Made by a program: the position numbers and the translations under genes
Assembly: GCF_011694815.1 (NCBI RefSeq)
Contig: NZ_CP050177.1
Coordinates: 682,001 to 746,000, forward strand
Source: Streptomyces liangshanensis
GTDB taxonomy: Bacteria; Actinomycetota; Actinomycetes; Streptomycetales; Streptomycetaceae
DNA: 64,000 nucleotides
Reading direction: 5' to 3'
Shown: piece after piece, positions 1 to 64,000 of the stretch
Layout of the letters: each line of letters opens with the position of its first letter
Numbering within the stretch: the first letter of the stretch is position 1
The notes under the pieces: model-generated
Database searches by the model: none
What the model saw: only the letters and a program-made list of their open reading frames with translations
What the model was told of the DNA's origin: nothing

Positions 1-81
1 TCGGCGGAGGCCCGGGAACCGGACGCGGCGGGGCAGGGCGGCGCGGCGGGCGCCCGCGAGGGCCTGACCGATCCGCCCTAG
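1..81 (+). CDS. C-terminal end of an unknown protein
   Basis: Frame 1 is open from the window edge to a TAG stop at 79-81, giving 26 residues rich in Ala, Gly and acidic residues. Twenty-four of the 26 codons end in G or C, the pattern expected of a real Streptomyces reading frame. It runs convergent to the GGDEF-EAL gene, and the two stop codons overlap. The rest of the gene lies outside the window and no function can be given. Confidence 0.5.
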   Translation, partial: SAEAREPDAAGQGGAAGAREGLTDPP

Positions 82-2249
82 ACCGCATCCAGCAGCGACA
101 GCCTGTGGAGGTGTTCCGGCGGGCCCGGGCGCGCGTAGAACCAGCCCTGCGCGGTGTCGCAGCCCAGCCGGCGCAGATGGTCGGCCTGCGCGCCGGTCTC
201 CACGCCCTCCACCGTCACCGCCAGGTCGAGGCTGTGCGCGAGCGAGACGATCCCCTCGACGATCTTCAGGTCGACCGGGTCCGCCGGGTGCTGCTGCATG
301 CCCTGGGTGAAGGAACGGTCCAGCTTGAGCACGCTCACCGGGAGCCTGCGCAGGTTGGCCAGGTTCGAGTAGCCGGTCCCGAAGTCGTCCAGCGCGATGT
401 CCACGCCCATCTCGGCGAGCTGCCGCAGCGGCTTGAGCAGGTCCTCGTCGGCGCCGATCAGCGCCGATTCGGTGACCTCCAGGCAGAGCGCCCCCGGCGC
501 GAGCCCGATCCGGTCCAGCACCTCGACCGTCTCGGCGACGAGCCCCGGGTGGTGCAGCTGGGTCGGCGAGAGGTTCACGTTGATGCGCAGCGGCCGGCCC
601 GCCGCCGACCCGGGCAGCTGGTCCTGCCAGGCCTTGGCCTGCCGTACGGACTGTTCGAGCACCCAGCGGCCGAGCGGCACGATCAGCCCGGTGTGCTCGG
701 CGAGCGGGATGAACCGGTCAGGACCGAGGATGCCGTGCTGCGGGTGCAGCCAGCGCACCAGGGCCTCCGCGCCGTGGACCGTACCGTCGTCCAGGTGCAC
801 CAGCGGCTGGTACTCGATGAAGAACTCGCCGCGCTCCAGGGCCGCGGGCAGCGCCGTCGTCAGCCCGTGCCGGGTGATCGCGCGCGCGTCGGCCTCGGCG
901 TCGGCCAGCTCGAAGCGGTTGCCGCCCGCCGCCTTGGCGCGGTACATGGTGATGTCCGCGCTGCGCAGGACCTCGGCGGGGGCGCGCCCGGCGACCGGCC
1001 CCTCCACGATGCCGATGCTGCCGCGGACCGTGAACTCGCGGCCGTCGAGCCGGATCGGGGTGGCGAGGACGCCGAGGATCCGGGAGGCGAGGTCGGCCAC
1101 CTCGCCGCACGACGTGTGTCCGGTGGTCAGCGCCACGAACTCGTCGCCGCCGATCCGCGCCACCATCTCGCCCGGGGCCGTGGCGCAGCTCTGGAGCCGG
1201 TCCGCGACCTCGACCAGCAGCCGGTCGCCCGCCGAGTGCCCGAGGCTGTCGTTGATGGCCTTGAAGCCGTCGAGGTCGAGGTAGCAGAGCCCGAAGCGGC
1301 TGCCGCCCGGCGCGGCGAGGGTCTTCTCCAGCCGCTCGAAGAACAGGGTCCTGTTGGGCAGGCCGGTCAGGGCGTCGTGCGTGGCCTCGTAGCGCAGCCG
1401 CAGGTTGAGCAGCCGCCGCTCGGTGGTGTCCTCCATCAGCGCCAGCTGGTACTGCGGCGCGCCCTCGGCGTCCCGCAGGAGCGAGACGGTCAGGTTGGTC
1501 CAGAGCACCGTGCCGTCGTTGCGGTAGAAGGGCTTCTCGACGCGGAAGTGCTCGCGCTCGCCGCGGACCAGCTCGCCGTACATGCGCCAGACCTGGGGGA
1601 CGTCCTCCGGGTGGACCCACTCGCTGACGTTGCGGCTGCGGACGTGGTACTCCAGCCCGCCGAACATCTGGGTGAGGGTGTCGTTGACCTCCAGGACGTT
1701 GCCGTCGAGGTCGGCGATCCCTATGCCGACGGCCGCGCCGTCGAAGACCGCGCGGAACCGCACCTCGGTGGCGTGCAGGGCCTGTTCGGCGTGGCTGCGG
1801 GCGGTCAGCGCCGAGCGCGCGATGGCCTCCTGCTCGGCGAGGGTCCGCTCGCGCAGCGCCTGGGCGAAGCCGGCGGCCAGCGCGTGCTGGAGCCGGGCGC
1901 ACCTGGCCCTGGCCTCGTCGGCGGCCAGCGCGTCCGTACCGCAGTACAGCACGAGGTACGAGTCGACGACGCCGAGCGTACGGCCGAGGGCCTCGGGGTC
2001 GGTGCAGTGCGCCGCCACCAGGGACGCCCCGACACCGCCCGCGGGCGCGGGGTCGAAGTGGCGCGCGTGCAGCGCGCCGCTCAACTCCCGTGCCAGCGGG
2101 AGGAGGAGCGCCGTGAACTCGGTACGGGTCAGCGTCGTCGCGCTGGCCGGGAAGATCGCCCGGCTCCAGATCGTCGCGAGCCGCCCGAGTCTGTCCTCCG
2201 GACCGTCGGGGTCCGACGAGGGTCCCGCTGTCTCCTGCGCCGGCATCAT
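78..2249 (-). CDS. rmdA: PAS-GGDEF-EAL cyclic-di-GMP turnover protein (RmdA-like)
   Basis: Predicted 723-residue soluble protein. It has an N-terminal ~150-residue region of unknown type, a PAS/PAC sensor (about 165-280), a GGDEF domain with an intact RIGGDEF motif (GGDEF at 367-371), and a C-terminal EAL domain with AEALVRW (EAL at 495-497). The intact motifs suggest it could both make and degrade c-di-GMP, the signal that controls BldD and development in Streptomyces. There is no membrane segment. The ATG at 2249 shares one base with the TGA of the upstream methyltransferase, so translation is probably coupled. The domain order and the nearby duplicated-domain lipoprotein match what I remember of the RmdA (SCO0928) locus; the symbol rests on that recollection only. 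Confidence 0.85.
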   Translation of the reverse strand: MMPAQETAGPSSDPDGPEDRLGRLATIWSRAIFPASATTLTRTEFTALLLPLARELSGALHARHFDPAPAGGVGASLVAAHCTDPEALGRTLGVVDSYLVLYCGTDALAADEARARCARLQHALAAGFAQALRERTLAEQEAIARSALTARSHAEQALHATEVRFRAVFDGAAVGIGIADLDGNVLEVNDTLTQMFGGLEYHVRSRNVSEWVHPEDVPQVWRMYGELVRGEREHFRVEKPFYRNDGTVLWTNLTVSLLRDAEGAPQYQLALMEDTTERRLLNLRLRYEATHDALTGLPNRTLFFERLEKTLAAPGGSRFGLCYLDLDGFKAINDSLGHSAGDRLLVEVADRLQSCATAPGEMVARIGGDEFVALTTGHTSCGEVADLASRILGVLATPIRLDGREFTVRGSIGIVEGPVAGRAPAEVLRSADITMYRAKAAGGNRFELADAEADARAITRHGLTTALPAALERGEFFIEYQPLVHLDDGTVHGAEALVRWLHPQHGILGPDRFIPLAEHTGLIVPLGRWVLEQSVRQAKAWQDQLPGSAAGRPLRINVNLSPTQLHHPGLVAETVEVLDRIGLAPGALCLEVTESALIGADEDLLKPLRQLAEMGVDIALDDFGTGYSNLANLRRLPVSVLKLDRSFTQGMQQHPADPVDLKIVEGIVSLAHSLDLAVTVEGVETGAQADHLRRLGCDTAQGWFYARPGPPEHLHRLSLLDAV

Positions 2250-3061
2250 CACGCCTTGCGTCCCACTCCGGCGAAGCCCGAGAAGGCGTAAGGATCCTCC
2301 TGGTCGGCGGGGCTGTCGGGCCGCCAGTCGGGCATGGCCACCAGGCCCGGTTCGACCATCTCGAACCCGTCGAAGAAGCGGGCCGTCTCCTCGCGCGAGC
2401 GCATCACCAGCGGGTTGCGGATGGTGCGGTAGACGCCGACGGCGCCGCCCGCCTGCTCCCGCGGGACCGGGAGGCCCTCGTACGAGGCGTGGGTGAGGAC
2501 GATCAGGCTGCCGGGCGCGAGGGCGTCCCGCAGTTCGGCGACCGCGCCGTACGGGTCGTCGGCGTCCTCCAGGAAGTGCAGGACGGCGACGAGGAACAGC
2601 GCCACGGGGCGTTCCAGGTCGAGCAGTCCCGCGGCCTCGCGGCTGCCGAGGATCGTGTCGGGCTTGCGCAGGTCCGCGCTCACGACGGCGGCGTGGCCGA
2701 CCCCGTCGAGGACGGCCTGGCTGTGGGCGACCGCGACCGGGTCGTGGTCGACGTAGAGCACCCGGGCGGCCGGGTCGACGGCGTGGGCCACCTCGTGGAC
2801 ATTCCCGTACGTCGGAATGCCGGAACCGATGTCGAGGAACTGGTCGACCCCGTCGGCCAGGGCGAATTCGACCGCGCGGCGCATGAACGCGCGGTTCGCC
2901 TTCATGATCGTGGGCAGCCCCGGCATGAACTCCATTGCCTTGCGCGCGGCTTCCCTGTCCACCTCGAAATTGTGCGAACCGCCCAGATAGTAGTCGTAAA
3001 TGCGGGAAACGCTCGGCACCGATATGTCGATGCCCTGCGGGGCCCAGGCGGGACGCTCCAT
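2249..3061 (-). CDS. SAM-dependent methyltransferase, DUF574 (Methyltransf_19) family
   Basis: Predicted 270-residue protein. The N-terminal region (SRIYDYYLGGSHNFEVDR) and the FLDIGSGIPT SAM-binding loop near residue 77 are hallmarks of the actinomycete DUF574 family. The later VDHDPVAV and VSADLRKP stretches fit the second and third SAM contacts. Substrates of this large Streptomyces family are mostly unknown. I chose the ATG at 3061 because GGAG lies 7 bases upstream; ATGs at 3097 and 3103 lack such a site. The stop overlaps the start of the GGDEF-EAL gene, so the pair is probably one operon, which suggests but does not prove a regulatory link to c-di-GMP. Confidence 0.88.
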   Translation of the reverse strand: MERPAWAPQGIDISVPSVSRIYDYYLGGSHNFEVDREAARKAMEFMPGLPTIMKANRAFMRRAVEFALADGVDQFLDIGSGIPTYGNVHEVAHAVDPAARVLYVDHDPVAVAHSQAVLDGVGHAAVVSADLRKPDTILGSREAAGLLDLERPVALFLVAVLHFLEDADDPYGAVAELRDALAPGSLIVLTHASYEGLPVPREQAGGAVGVYRTIRNPLVMRSREETARFFDGFEMVEPGLVAMPDWRPDSPADQEDPYAFSGFAGVGRKA

Positions 3062-3252
3062 CGATGTCTCCAACAGTCGCCACGGGGTCACGGCCATGTA
3101 CATGGCCGGTTGTTCGAGCCGAGGCTACTGATCGCCCGCCAAGAGAGCGAGCCCAAACGGAAATTAACGGTCCGTTCTTCGTCACACGTCTTGAACACGT
3201 CTCTTGACCGCATGCCTTACCGGCGACCGCTGTTGACACCCCCTCAGACGCA

Positions 3253-3295
3253 CCCGGTCCGCCGTCACGCGGGGGGCGTGGGACGGCGGACCGGG
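3253..3295. terminator. Hairpin downstream of the lipoprotein gene
   Basis: Perfect 13-bp inverted repeat (arms 3253-3265 and 3283-3295, 17-base loop) just after the lipoprotein stop and upstream of the methyltransferase. It is GC-rich without a U-tract, the usual form of Streptomyces terminators. Confidence 0.6.
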
Positions 3296-3317
3296 CGGGC
3301 CGGAGGCGACGGGGAGA

Positions 3318-4259
3318 CTACTTCGGCGCTCCGACCAGCTTTGCCTGCGGGGACACCGCGTACCAAGTGCCGCCCACACCCTGGCCGTTGGTGTCACCCG
3401 GCTTCTTGTCGCCGCTGAAGGTGTACACGGGCCAGCAGTCGATGCTCTGCTGCTTGATTCCGTCGGGCCGGTCGAAGGTCACAAAGCCCTTCTCGATGAT
3501 CCCCTCGGTGTCATTCTTGTCGACGGGGGCGACAACCGGCCACTTGTCGAGGCAGGGCCCGACGCAAGCCGACTTCATCGGCCACGCGGAGTCCTTCTTG
3601 AACCGGTAGACCGTCATGCCCTTGGAATCCACGATGATCTCACCGAGCTTCGGGTCCTTGCGGACCGAAAGCCCGGGCAGGTCGGCGACGGTGACGTCGG
3701 CGGCGGCGTCGGCCGGGGCGGCCTTCTTGCCGTCGGGGGCGGAGGCGAACCAAGTGCCGCCGACACCCTGGCCGTTGGCGTCGCCGGGGCTCTTGTCCTG
3801 CGCGTAGCGGTACATCGGCCAGCCGGCGATGGTGAGCTGCTTGGTGCCGTCGGCGCGGGCGACCTCGCCCAGCAGGGAGGGGTCGACACCGGCCGGGGCC
3901 TTGGCGCCCTCGGCGGACACCACGGGCCAGGCCTTCTCGCAGTCGCCCTCACAGTTGGACTTGGGCGGGCTGGCGGTGTCCTTGTCGAAGCGGTAGAGCG
4001 TGAAGCCCTCGCTGTCGGTGACGACCTCGCCGAGCTCCTTGCTGTCCCAGACGGCGAGTTGACCCGCCGCCGTGGCCTCGGTCTTGGCCGCCGTGTCCGA
4101 GCCGTAGGCGTCGGAACCGTAGCCGTCCCCCGCCGCGGCCGCGGCTCCGACCGGTTGTCCGTTGGTGGTGGTGGTGCCCTGCTCCTGACCGCACGCCGTC
4201 GTCAGGGCCAGTACGGCCACCGCGGTCACCGCGAGCGAGGCGTTCCGCCAGGTGTTCAT
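3318..4259 (-). CDS. Lipoprotein with two COG4315-type secreted repeats
   Basis: Predicted 313-residue lipoprotein. The signal peptide ends in the lipobox LTTAC (Cys23). A flexible Gly/Ala/Ser linker follows, then two homologous units of about 120 residues. Each unit carries a YRF(D/K)KD segment, a paired-Cys motif ending in WPVV (CEGDCEKAWP and CVGPCLDKWP), a W-P-[MV]-Y segment and a shared NGQGVGGTW ending. These are marks of the Lipoprotein_15/COG4315 'secreted repeat' family, whose biochemical role is unsettled. GGAG stands 7 bases before the ATG. It resembles the lipoprotein I recall beside rmdA in S. coelicolor. It should sit on the outer face of the membrane. Confidence 0.85.
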   Translation of the reverse strand: MNTWRNASLAVTAVAVLALTTACGQEQGTTTTNGQPVGAAAAAGDGYGSDAYGSDTAAKTEATAAGQLAVWDSKELGEVVTDSEGFTLYRFDKDTASPPKSNCEGDCEKAWPVVSAEGAKAPAGVDPSLLGEVARADGTKQLTIAGWPMYRYAQDKSPGDANGQGVGGTWFASAPDGKKAAPADAAADVTVADLPGLSVRKDPKLGEIIVDSKGMTVYRFKKDSAWPMKSACVGPCLDKWPVVAPVDKNDTEGIIEKGFVTFDRPDGIKQQSIDCWPVYTFSGDKKPGDTNGQGVGGTWYAVSPQAKLVGAPK

Positions 4260-4395
4260 ATCAACTCCGCTTGTGAGTAAGTCAGTTGGGCGCCGGGGTG
4301 CGCCGGTTCATGGCCCTAAGTACGGGCCGGGCCCCGCCCCGCGTTCAACGCGGCCGGAAAAACTTTTCGGCGTCCAAACCTCCGCCCCGCCAAAT

Positions 4396-4438
4396 CCCCC
4401 TATCAGGGGGAATTCTTCCGACTTTCCGCGTGTCGGAA
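4396..4438. promoter_or_regulatory. Two short inverted repeats in a divergent promoter region
   Basis: Between the lipoprotein and the Pro-Thr-stalk gene, both reading outward, lie CCCCCT-ATC-AGGGGG (4396-4410) and TTCCGAC...GTCGGAA (4416-4438, 9-base spacer). The surroundings are AT-rich for this genome. Either could be an operator; no regulator can be named. Confidence 0.35.
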
Positions 4439-4442
4439 AAAT

Positions 4443-5105
4443 TTGAGGAACAAGATCCTGCCCGTGTACGGATCCCAAGTCGGCCGGCTGGTGGCGGCCG
4501 CCTCACTCATCTGGCTGTTCGCCGCGCCCGTACCGGCCGCCGCCACCAGCTGCGCCTACGCGTCCATAGGCCCGGACGGTTCGATCCGGGCGGTGGTGAG
4601 TACGGGGGGCGGGCACTGCCCGCCCTGGCCGCCGCATCCACCGCACCACTCGCACCCGCCGAAGCCGACACCGACGCCCACGCCCACACCCACCCCTACA
4701 CCCACGCCCACTCCTACGCCGACACCCACCCCGACACCCACGCCCACCCCGACCCCGACGCCAACCCCGACACCCACCCCGACCCCCACCCCTGAGCCGA
4801 CTCCGCCCGCCCCCGAGCCGACGCCCACCCCCCGGCCCGTGCGGCCGCCCCCACCACCGCCCGCACCCGCCCCCGAACCCCCGCCTCCACCGAGGCCGGC
4901 CCCGCCGGCCCCGTCGCCCAGCCCGTCACCGACCCCCTCGCCCACCCCGTCGGCCCGTCCGGCGCCGACCCCGATCGCCCTGCCCGCCTTCCACAAAGCA
5001 GTGCGCAAACAACCGCGCGGGGGCCCGTCCCCCGTCACGTTGATGCTGCTGATCACGGCCCCCGCGGCACTCGCCGTGGCCGTGCTGCGCCCCCGTTCCC
5101 GCTGA
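4443..5105 (+). CDS. Secreted Pro-Thr-rich stalk protein with C-terminal membrane anchor
   Basis: About 213-220 residues. An N-terminal signal sequence (ending near PVPAAATS) is followed by a small module with two cysteines, 43 residues of strictly alternating Pro-Thr (75-117), a further Pro-rich stretch, and a C-terminal hydrophobic segment ([18 protein letters not shown]) with a basic tail. The layout suggests a short exposed head on a stiff wall-spanning stalk. There is no LPXTG or LAXTG motif. The start is uncertain: TTG at 4443 has a weak GGAAAA site, while GTG at 4464 has GAGGA about 14 bases upstream. The next gene follows after 14 bp, so the two may be co-transcribed. Function unknown. 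Confidence 0.65.
4665..4793 (+). repeat. Hexanucleotide array encoding (Pro-Thr)n
   Basis: A run of 6-bp units (CC-N-AC-N) encodes 43 alternating Pro and Thr residues. Third codon positions vary (C, A, G, T), so selection appears to hold the protein repeat and not an exact DNA repeat, although slippage probably created it. Confidence 0.9.
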
Positions 5106-5119
5106 CCCACGGAGGCTCC

Positions 5120-5884
5120 ATGTCGGAATGGCTCGTTCTGAGCATCGCCATGGCGGCGGCCAGCGCCGTCGTGCTCACCATCGTCGTCATCAACAACCGC
5201 CGGCTGCCGGAGGACGACGACCCCACCGGAACCCCCGACGTCATGGAATACATGACGATGATGATCGGAGTGATCTACGCGATCGTTCTCGGCCTCGCGA
5301 TAGCCGGCGTCTGGGAGGGCCGCAGCGCCGCCCAGGAGAACGTACGACAGGAGGCCCAGGCCCTGCACGAGATCCAGCAGCGGGTCCAGGTCTACCCCGC
5401 GGACATCCGCGAGCGGATCCGCGCCGACGTCGACGCCTACGCCTCGTACGTCGTGCACACCGAGTGGCCCCACATGTCCGAGCACAACGCGCTCAGCGCC
5501 AGGGGCACCCAGCTGTTCGAGCGGATCCGCTCGGACGTCTCGCGGTACGAGCCCCGCACCGAGCTGGAGGGGCAGACGTACCAGCCGCTGGTCGAGCAGG
5601 TGGCCGTCGCCGACGACGCGCGGGGCGCCCGCGGCCAGAACGCCGGGGCCACCATGCCGGGGGTCGTCTGGTTCGGCCTCATCGTCGGAGCCGTCGTCAC
5701 CGTGGGGCTGATCTTCGTCCTCCAGATCAGACGGACGGCCAGGGAGCTGTTGCTGGCGGGACTGTTCAGCGTCCTGATCGCCTTCCTGCTCTTCCTCATC
5801 TGGGACTTCGACGCCCCGTACGGCCGCGGCATCGCCGCGACGGCCGCGCCGTTCGTCGATCTGTTCCCCTCCATCGGGAACTGA
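5120..5884 (+). CDS. DUF4239 (bestrophin-like) membrane protein
   Basis: 254 residues with membrane segments near 4-24 and 46-65, a ~110-residue soluble middle region with conserved acidic and Arg residues (EGRSAAQENVRQEAQALHEI), and two further membrane segments near 178-200 and 207-226. This is the pattern of actinobacterial DUF4239 proteins, annotated as bestrophin-like without proven channel activity. GGAGG is well placed before the ATG. It follows the Pro-Thr-stalk gene by 14 bp, so an operon is likely. Confidence 0.8.
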   Translation: MSEWLVLSIAMAAASAVVLTIVVINNRRLPEDDDPTGTPDVMEYMTMMIGVIYAIVLGLAIAGVWEGRSAAQENVRQEAQALHEIQQRVQVYPADIRERIRADVDAYASYVVHTEWPHMSEHNALSARGTQLFERIRSDVSRYEPRTELEGQTYQPLVEQVAVADDARGARGQNAGATMPGVVWFGLIVGAVVTVGLIFVLQIRRTARELLLAGLFSVLIAFLLFLIWDFDAPYGRGIAATAAPFVDLFPSIGN

Positions 5885-6086
5885 CGCTCCCCCTTCACCG
5901 GTCGGCCCGGGACGGCTCCACCCGAGGCACGGCTGTCCGCCACCCGGGGGACGGCCGTGCCCCATTCGCCCGACAGCGATCGCGGCTGTGATAGTGCGCT
6001 CCTAGCGTTTCCGGCATCGAGGTGCATTCCGTGCCATTTGTGGAAATCGTTCCGCAGTTGCTCCTCGGGGACCCGGAGGATTCACC

Positions 6087-6641
6087 ATGCGCGCGATACG
6101 AGCCGCGTCAGCCGCTCTGCTGGGAGCGACCGCACTCGCCCTGACGGCACCCACCGCGGTGGCCGCGCAGCGAGGCGGCGGCCTCGGCTTCACCGTCACG
6201 CCCTCCACGGTCGCGGCGGGCGGCCGGCTGACCCTGGCCGCCCCGGGCTGCCGTGCGTCCGGAACCGCGTCCTCCGCGGTGTTCGACACGGTCACGGTCC
6301 CCTCGGGCGGGACCGCGGCCGCCACCGTCGACTGGGACGCCAAGCGCGGCGCGACCTACCGGACCACCTTCACCTGCGGGTCGGGCGGAAGAGCGGCGGC
6401 CTCGTTCACCATCGCGGGCGGCGCGACGCCGACCCGTCCCCCCACCGTGCGGCCGACCCGCACCCCGGCGCCGGTCACCTCCGCCACCTCCGTCGCGCCC
6501 GGCGGCGTCCGGGGTGGTCTCGGCGGCAGCATCGGCGGGATGAACACCGCGGAGATCCTGGCGGGTACGGCGCTGGTGGTGGCCGCGGCCACCGGCACGA
6601 TCTACGTCGTACGCCGCCGCGCGGAGACCCGCGGGCACTGA
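6087..6641 (+). CDS. Secreted membrane-anchored protein, paralogue A of a convergent pair
   Basis: 184 residues. It has a signal peptide (cleavage near AVAAQ), an Ig-like domain of about 85 residues with two Cys (PGCRASG and FTCGSGG), a Thr/Pro linker, a GGLGGSIGG motif, one membrane segment (AEILAGTALVVAAATGTIYVV) and a basic RRR tail. GGAGG precedes the ATG. The protein at 6754-7239 repeats this plan exactly, and a sortase lies next to it. A C-terminal Gly-rich motif, hydrophobic segment and Arg cluster mimic a sortase sorting signal but lack LPXTG, so the anchoring mode is open. The family is common in Streptomyces; function unknown. Confidence 0.8.
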   Translation: MRAIRAASAALLGATALALTAPTAVAAQRGGGLGFTVTPSTVAAGGRLTLAAPGCRASGTASSAVFDTVTVPSGGTAAATVDWDAKRGATYRTTFTCGSGGRAAASFTIAGGATPTRPPTVRPTRTPAPVTSATSVAPGGVRGGLGGSIGGMNTAEILAGTALVVAAATGTIYVVRRRAETRGH

Positions 6642-6665
6642 CGCCCCGCCGGCCCACCGCTCGCA

Positions 6666-6718
6666 CCGACGCCCGTCGCCCCGGGTCCTCGTACAGGACT
6701 CGGGGCGACGGGCGTCGG
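6666..6718. terminator. Bidirectional terminator between the convergent paralogues
   Basis: Stem of about 23 bp with one G-T pair (arms 6666-6688 and 6696-6718, 7-base loop) in the 112-bp gap between two convergent genes. It can end transcription from both sides. Confidence 0.8.
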
Positions 6719-6753
6719 AGGTCGTGGCGACCCCGGGAGTGCGCGGGAGCCGG

Positions 6754-7239
6754 TCAGATCTGCCCGGCGGACGCGCGGCGGCGGCGCGCCAGGAAGAAAG
6801 AACCGCCGACCGCGGCCGTGGCGACGAGCCCGGCGCCGATCCCGACCTCGGTCGAGCTGGGCCCCATGGAACCGCCGAGACCACCCTGCGCGCCGCGCCC
6901 GGCGAGCACCTCGAACTGGTGGGTCTCAACGCGCGGGTTGTCGCTGCACCTGACGACCAGGTTGTAGCGGCCGGGCGTGGCGTTGTCGCGGATCCGCGCC
7001 GTGGCCGACACGTTCCCCGACGGGTTCACCGGGAAGCGGACCTGCCGGAAGGCGTTGGAGTCGACGGTGCCTCCGTGGCCGCAGCCCTGGGCCGAGATGT
7101 GGATCGTGCCGCCCTGGTGGACCGCGAACGGGTTGACGGTGACATTGCGGGGACCGTTGGTGGCGCCGGCCAGCGGGGCGGAGAGCGCCACGGCCGCGCA
7201 TGCGGTCGCGGCGACCGCGAGAGCGCGTGAAGCACGCAT
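6754..7239 (-). CDS. Secreted membrane-anchored protein, paralogue B of a convergent pair
   Basis: 161 residues, start fixed by GGAGG 8 bases before the ATG at 7239. It has a signal peptide ending near LAGATNG, an Ig-like domain with two Cys (QGCGHGG and VRCSDNP), the motif GGLGGSMG, one membrane segment and a basic RRRR tail. Domain order, cysteine positions and the GGLGGS motif match paralogue A, so the convergent pair probably arose by duplication. The class F sortase gene starts 310 bp away on the other strand. Exposed at the cell surface; function unknown. Confidence 0.82.
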   Translation of the reverse strand: MRASRALAVAATACAAVALSAPLAGATNGPRNVTVNPFAVHQGGTIHISAQGCGHGGTVDSNAFRQVRFPVNPSGNVSATARIRDNATPGRYNLVVRCSDNPRVETHQFEVLAGRGAQGGLGGSMGPSSTEVGIGAGLVATAAVGGSFFLARRRRASAGQI

Positions 7240-7549
7240 CGTTGAACCTCCAGCGGAAGACGCCCCAAAGCGGTGCTCCGGGAAGATCGACGAGTACGCC
7301 TTCCATGACGAACCCTCACCGGGCCGCTCATTCACCGCATTTCGGCACTGGTCCACCCCGGTGAGGCGACACGCCGACAGAACGCCTCCCCGGCCGGTGG
7401 ATACGCAGGTCACGGACCGTCAGAAGTTTTATACGGCGATTACTCGGATGGGCCAGCACCCCTCCTCCCGCCACCCGTTCGCCCCTCAGTGATCGCCGCC
7501 TCCGCACCCGGCACTTAGCGTGCCTACAGGCGCCCACGAAGGGAGAACC
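7240..7549. promoter_or_regulatory. Divergent promoter region of paralogue B and the sortase
   Basis: 310 bp without a supported gene. It holds a TATACG-containing AT-rich stretch near 7430 and a TAGCGT-like -10 near 7516, upstream of the sortase. No clear palindrome was seen. Confidence 0.4.
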
Positions 7550-8209
7550 ATGGGCCAGGACCACACCGTCCCGGAGTCGAGGAAGCGCGCCCCCTGGGGC
7601 GTGCTGGCTCTCGTCATGCTCAGCGGGATCGCGCTGATGCGGAACGGGGTGGAGGCGCCGCTGGGACCGCCGCAGCCCGCGGCGGCGGCCGCGCCGGCCG
7701 GCCAGACCGACCCGGCCGCCCTCGCCGTCCCCATGGCGGCCGTGAAGCCGCTGCCGTACGCGCCGATGTCCCGGGTGCGGATCCCGGAGATCAAGGTCGA
7801 CGCCCCGGTGGTGGACGTGGGCCTGGACCGGGACGGCTGGATCGCGGCCCCCGCGCCGGAGGACCCCAACCTGGCGGGCTGGTACCAGAACGGGGTGGCG
7901 CCGGGGCAGCGCGGCACGGCGGTGGTGGTCGGCCATGTCGACAACCAGGCCGGTCCCGCCGTCTTCTACGGGCTGGGCTCGCTGGAGAAGGGCCAGCACG
8001 TGGAGGTCAGCCGCTACGACGGCCGGGTGGCGGTGTTCGAGATCTACGGCGTCGCGGTCTTCGCGAAGGACAACTTCCCCGGGCCCCGGGTCTACGGGGA
8101 CAACGGCCAGCCCGAGCTGCGGGTGATCACCTGCGGCGGCGGCTACTCGAAGGCGGGCGGCTACGACGGCAACGTGGTCGTCTTCGCCCGGCTGGTCAGG
8201 ACGCGCTGA
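7550..8209 (+). CDS. Class F sortase
   Basis: 219 residues with an N-terminal membrane segment (about 15-31), a linker and a sortase fold. The catalytic triad is visible: His129 in VVVGHVDN, Cys195 in LRVITCGGG and Arg214 in VVFARL. GGGAG lies 5 bases before the ATG. Sortases join secreted proteins to the wall; class F enzymes are typical of Actinobacteria and their substrates are poorly known. The two anchored proteins next door are natural candidates by position, but neither has an LPXTG-type signal, so the pairing is inference. Confidence 0.9.
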   Translation: MGQDHTVPESRKRAPWGVLALVMLSGIALMRNGVEAPLGPPQPAAAAAPAGQTDPAALAVPMAAVKPLPYAPMSRVRIPEIKVDAPVVDVGLDRDGWIAAPAPEDPNLAGWYQNGVAPGQRGTAVVVGHVDNQAGPAVFYGLGSLEKGQHVEVSRYDGRVAVFEIYGVAVFAKDNFPGPRVYGDNGQPELRVITCGGGYSKAGGYDGNVVVFARLVRTR

Positions 8210-8282
8210 GCAGCCGGGCGGGGACGGGGGGCTAGGGGCGGGCGGGGACGGCGGCTCGGGGCCGGTGGCGGGGTGGCGCCTC

Positions 8283-9116
8283 CTACGGATGCGGTACGCC
8301 GATCCCGTACCCCTCCGCGATCAGCTCGGGCAGGTAGCGGCGCAGCGCCGCCACGCTCTGCTCGCGGTTCCCGCCCGCGTCGTGCGAGAGCACGACGACG
8401 CCGGGTCCCGCGCCGTCCCGGACCGCCTTGACGATCCTGTCGGTGCCGGGGGTGGTCCAGTCGAGGGTGTCGACGGTCCAGGCGAGGGGTTCCATGCCCA
8501 GTTCGGCGCCGATCTCGAAGGAGTGCCGGTTCCAGGCACCGTAGGGGGCGCGGTACCAGACCGGCGGGGTGCCGGTGGTGTCCTCGATGACCTCGCTGGT
8601 GCGCTCCATCTCCTTGCGGATCGCGGACGGCGCGAGCTTCACCATCTGCGGGTGCGACCAGGTGTGGTTGCCCACGATGTGCCCGTCGGCCGCCATCTGC
8701 CGCACCAGGTCACGGTTGTACGAGGCCATCTCGCCGCAGACGAAGAACATGGCGCGGACGTCGTGCGCGCGGAGGGTTCTCAGGATGTCGGGGGTGTAGC
8801 GGGGGTCGGGGCCGTCGTCGAAGGTGAGCACCATCGTGTGGCCCACCTGGGGCAGTTCGAGGAACGGCTTCCGGCGGACCGGCGGCGCGGGGGTGAGGCG
8901 GCCGGAGGGGGCGTCGCCGGTCATGGGCAGGAGCCGGTAGGCGGCGGGGTTGCGGGCGGCCCCGGCCGGCGGGCGTGCGGCGGGCGGTCCCGCGGCGGGC
9001 GCCGGGGCCGCGGCGGCGCCCGGGGCCCTGGTCTCGCCCGGGAACATCACCCGTGTGGTGACGACGGCGCCGAGACAGGCCGCGATCCGGAGGAGGGCGC
9101 GGCGCCCCGGAATCAT
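8283..9116 (-). CDS. Secreted polysaccharide deacetylase (NodB domain)
   Basis: About 277 residues: a signal-like N-terminus (RRALLRIAACLGAV), an Ala/Pro linker, then a NodB (CE4) domain. The motifs are complete: TFDDGP (98-103), HTWSHP with the two zinc His (151 and 155), RAPYG (189-193), DTLDW and a late LSHD. It should remove N-acetyl groups from peptidoglycan or chitin-like polymers outside the membrane. The ATG at 9116 has AAGGA upstream; ATG at 9131 would add five residues. It converges with the sortase gene. Confidence 0.9.
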   Translation of the reverse strand: MIPGRRALLRIAACLGAVVTTRVMFPGETRAPGAAAAPAPAAGPPAARPPAGAARNPAAYRLLPMTGDAPSGRLTPAPPVRRKPFLELPQVGHTMVLTFDDGPDPRYTPDILRTLRAHDVRAMFFVCGEMASYNRDLVRQMAADGHIVGNHTWSHPQMVKLAPSAIRKEMERTSEVIEDTTGTPPVWYRAPYGAWNRHSFEIGAELGMEPLAWTVDTLDWTTPGTDRIVKAVRDGAGPGVVVLSHDAGGNREQSVAALRRYLPELIAEGYGIGVPHP

Positions 9117-9276
9117 TTCTTCCTTTTTCATGACTAATGGCTCGCACAGCCGACGCGCCGGACCGCACACCGACACGGCCGCGCGGGCGAAAGCACCCGA
9201 TGGGACCAGGATGCCCCCACCACCCAGGGCGGGCCCTCCGTCGGGGAGTTCACGGGCAGCGGATAGCCTGCGTGCC

Positions 9277-9738
9277 GTGACCGAGCAGCAGCCCACCTCA
9301 TTCGAACGTGGCACCGACGGACCGAAGGTGATCGTCGTCGGCGTGGACGGTTCCCAGTCCTCGTACCGCGCCGCCGCCTACGCCGCGGGGCTCGCCCGGC
9401 GGCAGAGGGCCCTGCTCGCCATCGTCTACGTCCAGCCCGTGGTGTCGGCGGGGGCCGCCCTCGGCGCCCCGGCGACCGGCACGACCGGGGAGATCGCCGA
9501 GGAGCTGGTGGCCGAGATCCGGCTCGCCACCGAGCGGTTCAAGGACATATGGGACGTCCGCTGGGAGTTCCACACCTTCCACGGGGACCCGTACAGCGGC
9601 CTGGTCACCGCGGCCGACGAGCTCACGGCGGACGCGGTGGTGGTGGGCGCCTCGGAGTCGGCCGGGCACCGGATCGTGGGGTCGGTGGCGGTACGGCTGG
9701 TCAAGGCGGGCCGCTGGCCGGTGACGGTCGTCCCGTAA
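9277..9738 (+). CDS. Universal stress protein (UspA family), single domain
   Basis: 153 residues. It has the Usp fold with the N-terminal IVVGVDGS strand and the ATP-loop type segment VVGASESAGHRIVGSVA near the C-terminus. No Shine-Dalgarno site precedes the GTG; a TAGCCT -10 box lies about 9 bases upstream, so the gene is probably read from a leaderless mRNA. It stands alone, converging with the CapA-like gene. The role in stress physiology is inferred from the family. Confidence 0.85.
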   Translation: MTEQQPTSFERGTDGPKVIVVGVDGSQSSYRAAAYAAGLARRQRALLAIVYVQPVVSAGAALGAPATGTTGEIAEELVAEIRLATERFKDIWDVRWEFHTFHGDPYSGLVTAADELTADAVVVGASESAGHRIVGSVAVRLVKAGRWPVTVVP

Positions 9739-9783
9739 CCCCCGTAACCCCGTGACCTGCCAGGACACGCCCCCGGACACCCG

Positions 9784-10992
9784 CTAGCGGGCCCTCGTGA
9801 GCCCGTCCGCCGCCGCGCCCCGGCCGAGGACCGCCTCCGTGATCGCCGCCTGCGCCTCCCGGTGGTCGGCGCGGCCCGGTGAGCGCCGCAGCGCCGCCGG
9901 CAGGTCGACCACCCGGCCCGCCCCGGTGTCCATCCACTGCGGGACGAACTCCGCCTTCACCACCGGCCAGCGCGCGCCCGGCGCGGCGGGCGGCGCGAAG
10001 GTGAAGCGGGCGATCGAACCCTGATTGCCCCGGGGGTCGTGCGCGCCCTGGTGGTTGACCATCGAGCCCGCGATCTGGTCACCCATGCCGTACACGATCC
10101 AGGTCCCGTTGACCTTCTCGTACGCCTGCGGCACGTGCGCGTGCGTCCCGAGGATCAGGTCGATGTCGGGCCGCCCGCCGGTCCGTGACGCGGTGAGCCG
10201 CCGCCCGAGGTCGAGCTGCGTGGCGTCCGGAGCCGTCTGCCACTCGGTGCCCCAGTGCAGGCTGACCACCACCACGTCGGCGCCGGCCGCGCGGGCGGCG
10301 CGCGCGTCGGCGACGATCCGCCGCCCGTCGATGCCCCGGACCGCCCAGGGCTGCCCGTCGGGCAGCGGATACCCGTTGGTGCCGTACGTGTAGGCCAGTT
10401 GGGCGACCGTGGCGCCGCCCGCCGTCATCAGCGCGGGGCGGGCGGCCTCGGCGGCCGTACGGGCCGACCCCGCGTGCCGGACACCTGCCCGGTCGAGCGC
10501 GTCCAGCGTTCTGCGTACGCCGGCCGCGCCGTCGTCCAGGGTGTGGTTGGACGCGGTGGAGCAGGAGTCGTAGCCGGTGTGGCGCAGTGCCTCGGCCACC
10601 TCGGGCGGGGACGTGAAGGCCGGGTAGCCGGTGTAGGGGCCGCCGTCCGCCCCGTACACCGTCTCCATGTGACAGATCGCCACATCGGCGCGTGACACCA
10701 CGGGACGCACCCCGGCGAGCATGGGGCGGAAGTCGTAGCCGCGCCCGCCCGCGTCGGCGTGCGCCCGGCCGATCACGGAGTCGTGCGGCAGGACGTCACC
10801 GGAGGCGACCAGGGTGAACGCGCGGCGCACCACCCCGCCGCCGGCCGCCGAGGGCGGCGCGGACCCGGGCGGCGGGCGGTCCCGCGCGGCGCCGGGCGCG
10901 TCGTTCCGGTCCGGCGCGGCGCAGGCCGCCGCGGTGCCGAGGAGCAGGACGGCCGCGGCCAGCGCCGCGCCCTGTCGTCCGCGCTGGGTCAT
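9784..10992 (-). CDS. CapA-family (PgsA-like) lipoprotein, metallophosphatase fold
   Basis: 402 residues. The lipobox sits at GTAAAC (Cys24). The mature protein carries the CapA/PGA_cap domain: VASGDVLPHDS, HMETVY, TASNHTLDDG, SLHWGTEW and GTHAHVPQ, which supply the Asp/His/Asn metal ligands of the calcineurin-like fold. In Bacillus CapA takes part in poly-gamma-glutamate export, but most actinomycete members occur without capBC, as here, so polymer synthesis should not be assumed. ATG at 10992 with GGAG 9 bases upstream. An AT-rich stretch (11034-11065) upstream may hold its promoter. Confidence 0.85.
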   Translation of the reverse strand: MTQRGRQGAALAAAVLLLGTAAACAAPDRNDAPGAARDRPPPGSAPPSAAGGGVVRRAFTLVASGDVLPHDSVIGRAHADAGGRGYDFRPMLAGVRPVVSRADVAICHMETVYGADGGPYTGYPAFTSPPEVAEALRHTGYDSCSTASNHTLDDGAAGVRRTLDALDRAGVRHAGSARTAAEAARPALMTAGGATVAQLAYTYGTNGYPLPDGQPWAVRGIDGRRIVADARAARAAGADVVVVSLHWGTEWQTAPDATQLDLGRRLTASRTGGRPDIDLILGTHAHVPQAYEKVNGTWIVYGMGDQIAGSMVNHQGAHDPRGNQGSIARFTFAPPAAPGARWPVVKAEFVPQWMDTGAGRVVDLPAALRRSPGRADHREAQAAITEAVLGRGAAADGLTRAR

Positions 10993-11246
10993 CGGCCGGA
11001 CTCCGTTCCTGGAGGAAACCGAGGGAAACCACCTTGCATACATATAGTCACATAAATGGATGTCAGGTGATCAAGCCACCAAGGGACCCGAAAGGGACCG
11101 ATCACCCGCGACGGGACCGTTCACCGCACCACTCGCCGCAGTGAGCGACCGCTCGTCGCACGCCTCCGCGCACCGTCTGTCCCCGGCCGCCGCCATGCGC
11201 TCGTATACGCGGGGCGACAGCGACGTCACCGGGAAGGGCGTGCACC

Positions 11247-11945
11247 ATGACCACAGCGACAGCGACAGCGGCTGCCTCCGCGACGGCGACCGCCACGACC
11301 GACGAACGGGACCTGGCCACGCTCCAGCGCGAACACGGCGCCGCCCTGCTCCACTTCCTGCTGGGCCTCACCTACGGCGACCGGCAGCGGGCCGAGGACC
11401 TGCTCCAGGAGACGCTGGTACGGGCCTGGCAGCACCCGGAGGCGTTCACCGCCCCCTTCGAGTCCATGCGGCCCTGGCTGTTCACCGTCGGCCGCCGGCT
11501 GGCGATCGACGCGCGCAGGTCCCGGCTGGCCCGCCCTTCCGAGGTGGGCGACGAGATCCTGGCCGCCACCCCCGATCCCCGGGACCCGACGGAGTGCGCG
11601 GTCGAGGGGCTCGACGTACGGCAGGCGGTCCGGGCGCTGAGCCCCGAGCACCGGGCGGTGCTCGTGCAGATCTACTTCCGCGGGCTGAGCGTCGGCGAGG
11701 CCGCGCTGACCCTCGGGATCCCGCCGGGCACGGTCAAGTCCCGTTCGTACTACGCGCTGCGGGCGCTGGGCCGCTCACTGCCCGGCTACAGCCGGTCCTC
11801 GCCGCCGCCGGGGAGCGGCGGAACGTGCGGTTCGCGGCCCGCCGCGACCCCCTCGGCCACACCCGTCACAATCCACTCCCGTCGGCCGTCCGATCCCGCT
11901 CTTCTGGCCACGCGGGACGGCCACCGCCGGTTCAATGCTCCCTGA
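11247..11945 (+). CDS. ECF RNA polymerase sigma factor (SigK/SigL-like)
   Basis: 232 residues with region 2 (about 25-95: RAEDLLQETLVRAWQHP, PWLFTVGRRLAID) and region 4 (about 125-185: LSPEHRAVLVQIYFRGLS, GTVKSRSYYALRALGRSLPGY). A further 50-residue tail rich in Ser, Pro and Arg runs past the usual end of the family; it could reflect loss of an older stop or a small frameshift. GGAAGGG precedes the ATG. No anti-sigma gene follows directly; the nearest zinc-finger anti-sigma candidate is 5 kb away at 16592. Confidence 0.85.
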   Translation: MTTATATAAASATATATTDERDLATLQREHGAALLHFLLGLTYGDRQRAEDLLQETLVRAWQHPEAFTAPFESMRPWLFTVGRRLAIDARRSRLARPSEVGDEILAATPDPRDPTECAVEGLDVRQAVRALSPEHRAVLVQIYFRGLSVGEAALTLGIPPGTVKSRSYYALRALGRSLPGYSRSSPPPGSGGTCGSRPAATPSATPVTIHSRRPSDPALLATRDGHRRFNAP

Positions 11946-11980
11946 GGCAGGCTTCGGGGAAAGGAAGGAAGGCGGAAAGC

Positions 11981-12499
11981 ATGCGTCCGGAATGTACCGA
12001 AGGGGCGGGCGGCGGAGGCCTGTTGGTGCCGATGGCTTGGATGTACGCGGAGTACGTCGCGGACGAGCTGCTGCGCACCGGCGACCTGATGCCGCCCACC
12101 ACGCTGGAGTACCGGGCCGGCCGGGACGCGCTGGCCCTGACCATCTTCCTCTCCGACGGGTCCGTGACCGGGCCGGGCGGCGGGGCCAGGATGGCGGAGT
12201 GGCGCTCCCTCACGGCGTACGGGACGTCGTGGAGCGAGTGGGTGAGCCGCCGGCTGCGCGCCCTGGAGGCGGCCGGGGCGGGTGCCGGGGCCGCCGACCC
12301 CGATCTGGAGCTGGCGGGGGCCGCCTGGCGGTGGCTGGAGGAGACCGAGCTGCTGGCGCCGGACCTGGACGCGGTGGGGCCCCCGGGCCCGGTCGGTGAG
12401 GAGCCGTTCCCGGGCGCGGAGGAGGAGGGGCCGCAGGTGTGGACCCCGGCGTGGCAGCTGGGGCTGCCGCTGGGACACCTGGCGATCCAGCTGTTCTGA
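11981..12499 (+). CDS. Unknown protein of 172 residues downstream of the sigma factor
   Basis: I do not recognise this protein. It is acidic, with a Trp/Tyr-rich start (VPMAWMYAEYVADELL), a middle strand-rich part (YRAGRDALALTIFLSDG), no signal peptide and no membrane segment. The start ATG has GGAAA 3-7 bases upstream. It follows the sigma factor by 35 bp on the same strand, so it may be co-transcribed. Codon bias is typical of the genome, supporting a real gene. Confidence 0.65.
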   Translation: MRPECTEGAGGGGLLVPMAWMYAEYVADELLRTGDLMPPTTLEYRAGRDALALTIFLSDGSVTGPGGGARMAEWRSLTAYGTSWSEWVSRRLRALEAAGAGAGAADPDLELAGAAWRWLEETELLAPDLDAVGPPGPVGEEPFPGAEEEGPQVWTPAWQLGLPLGHLAIQLF

Positions 12500-12532
12500 A
12501 GCCGTACGGGCCCCCGCGCCCGGGCGCGGCGG

Positions 12533-13726
12533 TCAGGTGCCGTGCACGCCCGCCCGGTACTTGGGGATGCGCACGGTGATCCGCATCCCGGCGCCGACGC
12601 CGGTCTCGATGACGAGGCCGTACGCGTCCCCGTACACCTGGCGCAGCCGCTCGTCCACGTTCAGCAGTCCGATGCCGGTGGACGCGCCGCCCTCGCCGCG
12701 CAGGATCTGCCGCAGCCGGTCCGGTTCCATGCCGACCCCGTCGTCCTCGATCACCACCTCCGCCTCGGACCCCGCGTCGAGCGCGCTGATGGTGATGCGG
12801 CTCGTGGTGACCGCGCCCTCCAGGCCGTGCTTGACCGCGTTCTCGACCAGCGGTTGCAGGCAGAGGAAGGGCATGGCCACCGGCAGCACCTCGGGCGCGA
12901 CCTGGAGGGTGACCGAGAGCCGCTCGCCGAACCGGGCCCGGACCAGGGCCAGGTACTGGTCGATGGAGTGCAGTTCGTCGGCGAGGGTGGTGAAGTCGCC
13001 GTGCCTGCGGAAGGAGTAGCGGGTGAAGTCGGCGAACTCCAGCAGGAGTTCCCTGGCCCGCGCCGGGTCGGTGCGGACGAACGAGGCGATGGCGGCCAGC
13101 GAGTTGAAGATGAAGTGGGGGGAGATCTGCGCGCGCAGCGCCCGGATCTCCGCCTCGATGAGCCGGGTGCGGGAGCGGTCCAGCTCGGCCAGCTCCAGTT
13201 GTACGGACACCCAGCGGGCCACCTCCCCCGCCGCCCTGGCGAGGACCGCCGACTCGCGGGGCGCGCAGGCGACGAGGACGCCGAGCACCCGGTGGTCGAC
13301 GGTCAGCGGGGCGGCGACGGCCCACCGCAGCGGGCAGTCGAGGTCGTCGCACCGGACGGCGAAGGCCGTGCCCCGGCCCCCGCCGAGCACCCCCTCGACC
13401 TGCTCCATGACGTGGGCCCCGTGGTGCTCCCCCAGCCCGTCCCAGACCAGCACCCGGTCCCGGTCGGTCAGGCACAGCGCGTCCGTGCCGAGCAGCGAGC
13501 GCAGCCGCTTGGCGGCCTTGCGCGCGCTCTCCTCGGTGAGCCCGGCGCGCAGCGGCGGTGAGGCGAGGGACGCGGTGTGCAGGGTCTCGAAGGTCGCGTG
13601 CTCGACGGGTGTGCCGACGTCGCTGGTACGGACGGGGCGGGCGGTACGGCGGCCGAGCAGGAACCCGCCCGCGAGCAGCAGCGGGCCGAGCACGATCAGG
13701 ACGGCGAGGGCGGCGGCTCCGCTCAT
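12533..13726 (-). CDS. LytS-type sensor histidine kinase
   Basis: 397 residues: one N-terminal membrane segment (about 4-26), a GAF-like sensing region (about 65-165), a His_kinase domain with the phospho-acceptor in ISPHFIFNSL (His204), and a HATPase_c domain with NAVKHGL, EDDGVGM and STGIGLLNVDERL. The ATG overlaps the TGA of the symporter gene by four bases. With the LytTR regulator at 15741-16490 it makes a LytS/LytTR pair that encloses the transporter genes, suggesting that the system senses the transported carboxylate, as in E. coli YpdAB or BtsSR (analogy only). Confidence 0.9.
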   Translation of the reverse strand: MSGAAALAVLIVLGPLLLAGGFLLGRRTARPVRTSDVGTPVEHATFETLHTASLASPPLRAGLTEESARKAAKRLRSLLGTDALCLTDRDRVLVWDGLGEHHGAHVMEQVEGVLGGGRGTAFAVRCDDLDCPLRWAVAAPLTVDHRVLGVLVACAPRESAVLARAAGEVARWVSVQLELAELDRSRTRLIEAEIRALRAQISPHFIFNSLAAIASFVRTDPARARELLLEFADFTRYSFRRHGDFTTLADELHSIDQYLALVRARFGERLSVTLQVAPEVLPVAMPFLCLQPLVENAVKHGLEGAVTTSRITISALDAGSEAEVVIEDDGVGMEPDRLRQILRGEGGASTGIGLLNVDERLRQVYGDAYGLVIETGVGAGMRITVRIPKYRAGVHGT

Positions 13727-15231
13727 CGGGCGCCGCCCTTCGCGCCGGGGGCTCCCGGGCGGGGGCGCGGCATCAGGGTCTCCGGGAGGTGGAAGCGGGT
13801 CATCGCGGCGTTCGTGCCGGGCGGTATCCGGCTCCGGGTGGCCAGCGAGACCAGGATCATCGCGAGGAAGCCGACGGGCACCGACCAGACCGCGGGCCAG
13901 GCGAGCAGCGCGTGCGGCCAGCCGGAGGTGACGGCGCCGCTGACGGTGACGAGCGTGGCGACGAACGCCAGTCCCCCGCCGAGCAGCAGTCCGGCGACCG
14001 CGCCGGGCGGGGTGAGCCGGCGCCACCAGATGCCGAGCACCAGCAGCGGGCAGAAGGAGGACGCGGAGACCGCGAAGGCCATGCCGACGGAGTCGGCGAC
14101 GGGCATCCCGCTGACCAGCAGCGAGCCGCCGAGCGGGACGGCCATCGCGAGCGGGGTCGCCAGGCGGAAGTGGCGGACGCCCCGGGAGGGCAGGACGTCC
14201 TGGGTGAGGACACCGGCGACGGCCATGGTCAGCCCCGAGGCGGTGGAGAGGAACGCGGCGAAGGCCCCGCCGGCCACCAGCGCGCCGAGCAGTTCGCCGC
14301 CGAGCCCGCCGATCGCGCGCTCCGGCAGGAGCAGGACGGCCGCGTCGGCGTCGGTGCCGTACGGCAGCTCGGGGACGTACAGGCGGCCGAGGGCCCCGTA
14401 GACGGGCGGCAGCAGGTAGAAGGCGCCGACGAGGGCGAGGACGACCACCGTGGTGCGGCGCGCGGCCCGGCCGTTGGGGCTGGTGTAGAAGCGGACGACG
14501 ACGTGCGGCAGGCCCATCGTGCCGAGGAAGGTCGCCACGATGAGTCCGTACGTCGCGTAGAGCGGGTGGTCGGCGCGCACGGCGACGGCGGTGAGGGCGA
14601 GGTCGACGCGCGGGCGGCCGTCGCCCTGCCAGGCGAGCAGCAGGAAGATCGCGGGGACGAGCAGCGCGGTGAGCTTCAGCCAGTACTGGAACGCCTGGAC
14701 GAACGTGATGCTGCGCATCCCGCCCGCCGCGACGGCCACCACCACGACGACGGCGACGAGGACGCCGCCGAACCAGTAGGGCGCGCCGGTGAGGATCTTC
14801 AGCGTGAGCCCGGCGCCCTGGAGTTGGGGGATCAGGTAGAGCCAGCCCGCGCCGACGACGAAGACGCTCACGAGCCGGCGCACGGGGCGGGATTCGAGCC
14901 GTCCCTCGGCGAAGTCGGGGAGGGTGTACGCCCCCGAGCGGCGCAGCGGGGCCGCGACGAAGACCAGCAGCACCAGGTAGCCGGCGGTGTAGCCGACGGG
15001 GTACCAGAGCATGTCGGGGCCGTGCAGCAGGACCAGCCCGGCGACGCCGAGGAAGGAGGCGGCGGAGAGGTACTCGCCGCTGATGGCGGCGGCGTTGAGC
15101 GCGGGGCGGACGGTGCGGGAGGCGACGTAGAAGTCGGAGGTGGTACGGGATATCCGCAGCCCGAAGCCGCCGACGAGGACGGTCGCGACCACGACGACGG
15201 CGACGGCCGTGACGGTGTAGCTCTGGCTCAT
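13723..15231 (-). CDS. Sodium:solute symporter (SSS family, ActP/MctC-like)
   Basis: 502 residues with about 13 hydrophobic segments. SSS features include the early RTVRPALNAAAISGEYLSAA stretch and LPHVVVRFYT mid-protein. The presence of a DUF485 gene directly upstream is typical of ActP-type acetate and MctC-type monocarboxylate carriers, so a short-chain carboxylate such as acetate, pyruvate or propionate is the likely substrate. Four-base ATGA overlaps join it to the DUF485 gene upstream and to the histidine kinase downstream, so the three are one translation-coupled operon. Confidence 0.9.
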   Translation of the reverse strand: MSQSYTVTAVAVVVVATVLVGGFGLRISRTTSDFYVASRTVRPALNAAAISGEYLSAASFLGVAGLVLLHGPDMLWYPVGYTAGYLVLLVFVAAPLRRSGAYTLPDFAEGRLESRPVRRLVSVFVVGAGWLYLIPQLQGAGLTLKILTGAPYWFGGVLVAVVVVVAVAAGGMRSITFVQAFQYWLKLTALLVPAIFLLLAWQGDGRPRVDLALTAVAVRADHPLYATYGLIVATFLGTMGLPHVVVRFYTSPNGRAARRTTVVVLALVGAFYLLPPVYGALGRLYVPELPYGTDADAAVLLLPERAIGGLGGELLGALVAGGAFAAFLSTASGLTMAVAGVLTQDVLPSRGVRHFRLATPLAMAVPLGGSLLVSGMPVADSVGMAFAVSASSFCPLLVLGIWWRRLTPPGAVAGLLLGGGLAFVATLVTVSGAVTSGWPHALLAWPAVWSVPVGFLAMILVSLATRSRIPPGTNAAMTRFHLPETLMPRPRPGAPGAKGGAR

Positions 15232-15596
15232 GGGAAGGGCCGGCCCTTCACGAGCCGGGCGAAGTCCCGTTCGTTGCGTTCGGCGCGGCGGACGTACCAC
15301 CAGCCGAGGAGGGTGAGCAGCGGGTACGCGGCGACACCGAGCACCACCCAGACCGCCGTGGCGTCGTGCAGGGCGGCGAACGCGAGGGGGAGGGTGCCCG
15401 CGACGAGGGCGAGGACGCCGAAGGCGGTGAGGCCGGCCCGGAGCTGACCGCGCATCAGGGAGCGGACGTAGGCGTCACCGAGCGCGGTCTGCTCGTCGAT
15501 CTCGGCCTGGGGCCGGTAGCGCGGCAGCGGGCGCACACGCCGGGGCTCGCCGGTGACGACCTCGCGCTTGGGCGTGGTTTCCCCTGCCCCTGTCAT
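15228..15596 (-). CDS. DUF485 membrane protein, symporter partner
   Basis: 122 residues with two membrane segments (LRAGLTAFGVLALVAGTLPLAF and AVWVVLGVAAYPLLTLLGWW) and an N-terminal cytoplasmic part. DUF485 proteins are coded just before ActP/MctC-type symporters and are thought to assist them. ATG at 15596 is preceded by GGGGAG; the upstream in-frame ATG at 15620 has no such site. Its stop overlaps the symporter start. Confidence 0.88.
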   Translation of the reverse strand: MTGAGETTPKREVVTGEPRRVRPLPRYRPQAEIDEQTALGDAYVRSLMRGQLRAGLTAFGVLALVAGTLPLAFAALHDATAVWVVLGVAAYPLLTLLGWWYVRRAERNERDFARLVKGRPFP

Positions 15597-15656
15597 GGTG
15601 GCTCCCCGTTTCGGCGTCACGCGGCCCGCGACCGGCGGGCGGTCGGGGTCCGGGTC

Positions 15657-15711
15657 GGAGGTCGGGCGGATGGAGGTCGGGCGGATGGAGGTCGGGCGGA
15701 TGGAGGTCGGA
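15657..15711 (-). repeat. 3.6 perfect copies of a 15-bp tandem repeat before the transporter operon
   Basis: Three identical units of GGAGGTCGGGCGGAT (plus strand) at 15657-15671, 15672-15686 and 15687-15701, followed by a partial fourth. They lie 60-115 bases upstream of the DUF485 start, in the gap after the LytTR regulator gene. LytTR proteins commonly bind direct repeats, so these could be the regulator's target; a neutral repeat expansion is the alternative. Confidence 0.55.
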
Positions 15712-15740
15712 CCGTAGCAGGACGGGCGGTCCGGGTACGG

Positions 15741-16490
15741 TCAGCGGCCGGCCTGGCGCATCAGGAGGTCCCGCAGCCCGCGGGCGTGGCGGCGGCTCAC
15801 GGCGAGTTCGGCTTCCCCCACGCGAACGCTCATGGCGCCCGCGTCGAGCCGCAGTTCGTCGATCCGGGCGAGGGCCACGAGGTGGCGCCGGTGGATCCGG
15901 ACGAACCCGCGGGCGCGCCAGCGCTCCTCCAGGGTGGTGAGGGGGACCCGTACCAGATGGCTGCCGGTGTCGGTGTGCAGCCGGGCGTAGTCGCCCTGGG
16001 CCTCGGCGTAGGCGATGTCGGCGACGGCTACGAAGCGGGTGACACCGCCGAGTTCCACGGATATCTGGTCGGCGGCGGTGTCGAGGACCGCGGGCCGGTC
16101 CCCCGCCAGCTCGGCGACCCGGCGGACGGCCTCGGCGAGCCGTTCCGTGCGGACGGGCTTGAGGACGTAGTCGACGGCCTTGAGGTCGAACGCCTGGACG
16201 GCGAAGCCCTCGTGGGCGGTGACGAAGACGATGAGGGGCGGTTCGGCGAAACCGGCGAGGAGCTTGGCGACGTCCAGACCGGTGAGGCCGGCCATGTGGA
16301 TGTCGAGGAAGACGACGTCGACGGCCTCGGGGTCGTGGGGGCCCGCGTCGAGCGCGGCCCCGATGCGGCGCAGGGCCTCGGTGGCGCTGGTGGCACCCTC
16401 GGCGCTGCGGACCCGCGGGTCGGCCCGCAGGAGGTACAGCAGCTCTTCGAGGGCCGGTTCCTCGTCGTCCACGGCCAGTACACGCAGCAT
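15741..16490 (-). CDS. LytTR-family response regulator
   Basis: 249 residues. Receiver domain (1-125) with the acidic pair in LAVDDEEPALEEL, phospho-acceptor Asp63 in FLDIHM, and the conserved Lys in VDYVLKPV. LytTR DNA-binding domain (about 145-245) with YAEAQGDYARLHT and RIHRRHLVALARI. There is no Shine-Dalgarno site; TAAACT lies nine bases before the ATG and could be the -10 of a leaderless promoter. It is the likely partner of the LytS-type kinase. It is divergent from the anti-sigma gene. Confidence 0.9.
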   Translation of the reverse strand: MLRVLAVDDEEPALEELLYLLRADPRVRSAEGATSATEALRRIGAALDAGPHDPEAVDVVFLDIHMAGLTGLDVAKLLAGFAEPPLIVFVTAHEGFAVQAFDLKAVDYVLKPVRTERLAEAVRRVAELAGDRPAVLDTAADQISVELGGVTRFVAVADIAYAEAQGDYARLHTDTGSHLVRVPLTTLEERWRARGFVRIHRRHLVALARIDELRLDAGAMSVRVGEAELAVSRRHARGLRDLLMRQAGR

Positions 16491-16591
16491 GAGGCGGGAG
16501 TTTAGACGGAGAGGGCGGGTCCTCGGCGGTGTCGTCGAGCGAGAGCGCCGGTTCGTTGAGTGATTCGGCGCCGCGCTGCGTACCAGACGGC

Positions 16592-17275
16592 ATGCGGACC
16601 TTGGACCTCCATCGCGATGTCGGTGCCTATTCACTGGGCGTGCTCGACGCCGCGGACGCCTTCCGCTTCGAGGATCACCTGATGGAATGCCCTCAGTGCA
16701 CGCTGCTGCTGGCCGACTTCGGTGGTGTGAAGGCGCAACTCGACGAGTACTCCCGGCGGACACCGGCCGAGGTGGCGCCCTTCGCCGCCGCGAGCCCCGG
16801 GCTGCTGGCCGGCCTGATCGACCGTACGGCCGAGGCGCGGCGGCGCGGTCACCGGCGGCGCCTCGCGCTGGTCGCCGCCGTCGCGGTGCTGGTGGCCGGC
16901 GGTCCGCTCGCGGTCCTGCTGGCGGCGGACTCCGCGCCCGGCTCGTCCCGGGTCGCGACCGCGTCTCGGTGGACGGCGACGGATCCGGTGACCGGGACGA
17001 AGGCGGCGGTGACGGCCCTCGCGACGACGTGGGGGACGGACGTGGGGCTGGAGATGCTCCGTTCCGACACGGCGGGGGTGTGCGCGCTGGTCGCGGTCGG
17101 CCGCGACGGGTCGCGCCAGACCGTGACGACCTGGGAGGCACGGGCGGACGCGGCGATGCCCCTGGTGACCCGGGGCGGGGCGGCACTGCCGCCGGAGGGC
17201 ATCGACCACTTCGAGGTCAGGACGGCGGACGGGGTGCGCTTGGTGTCGCTCGGGGGGATGGGGCGGGAGGAGTAA
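16592..17275 (+). CDS. Zinc-finger anti-sigma factor (membrane-anchored)
   Basis: 227 residues from the ATG at 16592. The N-terminal zf-HC2 domain shows HLMECPQC (His29, Cys33, Cys36), the zinc motif of ZAS anti-sigma factors; a basic RRRGHRRR stretch and one membrane segment (about 82-104) follow; the outer domain is about 120 residues. It would hold an ECF sigma factor at the membrane until a signal arrives. Its cognate sigma gene is not adjacent, which is uncommon. The start is uncertain because no good ribosome site is seen. Confidence 0.8.
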   Translation: MRTLDLHRDVGAYSLGVLDAADAFRFEDHLMECPQCTLLLADFGGVKAQLDEYSRRTPAEVAPFAAASPGLLAGLIDRTAEARRRGHRRRLALVAAVAVLVAGGPLAVLLAADSAPGSSRVATASRWTATDPVTGTKAAVTALATTWGTDVGLEMLRSDTAGVCALVAVGRDGSRQTVTTWEARADAAMPLVTRGGAALPPEGIDHFEVRTADGVRLVSLGGMGREE

Positions 17276-17289
17276 GCGGGGGTGCGGCC

Positions 17290-17945
17290 GTCCGGCCGGG
17301 TGCTCGGGGGGGCCTGGGGCTGGCCGGTGCCTGCAGCCGGTGCCCGGAACTGGGCCGGTGCCCGGGGCCGGGATCGAGGCGGTGCCTGGAGCTGGGCCGG
17401 TGCCCGGGACGGCCCCCCCGGGGAGTGGGACCGGGCGGCACCCGGGGCCAGGTGCTGGGCCGGTGCCTCTGAGGCCGATGCCCGGGCCGGGCTGGTGCCT
17501 GGGGCTGAGCCGGTGCCCGAGGCCGGGATCGGGGCGGTGCCTGCGGGTGGGGCCGGTGCCCGGGGCGGCCCCCGGCGGCGGGACCGGGGCGGCGCCCAGG
17601 AGCCGGGCAGGCGCCTGGGACGGGGCCTAGGCCGAGCCGGTGCCAAGGGCAGGCCGGTGCCTAGGATCGGTGCGTGGGACCGGGCTGGGGCTGTGACCCG
17701 CGCCTGGGACCCGGCCGGTACTGAGACCGGTACCTGGGGACCCGGCCGGTGCTGAAACCCGTGCCTGGGGACCCGGCCGGCCCTGAGACCCGTGCCCGGG
17801 ACCGGGCCGGTACTGGGACCGGTGCCTGGGACCGGGCCGGTGCCGGGGCGGGTGCCCGGGACCCAGCCGGGGCTGAGACCCGTGCCTGGGACCGGGGCGG
17901 TGTTGAGACCGGCGCCTTGGAACCGGCCGGTGGTGGCGTCGGCGC
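17290..17945. repeat. Degenerate GC minisatellite between convergent genes
   Basis: About 650 bp built from variants of GGGACCGGGCCGGTGCC and CCCGTGCCTGGGACC, clearest at 17690-17930 where the spacing is about 30 bp. It separates the anti-sigma gene from the convergent Fpg/Nei gene. Open frames exist on both strands because the repeat lacks stops, but none has a convincing start, so I treat it as non-coding repeat. Confidence 0.75.
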
Positions 17946-17957
17946 TCGGGGGTCTCC

Positions 17958-18824
17958 TTACTTGAGGAGGCGGGACAGCCTTCGGTCTGCCAGGGGTTTG
18001 CCGCCCGTCTGGCAGGTGGGGCAGTACTGGAGCGCGGAGTCGCTGAACGACACCTCGCGGATCGTGTCGCCGCACACGGGGCAGGGCTCCCCCTTGCGGC
18101 CGTGCACCCGCAGGCCGCTCTTCTTCTCCGCCTTGAGCCGCCCGGCGGCCACCCCGCGCGAACGCTCGATCGCCTCGGTGAGGGTCGCGCGCATCGCGTC
18201 GTACAGCAGCGTGATCTCCTCCTCGGTGAGGTTCTTGACCGGTTTGAACGGGGACATCTTGGCGGCGTGCAGGATCTCGTCGCTGTACGCGTTGCCGATC
18301 CCCGCGATGAGCCGCTGGTCGCGCAGGGCGCCCTTGATCTGGCGTCGTTCCCCGTCGAGGAGCCGGGCGAGCGCGTCCCGGTCGAAGGAGGGGTCGAGCG
18401 GGTCGGGGCCGAGGCGCTCGATGCCCGGCACGTCGGAGGGGTCGCGGACCAGGTGGACGGCGAGGCGCTTGGTGGTGCCCGCCTCGGTCAGGTCGAAGCC
18501 GTCGCCCTCGGCGAGGACGACGCGCAGCGCGAGCGGCCCCTTGCCGGGGCGGGGCGGCGCCGGGGGGAACGTGTCCTTCCAGCGGAGCCAGCCCGCGCGG
18601 GCGAGGTGGACGGCGAGATGCAGCCCCGCGTCCGCCGCGACGATGTCGAGATACTTGCCGAACCGGGCCACGGAGGTGACCGTGGAACCCTCCAAGGCGG
18701 AGAGTGGCGGATCGTAGGTCTTGAGGACGTTCACCGTCAGGGGCAGGACACGCACGATCTCCTTGCCCACCAGGTGGCCGTCCAGGAACTCTCGGAGGGC
18801 TTCGACTTCGGGTACTTCCGGCAT
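17958..18824 (-). CDS. Fpg/Nei-family DNA glycosylase
   Basis: 288 residues. The N-terminus MPEVPEVEA keeps the catalytic Pro2 and Glu3. The helix-two-turn-helix region has LIAGIGNAYSDEILHAA, with the conserved Asn. The C-terminal zinc finger is complete (CPVCGD and CPTCQ). Such enzymes remove oxidised bases and cut the strand by beta/delta elimination. The VPEVE start and the tail differ from the standard MutM (LPEVE), so this is probably a second, Nei-like member and not the main MutM. It stands alone. Confidence 0.9.
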   Translation of the reverse strand: MPEVPEVEALREFLDGHLVGKEIVRVLPLTVNVLKTYDPPLSALEGSTVTSVARFGKYLDIVAADAGLHLAVHLARAGWLRWKDTFPPAPPRPGKGPLALRVVLAEGDGFDLTEAGTTKRLAVHLVRDPSDVPGIERLGPDPLDPSFDRDALARLLDGERRQIKGALRDQRLIAGIGNAYSDEILHAAKMSPFKPVKNLTEEEITLLYDAMRATLTEAIERSRGVAAGRLKAEKKSGLRVHGRKGEPCPVCGDTIREVSFSDSALQYCPTCQTGGKPLADRRLSRLLK

Positions 18825-18990
18825 GCTTCCAAGCGTGCCGGAAGCGCGGTGCGAACGCCCGGCGAGCCCGTCGGCGCGCCGGGCGGAGGCCGGGAGCCCC
18901 GGCCGGGCAGTCCTGGCGGCCGCCGGCGACGAATAGATCCGGAGGAGGCGGGCCCGGTCCGGGCGCGCCCGTCGGAAGGAAGGCATTTCC

Positions 18991-19695
18991 GTGCCCGTAC
19001 GTGATCGCCGAGCGAGCGTCTCGCCGGCCCTGGTGCTCGAGAGCACCGCCACCCGGCCCCGCGCGGCCGTCCTGCTGATGCACGGGGGACGCTCGGAGGG
19101 CGAGGAGCCGCCGTCGCGGCTGAACCTGCCGGGGGCCAGGATGTGGCCCTTCACCCGGGCGGTGCTGCGGGCGACGGCGGGGCTCGACGTGGTCGTGGGC
19201 CGGGTGCGCTACCGCCACCGGGGCTGGAACGGCTCGCGCGCGGACGCGGCGCGGGACGCGTGCCGGGCCCTGGACGAGATGGAACAGCTGATCGGTCTGG
19301 TGCCCGTGGTGCTCGTGGGGCACTCGATGGGGGGTCGCGCGGCGCTGTCCGTGGCCGGGCACGACCTGGTCACCGGGGTGGTGGGGCTGGCGCCGTGGTG
19401 CCCGGTGGACGAGCCGGTGGCGCACCTCGGGGGCCGGGGGGTGGTGTTGCTGCACGGCGACCGCGACCGGGTGACGGACCCGCGCGGCAGTGTGGCGCTC
19501 GCGGCCCGGGCCCGCGAGGCGGGAGCGCGGGCGTGCGCGGTGCTGCTGGCGGGCGGCGACCACGCGATGCTCCGCAGGGCGACGGCATGGCACACCCTGG
19601 CGACCGAGTCGGTCACGGGACTCCTAGGCGTGGGTCCCCTTCCGGACGCGGTGGGCCGGTCACTCCTGGACGGCGGAGCACCGTCGACGGTGTGA
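18991..19695 (+). CDS. Alpha/beta hydrolase
   Basis: 234 residues with the alpha/beta-hydrolase core: HGG oxyanion region (31-33), nucleophile elbow GHSMGG (Ser112), an Asp in HGDRDRVTDP and a late His in GGDHAML. GTG start with GGAAGGAAGG 7-9 bases upstream. No signal peptide or membrane segment, so cytoplasmic. The substrate cannot be told from the sequence. Confidence 0.82.
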   Translation: MPVRDRRASVSPALVLESTATRPRAAVLLMHGGRSEGEEPPSRLNLPGARMWPFTRAVLRATAGLDVVVGRVRYRHRGWNGSRADAARDACRALDEMEQLIGLVPVVLVGHSMGGRAALSVAGHDLVTGVVGLAPWCPVDEPVAHLGGRGVVLLHGDRDRVTDPRGSVALAARAREAGARACAVLLAGGDHAMLRRATAWHTLATESVTGLLGVGPLPDAVGRSLLDGGAPSTV

Positions 19696-19967
19696 GGGGG
19701 GCGGCCCTGGGGCGCGTAACCGGACCCGGTCCGACCAGGACACACCCGAGCGGTACGGGTCCGTGTGCGCCCAACACCCCGACACCGGGACCCCGCCCAC
19801 ACGGTGACGCCCGAGCCGGGCGACGCAACACGACGTACCCCACCGGCCCGGCCCACCGCACCACGTGACAGCCCGCCCCGCGCGGCACGGCCGCACCCCG
19901 ACTGTCGGGAGCCCTCCCGCACGGTGATGGGCGACGTGGCGTACCCCGACCGCCGGAAACCCGCCCC

Positions 19968-20121
19968 GTCCGTGAAGGCGGTCGCCGCCGGGCACGTCAT
20001 CTCGGCCGGCTGGGCGGGGTCGTACGGCTACGAGGTCGTCATCCGGCACGCGGACCCACAAGGCGGGAGCCTGGGCGAGCGGTTACCACACGGGAGTCGA
20101 CTTCCCCGTCCCCACCGGCAC
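19968..20121 (+). pseudogene. Circularly permuted 154-bp fragment of an M23 peptidase gene
   Basis: This stretch matches, with two mismatches in 154 bases, the reverse complement of 42662-42815, inside the M23 domain of the Rpf-LysM-M23 gene, but the two halves are swapped. Bases 19968-20055 encode the later part (SVKAVAAGH...VVIRHAD) and 20056-20121 encode the preceding part ([15 protein letters not shown]...PTGT, in another frame). In the intact gene these halves are contiguous in the opposite order. The remaining bases of 19696-20242 hold no supported gene; CGGTGACG motifs recur at 20124-20200. Confidence 0.85.
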
Positions 20122-20242
20122 CCGCGGTGACGGTCCGTCCCACACGACGCGGCGCGACGCGGCCCCGCGCGCGGTGACGGTCAGTCCCGGGCGGCGGTGA
20201 CGTTGCCCTAGGCCTCCGTCGGCCTACCCCGGACGAACGTCC

Positions 20243-21100
20243 TCAGAGGCCGTACACGCGGCGGGCCGTGGTGGTGAAGACCTCCGTTCGTTCGCTCTCG
20301 CTCAGGCCGTCGGTCACGGTGCGGGCCGCGTCCAGGACCTCGGTGTACGAGGCCGCCAGGCGGGACACCGGCCAGTCGGAGCCGAACATGAGGCGGGACG
20401 GGCCGAAGGCGCCGATGACGATGTCGGCGTAGGGGCGCAGCCCGTTGGGGGTCCAGGAGTCCCAGGCCGCCTCGGTCACCATGCCCGACAGCTTGCAGAC
20501 CGTGTTGGGCCGGGCCGCCAGCGTCTCGACGTGGTCCGCCCAGGGCTGGATGGCGCCGGAGGCGATGGGCGGCTTGCCGAGGTGGTCGAGGACGAAGGTG
20601 AGGCCGGGCAACAGTTCGGCCGCCTTGGCGGCGGCGGGCAGCTGGGAGACCTGCACCACCAGGTCGTACACGAGCCCGGCCTCGGCGACGGCGGCCAGTC
20701 CGCGCCGGACGTCGGGCCGCAGCAGCCACTCGGGGTCCGGTTCGCCCTGGACCTGGTGGCGGATGCCGACGAGCCGGTCGCCGCCGGGCAGCTCGCGCAG
20801 GGCGGCGAGGGTGTCGGCGACGTCGGGCGCGGTGAGGTCGGTCCAGCCGACCACCCCGGCGACGAGGTCGCTGCCGTGGGCGAGGGCGAGGAACTCCGGG
20901 GTCTCCTCGGCGACCGTGATCGTCTGCACGACGACGGTGGCGCTCACCCCGGCGGCCCGTGCTTCCGGCTCCAGGTCGGCGAGGGTGAAGTCGCGGCGCA
21001 GGGGCGCCAGGTCGGGTCCGGTGATCCAGTCCTGGTCGCGTACCGACAGGTCCCAGAAGTGGTGGTGGGCGTCGACGACGTTCGCGGGCGGGGTCATCAT
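20243..21100 (-). CDS. Amidohydrolase of the L-fuconolactonase-like family (COG3618)
   Basis: 285 residues, Amidohydro_2 fold. It opens with the metal motif DAHHHFWD (His12-14) and has GIRHQVQGE, VLDHLGKPP and a late FGSDWPVSR with the catalytic Asp. The family includes L-fuconolactonase and related sugar or aromatic lactonases. Here it is the last gene of an operon with an aldo/keto reductase of the fucose dehydrogenase type, so the pair would turn an aldose into its lactone and then the acid. The ATG at 21100 overlaps the stop of the hexapeptide-repeat gene by four bases. Confidence 0.85.
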   Translation of the reverse strand: MMTPPANVVDAHHHFWDLSVRDQDWITGPDLAPLRRDFTLADLEPEARAAGVSATVVVQTITVAEETPEFLALAHGSDLVAGVVGWTDLTAPDVADTLAALRELPGGDRLVGIRHQVQGEPDPEWLLRPDVRRGLAAVAEAGLVYDLVVQVSQLPAAAKAAELLPGLTFVLDHLGKPPIASGAIQPWADHVETLAARPNTVCKLSGMVTEAAWDSWTPNGLRPYADIVIGAFGPSRLMFGSDWPVSRLAASYTEVLDAARTVTDGLSESERTEVFTTTARRVYGL

Positions 21101-21870
21101 GCGTCAGGGCTCCCAGACGACGGGCGGGCCGGCGCCGGCGCCGGCCGCGGGGTGATCGTGCACGGTGTCGAGCGGCCGCGCCGGGCGGGCAACAGGCGTG
21201 CCGAGCGGCGCCAGCCGGCGGCCGTACGTGCGGACGGCCCCGTCCGCCGGGCGCGGCCGGGGCGCACGGGGCCGCCGGCACGTACGGGGCCTGCGGCGCG
21301 CACGGGACCGTCCGCACGTACGGGGCCGTCCGCACGTACGGGGGTGTTGGCACGTACGGGGGTGTTGGCACGTACGGGGGTGTTGGCACGTACGGGACCG
21401 TCTGCCAGCACAAAGCCCTCGGCGCGCACGGAGCCGTCCTCACGTACGGGGCCGTCGGCGCGCACAGGACCGCCGGCCAGCACCGGCACCTCGGCGCGCA
21501 CAAGGCGCTCGGCCCGCACGGAGCCGTCCGCACGTACGTGGCCCTCGGCGCGCACGGGGCCGTCGGCCGGCACCGGGCCGCTGGCGTGCACCGGGCCATC
21601 GGCGCGTACAGGGCCGCCGGCACGTCCGGGGCCATCGGCCAGCACCGGGCCCTCGGCCCGCACGGAGCCGTCGGCCAGCACCGGGCCCTCGGCACGCACC
21701 GGGCCGTCGGCGCGTACAGGGCCACCGGAGCGCACGGAGCCGTCCGCACGTACGGGGCCCTCGGCACGTACGGGGCCGCCGGCACGCACGGAGCCGTCCG
21801 CACGTACGGAGCCGTCCGCACGTACGAGGCACTCGGCGCGTACCGACGTGCGCGGCCGCGTCGGGCTCAT
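21097..21870 (-). CDS. Hexapeptide-repeat protein (33 units of about VRADGP)
   Basis: 257 residues. After eight residues come 33 uninterrupted hexapeptides of consensus [PS]-V-R-A-[DE]-G (9-206), then a basic, Pro-rich tail. The ATG at 21870 overlaps the TGA of the sugar dehydrogenase gene by four bases, and its TGA overlaps the ATG of the lactonase-like gene by four bases, so it sits in frame in a tightly coupled operon. There is no signal peptide, membrane segment or cysteine beyond the edges. The unit does not fit the classical left-handed beta-helix hexapeptide. Some units have diverged (HVRADG, LVRAEV, three PVRANT), as in a protein repeat that has drifted. Function unknown; a translated satellite without function is possible. 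Confidence 0.6.
   Translation of the reverse strand: MSPTRPRTSVRAECLVRADGSVRADGSVRAGGPVRAEGPVRADGSVRSGGPVRADGPVRAEGPVLADGSVRAEGPVLADGPGRAGGPVRADGPVHASGPVPADGPVRAEGHVRADGSVRAERLVRAEVPVLAGGPVRADGPVREDGSVRAEGFVLADGPVRANTPVRANTPVRANTPVRADGPVRADGPVRAAGPVRAGGPVRPGRARRTGPSARTAAGWRRSARLLPARRGRSTPCTITPRPAPAPARPSSGSPDA
21253..21846. repeat. 33-copy 18-bp tandem repeat
   Basis: Units of GTACGTGCGGACGGCCCC (minus strand) repeat 33 times in register. Both strands stay open across it. Three consecutive units near 21340-21400 are nearly identical (ANT variant), a sign of recent expansion. Confidence 0.92.
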
Positions 21871-22865
21871 GCCTCCGTCCCGTCCTCGGCCAGTAGGCCG
21901 CCCGCTCGCAGCTCCGCCCATACGTCCTCGGGGACCTCCCGGGCGAACTGCTCGGCGGAGTCCCGTACCTCGGCGGCCGAGCGGGTGCCGACCAGGACGC
22001 TGGCGACGGCGGGGTGCCGCAGCGGGTAGTGCAGGGCGGCGGCGCGCAGGGGCAGGCCGTGGCGCCGGGTGACGGCGTCCATCCGCAGGGCCCGGTCCAG
22101 GACGGCGGCCGGGGCCGCCGCGTAGTCGTAGGTCGCGCCGGGCCGGGGGTCGGCGAGCAGGCCGGAGTTGAAGACCCCGCCCACGACGACGCTCTTGCCG
22201 CGCGCGGCGGCCTCGGGGAGCAGCGCGGTGAGGGCGGATCCGTCGAGGAGGGTGAAGCGGCCCGCGCAGAGCACCACGTCGACGTCGGTCTCGCGCAGGA
22301 AGCGGGTGAGCATCCCGGTGGTGTTCATCCCCGCGCCGATCGCGCCGATCACCCCCTCGCCACGCAGTTTCTCCAGCGCCGGGTAGGCCTGGCCGAAGGC
22401 CTCGTCCTCGTGGTGGTCGGGGTCGTGCAGGTAGACGATGTCGATCCGGTCGGTGCCGAGGCGGCCGAGGCTGGCCTCGATGCTGCGCCGGACGCCGTCG
22501 GCGCTGAAGTCCCAGACACGGCGGTGCGTGGCCGGTACGGCGAAGCCGGTGGCGAGGTCGTCGCCGGGGCCGTCCGCGGGGATCTCGTCGGCGGGTACGG
22601 GTTCGAGGAGGCGGCCCACCTTCGTGGAGAGGGTGTACTCGTCGCGCGGCCGGTCGCGCAGCGCCTCGCCGAGCCGGCGCTCGGAGAGCCCGAGGCCGTA
22701 GTGGGGCGCGGTGTCGAAGTAGCGGATGCCCGCGTCCCACGCGGCGTCGACCGCGGCGGTGGCCTGCTCCGGTTCGACCGGGCTGTAGAGATTGCCGATC
22801 CCGGCCGCCCCGAAGGACAGTCCGGTCACCTGGACCGCACTGTGTCCGAGCGTGGTGTGCCGCAT
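21867..22865 (-). CDS. Aldo/keto reductase, D-threo-aldose/L-fucose 1-dehydrogenase type
   Basis: 332 residues. AKR barrel motifs: FDTAPHYGLGLSERRLG (active-site Asp and Tyr), the LSTKVGR Lys, VYLHDPDHHE (catalytic His), GAGMN, and a C-terminal VLVGTRSAAEVRDS cofactor loop. This subgroup contains D-threo-aldose and L-galactose/L-fucose dehydrogenases. I chose the ATG at 22865, which has GGGGAGG about 9 bases upstream. First gene of the operon; a promoter with a palindrome lies 75-105 bases upstream. Confidence 0.88.
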   Translation of the reverse strand: MRHTTLGHSAVQVTGLSFGAAGIGNLYSPVEPEQATAAVDAAWDAGIRYFDTAPHYGLGLSERRLGEALRDRPRDEYTLSTKVGRLLEPVPADEIPADGPGDDLATGFAVPATHRRVWDFSADGVRRSIEASLGRLGTDRIDIVYLHDPDHHEDEAFGQAYPALEKLRGEGVIGAIGAGMNTTGMLTRFLRETDVDVVLCAGRFTLLDGSALTALLPEAAARGKSVVVGGVFNSGLLADPRPGATYDYAAAPAAVLDRALRMDAVTRRHGLPLRAAALHYPLRHPAVASVLVGTRSAAEVRDSAEQFAREVPEDVWAELRAGGLLAEDGTEA

Positions 22866-22939
22866 ACCGCTGGTGCCTCCCCACATGTCCGCCGGTGGCT
22901 TCCGAGCCGCCGGTCACGTCGTCTACGACGATCACGACG

Positions 22940-22969
22940 AATATTCATCGGATGACTGGGTGGCGTCAA
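22940..22969 (-). promoter_or_regulatory. Promoter with operator palindrome for the sugar-oxidation operon
   Basis: On the minus strand TTGACG (22964-22969) and AATATT (22940-22945) are 18 bases apart and suitably placed. The spacer holds TCATC-G-GATGA (22945-22955), a perfect 5+5 inverted repeat that overlaps the -10 edge. A GntR-type repressor would fit this kind of site (inference); none is coded nearby. Confidence 0.55.
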
Positions 22970-23039
22970 CACCTCGGGGTCAGCAGTTTCGCACCGATCT
23001 GTGGCGATCACTCCGATCTCTGAGTCTACGGTGCGAGGT

Positions 23040-24464
23040 CTATGGTGCGATCCGCAGCAGCTCGTCCAGTTCCTCGTTCATCCCCCGGGCCAGCCGGGCC
23101 AGGTCCGGTACGGCCTTCCCGTCGGCCACGAGCCCCACGTACACCTGCCCTCCGTAGGAGGAGAGGGCGATCGCGAGCGACTGGCCGCGGGCCAGCGGCG
23201 CCATCGGGTACAGCGCGCGCAGCGGGCAGCCGCCGAGGGAGAGGGAGGAGCGGGGCAGCGGCACGCTCGTCACGAGGATGTCGAAGAGCACCCGGGCCGC
23301 GTTGCCCGCGAGGGGCGCCCCGAGCCGGTGGGCGAGCGGCGGCAGGGCGTCCGCGAGGAGGGCGACGGCCCCGGCGCCCCGGGCGGGGCCCTCGGACTTG
23401 TTGCGGTCCATCGCGCCGCGCACCGCGCGGAGCCTGGCCCGGGCGTCGCCCTCGGCGACCGGCAGGCCGAGCAGGTACGCGGAGAGCTTGTTGGCCGATC
23501 CCGCCGGGCTGCCGGGCCGCCGCCGGGAGACCGGTACGAGCGCGCGCGGCGCGGCGGCGGGCAGCGGTTCGCCGCGCTCCAGCATCCAGCGGCGCAGGGC
23601 GCCGGCCACGGTGGCGAGCAGGACGTCGTTGGCGGAGCCGCCCGCGGCCTTGCGGACGAGCTGGACGTCCGCCAGGTCCAGGACGGCCGTGGCGAGGCGG
23701 CGGGTCCCGCTGGAGCCCGCGGTGAGCGCGGCGACCCCGCGGGGGTCGAACCGGCTGGCCCGTACGACGGACGCGCCGATGCCGAGCGCCCTGCGGAGGT
23801 CTTCGAGCCGGTCCCTGGCGAGCCCCGCCGCCTGCCACGGCCCCGGCAGCCAGGAGCGTGGCGGCACCGGGCGCGCCCGCCGGGCCCCCGCGGCCCGGAC
23901 GTCGGCGATCTGGTCGAAGATCCCGGCGCCGATGGCGACGGCGCGCATGCCGTCCGCGAGGGCGTGGTGCATCTTCACGAGGACGGCGAACCGGCGGTCG
24001 GCGCCGGCAGGGGGCCCTCCTGCGTGCGAGGCACCAGGGCCGGTGGACGCGGCGGGACCGCTGCCGCCGCGCTCCCGGCCGCCGTCCGCCGGCGTCAGCA
24101 CGTACATCTCCCAGGGCGGGACCCCGCGTTCCAGCGGGCGTTCCATCAGCTCCCCGGCGAGGAGTTCGGCCTGCGCGGCGAAGTCGCCGGGCGGGAGGGG
24201 CAGTACGCGTACGTGGCGGTGCACGTCGAAGTCCTTGTCGACCGCCCACGCCGCCCCGCCGACGGGCAGCAGTACGTCCCGTACCCGCATCCGCAGCCGG
24301 GGCACGGCGGCGGCGCGGGTGGCGAGCAGCTCGGGCACGCCTTCGCCGGGCGTGGTGCCGGGGACGGCGGTGAAGACGGCGAGCGCGCCGAGGTGCATGG
24401 GGTGGTCGGGCGATTCGAGGTGCCAGAAAGCCAGATCGAGAGGTGCGAGCAGCTCGGTGGTCAA
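23040..24464 (-). CDS. Wax ester synthase/diacylglycerol acyltransferase (WS/DGAT)
   Basis: 474 residues. The acyltransferase motif HHALADG (HHxxxDG) is near residue 167, and the C-terminal half has GSANDVLLA and a late VTSVPLPRSSLSLGG region typical of the family. These enzymes make triacylglycerol or wax esters for storage lipids, which Streptomyces accumulate late in growth. The start is TTG at 24464 with GAGGA 5 bases upstream. A Gly/Pro-rich insert (about 130-155) sits just before the active site. Confidence 0.88.
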   Translation of the reverse strand: MTTELLAPLDLAFWHLESPDHPMHLGALAVFTAVPGTTPGEGVPELLATRAAAVPRLRMRVRDVLLPVGGAAWAVDKDFDVHRHVRVLPLPPGDFAAQAELLAGELMERPLERGVPPWEMYVLTPADGGRERGGSGPAASTGPGASHAGGPPAGADRRFAVLVKMHHALADGMRAVAIGAGIFDQIADVRAAGARRARPVPPRSWLPGPWQAAGLARDRLEDLRRALGIGASVVRASRFDPRGVAALTAGSSGTRRLATAVLDLADVQLVRKAAGGSANDVLLATVAGALRRWMLERGEPLPAAAPRALVPVSRRRPGSPAGSANKLSAYLLGLPVAEGDARARLRAVRGAMDRNKSEGPARGAGAVALLADALPPLAHRLGAPLAGNAARVLFDILVTSVPLPRSSLSLGGCPLRALYPMAPLARGQSLAIALSSYGGQVYVGLVADGKAVPDLARLARGMNEELDELLRIAP

Positions 24465-24534
24465 GGGGTCCTCACGTTCCGCTCAGTTACGGTCATGATC
24501 TGCCACTTCACGTACGACTAACGACGCGTACCGC

Positions 24535-26607
24535 TCAATGTGACGGCCCGTCCTGGACCAGGAACTCGCTCCACACACACTTGCCGCTGCCCCGTGACTC
24601 GACGCCCCAGGCGTCCGCGAGCCGGTCGACGAGCAGCAGCCCGCGCCCGGACACCCCCGCCTCCCCGGCGTCCCTGCGCCGCGGCAGCGCGCTGGAGCGG
24701 TCCTCGACCTCGACGCGCAGCCGCCGTACGGTCCCGGCCAGGACGCGTACGGTCACGATCGCGCCGCCGTCGGTGTGCATGAGCGCGTTGGTGATCAGCT
24801 CGTCGGCGGACAGCTCGATCTCGTCGGACCGGTGGCCCGCGCCCCAGGCGCCCACCGCGGCCCGGATCATGTGCCGCGCCGACCTGAGCGCCTCGGGGTC
24901 GCCCTGGGCGACGTGCTGCTGGAGGCGGCCGCCGGTCTGCGGGGCGTGGGCGCCCCTGCGGCGCAGCAGCAGGACCGCGACGTCGTCCTCGCCGCCCCGT
25001 TCGTCCACCACCTCGCAGAGCTTGTCGGCGAGCATCTGGAGGTCGCGCGGCCCGTCGCGGACGAGGGAGGACAGCAGGCGCATCCCGTCGTCGAGGTCGG
25101 CGCCCGGCTGTTCGACCAGTCCGTCGGTGAACAGCAGCAGGGTCTGCCCCGGGTCCAGTTCGAGTGTCCTGACCGGGTAGTCGAGCTCCCCGAAGAGCGC
25201 CGAGAGGCCGAGCGGCATCCCGCCGCCCACCGGGAACCGCCGGCAGCTGCCGTCCATGCCCCTGATCATGGGATCGACGTGCCCGGCGCGGACCAGCTGG
25301 ACCACGCCGGTCGTCAGGTCGGCCTCGGCGTAGAGGCAGGTCGCGAAGCGGTCGGTGTCCAGTTCGTGCAGGAAGACGGAGGCGCGGGCCATCACCGTCG
25401 CCGGGGTGTGCCCCTCGGCGGCGTACGCCCGCAGCACGATGCGCAGCTGGCCCATCACCGCGGCGGCGTGGGTGTCGTGGCCCTGGACGTCCCCGATGAC
25501 GGCGCCCACCCGCCCGCCGGGCAGCGGGATGACGTCGTACCAGTCACCCCCGATGTCCCGGCCGAGGCGGGCGGACCGGTAGCGGACCGCGATCTCGGCG
25601 CCCGGGACGGCGGGGATCCGGCGCGGCAGCATGGCCTGCTGGAGGCCCTCGGCCAGGTCGTGGTCCTGCTCGAAGAGCACGGCGCGCTGGAGGCTCTGGG
25701 CGATGCTGCTGCCGAGGGCGACGAGGAGGTTGCGGTCCTCGCCGCTGAAGCCGTTCTTGTCGCCGTAGAGCAGGCCGAGGGCGCCGATGGGGCGGGCCTG
25801 CGCGATGAGCGGGAGGTACGCGGCGGCGGTGATGCCGAGTCCGCTGATGTGCGGCCACAGGTCGGGGTACGACTCGGCGAACTCCTCGGCGGACTCGATG
25901 AAGCGCGGCGTGAGCGTCCGTACGACGTCGCTCATCGGGTACGGCTCGTCGATGCGGGTGACCCGGGTGCCGGGCACGAAGGACCCTTCGGGCCCTTCCG
26001 CGACCAGGTGGATGCGGCCCGACTCGACCAGGCCCATGACCAGGCTGGTGGCGCCGAGGTGCTCCAGGCCGTGGGACTCCTTGAGGACGTCGATGACGTC
26101 CTGGACGGTCCTGGCGTGGGCGAGCGCGGCGGTCGTGCCCTCGACGACGCTGGTCTGCACCCTGCGCACCGCGTCCAGTTCGAGCCGGGCGGTGGAGTCG
26201 GCGAGTTCCTGGCTGGCGTCGCGGACCACGCCGATCACGCGATGGGGCCGGCCGCCGCTCTCGCGGCGGATACGGCCCTGGGTGTGGATCCAGCGCAGCG
26301 TGCCGTCGCGCTGCCGGACGCGCATGTAGGCGCCGTAGGTCTCGCTGCCGTTCTCCATGGCCTCGGTCGCGACGGCGTACAGCCGGATGCCCTCGCTGTA
26401 CGGGATCCGGCCCCTGAGCCCGCTCGGGCGGCCGTCGTACTCCTCGGCCGTGAGGTCGAACACGGCGAGCGCCGAGCCGTCGAGGTGCAACAGCCCGCTG
26501 TCGAGGTCCCAGTCGAAGATGCCCATCCGGTTGAGGGACATGCTGAGATCCGGAGGGGCGGGCCAGTCATCAGGGAGCGACAGGGCGCCCGCTGCCCGTT
26601 CAGCCAT
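24535..26607 (-). CDS. PAS-GAF-SpoIIE phosphatase-HATPase multidomain regulator
   Basis: 690 residues in four blocks: PAS/PAC (about 20-140), GAF (about 150-315), PP2C-type SpoIIE phosphatase (about 325-540, with DIGGDWYDV, VIGDVQGHD and LLFTDGLVE), and an anti-sigma-type HATPase at the C-terminus (ELSADELITNALMHTDGGAI, SGRGLLLVDRLA). This union of anti-anti-sigma phosphatase and anti-sigma kinase in one chain is common in Streptomyces and belongs to partner-switching stress control. No membrane segment. The ATG lacks a strong ribosome site. Confidence 0.9.
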   Translation of the reverse strand: MAERAAGALSLPDDWPAPPDLSMSLNRMGIFDWDLDSGLLHLDGSALAVFDLTAEEYDGRPSGLRGRIPYSEGIRLYAVATEAMENGSETYGAYMRVRQRDGTLRWIHTQGRIRRESGGRPHRVIGVVRDASQELADSTARLELDAVRRVQTSVVEGTTAALAHARTVQDVIDVLKESHGLEHLGATSLVMGLVESGRIHLVAEGPEGSFVPGTRVTRIDEPYPMSDVVRTLTPRFIESAEEFAESYPDLWPHISGLGITAAAYLPLIAQARPIGALGLLYGDKNGFSGEDRNLLVALGSSIAQSLQRAVLFEQDHDLAEGLQQAMLPRRIPAVPGAEIAVRYRSARLGRDIGGDWYDVIPLPGGRVGAVIGDVQGHDTHAAAVMGQLRIVLRAYAAEGHTPATVMARASVFLHELDTDRFATCLYAEADLTTGVVQLVRAGHVDPMIRGMDGSCRRFPVGGGMPLGLSALFGELDYPVRTLELDPGQTLLLFTDGLVEQPGADLDDGMRLLSSLVRDGPRDLQMLADKLCEVVDERGGEDDVAVLLLRRRGAHAPQTGGRLQQHVAQGDPEALRSARHMIRAAVGAWGAGHRSDEIELSADELITNALMHTDGGAIVTVRVLAGTVRRLRVEVEDRSSALPRRRDAGEAGVSGRGLLLVDRLADAWGVESRGSGKCVWSEFLVQDGPSH

Positions 26608-26651
26608 GGAGACACTCTGTCATCATTTGTCGGATTCTTCGAGCGGTCCGG

Positions 26652-27752
26652 TCATTCCTGGGGGGCATCGGGGCCGGTCAGGACGTCACTGACCTGTTCC
26701 TTGTCGGGCTCGACGGGGAGCATCCCGTCGTCGCCGGTCGGGACGGGCTCCGGCTCAGGCTCCAGGGGCTGCTCCCCCGGCGGTTCCTCCGAGGGGGGCT
26801 CGGGGGGCAGGGTGTCGCCGGGCCGCAGCGTCGTGCGGGTGGGGACGCCGGACTCCCGCGGGGTCCTGTCCGGCTTCGCCGGGGCGGACGGCTCCGGAGT
26901 CGCGGACGGGCTGGCCTCGCCGGGCGGCCGTACCGCGTCGGGGTCGGTGATGTCGGCCTCGGGGCCGTACGGCGGCAGGATGTCGGGGAGCGCGTCCTCG
27001 TCCCCGTCCGTGCCGGTCCTGCGCTGCATCCATGCGACCTCGACCAGGTCGACGACGACCAGGCCGTCGACGGCCGCGTCCGCGCGGTTGATGACGACGA
27101 CGCGGCCGGGGGCGTACCCCGGCCAGCGCTTGCCCCGGTTCACGACGGCGCCCCGCACGGGGACCGGCGGACGCAGCGGGTTCCCGCACGCGCAGCGCAC
27201 CCGCGGCAGTCCCCGCTCGTCGACCATGACGGCGGTGCCGGCCTGGAGCACGGACTGGTACGGGGCGGCGGCGCCGTCGCGGTAGCCGTGCCCGGTCACC
27301 CGGGCGTCGGCCCGCAGGACCACCGGGGTGAGGCCGCGCAGGAAGGCCGGGACGCCGCTCCCGCCGATGCCGGCGCCCCGGGCGAAGGCGCGTGACCGCG
27401 TCCGGTCCTCGGTGAGGAAGCGGATCTGCCGTTCCACGTCGCAACTGGAGACGGAGCGGGCCGCCCCGTAGAGGCCGGGGGTCGAGCCGGGGAGGGCGCG
27501 CGCGGCGCGGACGGGCCCGGCGGAGGCCCGGGCGGCGGGCCGGCCGGCGGCGGGCGCCCCCTCGGACGTCACGGTCACGGTCGACGGGGTGAACGGGTCG
27601 CCGCCCCGGTCGCCGGCCGACTGGAAGAAGAGATCCTCGGCGCGCGGCTTCCCCGCCCCGCCGCCCCCGCAGCCCGACAGGACCAGCGCGCCCGCGGCCA
27701 GCGCGGACAGCGCGGCGAGTGGGGCGTACCGACGACGGTTGGGTGAGCGCAC
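26652..27752 (-). CDS. DUF6777 lipoprotein
   Basis: 366 residues. Signal peptide with lipobox LVLSGC. The core matches the DUF6777 family as I know it: SCDVERQIRFL, PAFLRGLTPVVLRADARVT and GLPRVRCACGNPL with paired Cys. The C-terminal third is a Pro/Glu/Asp-rich disordered tail. GTG start with GGAG 7 bases upstream. Probably tethered to the outer face of the membrane; function unknown. Confidence 0.82.
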   Translation of the reverse strand: MRSPNRRRYAPLAALSALAAGALVLSGCGGGGAGKPRAEDLFFQSAGDRGGDPFTPSTVTVTSEGAPAAGRPAARASAGPVRAARALPGSTPGLYGAARSVSSCDVERQIRFLTEDRTRSRAFARGAGIGGSGVPAFLRGLTPVVLRADARVTGHGYRDGAAAPYQSVLQAGTAVMVDERGLPRVRCACGNPLRPPVPVRGAVVNRGKRWPGYAPGRVVVINRADAAVDGLVVVDLVEVAWMQRRTGTDGDEDALPDILPPYGPEADITDPDAVRPPGEASPSATPEPSAPAKPDRTPRESGVPTRTTLRPGDTLPPEPPSEEPPGEQPLEPEPEPVPTGDDGMLPVEPDKEQVSDVLTGPDAPQE

Positions 27753-27847
27753 CGGTGTCTCCCGCCTCTTCCTCCGAAGGGTGTCCCCTCATGTCTGACG
27801 GAACCTCATCCGGCGCGCAAGCGGGGACCACCATGGGGGACCCCGGA

Positions 27848-27902
27848 CTTGAACGCGTTCAAGGGACGACATAGGCTGCGCGCAGGAATTGAACATGTTC
27901 AA
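27848..27902 (+). promoter_or_regulatory. Promoter embedded in two palindromic operators
   Basis: A perfect 16-bp palindrome CTTGAACGCGTTCAAG (27848-27863) and a perfect 14-bp palindrome TTGAACATGTTCAA (27889-27902) share the half-site TTGAAC and have centres 40 bp apart. The first contains the -35 TTGAAC (27849-27854); TAGGCT (27872-27877) follows after 17 bases as -10; the second operator lies just after the expected start. Such sites are typical of TetR-type repressors. No regulator gene lies nearby. Confidence 0.75.
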
Positions 27903-27920
27903 GTCTGGGGGTGGCATGAG

Positions 27921-28757
27921 ATGTCCGTGCTGGTCAGCCTTGTCGTGATGCTCGGCATGCTGGTGATCGTGCCGGTGGGGCTGCGGCTGCTGGAGACGCC
28001 GGGCGCGCCGCCCGCGCCCGGTCTGTCCGCGCTACGCCGCCTGTGGCCCCTGCCCGCCTCGCTGGGCGCCGTCGCGCTCTGGCTGCCGCGCGGCGGGACG
28101 GCCGTCGCCCTCGCCGCCTGCTACGCGCTCGCCACCCTCGTGCTGGCGCTGCACGCCCCGCTCCGGCTGATGAGGACGCGGTCCCTGGCACCGGCCGAGA
28201 TCGCCGCGCTCACCGCGCTGGTGACCCCGGCCGTGGCGGGGGTCTCGCTCGTCGCCGAGCGAGGAGGTCACGCGCTCCTCGGCTTCGGCCCGCCGGTGCT
28301 GCGGCTGACCGTCGCGCACTTCCACTTCGCGGGCTTCGCGGCCGCGCTGGTGGCGGGGCTGGTCTGCCGGGCGGTGGACGGGCGGGCCGGGCGGTTCGCC
28401 GCGCTGAGCGTCCCCCTCGGCACGCTGCTCGTCCTCACCGGGTTCTTCACCGGCGACCGGACGGAGCTGGCCGGCGCGGTCGTCCTGACGGCGGGCATGT
28501 GGACCGTGTCGCTGCTGACCTGGCGGGACATCAGGACCCGCGGCGGGACCCGCGGCGTCCGCGCCTTCCTCGCCGTCTCCGCGTGCGTCCTGCCGGTGAC
28601 CATGGCACTCGCGCTGAGCTGGGCGCTCGGCGAGGCCACCGGACTGCCCCACCCCACCCTCACCTGGATGGCCGCCACCCACGGCCTCGGCAACGCCCTC
28701 GGCTTCGCCCTCTGCTCGGTCCTGGCCTGGCGACGACTCAAGGAGACCCCCGCATGA
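27921..28757 (+). CDS. YndJ-like integral membrane protein
   Basis: 278 residues with about eight hydrophobic segments. The motif VAHFHFAGFAAALVAG mid-protein and ATHGLGNALGF near the end are conserved in the YndJ family, as far as I recall. It is paired with a DUF1990 gene that starts within its stop codon (ATGA), a pairing I associate with this family. GGGGTGG precedes the ATG. Expression should depend on the TTGAAC palindromes upstream. Function unknown. Confidence 0.78.
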   Translation: MSVLVSLVVMLGMLVIVPVGLRLLETPGAPPAPGLSALRRLWPLPASLGAVALWLPRGGTAVALAACYALATLVLALHAPLRLMRTRSLAPAEIAALTALVTPAVAGVSLVAERGGHALLGFGPPVLRLTVAHFHFAGFAAALVAGLVCRAVDGRAGRFAALSVPLGTLLVLTGFFTGDRTELAGAVVLTAGMWTVSLLTWRDIRTRGGTRGVRAFLAVSACVLPVTMALALSWALGEATGLPHPTLTWMAATHGLGNALGFALCSVLAWRRLKETPA

Positions 28758-29289
28758 ACGACCCGCTCGTGGAACCCGCCCCCGCCGACGCCCCGTTCAG
28801 CTACCCCGAGGTCGGCGCGACCCGGCTCGGCCCGCTCCCCCGCGGCTACAGCCACCTCTTCCACACCGCCAGGATCGGCCGGGGCCGCCCCGCCTTCGAG
28901 GCAGCGGGCACCGCCGTGACCACCTGGGCGATGCACCGGCGGACGGGCGCCGGGATCCGGGCCCGCTCCTCCCGCGCGCTCCCGGGCACCGCCGTCGAGG
29001 TCTCCGTGGGCGCGGCCCGCTGCGGCTGGCCGTGCCGTGCCGGGTGGTGTGGGCGGTGTACGAGGAGAACCGCACCGGCTTCGCGTACGGGACGCTGCCG
29101 GGGCACGCGGAGCGCGGCGAGGAGTCCTTCGTGGTCGATCTGCACGAGGACGGCACGGTGTGGTTCACCGTGATGGCCTTCAGCCGGCCGGCCCGGTGGT
29201 ACACCAGGCTGGCGGGCCCGCTGGTGCCCGTCCTGCAACGCGCCTACGCCGCCCGGCTGGGCCGCGTCCTGGCGCGCATGGCGGCCTGA
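28754..29289 (+). pseudogene. DUF1990 gene interrupted by a -1 frameshift
   Basis: The first part, from ATG at 28754 (overlapping the YndJ stop), reads as DUF1990 (SYPEVGATRLGPLPRGYSHL, AAGTAVTTWAMHRRTGAG) for about 87 codons. The family sequence then continues in another frame (LAVPCRVVWAVYEENRTGFA ... GEESFVVDLHEDGTVWFTV) to the TGA at 29289. The switch falls at 29014-29015, where one G is missing from the expected GGG. An intact gene would be 537 bp. It is either a recent mutation or a sequencing error in a GC run; the coding character is kept on both sides. Confidence 0.85.
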
Positions 29290-29300
29290 GACACGCGGAC

Positions 29301-29346
29301 GCGGGTGTGCGGGGAGGGGCAGCGCCGCCCCTCCCCGCACACCCGC
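29301..29346. terminator. Strong bidirectional terminator
   Basis: Perfect 20-bp stem (29301-29320 and 29327-29346) with a 6-base loop, between the DUF1990 gene and the convergent phosphoesterase gene. Confidence 0.85.
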
Positions 29347-29389
29347 GCGTACGGACGTCGGTCCGCCGGCAGGTAAGACCGCCGGCACG

Positions 29390-31267
29390 TCAGGCCGCCG
29401 CGCGATCCCGGCCGCGACGGCGCACGAGCGCCCCGCCACCGATCGCGACGAGCAGCGCCGCGCCGATCGCGGTCGGCAGCACCACGGACGTGGAACCGCT
29501 CGACGCCGCCAGACCCGCCCGGTCGAGGTTGCCCCCGGCCGGACCCGTGATCTTCGACTTGACCGGCTTCGCCGGGTGCTTCGGGATCGACTTGATCGAG
29601 GAGACCGAGCCGTCCTTGCTCAGCAGCACCTGGACGTTGTTCGGGTGCTTGAAGTCGAAGGCGTTGAGGAGCGTGCCGCCCCGGACGTCGAACGAACCGT
29701 CACCGATCCGGCCGGTCTTCCAGTTGTTCTCGATGAACGAGGTGATCGACGTCTGCTCGGTGAGCGTGTGGTCGATGTGGTTCGTCTTCGAGTACGGCGA
29801 GATGACCAGCAGCGGCTGGCGCGGGCCGGGGCCGCACCGGTCCTGGTAGCCGGCCTTCGCGACGGGGCCCTGCTGGCAGGCCTTGGCGTCGGTGGGCAGG
29901 CCGTTGGAGCCCAGCGTCTTGTCCTTGGACCCGTTGAGGACCGGCGGGGTGACGTGGTCGTACCAGCCGTCCGAGTCGTCGTAGGCGACGACGATCGCGG
30001 TGTCCTTCCACTGCGCGGACTTCTGGATCTTGTTGATCTCAGTGGTCAGCCACTGCTGCTCGTCCAGCGGGTCCGAGGTGCCGGGGTGGCCGTCCTGGTA
30101 CTGGCCCGCCTTGAGGAAGCTCACCGCGGGCAGCTTCTGGGCGGCCAGGGCCGCGTCGAAGTCGGTGAGGTCGTAGTTGTGGTTGGCCCGCCCCTGGTGC
30201 CCGATCTCGTCGACCGAGGCCGGCGCGAGGTGGTGCGGGTTGGAGGTGGACTTGTAGTACTCGAACGGCGAGTGGTGCGGGCTGTAGTCCTTCACAGCCG
30301 TGCCGCCCACGTTGTTGTGCGTGGTGTCGCACTTCGCGTACGTGCCCGGCGTACCGTCCCACGCGGTGCTCGGCCGGAAGCCGCCCTGGAACCAGCCCCA
30401 GGTGTCGCCCTTCTCGTTCAGCAGGTCACCGATGTTCTTGCCCTTGAGGGCCGCGAGCGCGCTGGTGCTCGTGTGGTCGCTGTCCGAGCAGTCGTCGTAC
30501 GCCGGGTCGGGGTCGGCCACGACCGTGCCGACACCCTTGGCGTCCGGCGAGACCAGCACGGACGAGCTGGGGGTGGCGGTCTGCTTCGGGTTCTCGGTGC
30601 CCGAGGCCGGGTCGACCGAGATCGCCCCGTGCGTCTGGCCCGAGACCAGGTTCAGCGCGCCGGGGGTCGAGGGACCGAAGGAGGAGCTGTACGAGTTGTC
30701 GCTCAGCGTGTAGTGCTGGGCGTAGTTCCACAGCGCCGTGACGGTGTTGCCGTCGTAGTAGTCCATGACCGAGCCGGGCTCGTTGAACAGACCACCGCTG
30801 CACGTGTCGTTCTCGGTGTTCTGGACGAACTTGTCGGCCTTGCCGTTGTTGTACGCGAGCTGCTCGGGCCCGTAGTTGTGGTTCTGCGAGCAGGTCAGCG
30901 CCTGCGACGGGGTGAGCCGCTTCGGCAGGTACTGGTTCGGGTTCTTCTTCAGCAGGTTCGCGCTGGCGAGGTTGTTGACCGCCTTGGGCGTCTTCTTCGA
31001 GGCGACGAAGGGAGTGCCGTCGGTGTTCGCGGCCTTCGGGTACGTCGCGAAGTAGTGGTCGAAGGACTCGTTCTCGTCGAAGAGGACGACCACGTGCTTG
31101 ATCGGGGTCGTGGTCTTCGCGCTGTTGTCCTTTGGCTGGTGGGCGGCGGCCGCCGAGGCGGGCGCCACCGAGCCGCCGAGCGCGATGAGGGCGGCGGCGG
31201 TGGCGAGCGTCGCGGCCCGTCCCGTCCCGCGCCTGCCCTGGCGCGCTATGGCTCTTGCACTGAACAT
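29390..31267 (-). CDS. Secreted phosphoesterase (phospholipase C/acid phosphatase family)
   Basis: 625 residues. Signal peptide (ending near APASAAAA), then the PF04185 phosphoesterase domain with the metal motif LFDENESFDHYF, a mid-domain Asp motif VAYDDSDGWYDHV, and GPRQPLLVISPYSK. A Lys/Pro-rich linker, one C-terminal membrane segment (PTAIGAALLVAIGGGALV) and a basic RRRGRDR tail follow. It should be displayed outside the cell and release phosphate from esters such as phospholipids. AGGTG precedes the ATG at 31267. A standard PHO box was not recognised upstream. Confidence 0.88.
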   Translation of the reverse strand: MFSARAIARQGRRGTGRAATLATAAALIALGGSVAPASAAAAHQPKDNSAKTTTPIKHVVVLFDENESFDHYFATYPKAANTDGTPFVASKKTPKAVNNLASANLLKKNPNQYLPKRLTPSQALTCSQNHNYGPEQLAYNNGKADKFVQNTENDTCSGGLFNEPGSVMDYYDGNTVTALWNYAQHYTLSDNSYSSSFGPSTPGALNLVSGQTHGAISVDPASGTENPKQTATPSSSVLVSPDAKGVGTVVADPDPAYDDCSDSDHTSTSALAALKGKNIGDLLNEKGDTWGWFQGGFRPSTAWDGTPGTYAKCDTTHNNVGGTAVKDYSPHHSPFEYYKSTSNPHHLAPASVDEIGHQGRANHNYDLTDFDAALAAQKLPAVSFLKAGQYQDGHPGTSDPLDEQQWLTTEINKIQKSAQWKDTAIVVAYDDSDGWYDHVTPPVLNGSKDKTLGSNGLPTDAKACQQGPVAKAGYQDRCGPGPRQPLLVISPYSKTNHIDHTLTEQTSITSFIENNWKTGRIGDGSFDVRGGTLLNAFDFKHPNNVQVLLSKDGSVSSIKSIPKHPAKPVKSKITGPAGGNLDRAGLAASSGSTSVVLPTAIGAALLVAIGGGALVRRRGRDRAAA

Positions 31268-31429
31268 CTGTCACCTATCGCTGCGTGCGCGCCCGGCCGC
31301 CCCCGTCGGACGCCCGGGTGGTGCGCGCCGTCTGTTTTGTCGTCTGCATGGTCGGATGCCTGTACGCACCAATGCGTGGCTCGACCATGTATCCGGGGTG
31401 AATGGTTGGTCAGGGAATGCAAATGTCTT

Positions 31430-32725
31430 TCACGCCAGGAGGGCGCGGCCCAGCCAGTCGGCGCTGTCGCGTATGCCGGGGAGGGCGAAGAAGTAGCCGC
31501 CGCCGTACGGCTTGATGTAGTCCACCAGCGGTTCGCCCGCGAGCTTCTTCTGCACGGCGGCGAACTGCCGGTCCAGGTCCTGCTGGAAGCAGCAGAACAC
31601 CAGGCCGGTGTCGAGGTCGCCGTTGTCCCGTACCCCGCGGTCGTAGTTGTAGCCGCGCCGCAGCAGCCTGCTGTCCGCGGTCGCCGCGGTCCTGGGGTTG
31701 GCCAGCCTGATGTGCGCGTCCAGCGGGATGACGTCGCCCTGCGGGTCCTGGGGGTAGCGGGGCAGGTCGGTCTCGTGGCGGCCGTCCAGGGGGGCTCCGC
31801 TGTCGCGGGAGCGGCCCATCATCCGCTCCTGCTCGTGGATGGACACCCGGTCCCAGAACTCCACCATCATCCGGATCAGCCGCACCACCTGGTAGCTGCC
31901 GCCGGCCGTCCAGGCCGGCTCGCCCGCGCCGGGCCGTACCCAGACCAGTTGGTCCATGAGGCGCGCGTCCCCGGTGTCGGGGTTGGCCGTGCCGTCCTTG
32001 AAGCCCATCAGGTTGCGGGGGGTGCCGGAGGGCCGCGGCGGCGACACGAAGCCCTCCATGCGCCAGCGGACCTGCATCAGCCCGCGGGTGTGCCGGGCGA
32101 CGTCACGCAGGGCGTGCGCGACGGTGTCGGGGTGGTCGGCGCAGAGCTGGAGCATCAGGTCGCCGTGGCACCAGGCGTCCTCCGGGTCGTCGTCCGGGAA
32201 GACGTCCATCGGGCGGAGCCTGCGGGGGCGGCGGGAGGCGAGGCCGAAGCGGTCGTCGAAGAGCGAGGCGCCCACCGCGACGGTCGCGGTGAGCCCGTCG
32301 GCGGGGACGACCGGGCCCAGCACACCGGAGTCGGGCAGCGGCGCGGAGATGCCGAGCGGCTCGGGGACGCCGCCCGCGGTCAGGAACCGCAGGCGTTCGG
32401 TCAGGGTGCGCAGCAGGGTGGTCAGTTCGGCGCGGTCGCGTGCGGTGACGTCGAAGGAGGTGAACACGGCGTGGCGCTGGAGGGGCGTCAGGATGCCGGC
32501 CTGGTGGGCGCCGTGGAAGGCGATCGTGTGCCCTTCCGGCCGCGCCGACACCGGCTCGTCGTCCGCGCGGGCGACAGCGCCCACTCCCCCGGCGCCGACG
32601 GCGGCCCCGGCGGCGCCCGCCACCAGGGCCCGGTGGAGGAAGGACCGCCGCCGTACGCCGGACGGGGCGGTCCCCGCGGGGTCCGCGTCGCCGTGGGGCG
32701 GGGTGAGGGTGGGGTCGGTGGTCAT
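31430..32725 (-). CDS. efeB: EfeB: Tat-exported DyP-type haem peroxidase/deferrochelatase
   Basis: 431 residues. The twin-arginine signal [17 protein letters not shown] directs folded export. The DyP domain has the GFKDGTANP motif (distal Asp) and the region with the proximal haem His ([12 protein letters not shown]). EfeB works with EfeO in ferrous iron or haem-iron acquisition. Its start overlaps the efeO stop by four bases, so the two are co-translated. No efeU permease gene precedes or follows. Confidence 0.92.
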
Positions 32726-34014
32726 GAGGTCCTCCGTACGTCGAAGATGACCGCCACGGAGGCCAACTGTTCCGCCAGGTCGCCGAAGTCGGCGTCGATC
32801 CGTTCGCGGTCGGCGCGGGGCAGGGCCGTCGGCGCCCGCCAGCCGCCGCGGGACGCCAGGGCGTCCAGGTCCTTCCCGGTGGTCCGCAGTCCGCCGTCGA
32901 TCCGCGGCAGCCCGGTGTCGCGGGGCGTCAGCAACGGGCGCAGCAGCGTCACGAGTTCGGCGGTGCCGTCCAGTCCGGCGCGGGCCGAGGCGAGGGAGGT
33001 GCCGCTGCCGAAGTCGGAGCGGCCCGTCAGGTCCTGCTGGATGCTGTCCTCGGTGATCTCGTGGGTGCGCAGGCCCAGGTCGAGCGGGTCCATGCGGGTG
33101 TCCGCCCACTCGCTCCGCAGGGTCCCCACGTCGGCGGCCAGCCGGTCGGCGGGACCGCGCAGCGTCTTCGCCGGCTCGCCGTGCCACAGCCCGTACTCGA
33201 CCCGGTGGAAGCCGGTGAAATCCGGGTCGTGCGGGCCGCCGGGGAGCCCGGCGTCGGTGCCGTCCACGGCGGAGCCGAGGTCGCCGAACGCGCCGTACGC
33301 GCCGCCGAGCCGGACGAACGCCAGGTGCGCGGGGAGCCAGGCCTTGCGGGCGGCGGCCAGGTCGCCCCGGTCGACCGCGTCGCGCAGTGTGTCGACCCGG
33401 TCGACGACACCGCCGAACCCGCCGGCCACCCACTTCTGGTAGGCGAGGGCCACGGGGATCAGGTCGTGGTTGTTGACGGGCAGCACCGCGGGTCCGCCCC
33501 GGGCGGGTCCGGCGCTGATGCGTACGGGCGCGCCGGTGACGGCGTCGGTGTCCTCGACCAGGCAGCGGAAGGTGTAGGTGCCGCGGCCCAGGGTGACCCG
33601 GATCGGGCGGGTGGTGCCGGGCGCGAGCCCGTCCACCTCGCCGAGCAACGCGCCCGTGGTGTCGGTGAGATACACCTCGGCGGCGCTGGTCGTGTTGTTG
33701 CGTACGTCGAAGACCTGGAGTCCCGCGCGGGGGTGCTGCCAGCCCTTGCCGCAGGTCTCGGAGGCGTCGGACGCCTCGACGGCGGTGTGCGGCAACCCAT
33801 CGGCGGGCGCGTCCGGCGCGTCGGCGGGGTCCGTCCGCTCGGCGACGGTACGCGGGGCGTCCGTGCCGGGGAGTGCGAGGGCGAGCGCGCCGCCCGTACC
33901 CGCCAGGGCGAGGCACACGGCGAGGGTCACCCGCCCGCGTCGGAGACGGCGGACGGACGGGGCGTCCGCCCGCGGTCCCGGGGGGACGTGGTGGAAGAGG
34001 TCACGTAGCGGCAC
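32722..34014 (-). CDS. efeO: EfeO: iron-uptake protein with cupredoxin and M75 domains
   Basis: 430 residues. N-terminal membrane anchor or signal ([19 protein letters not shown]), a cupredoxin-like domain (about 85-170), then the M75/imelysin domain with the HxxE motif in FHRVEYGLW. In EfeUOB systems EfeO binds iron outside the membrane and hands it to the permease EfeU. GTG start without a strong ribosome site. EfeU is missing from the window, so the pair must work with a distant permease or otherwise. Confidence 0.9.
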
Positions 34015-34085
34015 GAAACTGGATGGTAGTTGCAGTTACCGTGGTGACCAGGGGCGACTCGGTGAAGTTCGCCCGAAGTTCAGGT

Positions 34086-34115
34086 GTCCGGCCGACGCCG
34101 GGGCGCCGGCCGGAC
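34086..34115. terminator. Hairpin downstream of the 56-residue peptide gene
   Basis: 9-bp stem (34086-34094 and 34107-34115) with a 12-base loop, between the small peptide gene and efeO. A second short GC hairpin follows near 34135-34150. Confidence 0.5.
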
Positions 34116-34153
34116 GGGCGTCCCGCGACGCCCCGGCCCGTGGGCCGGCCCGG

Positions 34154-34324
34154 TCAGTCGATGCCGGGCAGGATGTGCGGTTCGGCGAGGTCGTCCTCGT
34201 AGCCCGCCAACCGGATGGGGGCCGACCTGGCCCACACTTCGAGGTTGCCGAGCTTCTCGGGTCTGCGGGTCGGCTCTCCGGGCTCGGCGGCCCGTTCTTC
34301 GCTCGTCTTGATGTCTGGTGTCAC
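34154..34324 (-). CDS. Small peptide of 56 residues, unknown
   Basis: I do not recognise this protein. GTG at 34324 has an excellent ribosome site (GAGGAG, 7 bases). The N-terminal half is charged (SEERAAEPGEPTRRPEK), and the C-terminal part is distinctive: GNLEVWARSAPIRLAGYEDD followed by LAEPHILPGID at the end. No Cys, signal peptide or membrane segment. The charged first half and compact, low-charge tail recall RiPP precursors, but no maturation enzyme is coded close by. It lies between the zinc-ribbon SDR gene and efeO, all on the same strand. Confidence 0.7.
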   Translation of the reverse strand: MTPDIKTSEERAAEPGEPTRRPEKLGNLEVWARSAPIRLAGYEDDLAEPHILPGID

Positions 34325-34549
34325 GGCGCACTCCTCTGTGTCGCGCAACTCTGGGACAGGGGCAGTTCCGTCGCGGTGGCGCCGTCTACTCGGGCGGGAC
34401 CGCGGCCGTGGTAGTGGGCCTGTCCCCGCGCGGCCGTGAGGATGGTGTATCCCCGGTGTTGGCCGCGTGTGCCCCTCAGATTAACCAGATGAGCGGCCGT
34501 GCGCTCGACCGGGCTCACCGGAGAGTGAGGTTTCCGGCCGAACGGCCCC

Positions 34550-36022
34550 CTACCAGTTGGCGGGCGCGTAGTCCTTGAGGAAGCAGCCGTACAGCGCCTC
34601 GCCGCGCTCGCCGCGCACGATCGGGTCGTACACGCGCGCCGCGCCGTCGATGAGGTCGAGGGGGGCGTGGAAGCCCTCGTCGGCCAGGCGCATCTTGTCC
34701 GGGTGCGGGCGCTCGTCGGTGATCCAGCCGGTGTCGACGGCCGTCATGAGGATGCCGTCGGACTCGAACATCTCCTGGGCGCTGGTCCGGGTCAGCATGT
34801 TCAGCGCGGCCTTGGCCATGTTCGTGTGCGGGTGGCCGGCGCCCTTGTAACCACGGCTGAAAACGCCCTCCATGGCGGAGACGTTGACCACGTACGTGTG
34901 GGTCGCCGCGGCGGCGGCCATCGCCTGGCGCAGCCGGCTGATGAGGATGAACGGCGCGGTGGAGTTGCACAGCTGGACTTCGAGCAGCTCGACCGGGTCG
35001 ACGTCGGAGACCGTCTGCACCCAGCTGTTGGTGTCGTGCAGGTCGGGTACGAGCCCGCCGGCGTCGATCGCGGTGCCCGCCTCGATCCTGGCGAGGGTGG
35101 CCGAGCCGCCGACGAGCGCGAGCCCGGTGACGTCCGTGGCGAACAGCGCCTCGGCGGTGCCGGAGGGAAGGACGGCCTGGGCGCCGCTGCCGAAGGCTCC
35201 GATGACGTGGGAGGCGGGCAGTTCCCCGGCCGGCAGCGGGGCGGACTCGGCGGCGAGCAGCTCGCTGTAGGCCTGCGGGGAGCGGCGTACGGTCTGGGCC
35301 GCGTTGTTGATCAGGATGTCCAGCGGGCCCTCGGCGGCGACGGAGTCGGCGAGCGCGACCACCTGGGCGGGGTCCCGCAGGTCGATGCCGACGATCTTGA
35401 GCCGGTGGATCCACTCGTCGCTGTCCTCCATCGCCTTGAAGCGGCGGATCGCGTCGGTGGGGAAGCGGGTGGTGATGGTGGTGTGGGCGCCGTCGCGCAG
35501 CAGGCGCAGCGCGATGTACATGCCGATCTTGGCCCGGCCGCCGGTGAGCAGCGCGCGGCGGCCGGTGAGGTCCGTACGGGCGTCGCGGCGGGCGCGGTTC
35601 TCGGCGGCGCAGCTCTGGCAGAGCTGGTGGTAGAAGGCGTCGACCTCGACGTAGCGGGTCTTGCAGATGTAGCAGGAGCGGGGGCGCCGGAGGACGCCCG
35701 CGATCTCGCCGGCGACGGACGACGACGGCAGCAGGCCCTGCGTCTCGTCGTCGATGCGTTCGGCGGAGCCGGTGGCGGTGGCCTCGGTGACGGCGCGGTC
35801 GTGGGCGGTCTTCGAGGCGCGGCGCTCCTGGCGGCGGCGCTGCTTCACGGTCCGGTAGATCCCGGCGGTGGCCCGGCGCACGGCGATCGCGTCGGGGTGG
35901 TCGACGTCGATCTTGTCGAGTTCGTCCAGCACGCTCAGACAGACGGCCAGCCGGTCGGGGTCGATGCCGGGGCCGTGCGTCAGGCTCTCGCCGTACGCCG
36001 GGTTGTCCTCTGTCACCGTCAT
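34550..36022 (-). CDS. Zinc-ribbon plus short-chain dehydrogenase/reductase-like protein
   Basis: 490 residues. The N-terminal 150 residues form a helical, basic part and a four-Cys zinc ribbon (Cys117, 120, 135, 138). The C-terminal SDR domain has the nucleotide loop TGGRAKIG (160-167), the acidic switch GIDLRD, NNAAQT (INNAA type) and the catalytic-region Ser in NVSAMEG (382). The usual YxxxK is replaced by TNMAK (Thr400, Lys404), with a Tyr 12 residues before the Lys, so activity may be altered or lost. ATG at 36022 with GGAACGG about 12 bases upstream. Possible roles include nucleic-acid or protein binding through the ribbon; unknown. Confidence 0.8.
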   Translation of the reverse strand: MTVTEDNPAYGESLTHGPGIDPDRLAVCLSVLDELDKIDVDHPDAIAVRRATAGIYRTVKQRRRQERRASKTAHDRAVTEATATGSAERIDDETQGLLPSSSVAGEIAGVLRRPRSCYICKTRYVEVDAFYHQLCQSCAAENRARRDARTDLTGRRALLTGGRAKIGMYIALRLLRDGAHTTITTRFPTDAIRRFKAMEDSDEWIHRLKIVGIDLRDPAQVVALADSVAAEGPLDILINNAAQTVRRSPQAYSELLAAESAPLPAGELPASHVIGAFGSGAQAVLPSGTAEALFATDVTGLALVGGSATLARIEAGTAIDAGGLVPDLHDTNSWVQTVSDVDPVELLEVQLCNSTAPFILISRLRQAMAAAAATHTYVVNVSAMEGVFSRGYKGAGHPHTNMAKAALNMLTRTSAQEMFESDGILMTAVDTGWITDERPHPDKMRLADEGFHAPLDLIDGAARVYDPIVRGERGEALYGCFLKDYAPANW

Positions 36023-36122
36023 CGCCGCTGCCGTTCCTCGCTCGCCCGTGCGCCCGTGCGCAGTCACTCGTGCGCAGGTCAGGAGCATACCGATGTGTCG
36101 GGTGTCAACAAAATCCCTCGGG

Positions 36123-36836
36123 TCACCCGGCGCTGACCCGGCCGGCGTCCGGCAGCGGGACGCGGGCCTCGAGGAAGGTGACCTTCCTGCGGAGCCGGAA
36201 GCCCAGCGATTCGTAGAGCCTGATGGCGTTGGTGTTCCTGGCGGCCGTGTGCAGGAAGGGAATGTCACCGCGCTCACGGATGCCGTGGGCGACGGCCAGG
36301 ACGAGCCGTCCCGCGAGTCCCTGGCCTCGATGCGCGGCGTCGGTGCAGACCGCGCTGATCTCGGTGTGGCCGACCGGCCGCAGCCGCTCCCCGGCCATCG
36401 CGACAAGCGCCCCGCCGCGGCGGATGCCCAGGTAGGTGCCCATCTCGATGGTGCGGGGCAGGAACGGTCCCGGCTGGGCGCGCGCGACGAGGTCGAGCAT
36501 CTCGGGGACGTCCTCGGTGCCGAGACGTACTGCTTCCTCGTCGGGGGCCGCGGCCACACCGTCGTCGATCATCTGCACCCCGCCGATGCTGAAAGTGATC
36601 TCCCAGCCTTCCGGCGGGGGAACCTCCAGGGCGGCCAGCCCGACGGTGTTGCCGGGCCCGGTGAGGGCGGCGACGTCCGCCCAGTCCTCGTCGTCCGGTT
36701 CGTCGGGGAGCCCCAGCCAGGGCGAGACCTCCGGCGGGTAGCGCAGCAGCCGGCCCCGCCGTTCGGCGAAGTGCGCGTGCGGCCCGGTCAGCGAGGAGTA
36801 GGCGGGGTTGTCGAGCGGGTGCGACACGGCGTTCAT
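36123..36836 (-). CDS. GNAT-family N-acetyltransferase (FR47-like)
   Basis: 237 residues with a C-terminal GNAT domain (about 100-225): VCTDAAHRGQGLAGRLV is the acetyl-CoA loop (R/Q-x-x-G-x-G/A) and RNTNAIRLYESLGFRLRR the family's helix 4 signature. The N-terminal 100 residues match the extended FR47-type form. ATGA overlap with the oxidoreductase gene upstream suggests co-expression. Substrate unknown. Confidence 0.85.
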   Translation of the reverse strand: MNAVSHPLDNPAYSSLTGPHAHFAERRGRLLRYPPEVSPWLGLPDEPDDEDWADVAALTGPGNTVGLAALEVPPPEGWEITFSIGGVQMIDDGVAAAPDEEAVRLGTEDVPEMLDLVARAQPGPFLPRTIEMGTYLGIRRGGALVAMAGERLRPVGHTEISAVCTDAAHRGQGLAGRLVLAVAHGIRERGDIPFLHTAARNTNAIRLYESLGFRLRRKVTFLEARVPLPDAGRVSAG

Positions 36837-37756
36837 GCTCCGATCTCGATGACGATCTTGCCCTGGGCGTGGCCCTCTTCCACGGCGCGCAGCGCCTCGC
36901 CGGCCCGCTCCAGGGGGAAGGTCCGGGTCACGTACGGCCGCAGCGCCCCGCTCACGGCGAGTTCGGCGACCCGGTCGAGGACCTCGGCGTTGCGCAGCCG
37001 CTGCACGGGCTGTCCGCCGAGGCGGGTGACGGTCGCGTAGTCGCCCGCGGTGATCAGTTTCGTGCGGTCCTCGACCAGCTCGGCGACGGCCTCCAGGGCG
37101 GCGCCGCCGACCAGGTCGTACACCGCGTCGATCCCGTCGGGCGCCACGGCCCGTACGCGCGCGGCGACGTCGGGGCCCGGGGTGACGTGCGTGGCGCCGA
37201 GCGACTCGACGAACTCCTTCTTGCCCGCGCTCGCCGTGCCGACGACGCGCAGGCCGCGCGCGACCGCGATCTGGGCGGCGGCGACGCCCACCCCGCCGCC
37301 GATGCCGGTGATCAGGAGGGTGGCGCCCTTGGGCAGGTCGAGCTGGTTCACGCCGTCGTAGGCCGTGGCGGCGGCGACCGGCAGGGTGGCCGCGTCCGTG
37401 AAGGACAGCGCGTCCGGCTTGTGCGCGGCGACGGCGGCGGGGACGAGGGTGGACTCGATGTAGCCGCCGGTGACGGCGGAGCCGAAGACGGCGTCGCCGA
37501 CCGCGAAGCCGGTCACGTCGGGTCCGACCGCCTGGACCACGCCGGCGACCTCACCGCCGAAGACGGCGGGGAACTGGGTCGGCGGGGCACCGGGGAGCTG
37601 GAAGCCGGTACGCAGTTTGTGGTCGAACGGGTTCACACCGGCGGCCCGGACGGCGACGAGCAACTGTCCGGGGCCGGGTTCCGGCTGGTCCGGCAGCTCC
37701 AGGAGTGCTTCCGTCTCGGGACCGCCGTGGCTGGTGAAGACATAGGCCTGGGTCAT
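36833..37756 (-). CDS. Zinc-independent quinone oxidoreductase-like MDR protein
   Basis: 307 residues of the zeta-crystallin/quinone oxidoreductase type: VRAAGVNPFDHKLRTG, the N-terminal GroES-like part with FGGEVAGVV, LPVAAATAYDGV, and the NADPH loop TGIGGGVGVAAAQIA. The Cys ligands of zinc alcohol dehydrogenases are absent. GAGGAG stands 6 bases before the ATG. First gene of a two-gene unit with the GNAT. Confidence 0.88.
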   Translation of the reverse strand: MTQAYVFTSHGGPETEALLELPDQPEPGPGQLLVAVRAAGVNPFDHKLRTGFQLPGAPPTQFPAVFGGEVAGVVQAVGPDVTGFAVGDAVFGSAVTGGYIESTLVPAAVAAHKPDALSFTDAATLPVAAATAYDGVNQLDLPKGATLLITGIGGGVGVAAAQIAVARGLRVVGTASAGKKEFVESLGATHVTPGPDVAARVRAVAPDGIDAVYDLVGGAALEAVAELVEDRTKLITAGDYATVTRLGGQPVQRLRNAEVLDRVAELAVSGALRPYVTRTFPLERAGEALRAVEEGHAQGKIVIEIGA

Positions 37757-37852
37757 GGGAACTCCTCGGTTCGGCCGACGGTGTCGCGGGGCCCCGGCCC
37801 ACGGGGTCGGGCCCCCACACCCATGGAAAGCGGATCACCGGACGGCTATTCC

Positions 37853-37879
37853 CGGGATCACACGCTGTTCATGATCCCG
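37853..37879. terminator. Inverted repeat downstream of glgC
   Basis: Perfect 8-bp arms (CGGGATCA ... TGATCCCG, 11-base loop) about 50 bases past the glgC stop. It could be a weak terminator or an operator for the oxidoreductase gene, which reads away on the same strand. Confidence 0.4.
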
Positions 37880-37927
37880 CAACGAAGCGCGAGGAGGGAC
37901 GGACGGCGTCCCGGGCGGCGGGCGGGG

Positions 37928-39145
37928 TCAGGCGACGACCTGGCCCTTGCCGAGGGCGATGATGCCGTTCTTGGAGACGGTGTAGAGCGCCGCGTCGCGC
38001 TCGGGGTTGACGCCGATCGTCGCGCCGGGCGGTACGTCCACGTTCTTGTCGAGGATCGCGTTCCTGACGACCGCGCCGCGGCCGATCCGTACGTTGTCGT
38101 GGAGCACCGAGCCCTGCACCACCGCGCCCTCCGAGATCACCACCCCGGGCGAGAGGACGGAGCGGGTGACCTGGCCGCGGATGACGCAGCCGGGGCTGAC
38201 GATCGACTCGCCCGCGATGCCGCCGGCCACGAAGCGCGCGGGCGGCAGCTGGGTGGAGTGGGTGTAGATGGGCCAGCGGCGGTTGTCGAGGTTGAAGGCG
38301 GGCTGGGGCGAGATCAGGTCCATGTGCGCGTCGTAGTACGAGTCGAGCGTGCCGACGTCGCGCCAGTAGCCGTGCTCGGCGGGCGTCTCGCCGGGGACGT
38401 GGTTCTCGGTGAAGTCGTACACCTGGGCCGCGCCGCGCTCGGTCAGCATCGGCAGGATGGAGCCGCCCATGTCGTGCACGGAGTTCTCGTCCTCGGCGTC
38501 CCGGTGCAGGGCGTCGACGAGGACCTTCGTCGTGAAAAGGTAGTTGCCCATCGAGGCGTAGACCCGCCCGGGGTCCCCCGGCAGACCGGGCGGGTCGGCC
38601 GGCTTCTCCAGGAAGCTGTCGACCTGGACGCCGTCGGAGGCGGGGGTGATGATCCCGAAGGAGGAGGCCTCGGCGCGGGGCACTCTGATCCCGGCGACGG
38701 TGACGCCCGCGCCGTTCTCGATGTGCTGCTGGAGCATCTGGCGGGGGTCCATGCGGTACACGTGGTCGGCGCCGAAGACCGCGATGTAGTCGGGCTGTTC
38801 GTCGTGGACGAGGTTGAGCGACTGGAGGATCGCGTCCGCGCTGCCCAGATACCAGTGCGGGCCCAGCCGCTGCTGGGCGGGGACCGGCGTGACGTAGTTC
38901 CCCAGCAGGCTGGACATCCGCCAGGTGGTGGTCACATGGCGGTCCAGTGAGTGCGACTTGTACTGCGTGAGCACGCAGATGCGCAGGATGTCCGCGTTCA
39001 CCAGGTTGGACAGGACAAAGTCGACGAGGCGGTACGTACCGCCGAACGTCACCGCCGGTTTGGCCCGGTCCGCCGTGAGCGGCATCAGGCGTTTGCCTTC
39101 CCCGCCCGCCAGAACGATTCCGAGCACCGAAGGTCCACCGCGCAT
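37928..39145 (-). CDS. glgC: Glucose-1-phosphate adenylyltransferase (ADP-glucose pyrophosphorylase)
   Basis: 405 residues. GlgC signatures: the N-terminal nucleotide loop [30 protein letters not shown], a PxYWRDVGT-type segment ([12 protein letters not shown]), and a C-terminal left-handed beta-helix ([20 protein letters not shown]). It makes ADP-glucose for glycogen and, in actinobacteria, for maltose-1-phosphate. GGGAG precedes the ATG. It lies 25 bp downstream of glgA on the same strand, forming a glgA-glgC unit. Confidence 0.95.
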
Positions 39146-39170
39146 CGCCGCTCCCTACTCGTCCGTACTC

Positions 39171-40367
39171 TCAGAAGCCCTGATCGGACTTCAGCAGCTT
39201 CCGGTACACCTCGCGCGTACGGAGGGCGACCTGGTCCCAGCCGAACTCGCGTACGGCGCGCTCCCGTCCCGCTACCCCCATCGCGGCCGCCGACTCCGGA
39301 TCGTCGAGAACCCGGTTGAGGGTTTCCGTGAGGGCCGACTCGAATTCGACGGGCGTTCGGGCGTGCTCGTCGTACGGCACGAGCAGGCCCGTACGCCCGT
39401 CGTCCACGACCTCGGGGATGCCGCCCACCGCGGAGGCGACGACGGCCGTCCCGCAGGCCATGGCCTCCAGGTTGACGATGCCGAGCGGCTCGTACACCGA
39501 CGGGCAGACGAACACCGCGGCGTGCGTGAGCAGTTGGACGACCTCGGGGCGCGGCAGCATCTCGGGGATCCAGTGCACCCCGTCGCGGGTGCGCTGCAAC
39601 TCCTCGACCAGCGCGCGGAACTCGCGCTCGATCTCCGGGGTGTCCGGCGCGCCGGCGCACAGGACGAGCTGGGCGTCGGGGTCCAGGGCGCGGGCGGCGC
39701 GCAGCAGGTGCGGGACGCCCTTCTGGCGGGTGATGCGGCCGACGAAGAGGACGTACGGGCGGTCCGGGTCGAGGCCGATCCGCTCCAGGACGTCCGTGGC
39801 CGGATCCGGGCGGTACAGGCGCGTGTCGATGCCGTTGTGGACGACGTGCACCCGGTCGGGGTCGAGTGCCGGGTACGCGGCGAGGATGTCGGCGCGCATG
39901 CCGTGGGAGACGGCGATGACGCCGTCCGCGGCCTCGATCGCGGTGCGTTCGGCCCAGCTGGAGAGCGCGTAGCCGCCGCCGAGCTGCTCGGCCTTCCAGG
40001 GCCGCAGGGGCTCCAGCGAGTGGGCGGTCATCACGTGCGGGATGCCGTGCAGCAGTTTGGCGACGTGGCCGGCGAGGTTCGCGTACCAGGTGTGGGAGTG
40101 GACCAGCTCGCGGCCGTCGAGCGCGGCGGCCATCGCCAGGTCCACCGAGAAGGTGCGCAGCGCGTCGTTGGCGCCGTCGAGCCCGGGGGCGGCGCCGTGG
40201 CGGAACACCCGGTCGCGGGCGTCTGCCGCGGGGTCGGCGCTCTCGCCCCAGCAGTGGACGTCGAGGTCCGTCAGGGACCGCAGCTCCCGGGCCAGGAACT
40301 CCACATGGACACCCGCCCCGCCGTAGACGTCCGGCGGATACTCCCGCGTCAGCAGCCCCACCCTCAC
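39171..40367 (-). CDS. glgA: Glycogen synthase/maltose-1-phosphate synthase (GT4 family, actinobacterial GlgA/GlgM type)
   Basis: 398 residues, GT-B fold. N-terminal LLTREYPPDVYGGAGVHVEF, VHSHTWYANLAG and TAHSLEPLRPWK, then the donor-binding half FVGRITRQKGVPHLL and CPSVYEPLGIVNLEAMACGT with the conserved E-x7-E. This is the short GT4 form found in Actinobacteria, not the GT5 form of E. coli; mycobacterial relatives (GlgM) make maltose-1-phosphate for the GlgE pathway, so either name may apply. GTG start, GGGG 7 bases before. Confidence 0.9.
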   Translation of the reverse strand: MRVGLLTREYPPDVYGGAGVHVEFLARELRSLTDLDVHCWGESADPAADARDRVFRHGAAPGLDGANDALRTFSVDLAMAAALDGRELVHSHTWYANLAGHVAKLLHGIPHVMTAHSLEPLRPWKAEQLGGGYALSSWAERTAIEAADGVIAVSHGMRADILAAYPALDPDRVHVVHNGIDTRLYRPDPATDVLERIGLDPDRPYVLFVGRITRQKGVPHLLRAARALDPDAQLVLCAGAPDTPEIEREFRALVEELQRTRDGVHWIPEMLPRPEVVQLLTHAAVFVCPSVYEPLGIVNLEAMACGTAVVASAVGGIPEVVDDGRTGLLVPYDEHARTPVEFESALTETLNRVLDDPESAAAMGVAGRERAVREFGWDQVALRTREVYRKLLKSDQGF

Positions 40368-40451
40368 GCCGTACCCCTGTCGTAGCCGCTGGTTCGAAGC
40401 AGTGCCGGTCAGCCTGCCACACGCGGTGTCAGGTGCCGACGCCAGTCATGG

Positions 40452-41171
40452 TCACCCGGAATCGGCCCCGGCGGAAGACCGTCGCGGGGGCCGGTCGAAG
40501 ACGCAGTCCCCGCACAGCCCGCCACCCGGACACCGGTAGTGGAGACAGCAGCTCCGCCGTCGGAAGGACCCTGCCCCGTAATCACCCGTGGCACGCAGGT
40601 CCCGGTGATCGAAAAGCTCGGCGGCGAGGGTGTGGGCCCGCGCCGCCACCTCGGGGCGGCCGTGGCGGTGCCCCCAGGCGGCCAGTTCCCGGGCGGCCCC
40701 GGCGAGGGCGGAGGCCGCGTTGCCCCACAGCAGCCGGGGCGAGACGTGGCCGTCGCGGCGCAGGGCCCGGGCGAGCGGGACGAGATGGCCGTACTGCACC
40801 ACCTCGCGGACGGTCGCGGCGGTGGCGGGGAGGAACCGGGGGCCGGCCAGCCAGAGGTCGTCGGGGGTGGTGAGGTCGGGGTCCCAGTGCAGCCGCCCGG
40901 GGTCCAGATCGGGCACCCCGTCCCCCAGAACGGCGCAACCGAGGGCGATCGACCAGAGGCGGGCCGCCAGGCCGAGCTGGGCGACGGACGCGGCGACCCG
41001 GCGCTCGGGCGCGCGCAGCCGGCCGGCCACCTTGTCGACGCGGGCGGAGAGGGGCGCGATGCCGCCCTCGTACACCCGGGCCAGTGCGCCGTGCGCGCCG
41101 GCCGGTGGGGTGGTGCGCAGCGCGAAGAAGCCTCCTACAGAGGCGACTTCCGCCAGATCCGTCGAGCCCAT
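40452..41171 (-). CDS. FhuF-like (2Fe-2S) ferric reductase family protein
   Basis: 239 residues, Ala/Arg-rich and helical, with a C-terminal cysteine cluster RRSCCLHYRCPGGGLCGDC. The C-C-x10-C-x2-C type spacing is the iron-sulphur motif of FhuF siderophore reductases. It would release iron from ferric siderophores in the cytoplasm. GGGAGAGAGG precedes the ATG. Not next to a siderophore cluster here, although efeOB lie 6 kb away. No iron box was recognised upstream. Confidence 0.82.
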   Translation of the reverse strand: MGSTDLAEVASVGGFFALRTTPPAGAHGALARVYEGGIAPLSARVDKVAGRLRAPERRVAASVAQLGLAARLWSIALGCAVLGDGVPDLDPGRLHWDPDLTTPDDLWLAGPRFLPATAATVREVVQYGHLVPLARALRRDGHVSPRLLWGNAASALAGAARELAAWGHRHGRPEVAARAHTLAAELFDHRDLRATGDYGAGSFRRRSCCLHYRCPGGGLCGDCVFDRPPRRSSAGADSG

Positions 41172-41333
41172 GCGTACCTCTCTCCCGTCGGCTTTCCGGT
41201 CACTCGTCGTGACGCTCCGGCCGTTCCTTCACGGACCGTGACCGCTCCCGGCCGTTCGGGCGGAGCCGGTCGGCACCCGTTTCCCCGGCGCTGACCTGCA
41301 CGACCCTCTCTGGGTGGACGTGACGGAGCCCCC

Positions 41334-41353
41334 CGTACTACGACCGTAGTACG
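41334..41353. promoter_or_regulatory. Perfect operator-like palindrome upstream of the DMT permease
   Basis: CGTACTACG-AC-CGTAGTACG, a perfect 9+9 inverted repeat with a 2-base spacer, 58 bases before the permease ATG. TACTAC...GTAGTA sites of this form are, from memory, bound by BlaI/CopY-type repressors in actinobacteria; the regulator here is unknown. Confidence 0.65.
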
Positions 41354-41410
41354 ACGGATTGAGCCCTTCAGGACGACGCCGAATCCGTCCGGACGAGAGA
41401 TCGTGGAGGC

Positions 41411-45270
<3,860 letters not shown>

Positions 45271-45284
45271 ACGGGGCCGGGCGT

Positions 45285-46619
45285 TCAGGCCGAGGCGTCC
45301 GGGGCTGGGGTGCGGCGCCAGCGGTGGGGGGTCGCGAGGACGCCGGGCTCCACGGGGCCGGCCGGCGCGGGGACCCGGGGGCGGCTGCCGCCCCGGGCGA
45401 GGAACGCGGCCAGCGGGAGCGTCGCCGCGCCCACCGTCACCGCGTCCGGGCCCAGTTCGCCCAGTTCGATGCTGGTGCGTGCCGACGGGTGCTTCAGGGA
45501 GTACGCCTCCGCGTGCCGCCGGATCGCGGGCAGCAGGTGCGGCCCGATGAGCAGCCCCGCCCACCCGCCGAGCAGGATGCGTTCCGGCAGGAAGAGGTTG
45601 ATGAGGTCCGCGACGGCGGCCCCGAGGCACTCCGCGGTGTGGTCCAGGAGCGAGACGGCCACCGGATCGGGCGGCGGCCCGTCGGGTCCGGGGAACGCCG
45701 CTTCGAGCAGCGCGGCCAGCGCCGTCTCGTCGTCGGCGTCGTCCGGCAGCGGCCCGCCCGCCTCGTACCACCGCTCGCGCATCGCCTCGGCGCCCGCGTA
45801 CGCCTCCAGGCAGCCGATGGAGCCGCAGCGGCATCTGCGCCCGCCCATCTGGACGGTGGTGTGCCCCCACTCCAGCGCGCTGCTGCGGCGGCTCTCCTCG
45901 ACCAGGCTGCTGCCGTGGATGACGCTGGCGCCGACCCCGGAGCCGATGAGAGCGATCGCGGCCGTGCCCGCGCCCCTGCCGCCGCCGAACCACATCTCGG
46001 CCTGGCCCAGGGTCTTGGCGCCGTTGTCGATGAACAGCGGTACCTCGGGCGGGATTTCGAAGCCCTCGCGCAGCAGCTTCTCGAAGGGGACCGCGCTCCA
46101 GCCGATGGTCTGGCCGTGCACCACCGCGCCGTCCGGCCCGTCCCGTTCGATGATGCCGGGGACGCCGATGCCGATGCCGAGGAGCCGGCCGGGGTCGGCG
46201 CCCGCGTCGCGCAGGACGTCGGCGACGCCGGAGCGGACGTGGGAGACGATGCGTTCGACGTCGTAACCGTGCTGGGCAAGGAGCCGCTCGGTCCTGGCGA
46301 GTTCGGTGAGTGACAGGTCGAAGAGCTCGACGCGGACCCGGGTCTCGCCGATGTCGATGCCGATGAGCAGGCCGCCGTCGGCGGCGACACGGAGCAGGGT
46401 ACGCGGACGGCCGCCGTCGGAGTCGACGACGCCGGCCTCTTCGAGGAGGCCCTCCGAGGCCAGTTCGGCGACAACGTTGCTGATGGAGCCCGAACTGAGT
46501 CCTGTGGCGGATCCGAGCTCCTGACGGCTCAGCGGACCGTCGAAATACAACCGTTGTACAACCCTGGCACGATTGCCCCGGCGCAGGTCACGCACTGTCC
46601 GTCTGCCGCGCTCAGCCAT
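45285..46619 (-). CDS. ROK-family transcriptional repressor
   Basis: 444 residues. N-terminal winged HTH (RDLRRGNRARVVQRLYFDG, LSSGSISNVVAELASEG) and a ROK sugar-binding domain (LIGIDIGETRVRVELFD, LGIGIGVPGII) with the zinc motif CRCGSIGCLEAYAG. GGAAGGAG precedes the ATG. Divergent from the importer operon, whose control it probably exerts through the AT-rich palindrome at 46683-46705. A Pro/Arg-rich tail of about 40 residues is extra. Confidence 0.9.
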   Translation of the reverse strand: MAERGRRTVRDLRRGNRARVVQRLYFDGPLSRQELGSATGLSSGSISNVVAELASEGLLEEAGVVDSDGGRPRTLLRVAADGGLLIGIDIGETRVRVELFDLSLTELARTERLLAQHGYDVERIVSHVRSGVADVLRDAGADPGRLLGIGIGVPGIIERDGPDGAVVHGQTIGWSAVPFEKLLREGFEIPPEVPLFIDNGAKTLGQAEMWFGGGRGAGTAAIALIGSGVGASVIHGSSLVEESRRSSALEWGHTTVQMGGRRCRCGSIGCLEAYAGAEAMRERWYEAGGPLPDDADDETALAALLEAAFPGPDGPPPDPVAVSLLDHTAECLGAAVADLINLFLPERILLGGWAGLLIGPHLLPAIRRHAEAYSLKHPSARTSIELGELGPDAVTVGAATLPLAAFLARGGSRPRVPAPAGPVEPGVLATPHRWRRTPAPDASA

Positions 46620-46682
46620 GTTGCTCCTTCCCGGCAGGCAACATACCCCGGCCCCAGCCCTTGACGCGACCTTCTCTCACCT

Positions 46683-46705
46683 CTTAAATCACGTCATAAA
46701 TTAAG
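46683..46705. promoter_or_regulatory. AT-rich imperfect palindrome, candidate ROK operator
   Basis: CTTAAAT (46683-46689) and AATTAAG (46699-46705) form an imperfect dyad in an AT-rich island between the divergent ROK and binding-protein genes. AT-rich dyads are usual for ROK regulators such as NagC and Mlc. Confidence 0.55.
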
Positions 46706-46761
46706 TCATGGAGGCCGTTCGACTCTCGAACGCTGCCATCCCCGGAAAGGGGCCACCTCAC

Positions 46762-48072
46762 ATGCGCAAGGCCAGAGCCGCAGCAGCAGTAACCATCGTC
46801 AGCGCTCTCGCGGCAGCCGTCACCGGCTGCGGCGGGGGATCGTCAGAAGGTGGAAGCAACGAATCACCGAAGACCCTCACGTACTGGGCGTCCAACCAGG
46901 GTCCCAGCATCGAGGCCGACAAGAAGATCCTGACCCCGGAGCTCGCGAAGTTCGAGAAGCAGACCGGGATCAAGGTCAAGCTCGAGGTCGTGCCGTGGTC
47001 GGATCTGCTCAACCGGATCCTCGCCGCCACGTCGTCCGGCAAGGGCCCCGACGTGCTGAACATAGGCAACACCTGGTCGGCCTCGCTCCAGGCGACCGGC
47101 GCGCTCCTCCCGTGGGACACGAAGAACTTCGACGCGATCGGTGGCAGGGACCGGTTCGTCGACTCGGCCGTGGCCTCGGCGGGCGCGGAGGGCAAGGACC
47201 CCTCCGCCGTGCCGCTGTACTCGCTGGCGTACGCGCTCTACTACAACAAGGCGATGTTCAAGGACGCGGGCATCACCAAGCCGCCGGCCACGTGGGACGA
47301 GCTGGTCGCCGACGGCAAGAAGATCTCCAAGGACGGCAAGTGGGGCCTGGCCACCGAGGGCGGTAACCTCTCGAACAACATCCACCAGGTCTTCGTCCTC
47401 GGCAAGCAGCACGGCGCGGACTTCTTCGACAAGGACGGCAAGCCGACCTTCACGTCGGACGGCGCGGTCGCCGCCGTGAAGCAGTACGTCGACTTCATGG
47501 CCAAGGACAAGATCATCGCTCCGGGCAACGCGGAGTACGCCCAGAACCAGTCCCTCCAGGACTTCTCCAAGGGCAAGACGGCCATGGTCCTGTGGCAGGC
47601 CGCCGCGTCGACCTTCGCCTCCCAGGGCATGAAGCCCGAGGACTGGGGCGTCGCCCCGGTGCCCGTCCCGTCCGGGGTTCCCGGCACGGGCGCGCAGACC
47701 AACTCCATGGTCGCGGGCATCAACATCGCGGTGTTCAACAACACCAAGAACATCGACGGCGCGAAGAAGTTCGTGAAGTTCATGACGAGCGACGCCGAGC
47801 AGACGCTGCTGAACAAGACCTACGGCTCGGTCCCGCCCGTCAAGGCCGCGCAGTCCGACCCGGCGTTCAACGCCTCGGACGTGAAGGTCCTCAAGGACAC
47901 GCTGGCCACCAGCGCCGCCCCGCTCCCCCAGGTCGCGAACGAGTCCCAGTTCGAGACGACCGTCGGTACCGCCGTCAAGGGCCTGTGGGCCGACGCCGCG
48001 GCGGGGAAGCCGGTGACCACCGAATCCGTCAAGGCAGCACTGACCAAGGCCCAGCAGCAGATGACTCCGTGA
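46762..48072 (+). CDS. Sugar ABC transporter substrate-binding lipoprotein (beta-glucoside importer)
   Basis: 436 residues. Lipobox AVTGC (Cys23), then a family 1 solute-binding protein (LTYWASNQGPSIEADKK, KGPDVLNIGNTWSASL, ALYYNKAMFKDAGITKPPATWDEL). It captures an oligosaccharide outside the cell. Start ATG at 46762 with GGAAAGGGG about 10 bases before. First gene of an operon with two permeases and a GH1 beta-glucosidase, which points to cellobiose or another beta-glucoside as substrate. No ATPase gene is present; Streptomyces use the shared MsiK ATPase for such systems. Confidence 0.93.
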   Translation: MRKARAAAAVTIVSALAAAVTGCGGGSSEGGSNESPKTLTYWASNQGPSIEADKKILTPELAKFEKQTGIKVKLEVVPWSDLLNRILAATSSGKGPDVLNIGNTWSASLQATGALLPWDTKNFDAIGGRDRFVDSAVASAGAEGKDPSAVPLYSLAYALYYNKAMFKDAGITKPPATWDELVADGKKISKDGKWGLATEGGNLSNNIHQVFVLGKQHGADFFDKDGKPTFTSDGAVAAVKQYVDFMAKDKIIAPGNAEYAQNQSLQDFSKGKTAMVLWQAAASTFASQGMKPEDWGVAPVPVPSGVPGTGAQTNSMVAGINIAVFNNTKNIDGAKKFVKFMTSDAEQTLLNKTYGSVPPVKAAQSDPAFNASDVKVLKDTLATSAAPLPQVANESQFETTVGTAVKGLWADAAAGKPVTTESVKAALTKAQQQMTP

Positions 48073-48082
48073 GGCTCTCTCC

Positions 48083-49096
48083 ATGACCGCCACCGTGACA
48101 CCCAGCAGTGGGCACCAAGCGGGCGCCGTGGAGAAGACGGACAACGGGGGTGCGCGCGGACGACGATTCCTCCCGCGCATCCCCGACCGGATCCGTCAGG
48201 GCGGCCTGCCCTACCTCCTCCTGCTCCCCGCCGTCGTGCTCGAACTGCTCATCCACATCATCCCGATGGTGATCGGGATATGGGTGAGCTTCCGGCAGCT
48301 CACCCAGTTCTTCATCCGGAACTGGGGCAATTCACCCTCCGCCGGTTTCGACAACTACAAGGTCGCCATCGACTTCGATGCCCCGATCGGTCAGGCGCTG
48401 CTCCACTCGTTCCTCGTCACCTGCGCCTTCACCGTGCTCTCCGTGGGGCTCTCGTGGCTGCTCGGGGTCTCGGCGGCGATCATGCTCCAGGAGAACTTCC
48501 GCGGCAGGAGCGTCCTGCGGACGATCTTCCTGGTCCCGTACGCCCTGCCGGTGTACGCGGCGGTCATCACCTGGGCGTTCATGTTCCAGCACGACAACGG
48601 CGTGATCAATCACGTCCTGCACGACCAGCTCGGCCTCACCGACAAGCCGTCGTTCTGGCTGATCGGCAACAACAGCTTCATCGCGCTGGTGATCGTCTCG
48701 CTGTGGAAGTCCTGGCCGTTCGCGTTCCTGATGCTGATGGCCGCGCTCCAGAACATCCCGCGTGACCTGTACGAGGCCGCCTCCATCGACGGGGCGGGCA
48801 TCTGGCAGCAGATCCGCAAGATCACGCTGCCGTCGCTGCGCCCGGTCAACCAGGTGCTGGTGCTGGTGCTGTTCCTGTGGACGTTCAACGACTTCAACAC
48901 GCCGTACGTGCTGTTCGGCAAGTCGGCGCCGGAAGCGGCGGACCTGATCTCGATCCACATCTACCAGTCGTCGTTCGTCACCTGGAACTTCGGTTCCGGC
49001 TCGGCGATGTCCGTGCTGCTGCTGCTCTTCCTGCTGCTGGTCACGGCGGTCTACCTGTTCATCACCTCACGGGGAAGGAAGGGCAGTGATGTCTAG
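48083..49096 (+). CDS. Sugar ABC transporter permease (MalF-like)
   Basis: 337 residues, about six membrane segments. The EAA loop (YEAASIDGAGIWQQIRKITLP) contacts the ATPase. A short N-terminal cytoplasmic extension precedes the first segment. It starts 11 bases after the binding-protein stop. Confidence 0.93.
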   Translation: MTATVTPSSGHQAGAVEKTDNGGARGRRFLPRIPDRIRQGGLPYLLLLPAVVLELLIHIIPMVIGIWVSFRQLTQFFIRNWGNSPSAGFDNYKVAIDFDAPIGQALLHSFLVTCAFTVLSVGLSWLLGVSAAIMLQENFRGRSVLRTIFLVPYALPVYAAVITWAFMFQHDNGVINHVLHDQLGLTDKPSFWLIGNNSFIALVIVSLWKSWPFAFLMLMAALQNIPRDLYEAASIDGAGIWQQIRKITLPSLRPVNQVLVLVLFLWTFNDFNTPYVLFGKSAPEAADLISIHIYQSSFVTWNFGSGSAMSVLLLLFLLLVTAVYLFITSRGRKGSDV

Positions 49097-49949
49097 CCCC
49101 CGCTCTCCCATGGCACCGCCGCAGTCGTTCCTGTGGACGCGCCGCGTCGTCCTGACGGTGCTGGCGGTCTTCGCGCTGCTGCCCGTCTACGTGATGGTCA
49201 GCAGCTCGCTCAAGCCGCTCCAGGACGTGTCGGGGAAGTTCCAGTGGTTCCCGACGAACCTCACGATCCGCCCGTACTTCGACATCTGGAAGACGGTCCC
49301 GCTCGCCAAGTACTTCCTGAACTCGCTGATCGTGGCGGGTTCGGCGACGGTCCTCTCCGTGGTGATCGCGGTGTTCGCGGCGTACGCCGTGAGCCGCTAC
49401 AAGTTCCGCGGCAAGCGGACCTTCACCATCACGGTGCTCTCCACCCAGATGTTCCCGGGGATCCTCTTCCTGCTCCCGCTGTTCCTCATCTTCGTGAACA
49501 TCGGGAACAGCACCGGCATCGAGCTGTACGGCTCGCGCGCCGGGCTGATCCTCACCTACCTGACGTTCTCGCTGCCGTTCTCCATCTGGATGCTGATCGG
49601 GTACTTCGACTCCATCCCGCGTGAGCTGGACGAGGCCGCCATGGTGGACGGCTGCGGGCCGATCCGCGCCCTGTTCCAGGTCGTGGTCCCGGCCGCCGTC
49701 CCGGGCATCGTGGCGGTGGCCGTGTACGCGTTCATGACGGCCTGGGGCGAGGTCCTCTTCGCCTCCGTCATGACCGACGACCAGACCCGTACCCTCGCGG
49801 TCGGTCTCCAGGGCTACGCGACCCAGAACGACGTGTACTGGAACCAGATCATGGCCGCGTCGCTGGTCGTGAGCGTGCCCGTCGTCGTCGGGTTCCTTCT
49901 CCTCCAGCGCTACCTCGTCGCCGGCCTCACCGCGGGCGCCGTGAAGTGA
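49089..49949 (+). CDS. Sugar ABC transporter permease (MalG-like)
   Basis: 286 residues, six membrane segments, EAA loop [23 protein letters not shown] at 49089 lies inside the end of the previous gene (8-base overlap), with GGAAGGAAGGG upstream. Pairs with the MalF-like permease to form the channel. Confidence 0.93.
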
Positions 49950-49969
49950 ACCACCCCGAAAGGCAGTTC

Positions 49970-51325
<1,356 letters not shown>

Positions 51326-51331
51326 CGGCGT

Positions 51332-51384
51332 TGTCCTCGATCGCCGGACGGGAGCACATCGAGCCCGTCCGGCGATCGAGGACA
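51332..51384. terminator. Dispersed inverted-repeat terminator, copy 2
   Basis: Perfect 21-bp arms (51332-51352 and 51364-51384) with an 11-base loop, between the convergent glucosidase and PfkB genes. The arms share sequence with the element at 45135-45270. Confidence 0.85.
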
Positions 51385-51408
51385 CACCGCGGCCGGAGGC
51401 CGCGCACC

Positions 51409-52329
51409 CTAGGGCGCCGCGGCCAGCACCGGCAACGTCCCTTCCTGGCCCACCACGGACGCCGCGACCCGGGACGCGAACCCCAGCATGGAGGCCACCT
51501 CGCCGGGCGCCAGGTCCGCCGCCCGCGCAAACGCCCCCTCCCTGGAGAGCCAGTTGAGGACCGCCGCCATGAACGCGTCCCCCGCGCCGATGGTGTTGAC
51601 CACCTCGACCGGCACCGCCGGTACCGTCACCGGCTCCCCGGCCCGGGTGTAGGCCGTCGCGCCGCGCGCCCCGCGCGTGAGCAGCACCAGCCGCCCGTCC
51701 CGCGCCAGCCGCCCGCACGTCTCCTCCGGGTCGGCCCCCGGCCACAGCCGCAGCACGTCCTCGTCGCTGGCCTTGACGATGCCCGCCGCTGCGCACAGCT
51801 CCCGCAGCCGCCGCGTGCCCGACTCCGCGTCGAGCGTGCGGTCCTCCCGTACGTTGGGGTCGACCACCAGCACCGAGCGCTCGGCCGCCGCGCGGGCGGT
51901 CGCCGCCACCGCCTCGGCGGCCGGGGAGACCACCGCGGCGAGCCCGCCGACGTACACCGCCCCGAACTTCCCGGCGTCGGCGGCGCGTTCGGCGATGCGG
52001 AAGGTCGCCGTGTCGTGGAGGTGGAAGTGGTAGCCCGTGCCGTCCGGTCCCGGGTCGGCGACCGCGAGGGCGGTGGGCAGCTCCGACCGTCCGCACAGGC
52101 CCAGTTCGGCGCCGGCCGAAACGAGCCGCTGTTCGATCGCCCGGGCGAAGCCGTCACCGCCGAGGGTGCCGGCGAACCAGCCGGCGGTGCCGAGCCCGGC
52201 CAGTCCGGCGGCCACGTTCGCGGGCGCGCCGCCGGGCTGGGCGTGTAGGGTCCCTAGGTCGCGCGGGGACGGTACGAGGTCGATGAGCGCCTCCCCCATC
52301 ACCAGCACGGCGCCGGGCCCACCGGTCAC
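51409..52329 (-). CDS. PfkB-family carbohydrate kinase (fructokinase-like)
   Basis: 306 residues. Ribokinase fold with GEALIDLVPS at the start, the early glycine motif GGAPANVAAGLAGLG and the PfkB signature 2 region VVNTIGAGDAFMAAVL with the catalytic Asp. GTG start overlapping the dehydrogenase stop (GTGA). Last gene of the polyol operon: it would phosphorylate the ketose made by the dehydrogenase. Confidence 0.92.
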   Translation of the reverse strand: MTGGPGAVLVMGEALIDLVPSPRDLGTLHAQPGGAPANVAAGLAGLGTAGWFAGTLGGDGFARAIEQRLVSAGAELGLCGRSELPTALAVADPGPDGTGYHFHLHDTATFRIAERAADAGKFGAVYVGGLAAVVSPAAEAVAATARAAAERSVLVVDPNVREDRTLDAESGTRRLRELCAAAGIVKASDEDVLRLWPGADPEETCGRLARDGRLVLLTRGARGATAYTRAGEPVTVPAVPVEVVNTIGAGDAFMAAVLNWLSREGAFARAADLAPGEVASMLGFASRVAASVVGQEGTLPVLAAAP

Positions 52330-53315
52330 GGCTCGACCACGATCTTGCGTCCCTGGCCCGCCTTGAAGCGGTCCAGCGCCTCGGGGTACGACTCCAGCGG
52401 CATCCGGTCGCTGATGAACACCGCGGGGTCGAGCACCCCGGTGGCGAAGAGCGCGGCGGCCCGCTCGTAGCTGTGCAGCACCGCCATCGAGCCGGTGATC
52501 GTGATCTCCTGGTTGTAGATGCGGTACGGCTCGATGACCGCGGTCGTCGCGTAGTCGGCGACGCCGAACTGGAGGAACGTACCGCCCTTGGCGACCCGTC
52601 CCAGGCCGTCCTGGATGGCGCCCGCGTTGCCGGTGGCGTCGATGACGACGTCCCAGCCGCGCGGGGTGTCCAGTTCGTCGGCGGAGGCGGCGGAGCGCGA
52701 GACGCCGAGCGTGGACGCGGTCGCGAGCCGCGCCGGGTTGACGTCCAGGATGTCGACGGAGGCGGCGCCGGTGCGCTTGGCCAGCTCCAGCATCATGAGG
52801 CCCATCGTGCCGGAGCCGTAGATGAGCACCTGGGCGCCGAGCGTGGAGCGCAGGACGTCGTAACCGCGTACCGCGCAGGACAGCGGCTCGATCAGCGCGG
52901 CGTCCTTCACGTCGATGTGGTCGGGCAGGCGGACGCAGTTGGCGACGGGCGCGACGGCGAACTGGGCGGCGCCGCCGGGCTTGCTGACGCCGATCGCGTT
53001 CCACCGCTCGCACAGGTTGCCGCGGCCGATCCGGCAGTAGTGGCACTCGTGGCAGTAGAGCGAGGGGTCGACGGCGACCTTGTCGCCGACGGCCAGCTCG
53101 GTGACGTCGGAGCCGATCTCCACGATCTCGCCGGCGAACTCGTGCCCGGGCACGATCGGCAGGGTCGGCGCGAACTCGCCCTGGAGGATGTGCAGATCGG
53201 TGCCGCAGAGCCCGCACGACGCGACGGCGACGACCACGTCCCGGGGGCCGGGGGTGGGGTCGGGCACCGTCGTGACGGACACCTTGCCGGGGGCTTCGAT
53301 GATCGCGGCCCTCAT
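52326..53315 (-). CDS. Zinc-dependent polyol/alcohol dehydrogenase (MDR family)
   Basis: 329 residues. Catalytic zinc ligands in SCGLCGTDLH and GHEFAGEI, structural zinc cluster CHECHYCRIGRGNLC, and an NAD-binding loop near YGSGTMGLMMLELA. Close in type to sorbitol or threonine dehydrogenases. ATGA overlap with the permease upstream and GTGA with the kinase downstream. Within this operon it likely oxidises an imported polyol (sorbitol, mannitol, arabitol or similar) to a ketose. Confidence 0.92.
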   Translation of the reverse strand: MRAAIIEAPGKVSVTTVPDPTPGPRDVVVAVASCGLCGTDLHILQGEFAPTLPIVPGHEFAGEIVEIGSDVTELAVGDKVAVDPSLYCHECHYCRIGRGNLCERWNAIGVSKPGGAAQFAVAPVANCVRLPDHIDVKDAALIEPLSCAVRGYDVLRSTLGAQVLIYGSGTMGLMMLELAKRTGAASVDILDVNPARLATASTLGVSRSAASADELDTPRGWDVVIDATGNAGAIQDGLGRVAKGGTFLQFGVADYATTAVIEPYRIYNQEITITGSMAVLHSYERAAALFATGVLDPAVFISDRMPLESYPEALDRFKAGQGRKIVVEP

Positions 53316-54202
53316 TTGACTGCTCCAAGCGAGAGGCCCTGGACGAGCTTGTCCTGGGCGGCGAAACCTGCGGCGAGCACCGGCAGGGACACGACGACGG
53401 CGGCGGCGCACAGCTGGGCCAGGAAGAGGCCCTGGCTGGTGACGAAGCCGGTCAGGAAGACGGGCGCGGTCTGCGCGGTGACGCCGGTGAGCACCCGGGC
53501 GAACAGGAGCTCGTTCCAGCTGAAGATGAAGCAGATCAGCGCGGTGGCGGCGATGCCGGGCGCGGCGACCGGGGCCACCACGCGGGCGAGGACGGTCGGC
53601 AGCCGGGCGCCGTCCATCTGCGCGGCCTCGATGATGGAGACCGGGACGTCCGCGAGGAAGGACTGCATCATCCACACGGCGATCGGCAGGTTCATCGAGG
53701 TGTAGAGGATGACGAGCAGCCAGATGTTGTCCAGCATGCCGATGTTCTTCGCGAAGAGGTAGATCGGCAGCAGTCCGGCGACCACCGGCAGCATCTTGGT
53801 GGAGAGGAAGAAGAACATCACGTCCGTCCACTTGCGGACGGGCTTGATGGACAGCGCGTACGCCGCCGGGAGGGCCAGCAGCAGCACGAACAGGGTCGAG
53901 AACAGCGACGCGGTCAGGGAGTTGATGAGCGGCGGCCAGGGGCTCGCGCCGCCGTCCGAGCCGAAGAACACCTTGTAGCTGTCGAGGGTGAGCGGCGCCG
54001 TGAACGAGGGCGGGTTGGTGGCCGCGTCCGTCTCCGAGTGGAAGGACGTGAGCAGCATCCAGAGGGCCGGCAGGCAGAAGCCGAGTCCCACGACCCAGGC
54101 GAGCAGGCCGAGGCCGGCGGAACGCCGTCTGGCCCTGCGGGTGGCGGGCGCGTAGGCCGTCGTGGCCGGGGCCGCCTTCACGGGGGCGGTGGTGGTGCTC
54201 AT
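53312..54202 (-). CDS. Polyol ABC transporter permease (MalG/SmoG-like)
   Basis: 296 residues with six membrane segments and the EAA loop IEAAQMDGARLPTVLARVV. The N-terminal 28 residues are basic and cytoplasmic. Start overlaps the stop of the partner permease by four bases. Confidence 0.92.
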   Translation of the reverse strand: MSTTTAPVKAAPATTAYAPATRRARRRSAGLGLLAWVVGLGFCLPALWMLLTSFHSETDAATNPPSFTAPLTLDSYKVFFGSDGGASPWPPLINSLTASLFSTLFVLLLALPAAYALSIKPVRKWTDVMFFFLSTKMLPVVAGLLPIYLFAKNIGMLDNIWLLVILYTSMNLPIAVWMMQSFLADVPVSIIEAAQMDGARLPTVLARVVAPVAAPGIAATALICFIFSWNELLFARVLTGVTAQTAPVFLTGFVTSQGLFLAQLCAAAVVVSLPVLAAGFAAQDKLVQGLSLGAVK

Positions 54203-55182
54203 GCGCGGCTCGCCTCCTCACTGAAGAGGGACGAGACCACGCGGAGGGCGAAGGTGGCGATCACGATGGTGCCGATCACGACCACGACTCCGGCCGCGGA
54301 GGCAAGTCCGTACTCGTGAGCCTGGTAGAAGGTCTGGTAGATGGTGTACGGCAGGTTCGCGGTGCCCAGGCCGCCCGCCGTGATGGTGAACACGGCGTCG
54401 AAGTTCTGGACGACGTAGATCGCGCCGAGCAGGGTGCCCAGCTCCAGGTAGCGGCGCAGGTGCGGCACGGTCAGGAAGCGGAACATCTGCCAGGTGCCGG
54501 CGCCGTCGAGGCGCGCGGCCTCCATCATGTCCAGCGGCTGGCTCTGGAGTCCGGCGAGCAGGATGAGCATCATGAACGGCGTCCACTGCCAGACGAGGGA
54601 TGCCTCGACGGCCAGCAGCGGCATGTCGGTGATCCAGTCGGGCTGGGCGGGGGTGGAGTCCCCGAACAGTCCGGTGAACCAGGCCCAGCCTCCGTTGAGC
54701 AGGCCGTACTCGGGGTTGTAGAGCAGGTGCTTCCACATCAGCGCCGCCGAGACGGGCACCAGGAGGAACGGGGTGATCAGGAGCGTGCGGACGAAGCCGC
54801 GGCCCACGAACTTGCGGTTGATCAGGAGCGCGAGCAGCAGGCCGAGCACCACGCTGACGATCACGACGGTCGCCGTGAGCAGGACGGTGGTGAGGATCGA
54901 CTCGCGCAGGGACGCGTCGGTGACGACGGTCTTGTAGTTGGAGAGGCCCGAGAACGCGCGCTCGTCGGGGGCGAGGGAGTTCCAGTCGAAGAGCGAGATG
55001 AACAGCGTGGCCACGAAGGGCAGTTGGGTGACCGCGATGAGGAAGATCAGCGCGGGCAGCAGGGGCGCCCTGGTGGCCCAGGCGCGGGCCCTGGCCGAGG
55101 GCCCCCGGCCGGCGCGGCGCGGCGCCGGGGGCCGCGTCACGCCGGCCGGGGAGGCCGGAGGGGTACGGACGGGGGAACTCAC
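54199..55182 (-). CDS. Polyol ABC transporter permease (MalF/SmoF-like)
   Basis: 327 residues with six membrane segments and the EAA loop MEAARLDGAGTWQMFRFLTV. GTG start overlapping the binding-protein stop (GTGA). A Pro/Arg-rich stretch of about 30 residues precedes the first segment. Confidence 0.92.
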   Translation of the reverse strand: MSSPVRTPPASPAGVTRPPAPRRAGRGPSARARAWATRAPLLPALIFLIAVTQLPFVATLFISLFDWNSLAPDERAFSGLSNYKTVVTDASLRESILTTVLLTATVVIVSVVLGLLLALLINRKFVGRGFVRTLLITPFLLVPVSAALMWKHLLYNPEYGLLNGGWAWFTGLFGDSTPAQPDWITDMPLLAVEASLVWQWTPFMMLILLAGLQSQPLDMMEAARLDGAGTWQMFRFLTVPHLRRYLELGTLLGAIYVVQNFDAVFTITAGGLGTANLPYTIYQTFYQAHEYGLASAAGVVVVIGTIVIATFALRVVSSLFSEEASRA

Positions 55183-56540
55183 TTCTGCTCCTTGCCGACC
55201 TTCTCGGCGAGCGCCTGCGACGTCTTGAGCGCTTCCGCGACGGACTGCTTGCCCGCGATGGCGGCGCTGATCTCCTGCGAGACCTTGGTGCCCAGGTCGG
55301 TGAACTCGGGGATGTCGACGAACTGGATGCCGACGGTGGGCCGGGGCTGGGTGCCCGGGTCGGTCGGGTTGGCCGAGGTGATGGCCTGCTGGGTCACGTC
55401 GGCGAAGGCGGCCGCGTCCTTGAGGTAGGCCGGGTTGGCGTACGTCGAGGCGCGCTTGCCGGCGGGCACGTTGGGCCAGCCGATCTTCTCGCCGACGAGC
55501 TGCTCGTACTTCTTGCTGGACGCCCAGGAGATGAACTTCCAGGCGCTCTCGTCCTTGGTGGACGCCTTCTGCATGCCCCAGGCCCAGGTGTAGAGCCAGC
55601 CGGAGCTCTCGGTCTTGTCGACCGGCGCGGGGACGTACCCGATCTTGCCCTTGACCGGGGAGTCGGCCGCCTCCAGCGATCCGGCGCCGGCGGTGGCGTC
55701 GTACCACATGGCCGACTTGCCCTGCGTCATGTTGTTGAGGCACTCGGAGTAGCCGGACTGCGCGGCGCCCGCCTCGCCGTGCTTGCGGACGAGGTCGACG
55801 TAGAACTGGGTGGCCTTGGTGAACTCGGGCGAGGTGAGCTGCGCCTCCCAGTCCTTGGTGAACCAGGTGCCGCCCATGGTGTTCACGACCGTGGTGAGCG
55901 GGGCTATGACCTCGCCCCAACCGGGCAGCCCGCGCAGGCAGATGCCCTTCATGCCGCTCTGCGCGCCGTCCGCCTTGGCGGCGAGGTCGGCGACCTGCTG
56001 CCAGGTGGGCTTGGCGGGCATGGTCAGGTTCTTCGCGGCGAAGACGTCCTTGCGGTACATCAGGAACGACGACTCGCCGTAGAAGGGCTCGCCGTACAGC
56101 TTGCCGTCGGCGGCGGTCAGCGAGTCCTGGAGGGGCTTGAGGATGTCGGGCTGGTCGAAGGCCTTGTCCTTCTTGACGTAGTCGTCGAGCGGGTGCAGCC
56201 AGCCGTTCTTGGCGAAGAACGGGACCTCGAAGTTGCTGATGGTGGCGACGTCGTACTGGCCGGCCTGCTCGGAGAAGTCCTGGCTGATCTTGTCGCGGAC
56301 GTCGTTCTCGGGCAGGACGGTGAAGTTGACCTTGATGCCGGTCTCCTTCGTGAAGTTGTCCGCGGTGAGCTTCTGCAACTCGACCATCTGCGGGTTGTTC
56401 ACCATGAGCACGTTGATCGAGTCGCTCCCGCCGGCGGACCCGCCCCCGCCGGCTCCGCTGCACCCGGCGAGCAGGGCCGCCAGGGCGGCGCCGGCTCCCA
56501 CACGGACGCTGATTCCACGTCGTCTTTGCTGGACGGGCAT
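55179..56540 (-). CDS. Polyol ABC transporter substrate-binding lipoprotein
   Basis: 453 residues. Lipobox LLAGC (Cys27), then a family 1 solute-binding protein (INVLMVNNPQMVELQKLTAD, YDVATISNFEVPFFAKNGWL, WGMQKASTKDESAWKFISWA). AGGAG lies 6 bases before the ATG. First transport gene of the operon. No ATPase gene follows. Confidence 0.92.
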   Translation of the reverse strand: MPVQQRRRGISVRVGAGAALAALLAGCSGAGGGGSAGGSDSINVLMVNNPQMVELQKLTADNFTKETGIKVNFTVLPENDVRDKISQDFSEQAGQYDVATISNFEVPFFAKNGWLHPLDDYVKKDKAFDQPDILKPLQDSLTAADGKLYGEPFYGESSFLMYRKDVFAAKNLTMPAKPTWQQVADLAAKADGAQSGMKGICLRGLPGWGEVIAPLTTVVNTMGGTWFTKDWEAQLTSPEFTKATQFYVDLVRKHGEAGAAQSGYSECLNNMTQGKSAMWYDATAGAGSLEAADSPVKGKIGYVPAPVDKTESSGWLYTWAWGMQKASTKDESAWKFISWASSKKYEQLVGEKIGWPNVPAGKRASTYANPAYLKDAAAFADVTQQAITSANPTDPGTQPRPTVGIQFVDIPEFTDLGTKVSQEISAAIAGKQSVAEALKTSQALAEKVGKEQK

Positions 56541-56653
56541 GAGTTGTCTCCTGATCACTTCGTTGTGAGGGTGGTTCCGTGGGGTGTGCGGACCCGCGTC
56601 CCGGCCGGGCCGGGGAGCTCGGCGGGTACGGAACGGTGGGGGCGTTCGGGGTC

Positions 56654-57415
56654 TCAGACGCGGATGACCTGAGGCCCGAGCAGGGAGTACCGCTGGGCCT
56701 CCGCCGAGGGGAGGCCCGCGTCCGTGACGATGGATTCGAAGTCGGCGACCTCGGCGAACCGGCAGAAGCTCACCGCGCCGAACTTGGTGTGGATCCCGGC
56801 GAAGACCCGGCGCCGGGAGCTGCGCATGGCCTGCGCCTTGACCTCGCTGACGGCCGGATCCGGGGTGGTGAGGCCGTACTCGCGGGAGATGCCGTTCGCT
56901 CCCACGTAGGCCAGGTCGATGACGAACTCGGAGAGCATACGAGTGGTCCAGTGGTCCACCGTGGCCATGGTGGACCCGCGGACCCGGCCGCCGAGGAGCA
57001 GCACCGCGATCTTCTCGGCGTCGGCGAGCGCGGTCGCCACGGCGAGGGAGGCGGTGACGACGGTCAGCGCCCGGTCCCTGGGCAGGGCCTCGGCGACGAG
57101 TTGCGGGGTGAAGCCCTCGTCGACGAAGACGGTCTCCGCGTCGCCGAGGAGATCGGCGGCGGCGGCCGCGATCCGGGACTTCTGCGGGACGAGACGGGTG
57201 GTCCGTACCGCGAGAGTGGTCTCGAAGCCGGCGGACTCGACCGGGTAGGCGCCGCCGTGGGTGCGCCGTACCAGGCCGTGTTCCTCCAGGGCGTGCAGGT
57301 CGCGCCGGACGGTCTCCTTGGCGACGGCGAGCTTCGAGGCGAGCGCGTTGACGTCGACGGCACCGTCACGTCGGGCGATCTCCAGGATTTCTCGTCGGCG
57401 TTCGTCGGTGTCCAC
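56654..57415 (-). CDS. DeoR-family transcriptional regulator
   Basis: 253 residues. N-terminal HTH (RRREILEIARRDGAVDVNAL, KETVRRDLHALEEHGLVRRTHGGA) and a DeoR sensor domain (VFVDEGFTPQLVAEAL, LAYVGANGIS). I chose GTG at 57415, which has GGGAAG about 8 bases upstream; GTG at 57424 would add three residues. It precedes the polyol operon by 113 bp on the same strand and probably represses it in response to a sugar phosphate. Confidence 0.9.
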   Translation of the reverse strand: MDTDERRREILEIARRDGAVDVNALASKLAVAKETVRRDLHALEEHGLVRRTHGGAYPVESAGFETTLAVRTTRLVPQKSRIAAAAADLLGDAETVFVDEGFTPQLVAEALPRDRALTVVTASLAVATALADAEKIAVLLLGGRVRGSTMATVDHWTTRMLSEFVIDLAYVGANGISREYGLTTPDPAVSEVKAQAMRSSRRRVFAGIHTKFGAVSFCRFAEVADFESIVTDAGLPSAEAQRYSLLGPQVIRV

Positions 57416-57842
57416 GACACACACTTCCCTGTTCCGCTGCGGCTCGGGCTCAGCACCCGTTCGGGCTCATGCGTCGTTTGTACAAGCAAAGGGCCCGTCA
57501 CGACCAGGTTCTTCGCTGTTCCGACTGCGCCCGTTCATGCCCGCTTGGCCGAGAGCGTCGTCGCAGGTCACGGGGGTGACAGCGGTCGCTGTCGCGCAGA
57601 TCACCGCCCGATTCGGTACCGGTCCGTGCCCGAACGGCGCCCGAAACGGAATCTCTGTTCCCCGCAACCCGGGCGGTTACACGAGAAGCCGCTCACATCG
57701 GCCCCTGCCCGTTCGGACACGATCGGTCGATCACGTCGCATACGCGGCGGGAACACGACACGATGCGACGGACCCGGAATGCGGATGGCTCCGGGCACCT
57801 TGAGGATTGACGTAACAGGCTCACTACCTTCAGGAGCGTTCC
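57416..57842. other. 427-bp intergenic region between the DeoR gene and gnd
   Basis: Divergent regulatory space. It holds an 8-bp TTGTACAA palindrome near 57480, which might serve the DeoR regulator, and the gnd ribosome site (AGGAG at 57833-57837). I see no supported gene. Confidence 0.5.
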
Positions 57843-59285
57843 ATGAGTGGTACCGCCCAGATCGGCGTCACAGGGCTCGCGGTGATGGGCCGCAACCTGG
57901 CCCGCAACTTCGCGCGCAACGGTCTCACGGTCGCGGTGCACAACCGAACGGCCGCCAAGACCCGGGCGCTGGTCGAGGAGTTCGGCGACGAGGGCACGTT
58001 CGTGCCCGCGGAGAGCGCCGAGGAGTTCGTCGCGGCCCTGGAGCGCCCCCGCCGCCTGATGATCATGGTGAAGGCCGGTGACCCGACGGACGCGGTGATC
58101 CAGGAGTTCGCGCCCCTGCTGGAGGAGGGTGACGTCATCATCGACGGCGGCAACGCCCACTTCGCCGACACCCGCCGCCGCGAGAAGGAGCTGCGCGAGC
58201 GCGGCATCCACTTCGTCGGGGTGGGCGTCTCGGGCGGTGAGGAGGGCGCGCTGCACGGGCCGAGCATCATGCCGGGCGGCTCCCCCAAGTCGTACGAGTC
58301 CCTCGGCCCGCTGCTGGAGAGGATCGCGGCGAAGGCTCCGGACGGGGCGCGGACGGTCGCGCACATCGGCCCCGACGGCGCGGGCCACTTCGTGAAGATG
58401 GTGCACAACGGCATCGAGTACGCCGACATGCAGCTCATCGCGGAGGCGTACCACCTGCTGCGGTCGGTCGCGGGCTACTCCCCCGCGCAGATCGCCGAGA
58501 CGTTCCGTACGTGGAACACCGGCCGGCTCGACTCGTACCTGATCGAGATCACCGCCGAGGTACTGGCCCATACGGATGAGGCGACCGGCAAGCCGTTCGT
58601 GGACGTCGTGGTGGACCAGGCCGAGCAGAAGGGCACCGGGCGCTGGACGGTGCAGATCGCCCTCGACCTGGGCGTGCCGGTCTCGGGGATCGCCGAGGCG
58701 GTCTTCGCCCGTGCCGTGTCCGGGCACGCGGCGCTGCGCGAGGCGTCGCGCGGGCTGCCGGGGCCGACCGCGCGCCCGCTGGACGCGGCGGAGGCGGCGC
58801 GCTTCGCGGATCAGGTGGAGCAGGCGCTGTACGCGTCGAAGATCGTGTCGTACACGCAGGGCTTCCACCAGATCCGGGCGGGCAGCGACGAGTACGGCTG
58901 GGACGTCGACCTCGGTTCCGTCGCGGCGATCTGGCGGGCGGGGTGCATCATCCGCGCCGCGTTCCTGGACCGGATCCGGGCGGCGTTCGACGCGCGGCAC
59001 GACCTGCCGAGCCTGCTGTCGGACAAGCAGTTCGCCGAGGAGATCGGCGCGGCGCAGGACGACTGGCGGGCCGTGGTGGCGACGGCGGCGGTGCAGGGCG
59101 TCCCGACGCCGGGCTTCTCCGCGGCGCTGTCGTACTACGACGCGCTGCGCGCCGAGCGGCTGCCCGCGGCGCTGACGCAGGGCCAGCGGGACTTCTTCGG
59201 GGCGCACACCTACCGGCGTACGGACCGGGAGGGGTCGTTCCACACCCTGTGGGGCGGCGACCGCTCGGAGGTCTCGGGCGCCTGA
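57843..59285 (+). CDS. gnd: 6-phosphogluconate dehydrogenase, decarboxylating
   Basis: 480 residues, the usual long form. Rossmann loop GVTGLAVMGRNLARNFA, IIDGGNAHFADT, VSGGEEGALHGPSIMPGG, and catalytic Lys/His/Asn in GHFVKMVHNGIEYADMQL. It makes ribulose-5-phosphate and reduced cofactor in the pentose phosphate pathway. It stands alone; a strong terminator follows. Confidence 0.96.
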   Translation: MSGTAQIGVTGLAVMGRNLARNFARNGLTVAVHNRTAAKTRALVEEFGDEGTFVPAESAEEFVAALERPRRLMIMVKAGDPTDAVIQEFAPLLEEGDVIIDGGNAHFADTRRREKELRERGIHFVGVGVSGGEEGALHGPSIMPGGSPKSYESLGPLLERIAAKAPDGARTVAHIGPDGAGHFVKMVHNGIEYADMQLIAEAYHLLRSVAGYSPAQIAETFRTWNTGRLDSYLIEITAEVLAHTDEATGKPFVDVVVDQAEQKGTGRWTVQIALDLGVPVSGIAEAVFARAVSGHAALREASRGLPGPTARPLDAAEAARFADQVEQALYASKIVSYTQGFHQIRAGSDEYGWDVDLGSVAAIWRAGCIIRAAFLDRIRAAFDARHDLPSLLSDKQFAEEIGAAQDDWRAVVATAAVQGVPTPGFSAALSYYDALRAERLPAALTQGQRDFFGAHTYRRTDREGSFHTLWGGDRSEVSGA

Positions 59286-59349
59286 CCTTCCCGGCCCGGC
59301 CCGTCGGCGGTGTGCGGCCCGCCGGGGGGCCGGTACGCCGTGCCGCTAC

Positions 59350-59390
59350 GCCGACCGGCCGACCGCGTTCGTCGCGGTCGGCCGGTCGGC
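59350..59390. terminator. Terminator of gnd
   Basis: Perfect 18-bp stem (59350-59367 and 59373-59390) with loop TTCGT, 65 bases after the gnd stop; may also end the convergent small gene. Confidence 0.85.
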
Positions 59391-59453
59391 GTTCCGGGCC
59401 CGGGCGCCGGGGCCGCGTCACGGCCTCGGAGGCCGGCGTTCCGGCTCCGGGCG

Positions 59454-59696
59454 CTACGGCACGTCGGTGAGGGGGCCCGGTGCGGGGTCCGGTTCCGGTA
59501 CGGGGTCGGGGCCCGGCGGGTTCGGTACCGGATCGGGCCGCGGGGGCGGCGAGGGCCGCGGCGGGGGCGCGGGGGCGGGGGGCGGGGAGGGGACGGGCGC
59601 GGGGCCCGGGCCCGGCAGCGGTCCCGGTTCCGGCGCCGGCGGTCCCGGCGTGGGGACGGGCGACGGCGGTACCGGATCGGGAAACGGGCTGGTCAT
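59454..59696 (-). CDS. Pro-rich small protein of 80 residues
   Basis: More than half of the residues are proline, mixed with Asp, Glu, Ser and Ala (MTSPFPDPVPPSPVPTPG...). Ribosome site AGGAGGTCA is among the best in the window, so translation is likely despite low complexity. No Cys, signal peptide or membrane segment; net acidic. Function unknown. Confidence 0.7.
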   Translation of the reverse strand: MTSPFPDPVPPSPVPTPGPPAPEPGPLPGPGPAPVPSPPPAPAPPPRPSPPPRPDPVPNPPGPDPVPEPDPAPGPLTDVP

Positions 59697-59855
59697 GACT
59701 GACCTCCTGTGGTGCGTGGTCGTACCTTCCCAATGTCTCCCGGTGCGCGTGCCCACGCGCGCCGGGTCCACGCGTCCGGCGAGCGCCCGTCGGCGATCTT
59801 TCCCCGATCGGCCCCCAGGAGGTGGGGTGCGGGACGACGGCCAGGGCCGCGTACG

Positions 59856-60488
59856 TCAGGAGAGGGCGGCGGCGGCCACCGCGGCCGCGTTCAGGCCCGG
59901 GCGGGGGCTGGAGAGCACCGGGACGGTGGTCGCGGCCCGGTCCGCCGCGCCGGCCATCGACGCCTGGGCCAGCACGATCACGTCGGCCGCCACGACCGCG
60001 TCGACGGAGGCGGCCACCGCGTCCAGGTAGCCGTCCAGGTCACCGGCCTCGAACCGCTCCCAGGCGCCGTCGACCAGCACCGTACGCAGGTCGACGGGCC
60101 GGCCCGCCGCCTCCTCGCGGATCAGGGTGAGCGTCGGCTCCAGCGTGCTCTCCACGGTGGCGACCACCACCACGCGGCCCGCCTCCGCCGCGGCGGCGGC
60201 CATCGGCCGGTCGACCCTGAGCACCGGTACGCCGAGGGCGCGGCCCGCCTTCTCCGCGACCTCCCCGAGCGTCGAGCAGGTGCAGAGCACGGCGGCCGCG
60301 CCCTCGGCGACCACGTCCTCCAGCGCCGCCTCCACCGCGTCCGCCACGGCCTCGGGCCCTTCGATCCTGGCCCGGCCGAGCAGTTCCTCGGCCACCACGT
60401 GCCGCAGGACGAGGCCCGGGTGGTCGGAGTCGCGCAGGGCGTCGAAGACCGGGACGTGGGCGGGAGAGGTGTGCAGCAGCGCGAGCAT
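59856..60488 (-). CDS. Asp/Glu/hydantoin racemase-like protein
   Basis: 210 residues. The first active-site motif VLCTCSTLGEVAE is present with Cys, but the second half shows VIVLAQASMAG where a second Cys would sit in a two-Cys racemase, so it may be a lyase or isomerase of the same fold. No ribosome site: TAGCAT lies 9 bases before the ATG and suggests a leaderless mRNA; GTG at 60494 is an alternative start. Stands alone. Confidence 0.75.
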   Translation of the reverse strand: MLALLHTSPAHVPVFDALRDSDHPGLVLRHVVAEELLGRARIEGPEAVADAVEAALEDVVAEGAAAVLCTCSTLGEVAEKAGRALGVPVLRVDRPMAAAAAEAGRVVVVATVESTLEPTLTLIREEAAGRPVDLRTVLVDGAWERFEAGDLDGYLDAVAASVDAVVAADVIVLAQASMAGAADRAATTVPVLSSPRPGLNAAAVAAAALS

Positions 60489-60580
60489 GATCACGATGCT
60501 AGACGCGGGCGGCGCGGGCGGCACGCCGGTCCCGGGGGCGCGCCTCGGGGGTCGTACCGCCGGTCGTACGGCCCAGGAGG

Positions 60581-60925
60581 TCACCAGACCTTTGGGCTCG
60601 CCTTCAGCTGCTCCTCGGCGGCCGCCACCGTGTCCGCCGGCGCCGGGGGTGCCTCGTCGGGGTGCCGCTCGGCCCAGGAGGCCGCGTACGGGCAGAGGGC
60701 GACGACGGGCACGCCCTCGCGCGCCGCCGTCGCGTAGAACTCCCGTACGAGCGCGCCCGCGATGCCCTTGCCCTCGTGCCCCTGCTCCACGACGGTGTGC
60801 ACGGCGACCAGCGCGGCGGGGGCGGCGTCGAGGGTGAAGTAGGCGACGACGCCGACGGCCTGGCCGTTCTCGTACGCCTCCAGGCGGCCCTGCGCGCGGT
60901 TGTCGCGGATCTCGATGTCGGCCAT
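60581..60925 (-). CDS. Small GNAT-like acetyltransferase (YjdJ/NATD1 type)
   Basis: 114 residues. Single GNAT-like fold with HTVVEQGHEGKGIAGALV as acetyl-CoA loop, FYATAAREGVPVVALCPYAA, typical of the short YjdJ/NATD1 group. GGGAG lies 8 bases before the ATG. Substrate unknown. Divergent from the DUF350 gene. Confidence 0.85.
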   Translation of the reverse strand: MADIEIRDNRAQGRLEAYENGQAVGVVAYFTLDAAPAALVAVHTVVEQGHEGKGIAGALVREFYATAAREGVPVVALCPYAASWAERHPDEAPPAPADTVAAAEEQLKASPKVW

Positions 60926-61108
60926 GGCGACGGACTCCCTGGTGCTCGGCGGGAGTGGAGAGCCACTCCCGGGTGACCGTTCCAGCCTACGCAACCCGCC
61001 TGTGGAGCGGCCCGTTCGGGCCACGGGGGCAGAGGATCCGGACAGCCGTGCGATACATTTTGCGTCGCTTTTACCACGATCCACTTCTGCGGCGGAGACG
61101 AGCACTCA

Positions 61109-61531
61109 ATGAGCGACATTCTCAACGGACTTGGCCGGGCCGGCGCCTACGGGGCGCTCGGTGTCGTCCTGTTGATCCTCGGCATCGTCCTGGTGGACCT
61201 GCTGACCCCGGGCAAGCTCGGGAAGCAGATATGGGAGGAGCGCAACCGCAACGCGGCGGTCCTCCTCAGCTCCGCGCTGCTCGGGATCGGGGGCATCGTG
61301 TTCACCTCGATCTGGACGACGTACGACGACTTCGGCAAGGGCCTCGCGTCGACGGCGGCGTTCGGGGTGCTCGGGCTGGCGATGATGGCCGTGGCCTTCC
61401 TGGTGGTGGACCTCGTCACCCCGGGCAAGCTCGGCGCCACCCTGGTGGAGGCGGAGCCGCACCCGGCGGTGTGGGTGACGGCGTCCTGCAACCTCGCGGT
61501 GGCCGCGATCATCTCGGCGTCCATCGCCTGA
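61109..61531 (+). CDS. DUF350 membrane protein
   Basis: 140 residues forming four membrane segments in two similar halves; each half shows VD(L)LTPGKLG after the first helix, the repeat mark of DUF350. GGAG about 11 bases before the ATG. The SPFH gene follows after 114 bp but seems to have its own promoter. Function unknown. Confidence 0.85.
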   Translation: MSDILNGLGRAGAYGALGVVLLILGIVLVDLLTPGKLGKQIWEERNRNAAVLLSSALLGIGGIVFTSIWTTYDDFGKGLASTAAFGVLGLAMMAVAFLVVDLVTPGKLGATLVEAEPHPAVWVTASCNLAVAAIISASIA

Positions 61532-61576
61532 CCGCAGGCCCTTCCTCCTCCCCCTTCGCCTCCACCCCTTCCCTTC

Positions 61577-61631
61577 ATATCGTCATCTTGACGACAAGGA
61601 GCCGCCTTCGATATCGTCGCCATGACGACAA
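61577..61631 (+). promoter_or_regulatory. Double operator overlapping the SPFH promoter
   Basis: Two 21-bp direct repeats (61577-61597 and 61611-61631), each with an inverted core TCGTC-N5-GACGA. TTGACG (61588-61593) and TATCGT (61612-61617), 18 bases apart, form the promoter, so one operator covers the -35 and the other the -10 and start. Centres are 34 bp apart. The repressor is not coded nearby. Confidence 0.7.
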
Positions 61632-61645
61632 CAAGGGGGGCCTCC

Positions 61646-62656
61646 ATGGCCGACATCACCCGGCGCCTCGGCTGGCGCCACCTGCGCTCCGCGCCCACCG
61701 CGTACGTACGCCACCACCGGCGCGGACAGCTCGCCCACGACGGCACGGGGCTCAGCTTCTGGTTCCGGGCGCTGAGCGCGGCCCTCTCCGAAGTGCCCGT
61801 CGACGACCGCGAGTTGGCCATGGCCTTCCACGCCCGTACGGCCGACTTCCAGGACGTCACCGTGCAGGCGACGGTCACCTACCGGATCAGCGACCCCGGC
61901 ACGGCCGCCGGCCGGATCGACTTCTCCGTCGACCCGGACACCGGGGCCTGGCGGAGCGCCCCGCTGGAGCAGATCGCCACCCTGCTCACCGAGACGGCCC
62001 AGCAGCACGCGCTCGACGTGCTGGCCCGTACCCCGCTGGCGGCGGCGCTGGCCGACGGGGTCGCGTCCGTACGGCAGCGGATCTCCGACGGCCTCGCGGC
62101 CGAGCCCCGGCTGCCGGCGACCGGCATCGAGGTGGTGGCCGCGCGGGTGGTCGCCATCCGCCCCGAGGCGGAGGTGGAGCGCGCCCTGCGCACGCCCGCC
62201 CGGGAGTTGATCCAGCAGGAGGCGGACCGGGCCACCTACGAGCGGCGGGCCGTGGCCGTCGAGCGCGAGCGGACCATCGCCGAGAACGAACTCGCCAGCA
62301 GGATCGAACTGGCCCGGCGCGAGGAGCGGTTGGTCGAGCAGCACGGCACCAACGCCCGCCGCGAGGCCGAGGAGAGCGCGGCGGCCGACGCCGTACGCGC
62401 CGAGGCCGAGGCGCGCCGGATCGTGAAACTGGCCACCGCGCAGGCCGAGGCGGCCCGGCAGACCGGTGAGGCGCGGGCGGCGGCCCAGTCCGCCTGGCTG
62501 CGGGTGCACGGCGAGGTGGACGCGGCGACGCTGCACGCGCTGGCCGCGACGCGCCTCGCGGAGAACCTGCCGCGCGTCGACAGCCTGACCCTCTCCCCCG
62601 ACGTTCTCACCGGCCTGCTCGCGAAGCTGGGACGTCCCGGGGACGGCTCCGCGTGA
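61646..62656 (+). CDS. SPFH/band 7 domain protein
   Basis: 336 residues. The SPFH domain (about 30-180: [36 protein letters not shown]) is followed by a long charged coiled-coil (about 180-290, rich in Ala, Glu, Arg) and a short tail. No clear membrane segment at the N-terminus. ATG at 61646 has GGGGGG 5 bases before; the ATG at 61622 lies inside the operator and upstream of the expected transcript start, so I reject it. The stop overlaps the start of the next gene (GTGA). Confidence 0.85.
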
Positions 62657-63549
62657 GCCTGGCGCCGCGCGCGGTGCTGGTCCACCGCACCAGTGAGTAC
62701 GAGGAGTTGCTCGCCCGGCACGGCACGCACGGCCAGGCCGCGTTCTACCTCTCCTCGCGCGGCCGGTCGCTGGACGAGGTGGCCGCGCGGCACCACCGGG
62801 CGCTGCGCGCGCTGACCGAGGTGGCCGCCGCGGTGCCGTTGTCGTGGCGCCAGGCGCGGGTGGAGCGCGCGGACCTCGACCGGTTCCTGTTCGGCCCCGA
62901 GGACGTGGTGGTCGTGGTGGGCGCGGACGGGCTGGTCGCCAACACCGCGAAGTACCTGGCGGGGCAGGTGGTGGTGGGGATCGACACGGATCCGGGGCGG
63001 GGGCTCGGGGTGCTCGTACGCCACCGCCCGGGCGACGCGGAGGCGTTGCTCCGGGCGGCCGGGCCGGGGCGGGCCGTCCGGGTCGACGAGCTGACGATGG
63101 TGGAGGCGGTCGCCGACGACACACAGCGGCTGCTCGCGCTGAACGAGATCTACCTCGGTCGGCCCGACCACCGGACGGCGCGCTACCGGCTGGGCCCGGA
63201 CGACGGGACGGGTCCCGCCGAGGCCCAGGCGTCCTCGGGCGTGCTGATCGGTACGGGCACTGGCGCGACGGGCTGGCTGCGCTCCCTGGGCGCGGGCGCG
63301 TCCCTCCCGATGCCGTCGCCGACCGATCCCGTCCTGGTCTGGGCCGTACGGGAGGCCTGGCCGTCCCCCACGACCGGCACGTCCCGTCTGACGGGTGTGC
63401 TGACCGGGACGCACCGGCTGCGCCTGACGGTGGAGTCGGAGCGTCTGGTCGCCTTCGGCGACGGGATGGAGGGCGACGCGCTGGACCTGACATGGGGCCA
63501 GACGGTCCGGGTGGGCCTGGCGGAGGTCGCCCTGCGCCTCCTCGCCTGA
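62653..63549 (+). CDS. NAD-kinase/diacylglycerol-kinase-fold protein
   Basis: 298 residues. The N-terminal half shows the kinase-type loop [19 protein letters not shown], matching GGDGT-x-L motifs of NAD kinases with changes (GADG), and [11 protein letters not shown]; a C-terminal beta-rich half follows, with [18 protein letters not shown] as in NAD kinase. The replaced second Gly of the motif makes activity uncertain. GTG start inside the SPFH stop, so the two are translation-coupled and likely act together. Confidence 0.75.
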
Positions 63550-63816
63550 CACCCTCGCCTGCCCCCTCACCCGACCCCTCGCCTGACCCCTCGGCAGGCC
63601 TCCCGTGGAAGGCGGATTCCGCTGGGCGGAGTCGGGCGGTCGGAAACGGTCAATCGGCGCGCCAGGACGCGCAATTGAGGCAAGCAAAGTTCCGGTCGAG
63701 CTTTCTTTACGAAAGACCTAGTGCCATGCTGGTGCGCCGGGACGCAGGGCCACTGAGCGAGAACCCTCGGTGATGGACGGCGTCCTGTGCGGACCCCCCT
63801 GCTAGAAGGAATGGCG

Positions 63817-63882
63817 ATGTCTCCTGTGCTGCCGTTACCCCGGTCCTCCGCGCCCGGCGGAGTCGGGGGCCGGTGTCGGTGA
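63817..63882 (+). CDS. Putative leader peptide with a TTA codon
   Basis: 21-residue open frame (MSPVLPLPRSSAPGGVGGRCR) from ATG at 63817, with AGAAGGA 7 bases upstream; ATG at 63811 is an alternative. Codon 7 is TTA (63835-63837), the rare codon read only by the bldA tRNA. Its TGA overlaps the GTG of the next gene by four bases. The 267 bp before it hold no supported gene; CTTTC-N5-GAAAG (63701-63715) lies in an AT-rich island. Confidence 0.45.
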   Translation: MSPVLPLPRSSAPGGVGGRCR

Positions 63883-64000
63883 ACGCCATGGGGACGGGCG
63901 ACAGGCCCGGGCGCGGGTTCCGGCTGTCCACCGGTCCGGCCGGGGACGACCACGAGTTACGCGCGGTGCTCCAGGACGTGGCCTCGGGCTACTGGATGTC
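63879..64000 (+). CDS. N-terminal part of an unknown gene with a TTA codon
   Basis: Open frame from GTG at 63879 to the window edge (40 codons). The start overlaps the leader-peptide stop (GTGA). Codon 27 is TTA (63957-63959). Third positions are otherwise G or C, supporting a coding frame. The visible part (ending in ELRAVLQDVASGYWM) is too short to assign; ATG at 63888 is an alternative start. Confidence 0.5.
   Translation, partial: MNAMGTGDRPGRGFRLSTGPAGDDHELRAVLQDVASGYWM

Follow-up and report, generated by a model that had tools for sequence, protein, structure and literature searches.

The closest described systems to the locus reported here are the NHEJ scars of Streptomyces ambofaciens and a class of human segmental duplications. 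The accessible part of the S. ambofaciens account gives five insertions in total, from 30 bp to 18.8 kb, with short inserts of 42 and 83 bp taken from near the break and one of 30 bp from a terminal repeat (PMC5869714). In the same part of that account, microhomology of 1-6 nt was present in half of the scars, and mutagenic repair yielded one clone without KuA and none without LigC/LigD (PMC5869714). For human segmental duplications, the accessible text reads a change of block order from A-B/C-D to B-A/D-C as the mark of circles, with joints that carry 1-2 nt of microhomology and/or gains or losses of 1-27 bp (PMC7450558).

A 154-bp scrap of an M23 peptidase gene in Streptomyces liangshanensis resembles the S. 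ambofaciens scars in its genus, in that the short inserts described there are of tens of bp and lie at break sites, two of the three coming from nearby DNA, and in that many of those scars have little or no microhomology; it differs in that the described scars followed induced breaks, whereas the present scrap is natural (PMC5869714). The scrap is 154 bp long and lies ~22.5 kb from its source. The scrap is also permuted, a feature that the accessible part of that account does not mention (PMC5869714). With the human circle duplications, as far as the accessible text describes them, it shares a swapped block order and little or no homology at the closing and insertion joints, but those duplications are large and eukaryotic and the scrap is 154 bp and bacterial (PMC7450558). 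In the searches made of titles and abstract openings in an open-licence library, no bacterial permuted scrap was found. The locus offers a clean natural bacterial insertion in permuted order with all of its joints readable. Careless DNA repair most likely left this scar; that a copied fragment was inserted illegitimately, whichever the route, we hold at a probability of roughly 0.85.

Sequence and origin of the scrap

The window, the whole 64,000-nt stretch of DNA that was analysed, covers positions 682001-746000 of a 7,716,784-bp single-contig genome that is 99.99% complete (G000:C1); coordinates are those of the window unless contig positions are indicated. Bases 19968-20121 are the reverse complement of 42662-42815 with the two parts swapped, lying ~22.5 kb from the source and inverted relative to it. 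Part A (19968..20055, + strand) equals the reverse complement of 42749-42662 and part B (20056..20121, + strand) that of 42815-42750, each with one mismatch. Set in the order B+A, the scrap departs from the reverse complement of 42662-42815 at 2 of 154 positions, namely 42776 (C in the gene, A in the copy) and 42718 (G in the gene, A in the copy); both the swapped, inverted 154-bp copy and the count of two differing bases given in the preliminary description are thereby confirmed. By blastn of 19701-20400 against the window, 19961-20055 is identical to 42756-42662 at 92 of 95 positions (E 1e-40) and 20043-20121 to 42828-42750 at 75 of 79 (E 6e-31).

The source block (42662..42815, - strand), located by blastn and base-by-base comparison, lies within the M23 domain of a 451-aa gene (42458..43813, - strand) with matches to PF06737 transglycosylase-like (Rpf-type in the name given to it earlier), PF01476 LysM and PF01551 peptidase M23. 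The identity of the source is beyond doubt because the next-best match to the scrap in the 7.72 Mb genome is only 80% over 84 bp (40 of 294 candidates scored). Accordingly, a better-matching third M23 paralogue, which had been named as the finding that would overturn this origin, was not found among the candidates scored, and the scrap is, as proposed, a relic of this one M23 gene.

The direction of copying was assessed from 30 loci in other genomes that match the block, with the own-genome loci (L004, L005) and a duplicate from genome G019 (L009) left out. The gene base G at 42718 is kept in 29 of the 30 loci, the other having C, and the gene base C at 42776 is kept in 22, with T in four, A in three and G in one. 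Since the copy carries A at both sites and most loci keep the gene base, the gene most likely preserves the earlier state and the scrap was copied from it. One of the two differences falls at a third codon position (GGC) and the other at a first, changing GTC to ATC (V to I). Judged by these bases, the differences appear compatible with ordinary decay, and the ongoing gene conversion suggested earlier is unsupported; the word recent applies to the scrap only as a statement of 1.3% divergence.

The M23 reading runs in frame 0 in part A and in frame 1 in part B, and the parts are joined out of frame. The earlier statement that no frame spans both parts therefore holds for the M23 frame but not otherwise, as two mechanically called ORFs, 19765-20130 (+) and 19660-20061 (-), extend across the joint. 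None of 45 candidates proved to be a relative of ORF 19765-20130 at E <= 0.001, and an RNA family search of the region returned two hits at E <= 1, neither of which comes near the gathering score of its family. The scrap shows no sign of function and is regarded as a non-coding scar.

Joints and target spacer

The permutation joint (20055..20056) is blunt and shares no identity with either source continuation. Exact extension beyond the scrap ends found one further identical base left of part A (19967) and 0 bases right of A, left of B and right of B, and microhomology across the joints amounts to 0-1 nt. Part A begins and part B ends at the same source base, 42750, so that the full block is represented a single time, without a gap and with no more than one base in common. 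Because base 42750 can be assigned to either outer end, part A may start at 19967; the part boundaries first described otherwise stand.

No recombination site is seen, because neither the homology between the target and the point at which a circle would have opened (two measures, equalled by 29% and 76% of controls) nor that between the block edges (reached by 15% of controls) is above chance. Site-specific or homeologous recombination, considered on the strength of similarity seen by eye at the opening, the target and the block edges, was rejected on these controls. The scrap also lacks the features of a mobile element (IS, MITE or integrase att site), having at most one shared end base and opening/target homology at chance level; none of the listed inverted repeats pairs both scrap ends.

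The scrap lies in a 547-bp spacer (19696..20242) between convergent genes, an alpha/beta hydrolase on the left (18991..19695, + strand; PF12146, PF00561, PF12697) and an amidohydrolase on the right (20243..21100, - strand; PF04909). The spacer is repeat-like, with degenerate repeats around CGGTGACG, and one degenerate repeat unit (19781..19850, + strand) aligns across the flanks of the scrap when these are joined without it, at 38 of 51 aligned bases. The joined flanks score 27 against this unit, as compared with 19 and 18 for the single flanks. Of at most 5000 random joins, with those drawn close to the unit passed over, 23 reach this score, as do 31 of 4866 random 70-mers; the gain over the single flanks is equalled by 21 of 4866. 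The alignment may lend modest backing to a clean insertion; the support is modest because the unit was chosen among three examined, one of which was void through flank overlap. Candidate further gene scraps in the spacer flanks, with best own-genome E values of 0.0018 and 0.0055, were taken as chance.

Occurrence in other genomes

A 37-base junction pattern, searched with up to 3 mismatches, occurred in none of 391 other genomes of the genus (1 of 392, the own genome only), a search that diverged copies would escape. Matches of a junction 20-mer in three contigs labelled Sphingomonas or Sphingomonadaceae were taken as chance. In the search for a permuted relative, phages gave no match. The plasmid search for the block returned 6 records: in one of these (H1, almost unannotated), examined as a permuted relative, the pieces, which equal those of genome G019, stand in ordinary gene order, and in another (H2) the block aligned only in part.

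Among 93 loci, other-genome matches were found to the first neighbour gene in 24, to the second in 25 and to both in one (L075, genome G249). In this sole locus with both neighbours, 71 bp separate the anchors versus 590 bp here, and the flanking spacer is absent there too. In the 25 of 391 other genomes that match 19000-19965 at E <= 1e-60, a threshold that would omit weaker spacer-only matches, all matches end at or before 19696, the gene end. Apart from its M23-derived stretch, the spacer is not the centre of any of the matches listed.

Route of insertion

The order of the two parts lies beyond the reach of a simple duplication, as the preliminary description argued, and the circular intermediate suggested there fits it well. 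A 154-bp copy of the M23 gene would have been closed as a small circle by end joining of 42662 to 42815; a single cut at base 42750 would then have linearised the circle, and its insertion at a break in the spacer ~22.5 kb away would have produced the permuted, inverted, non-coding scar. A once-opened circle of 154 bp is the simplest account because part A begins at the source base at which part B ends, and a whole block present once, in permuted order and with its outer ends at one source base, is the pattern that a circle would leave. A rough estimate, taking 2-3 favourable end positions among some 150-300, gives a pair of independent fragments a ~1-2% chance of abutting in this manner, a post hoc figure for one event. 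The cattle colour-sidedness translocation reportedly shows a similar permuted order, read as insertion via circular intermediates; unlike the scrap, it is very large, eukaryotic and associated with a phenotype.

The joining itself has the character of NHEJ filler, with an insert copied from the same genome, joints of 0-1 nt homology, and a host that encodes Ku and has ATP-dependent ligase domains at three places in its genome. We infer a circular, double-stranded DNA intermediate and joining by NHEJ. A retrocopy of a circular RNA would call for a reverse transcriptase in the genome, and the own genome yielded no hit to RVT_1 (PF00078), the one family searched, with 3 of 14 controls positive. 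At 154 bp, a duplex spans roughly one persistence length, which makes it hard to close into a circle.

We compared the genome with itself over 2.0 Mb (0-1.2, 3.6-4.0 and 7.3-7.7 Mb; 26% of the genome), with both partners inside the sample, at >=85% identity, >=1.5 kb apart and E <= 1e-8. The comparison gave 26 rows, and the M23 scrap supplied the only two within 500-900 kb. One other re-ordered composite of a single gene was found in the sample, at contig positions 7412782-7413032 (L200:12782-13032), near the other contig end; it was recovered again by whole-genome search. It consists of 835907-836037 (inverted, 94%) and 835089-835215 (direct, 97%), head to head with a 2-nt overlap, both from the PF00144 beta-lactamase-family gene at 834752-835993, in which the pieces are ~690 bp apart; the first piece extends 44 bases beyond the gene end. 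The two parts of this composite are mutually inverted, and therefore no circle made it; multi-piece scraps of one gene would thus appear to arise in this genome without a circle. For this reason we hold the 154-bp circle only tentatively for the M23 scrap, at slightly less than even odds. The wider proposition that Streptomyces makes ~150-bp chromosomal circles that are reinserted by Ku/ligase, permuted scraps being a fossil record of bacterial microDNA, is conceivable and rather doubtful. If permuted scraps recur across Streptomyces, they would provide a test of small DNA circles as intermediates in bacterial genome change; the scrap alone is one scar, and the argument for a circle rests on that one event.

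The alternative that survives best, which we consider unlikely, is that two adjacent fragments (42749-42662 and 42815-42750) were freed by one break at 42750 in a copy of the chromosome and ligated in swapped order at the target break by NHEJ. The composite at 7412782-7413032, as two pieces of one gene head to head, speaks for such a capture, as do the end-joining genes of this genome. Both fragments must share orientation and join in swapped order, an objection that is weak given that the cuts and joins are about as many as for the circle. Less likely again, repair synthesis at the target may have taken the M23 gene as its new template, moved back 153 bases a single time and rejoined the target at its starting point, in a MMBIR/FoSTeS-like process. 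In favour are a source ~22.5 kb off, an inverted copy, the occurrence of CCGGCACGC as a 9-base direct repeat near both block edges, and the second scrap, whose parts are mutually inverted. However, the repeat stops 4 bases before both breakpoints, 1382 of 9095 control pairs at a spacing of 154 bp score at least as high, microhomology never exceeds 1 nt, and an exit precisely at the entry base needs luck.

A tandem duplication of the block within the gene, followed by chance transfer of one unit length, was the second origin offered in the preliminary description and is very improbable: it yields the swapped order but only if the exact unit was trimmed on both sides by luck, the gene now has one copy of the block (blastn), and 26 of the 30 other-genome loci traverse the block and both of its edges in a single alignment with no second match, the other four giving partial matches. 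A library or assembly chimaera deserves just as little credence, as a ligated library circle would give the same order but an artefact made of the same DNA should be identical to it, and the scrap carries two substitutions, both to A, in a genome assembled as one contig at 99.99% completeness.

Other repeats in the genome

Among the other rows of the self-comparison there appear to be palindromic or repeat families, genes that may be paralogues, a repeat at a tRNA end and an inverted duplication in decay. Contig positions 486635-486975 and 507164-508340 (L149:6635-6975, L112:7164-8342) hold luciferase-like monooxygenase gene ends and an upstream piece that are 85-98% identical. The first of these regions was considered as a patchwork of the luciferase-like gene ~21-21.6 kb away and rejected as such; it is read as an inverted duplication that has decayed and suffered internal deletions because its adjoining bases match 4419922-4420373 at 84-89%. 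A shorter inverted pair of 65 bp, 89% identical, is formed by 916352-916414 and 922348-922284.

Within the window, a dispersed palindromic repeat family is present at 45164-45270 and 51357-51384. Further members of this family lie at contig positions 997.7, 999.6-1000.0 and 1087.4-1087.7 kb, and sequences related to it match near 1130.9, 3848.1 and 7558.0 kb. The window also contains a spacer, at 21260-21830, in which short imperfect repeats (GTCCGCACGTACGGGGCC-like) form an array that gives RTGPSA repeats in one frame, and an imperfect direct repeat array at 17294-17950, with 68% identity over a 575-column alignment at a shift of ~150 bp. Elsewhere, a MITE-like palindromic element (77%) of ~180 bp is found in two copies, L126:19476-19654 and L152:4093-4270, which are 96% identical and 245 kb apart. 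A 93-bp direct repeat, 89% identical, is found at L178:5980-6072 and L178:13619-13711, 7.6 kb apart; as a tRNA-Gly (CCC) gene (L178:5950-6023) extends with its 3' end into the first copy, the pair may represent the ends of an integrated element.
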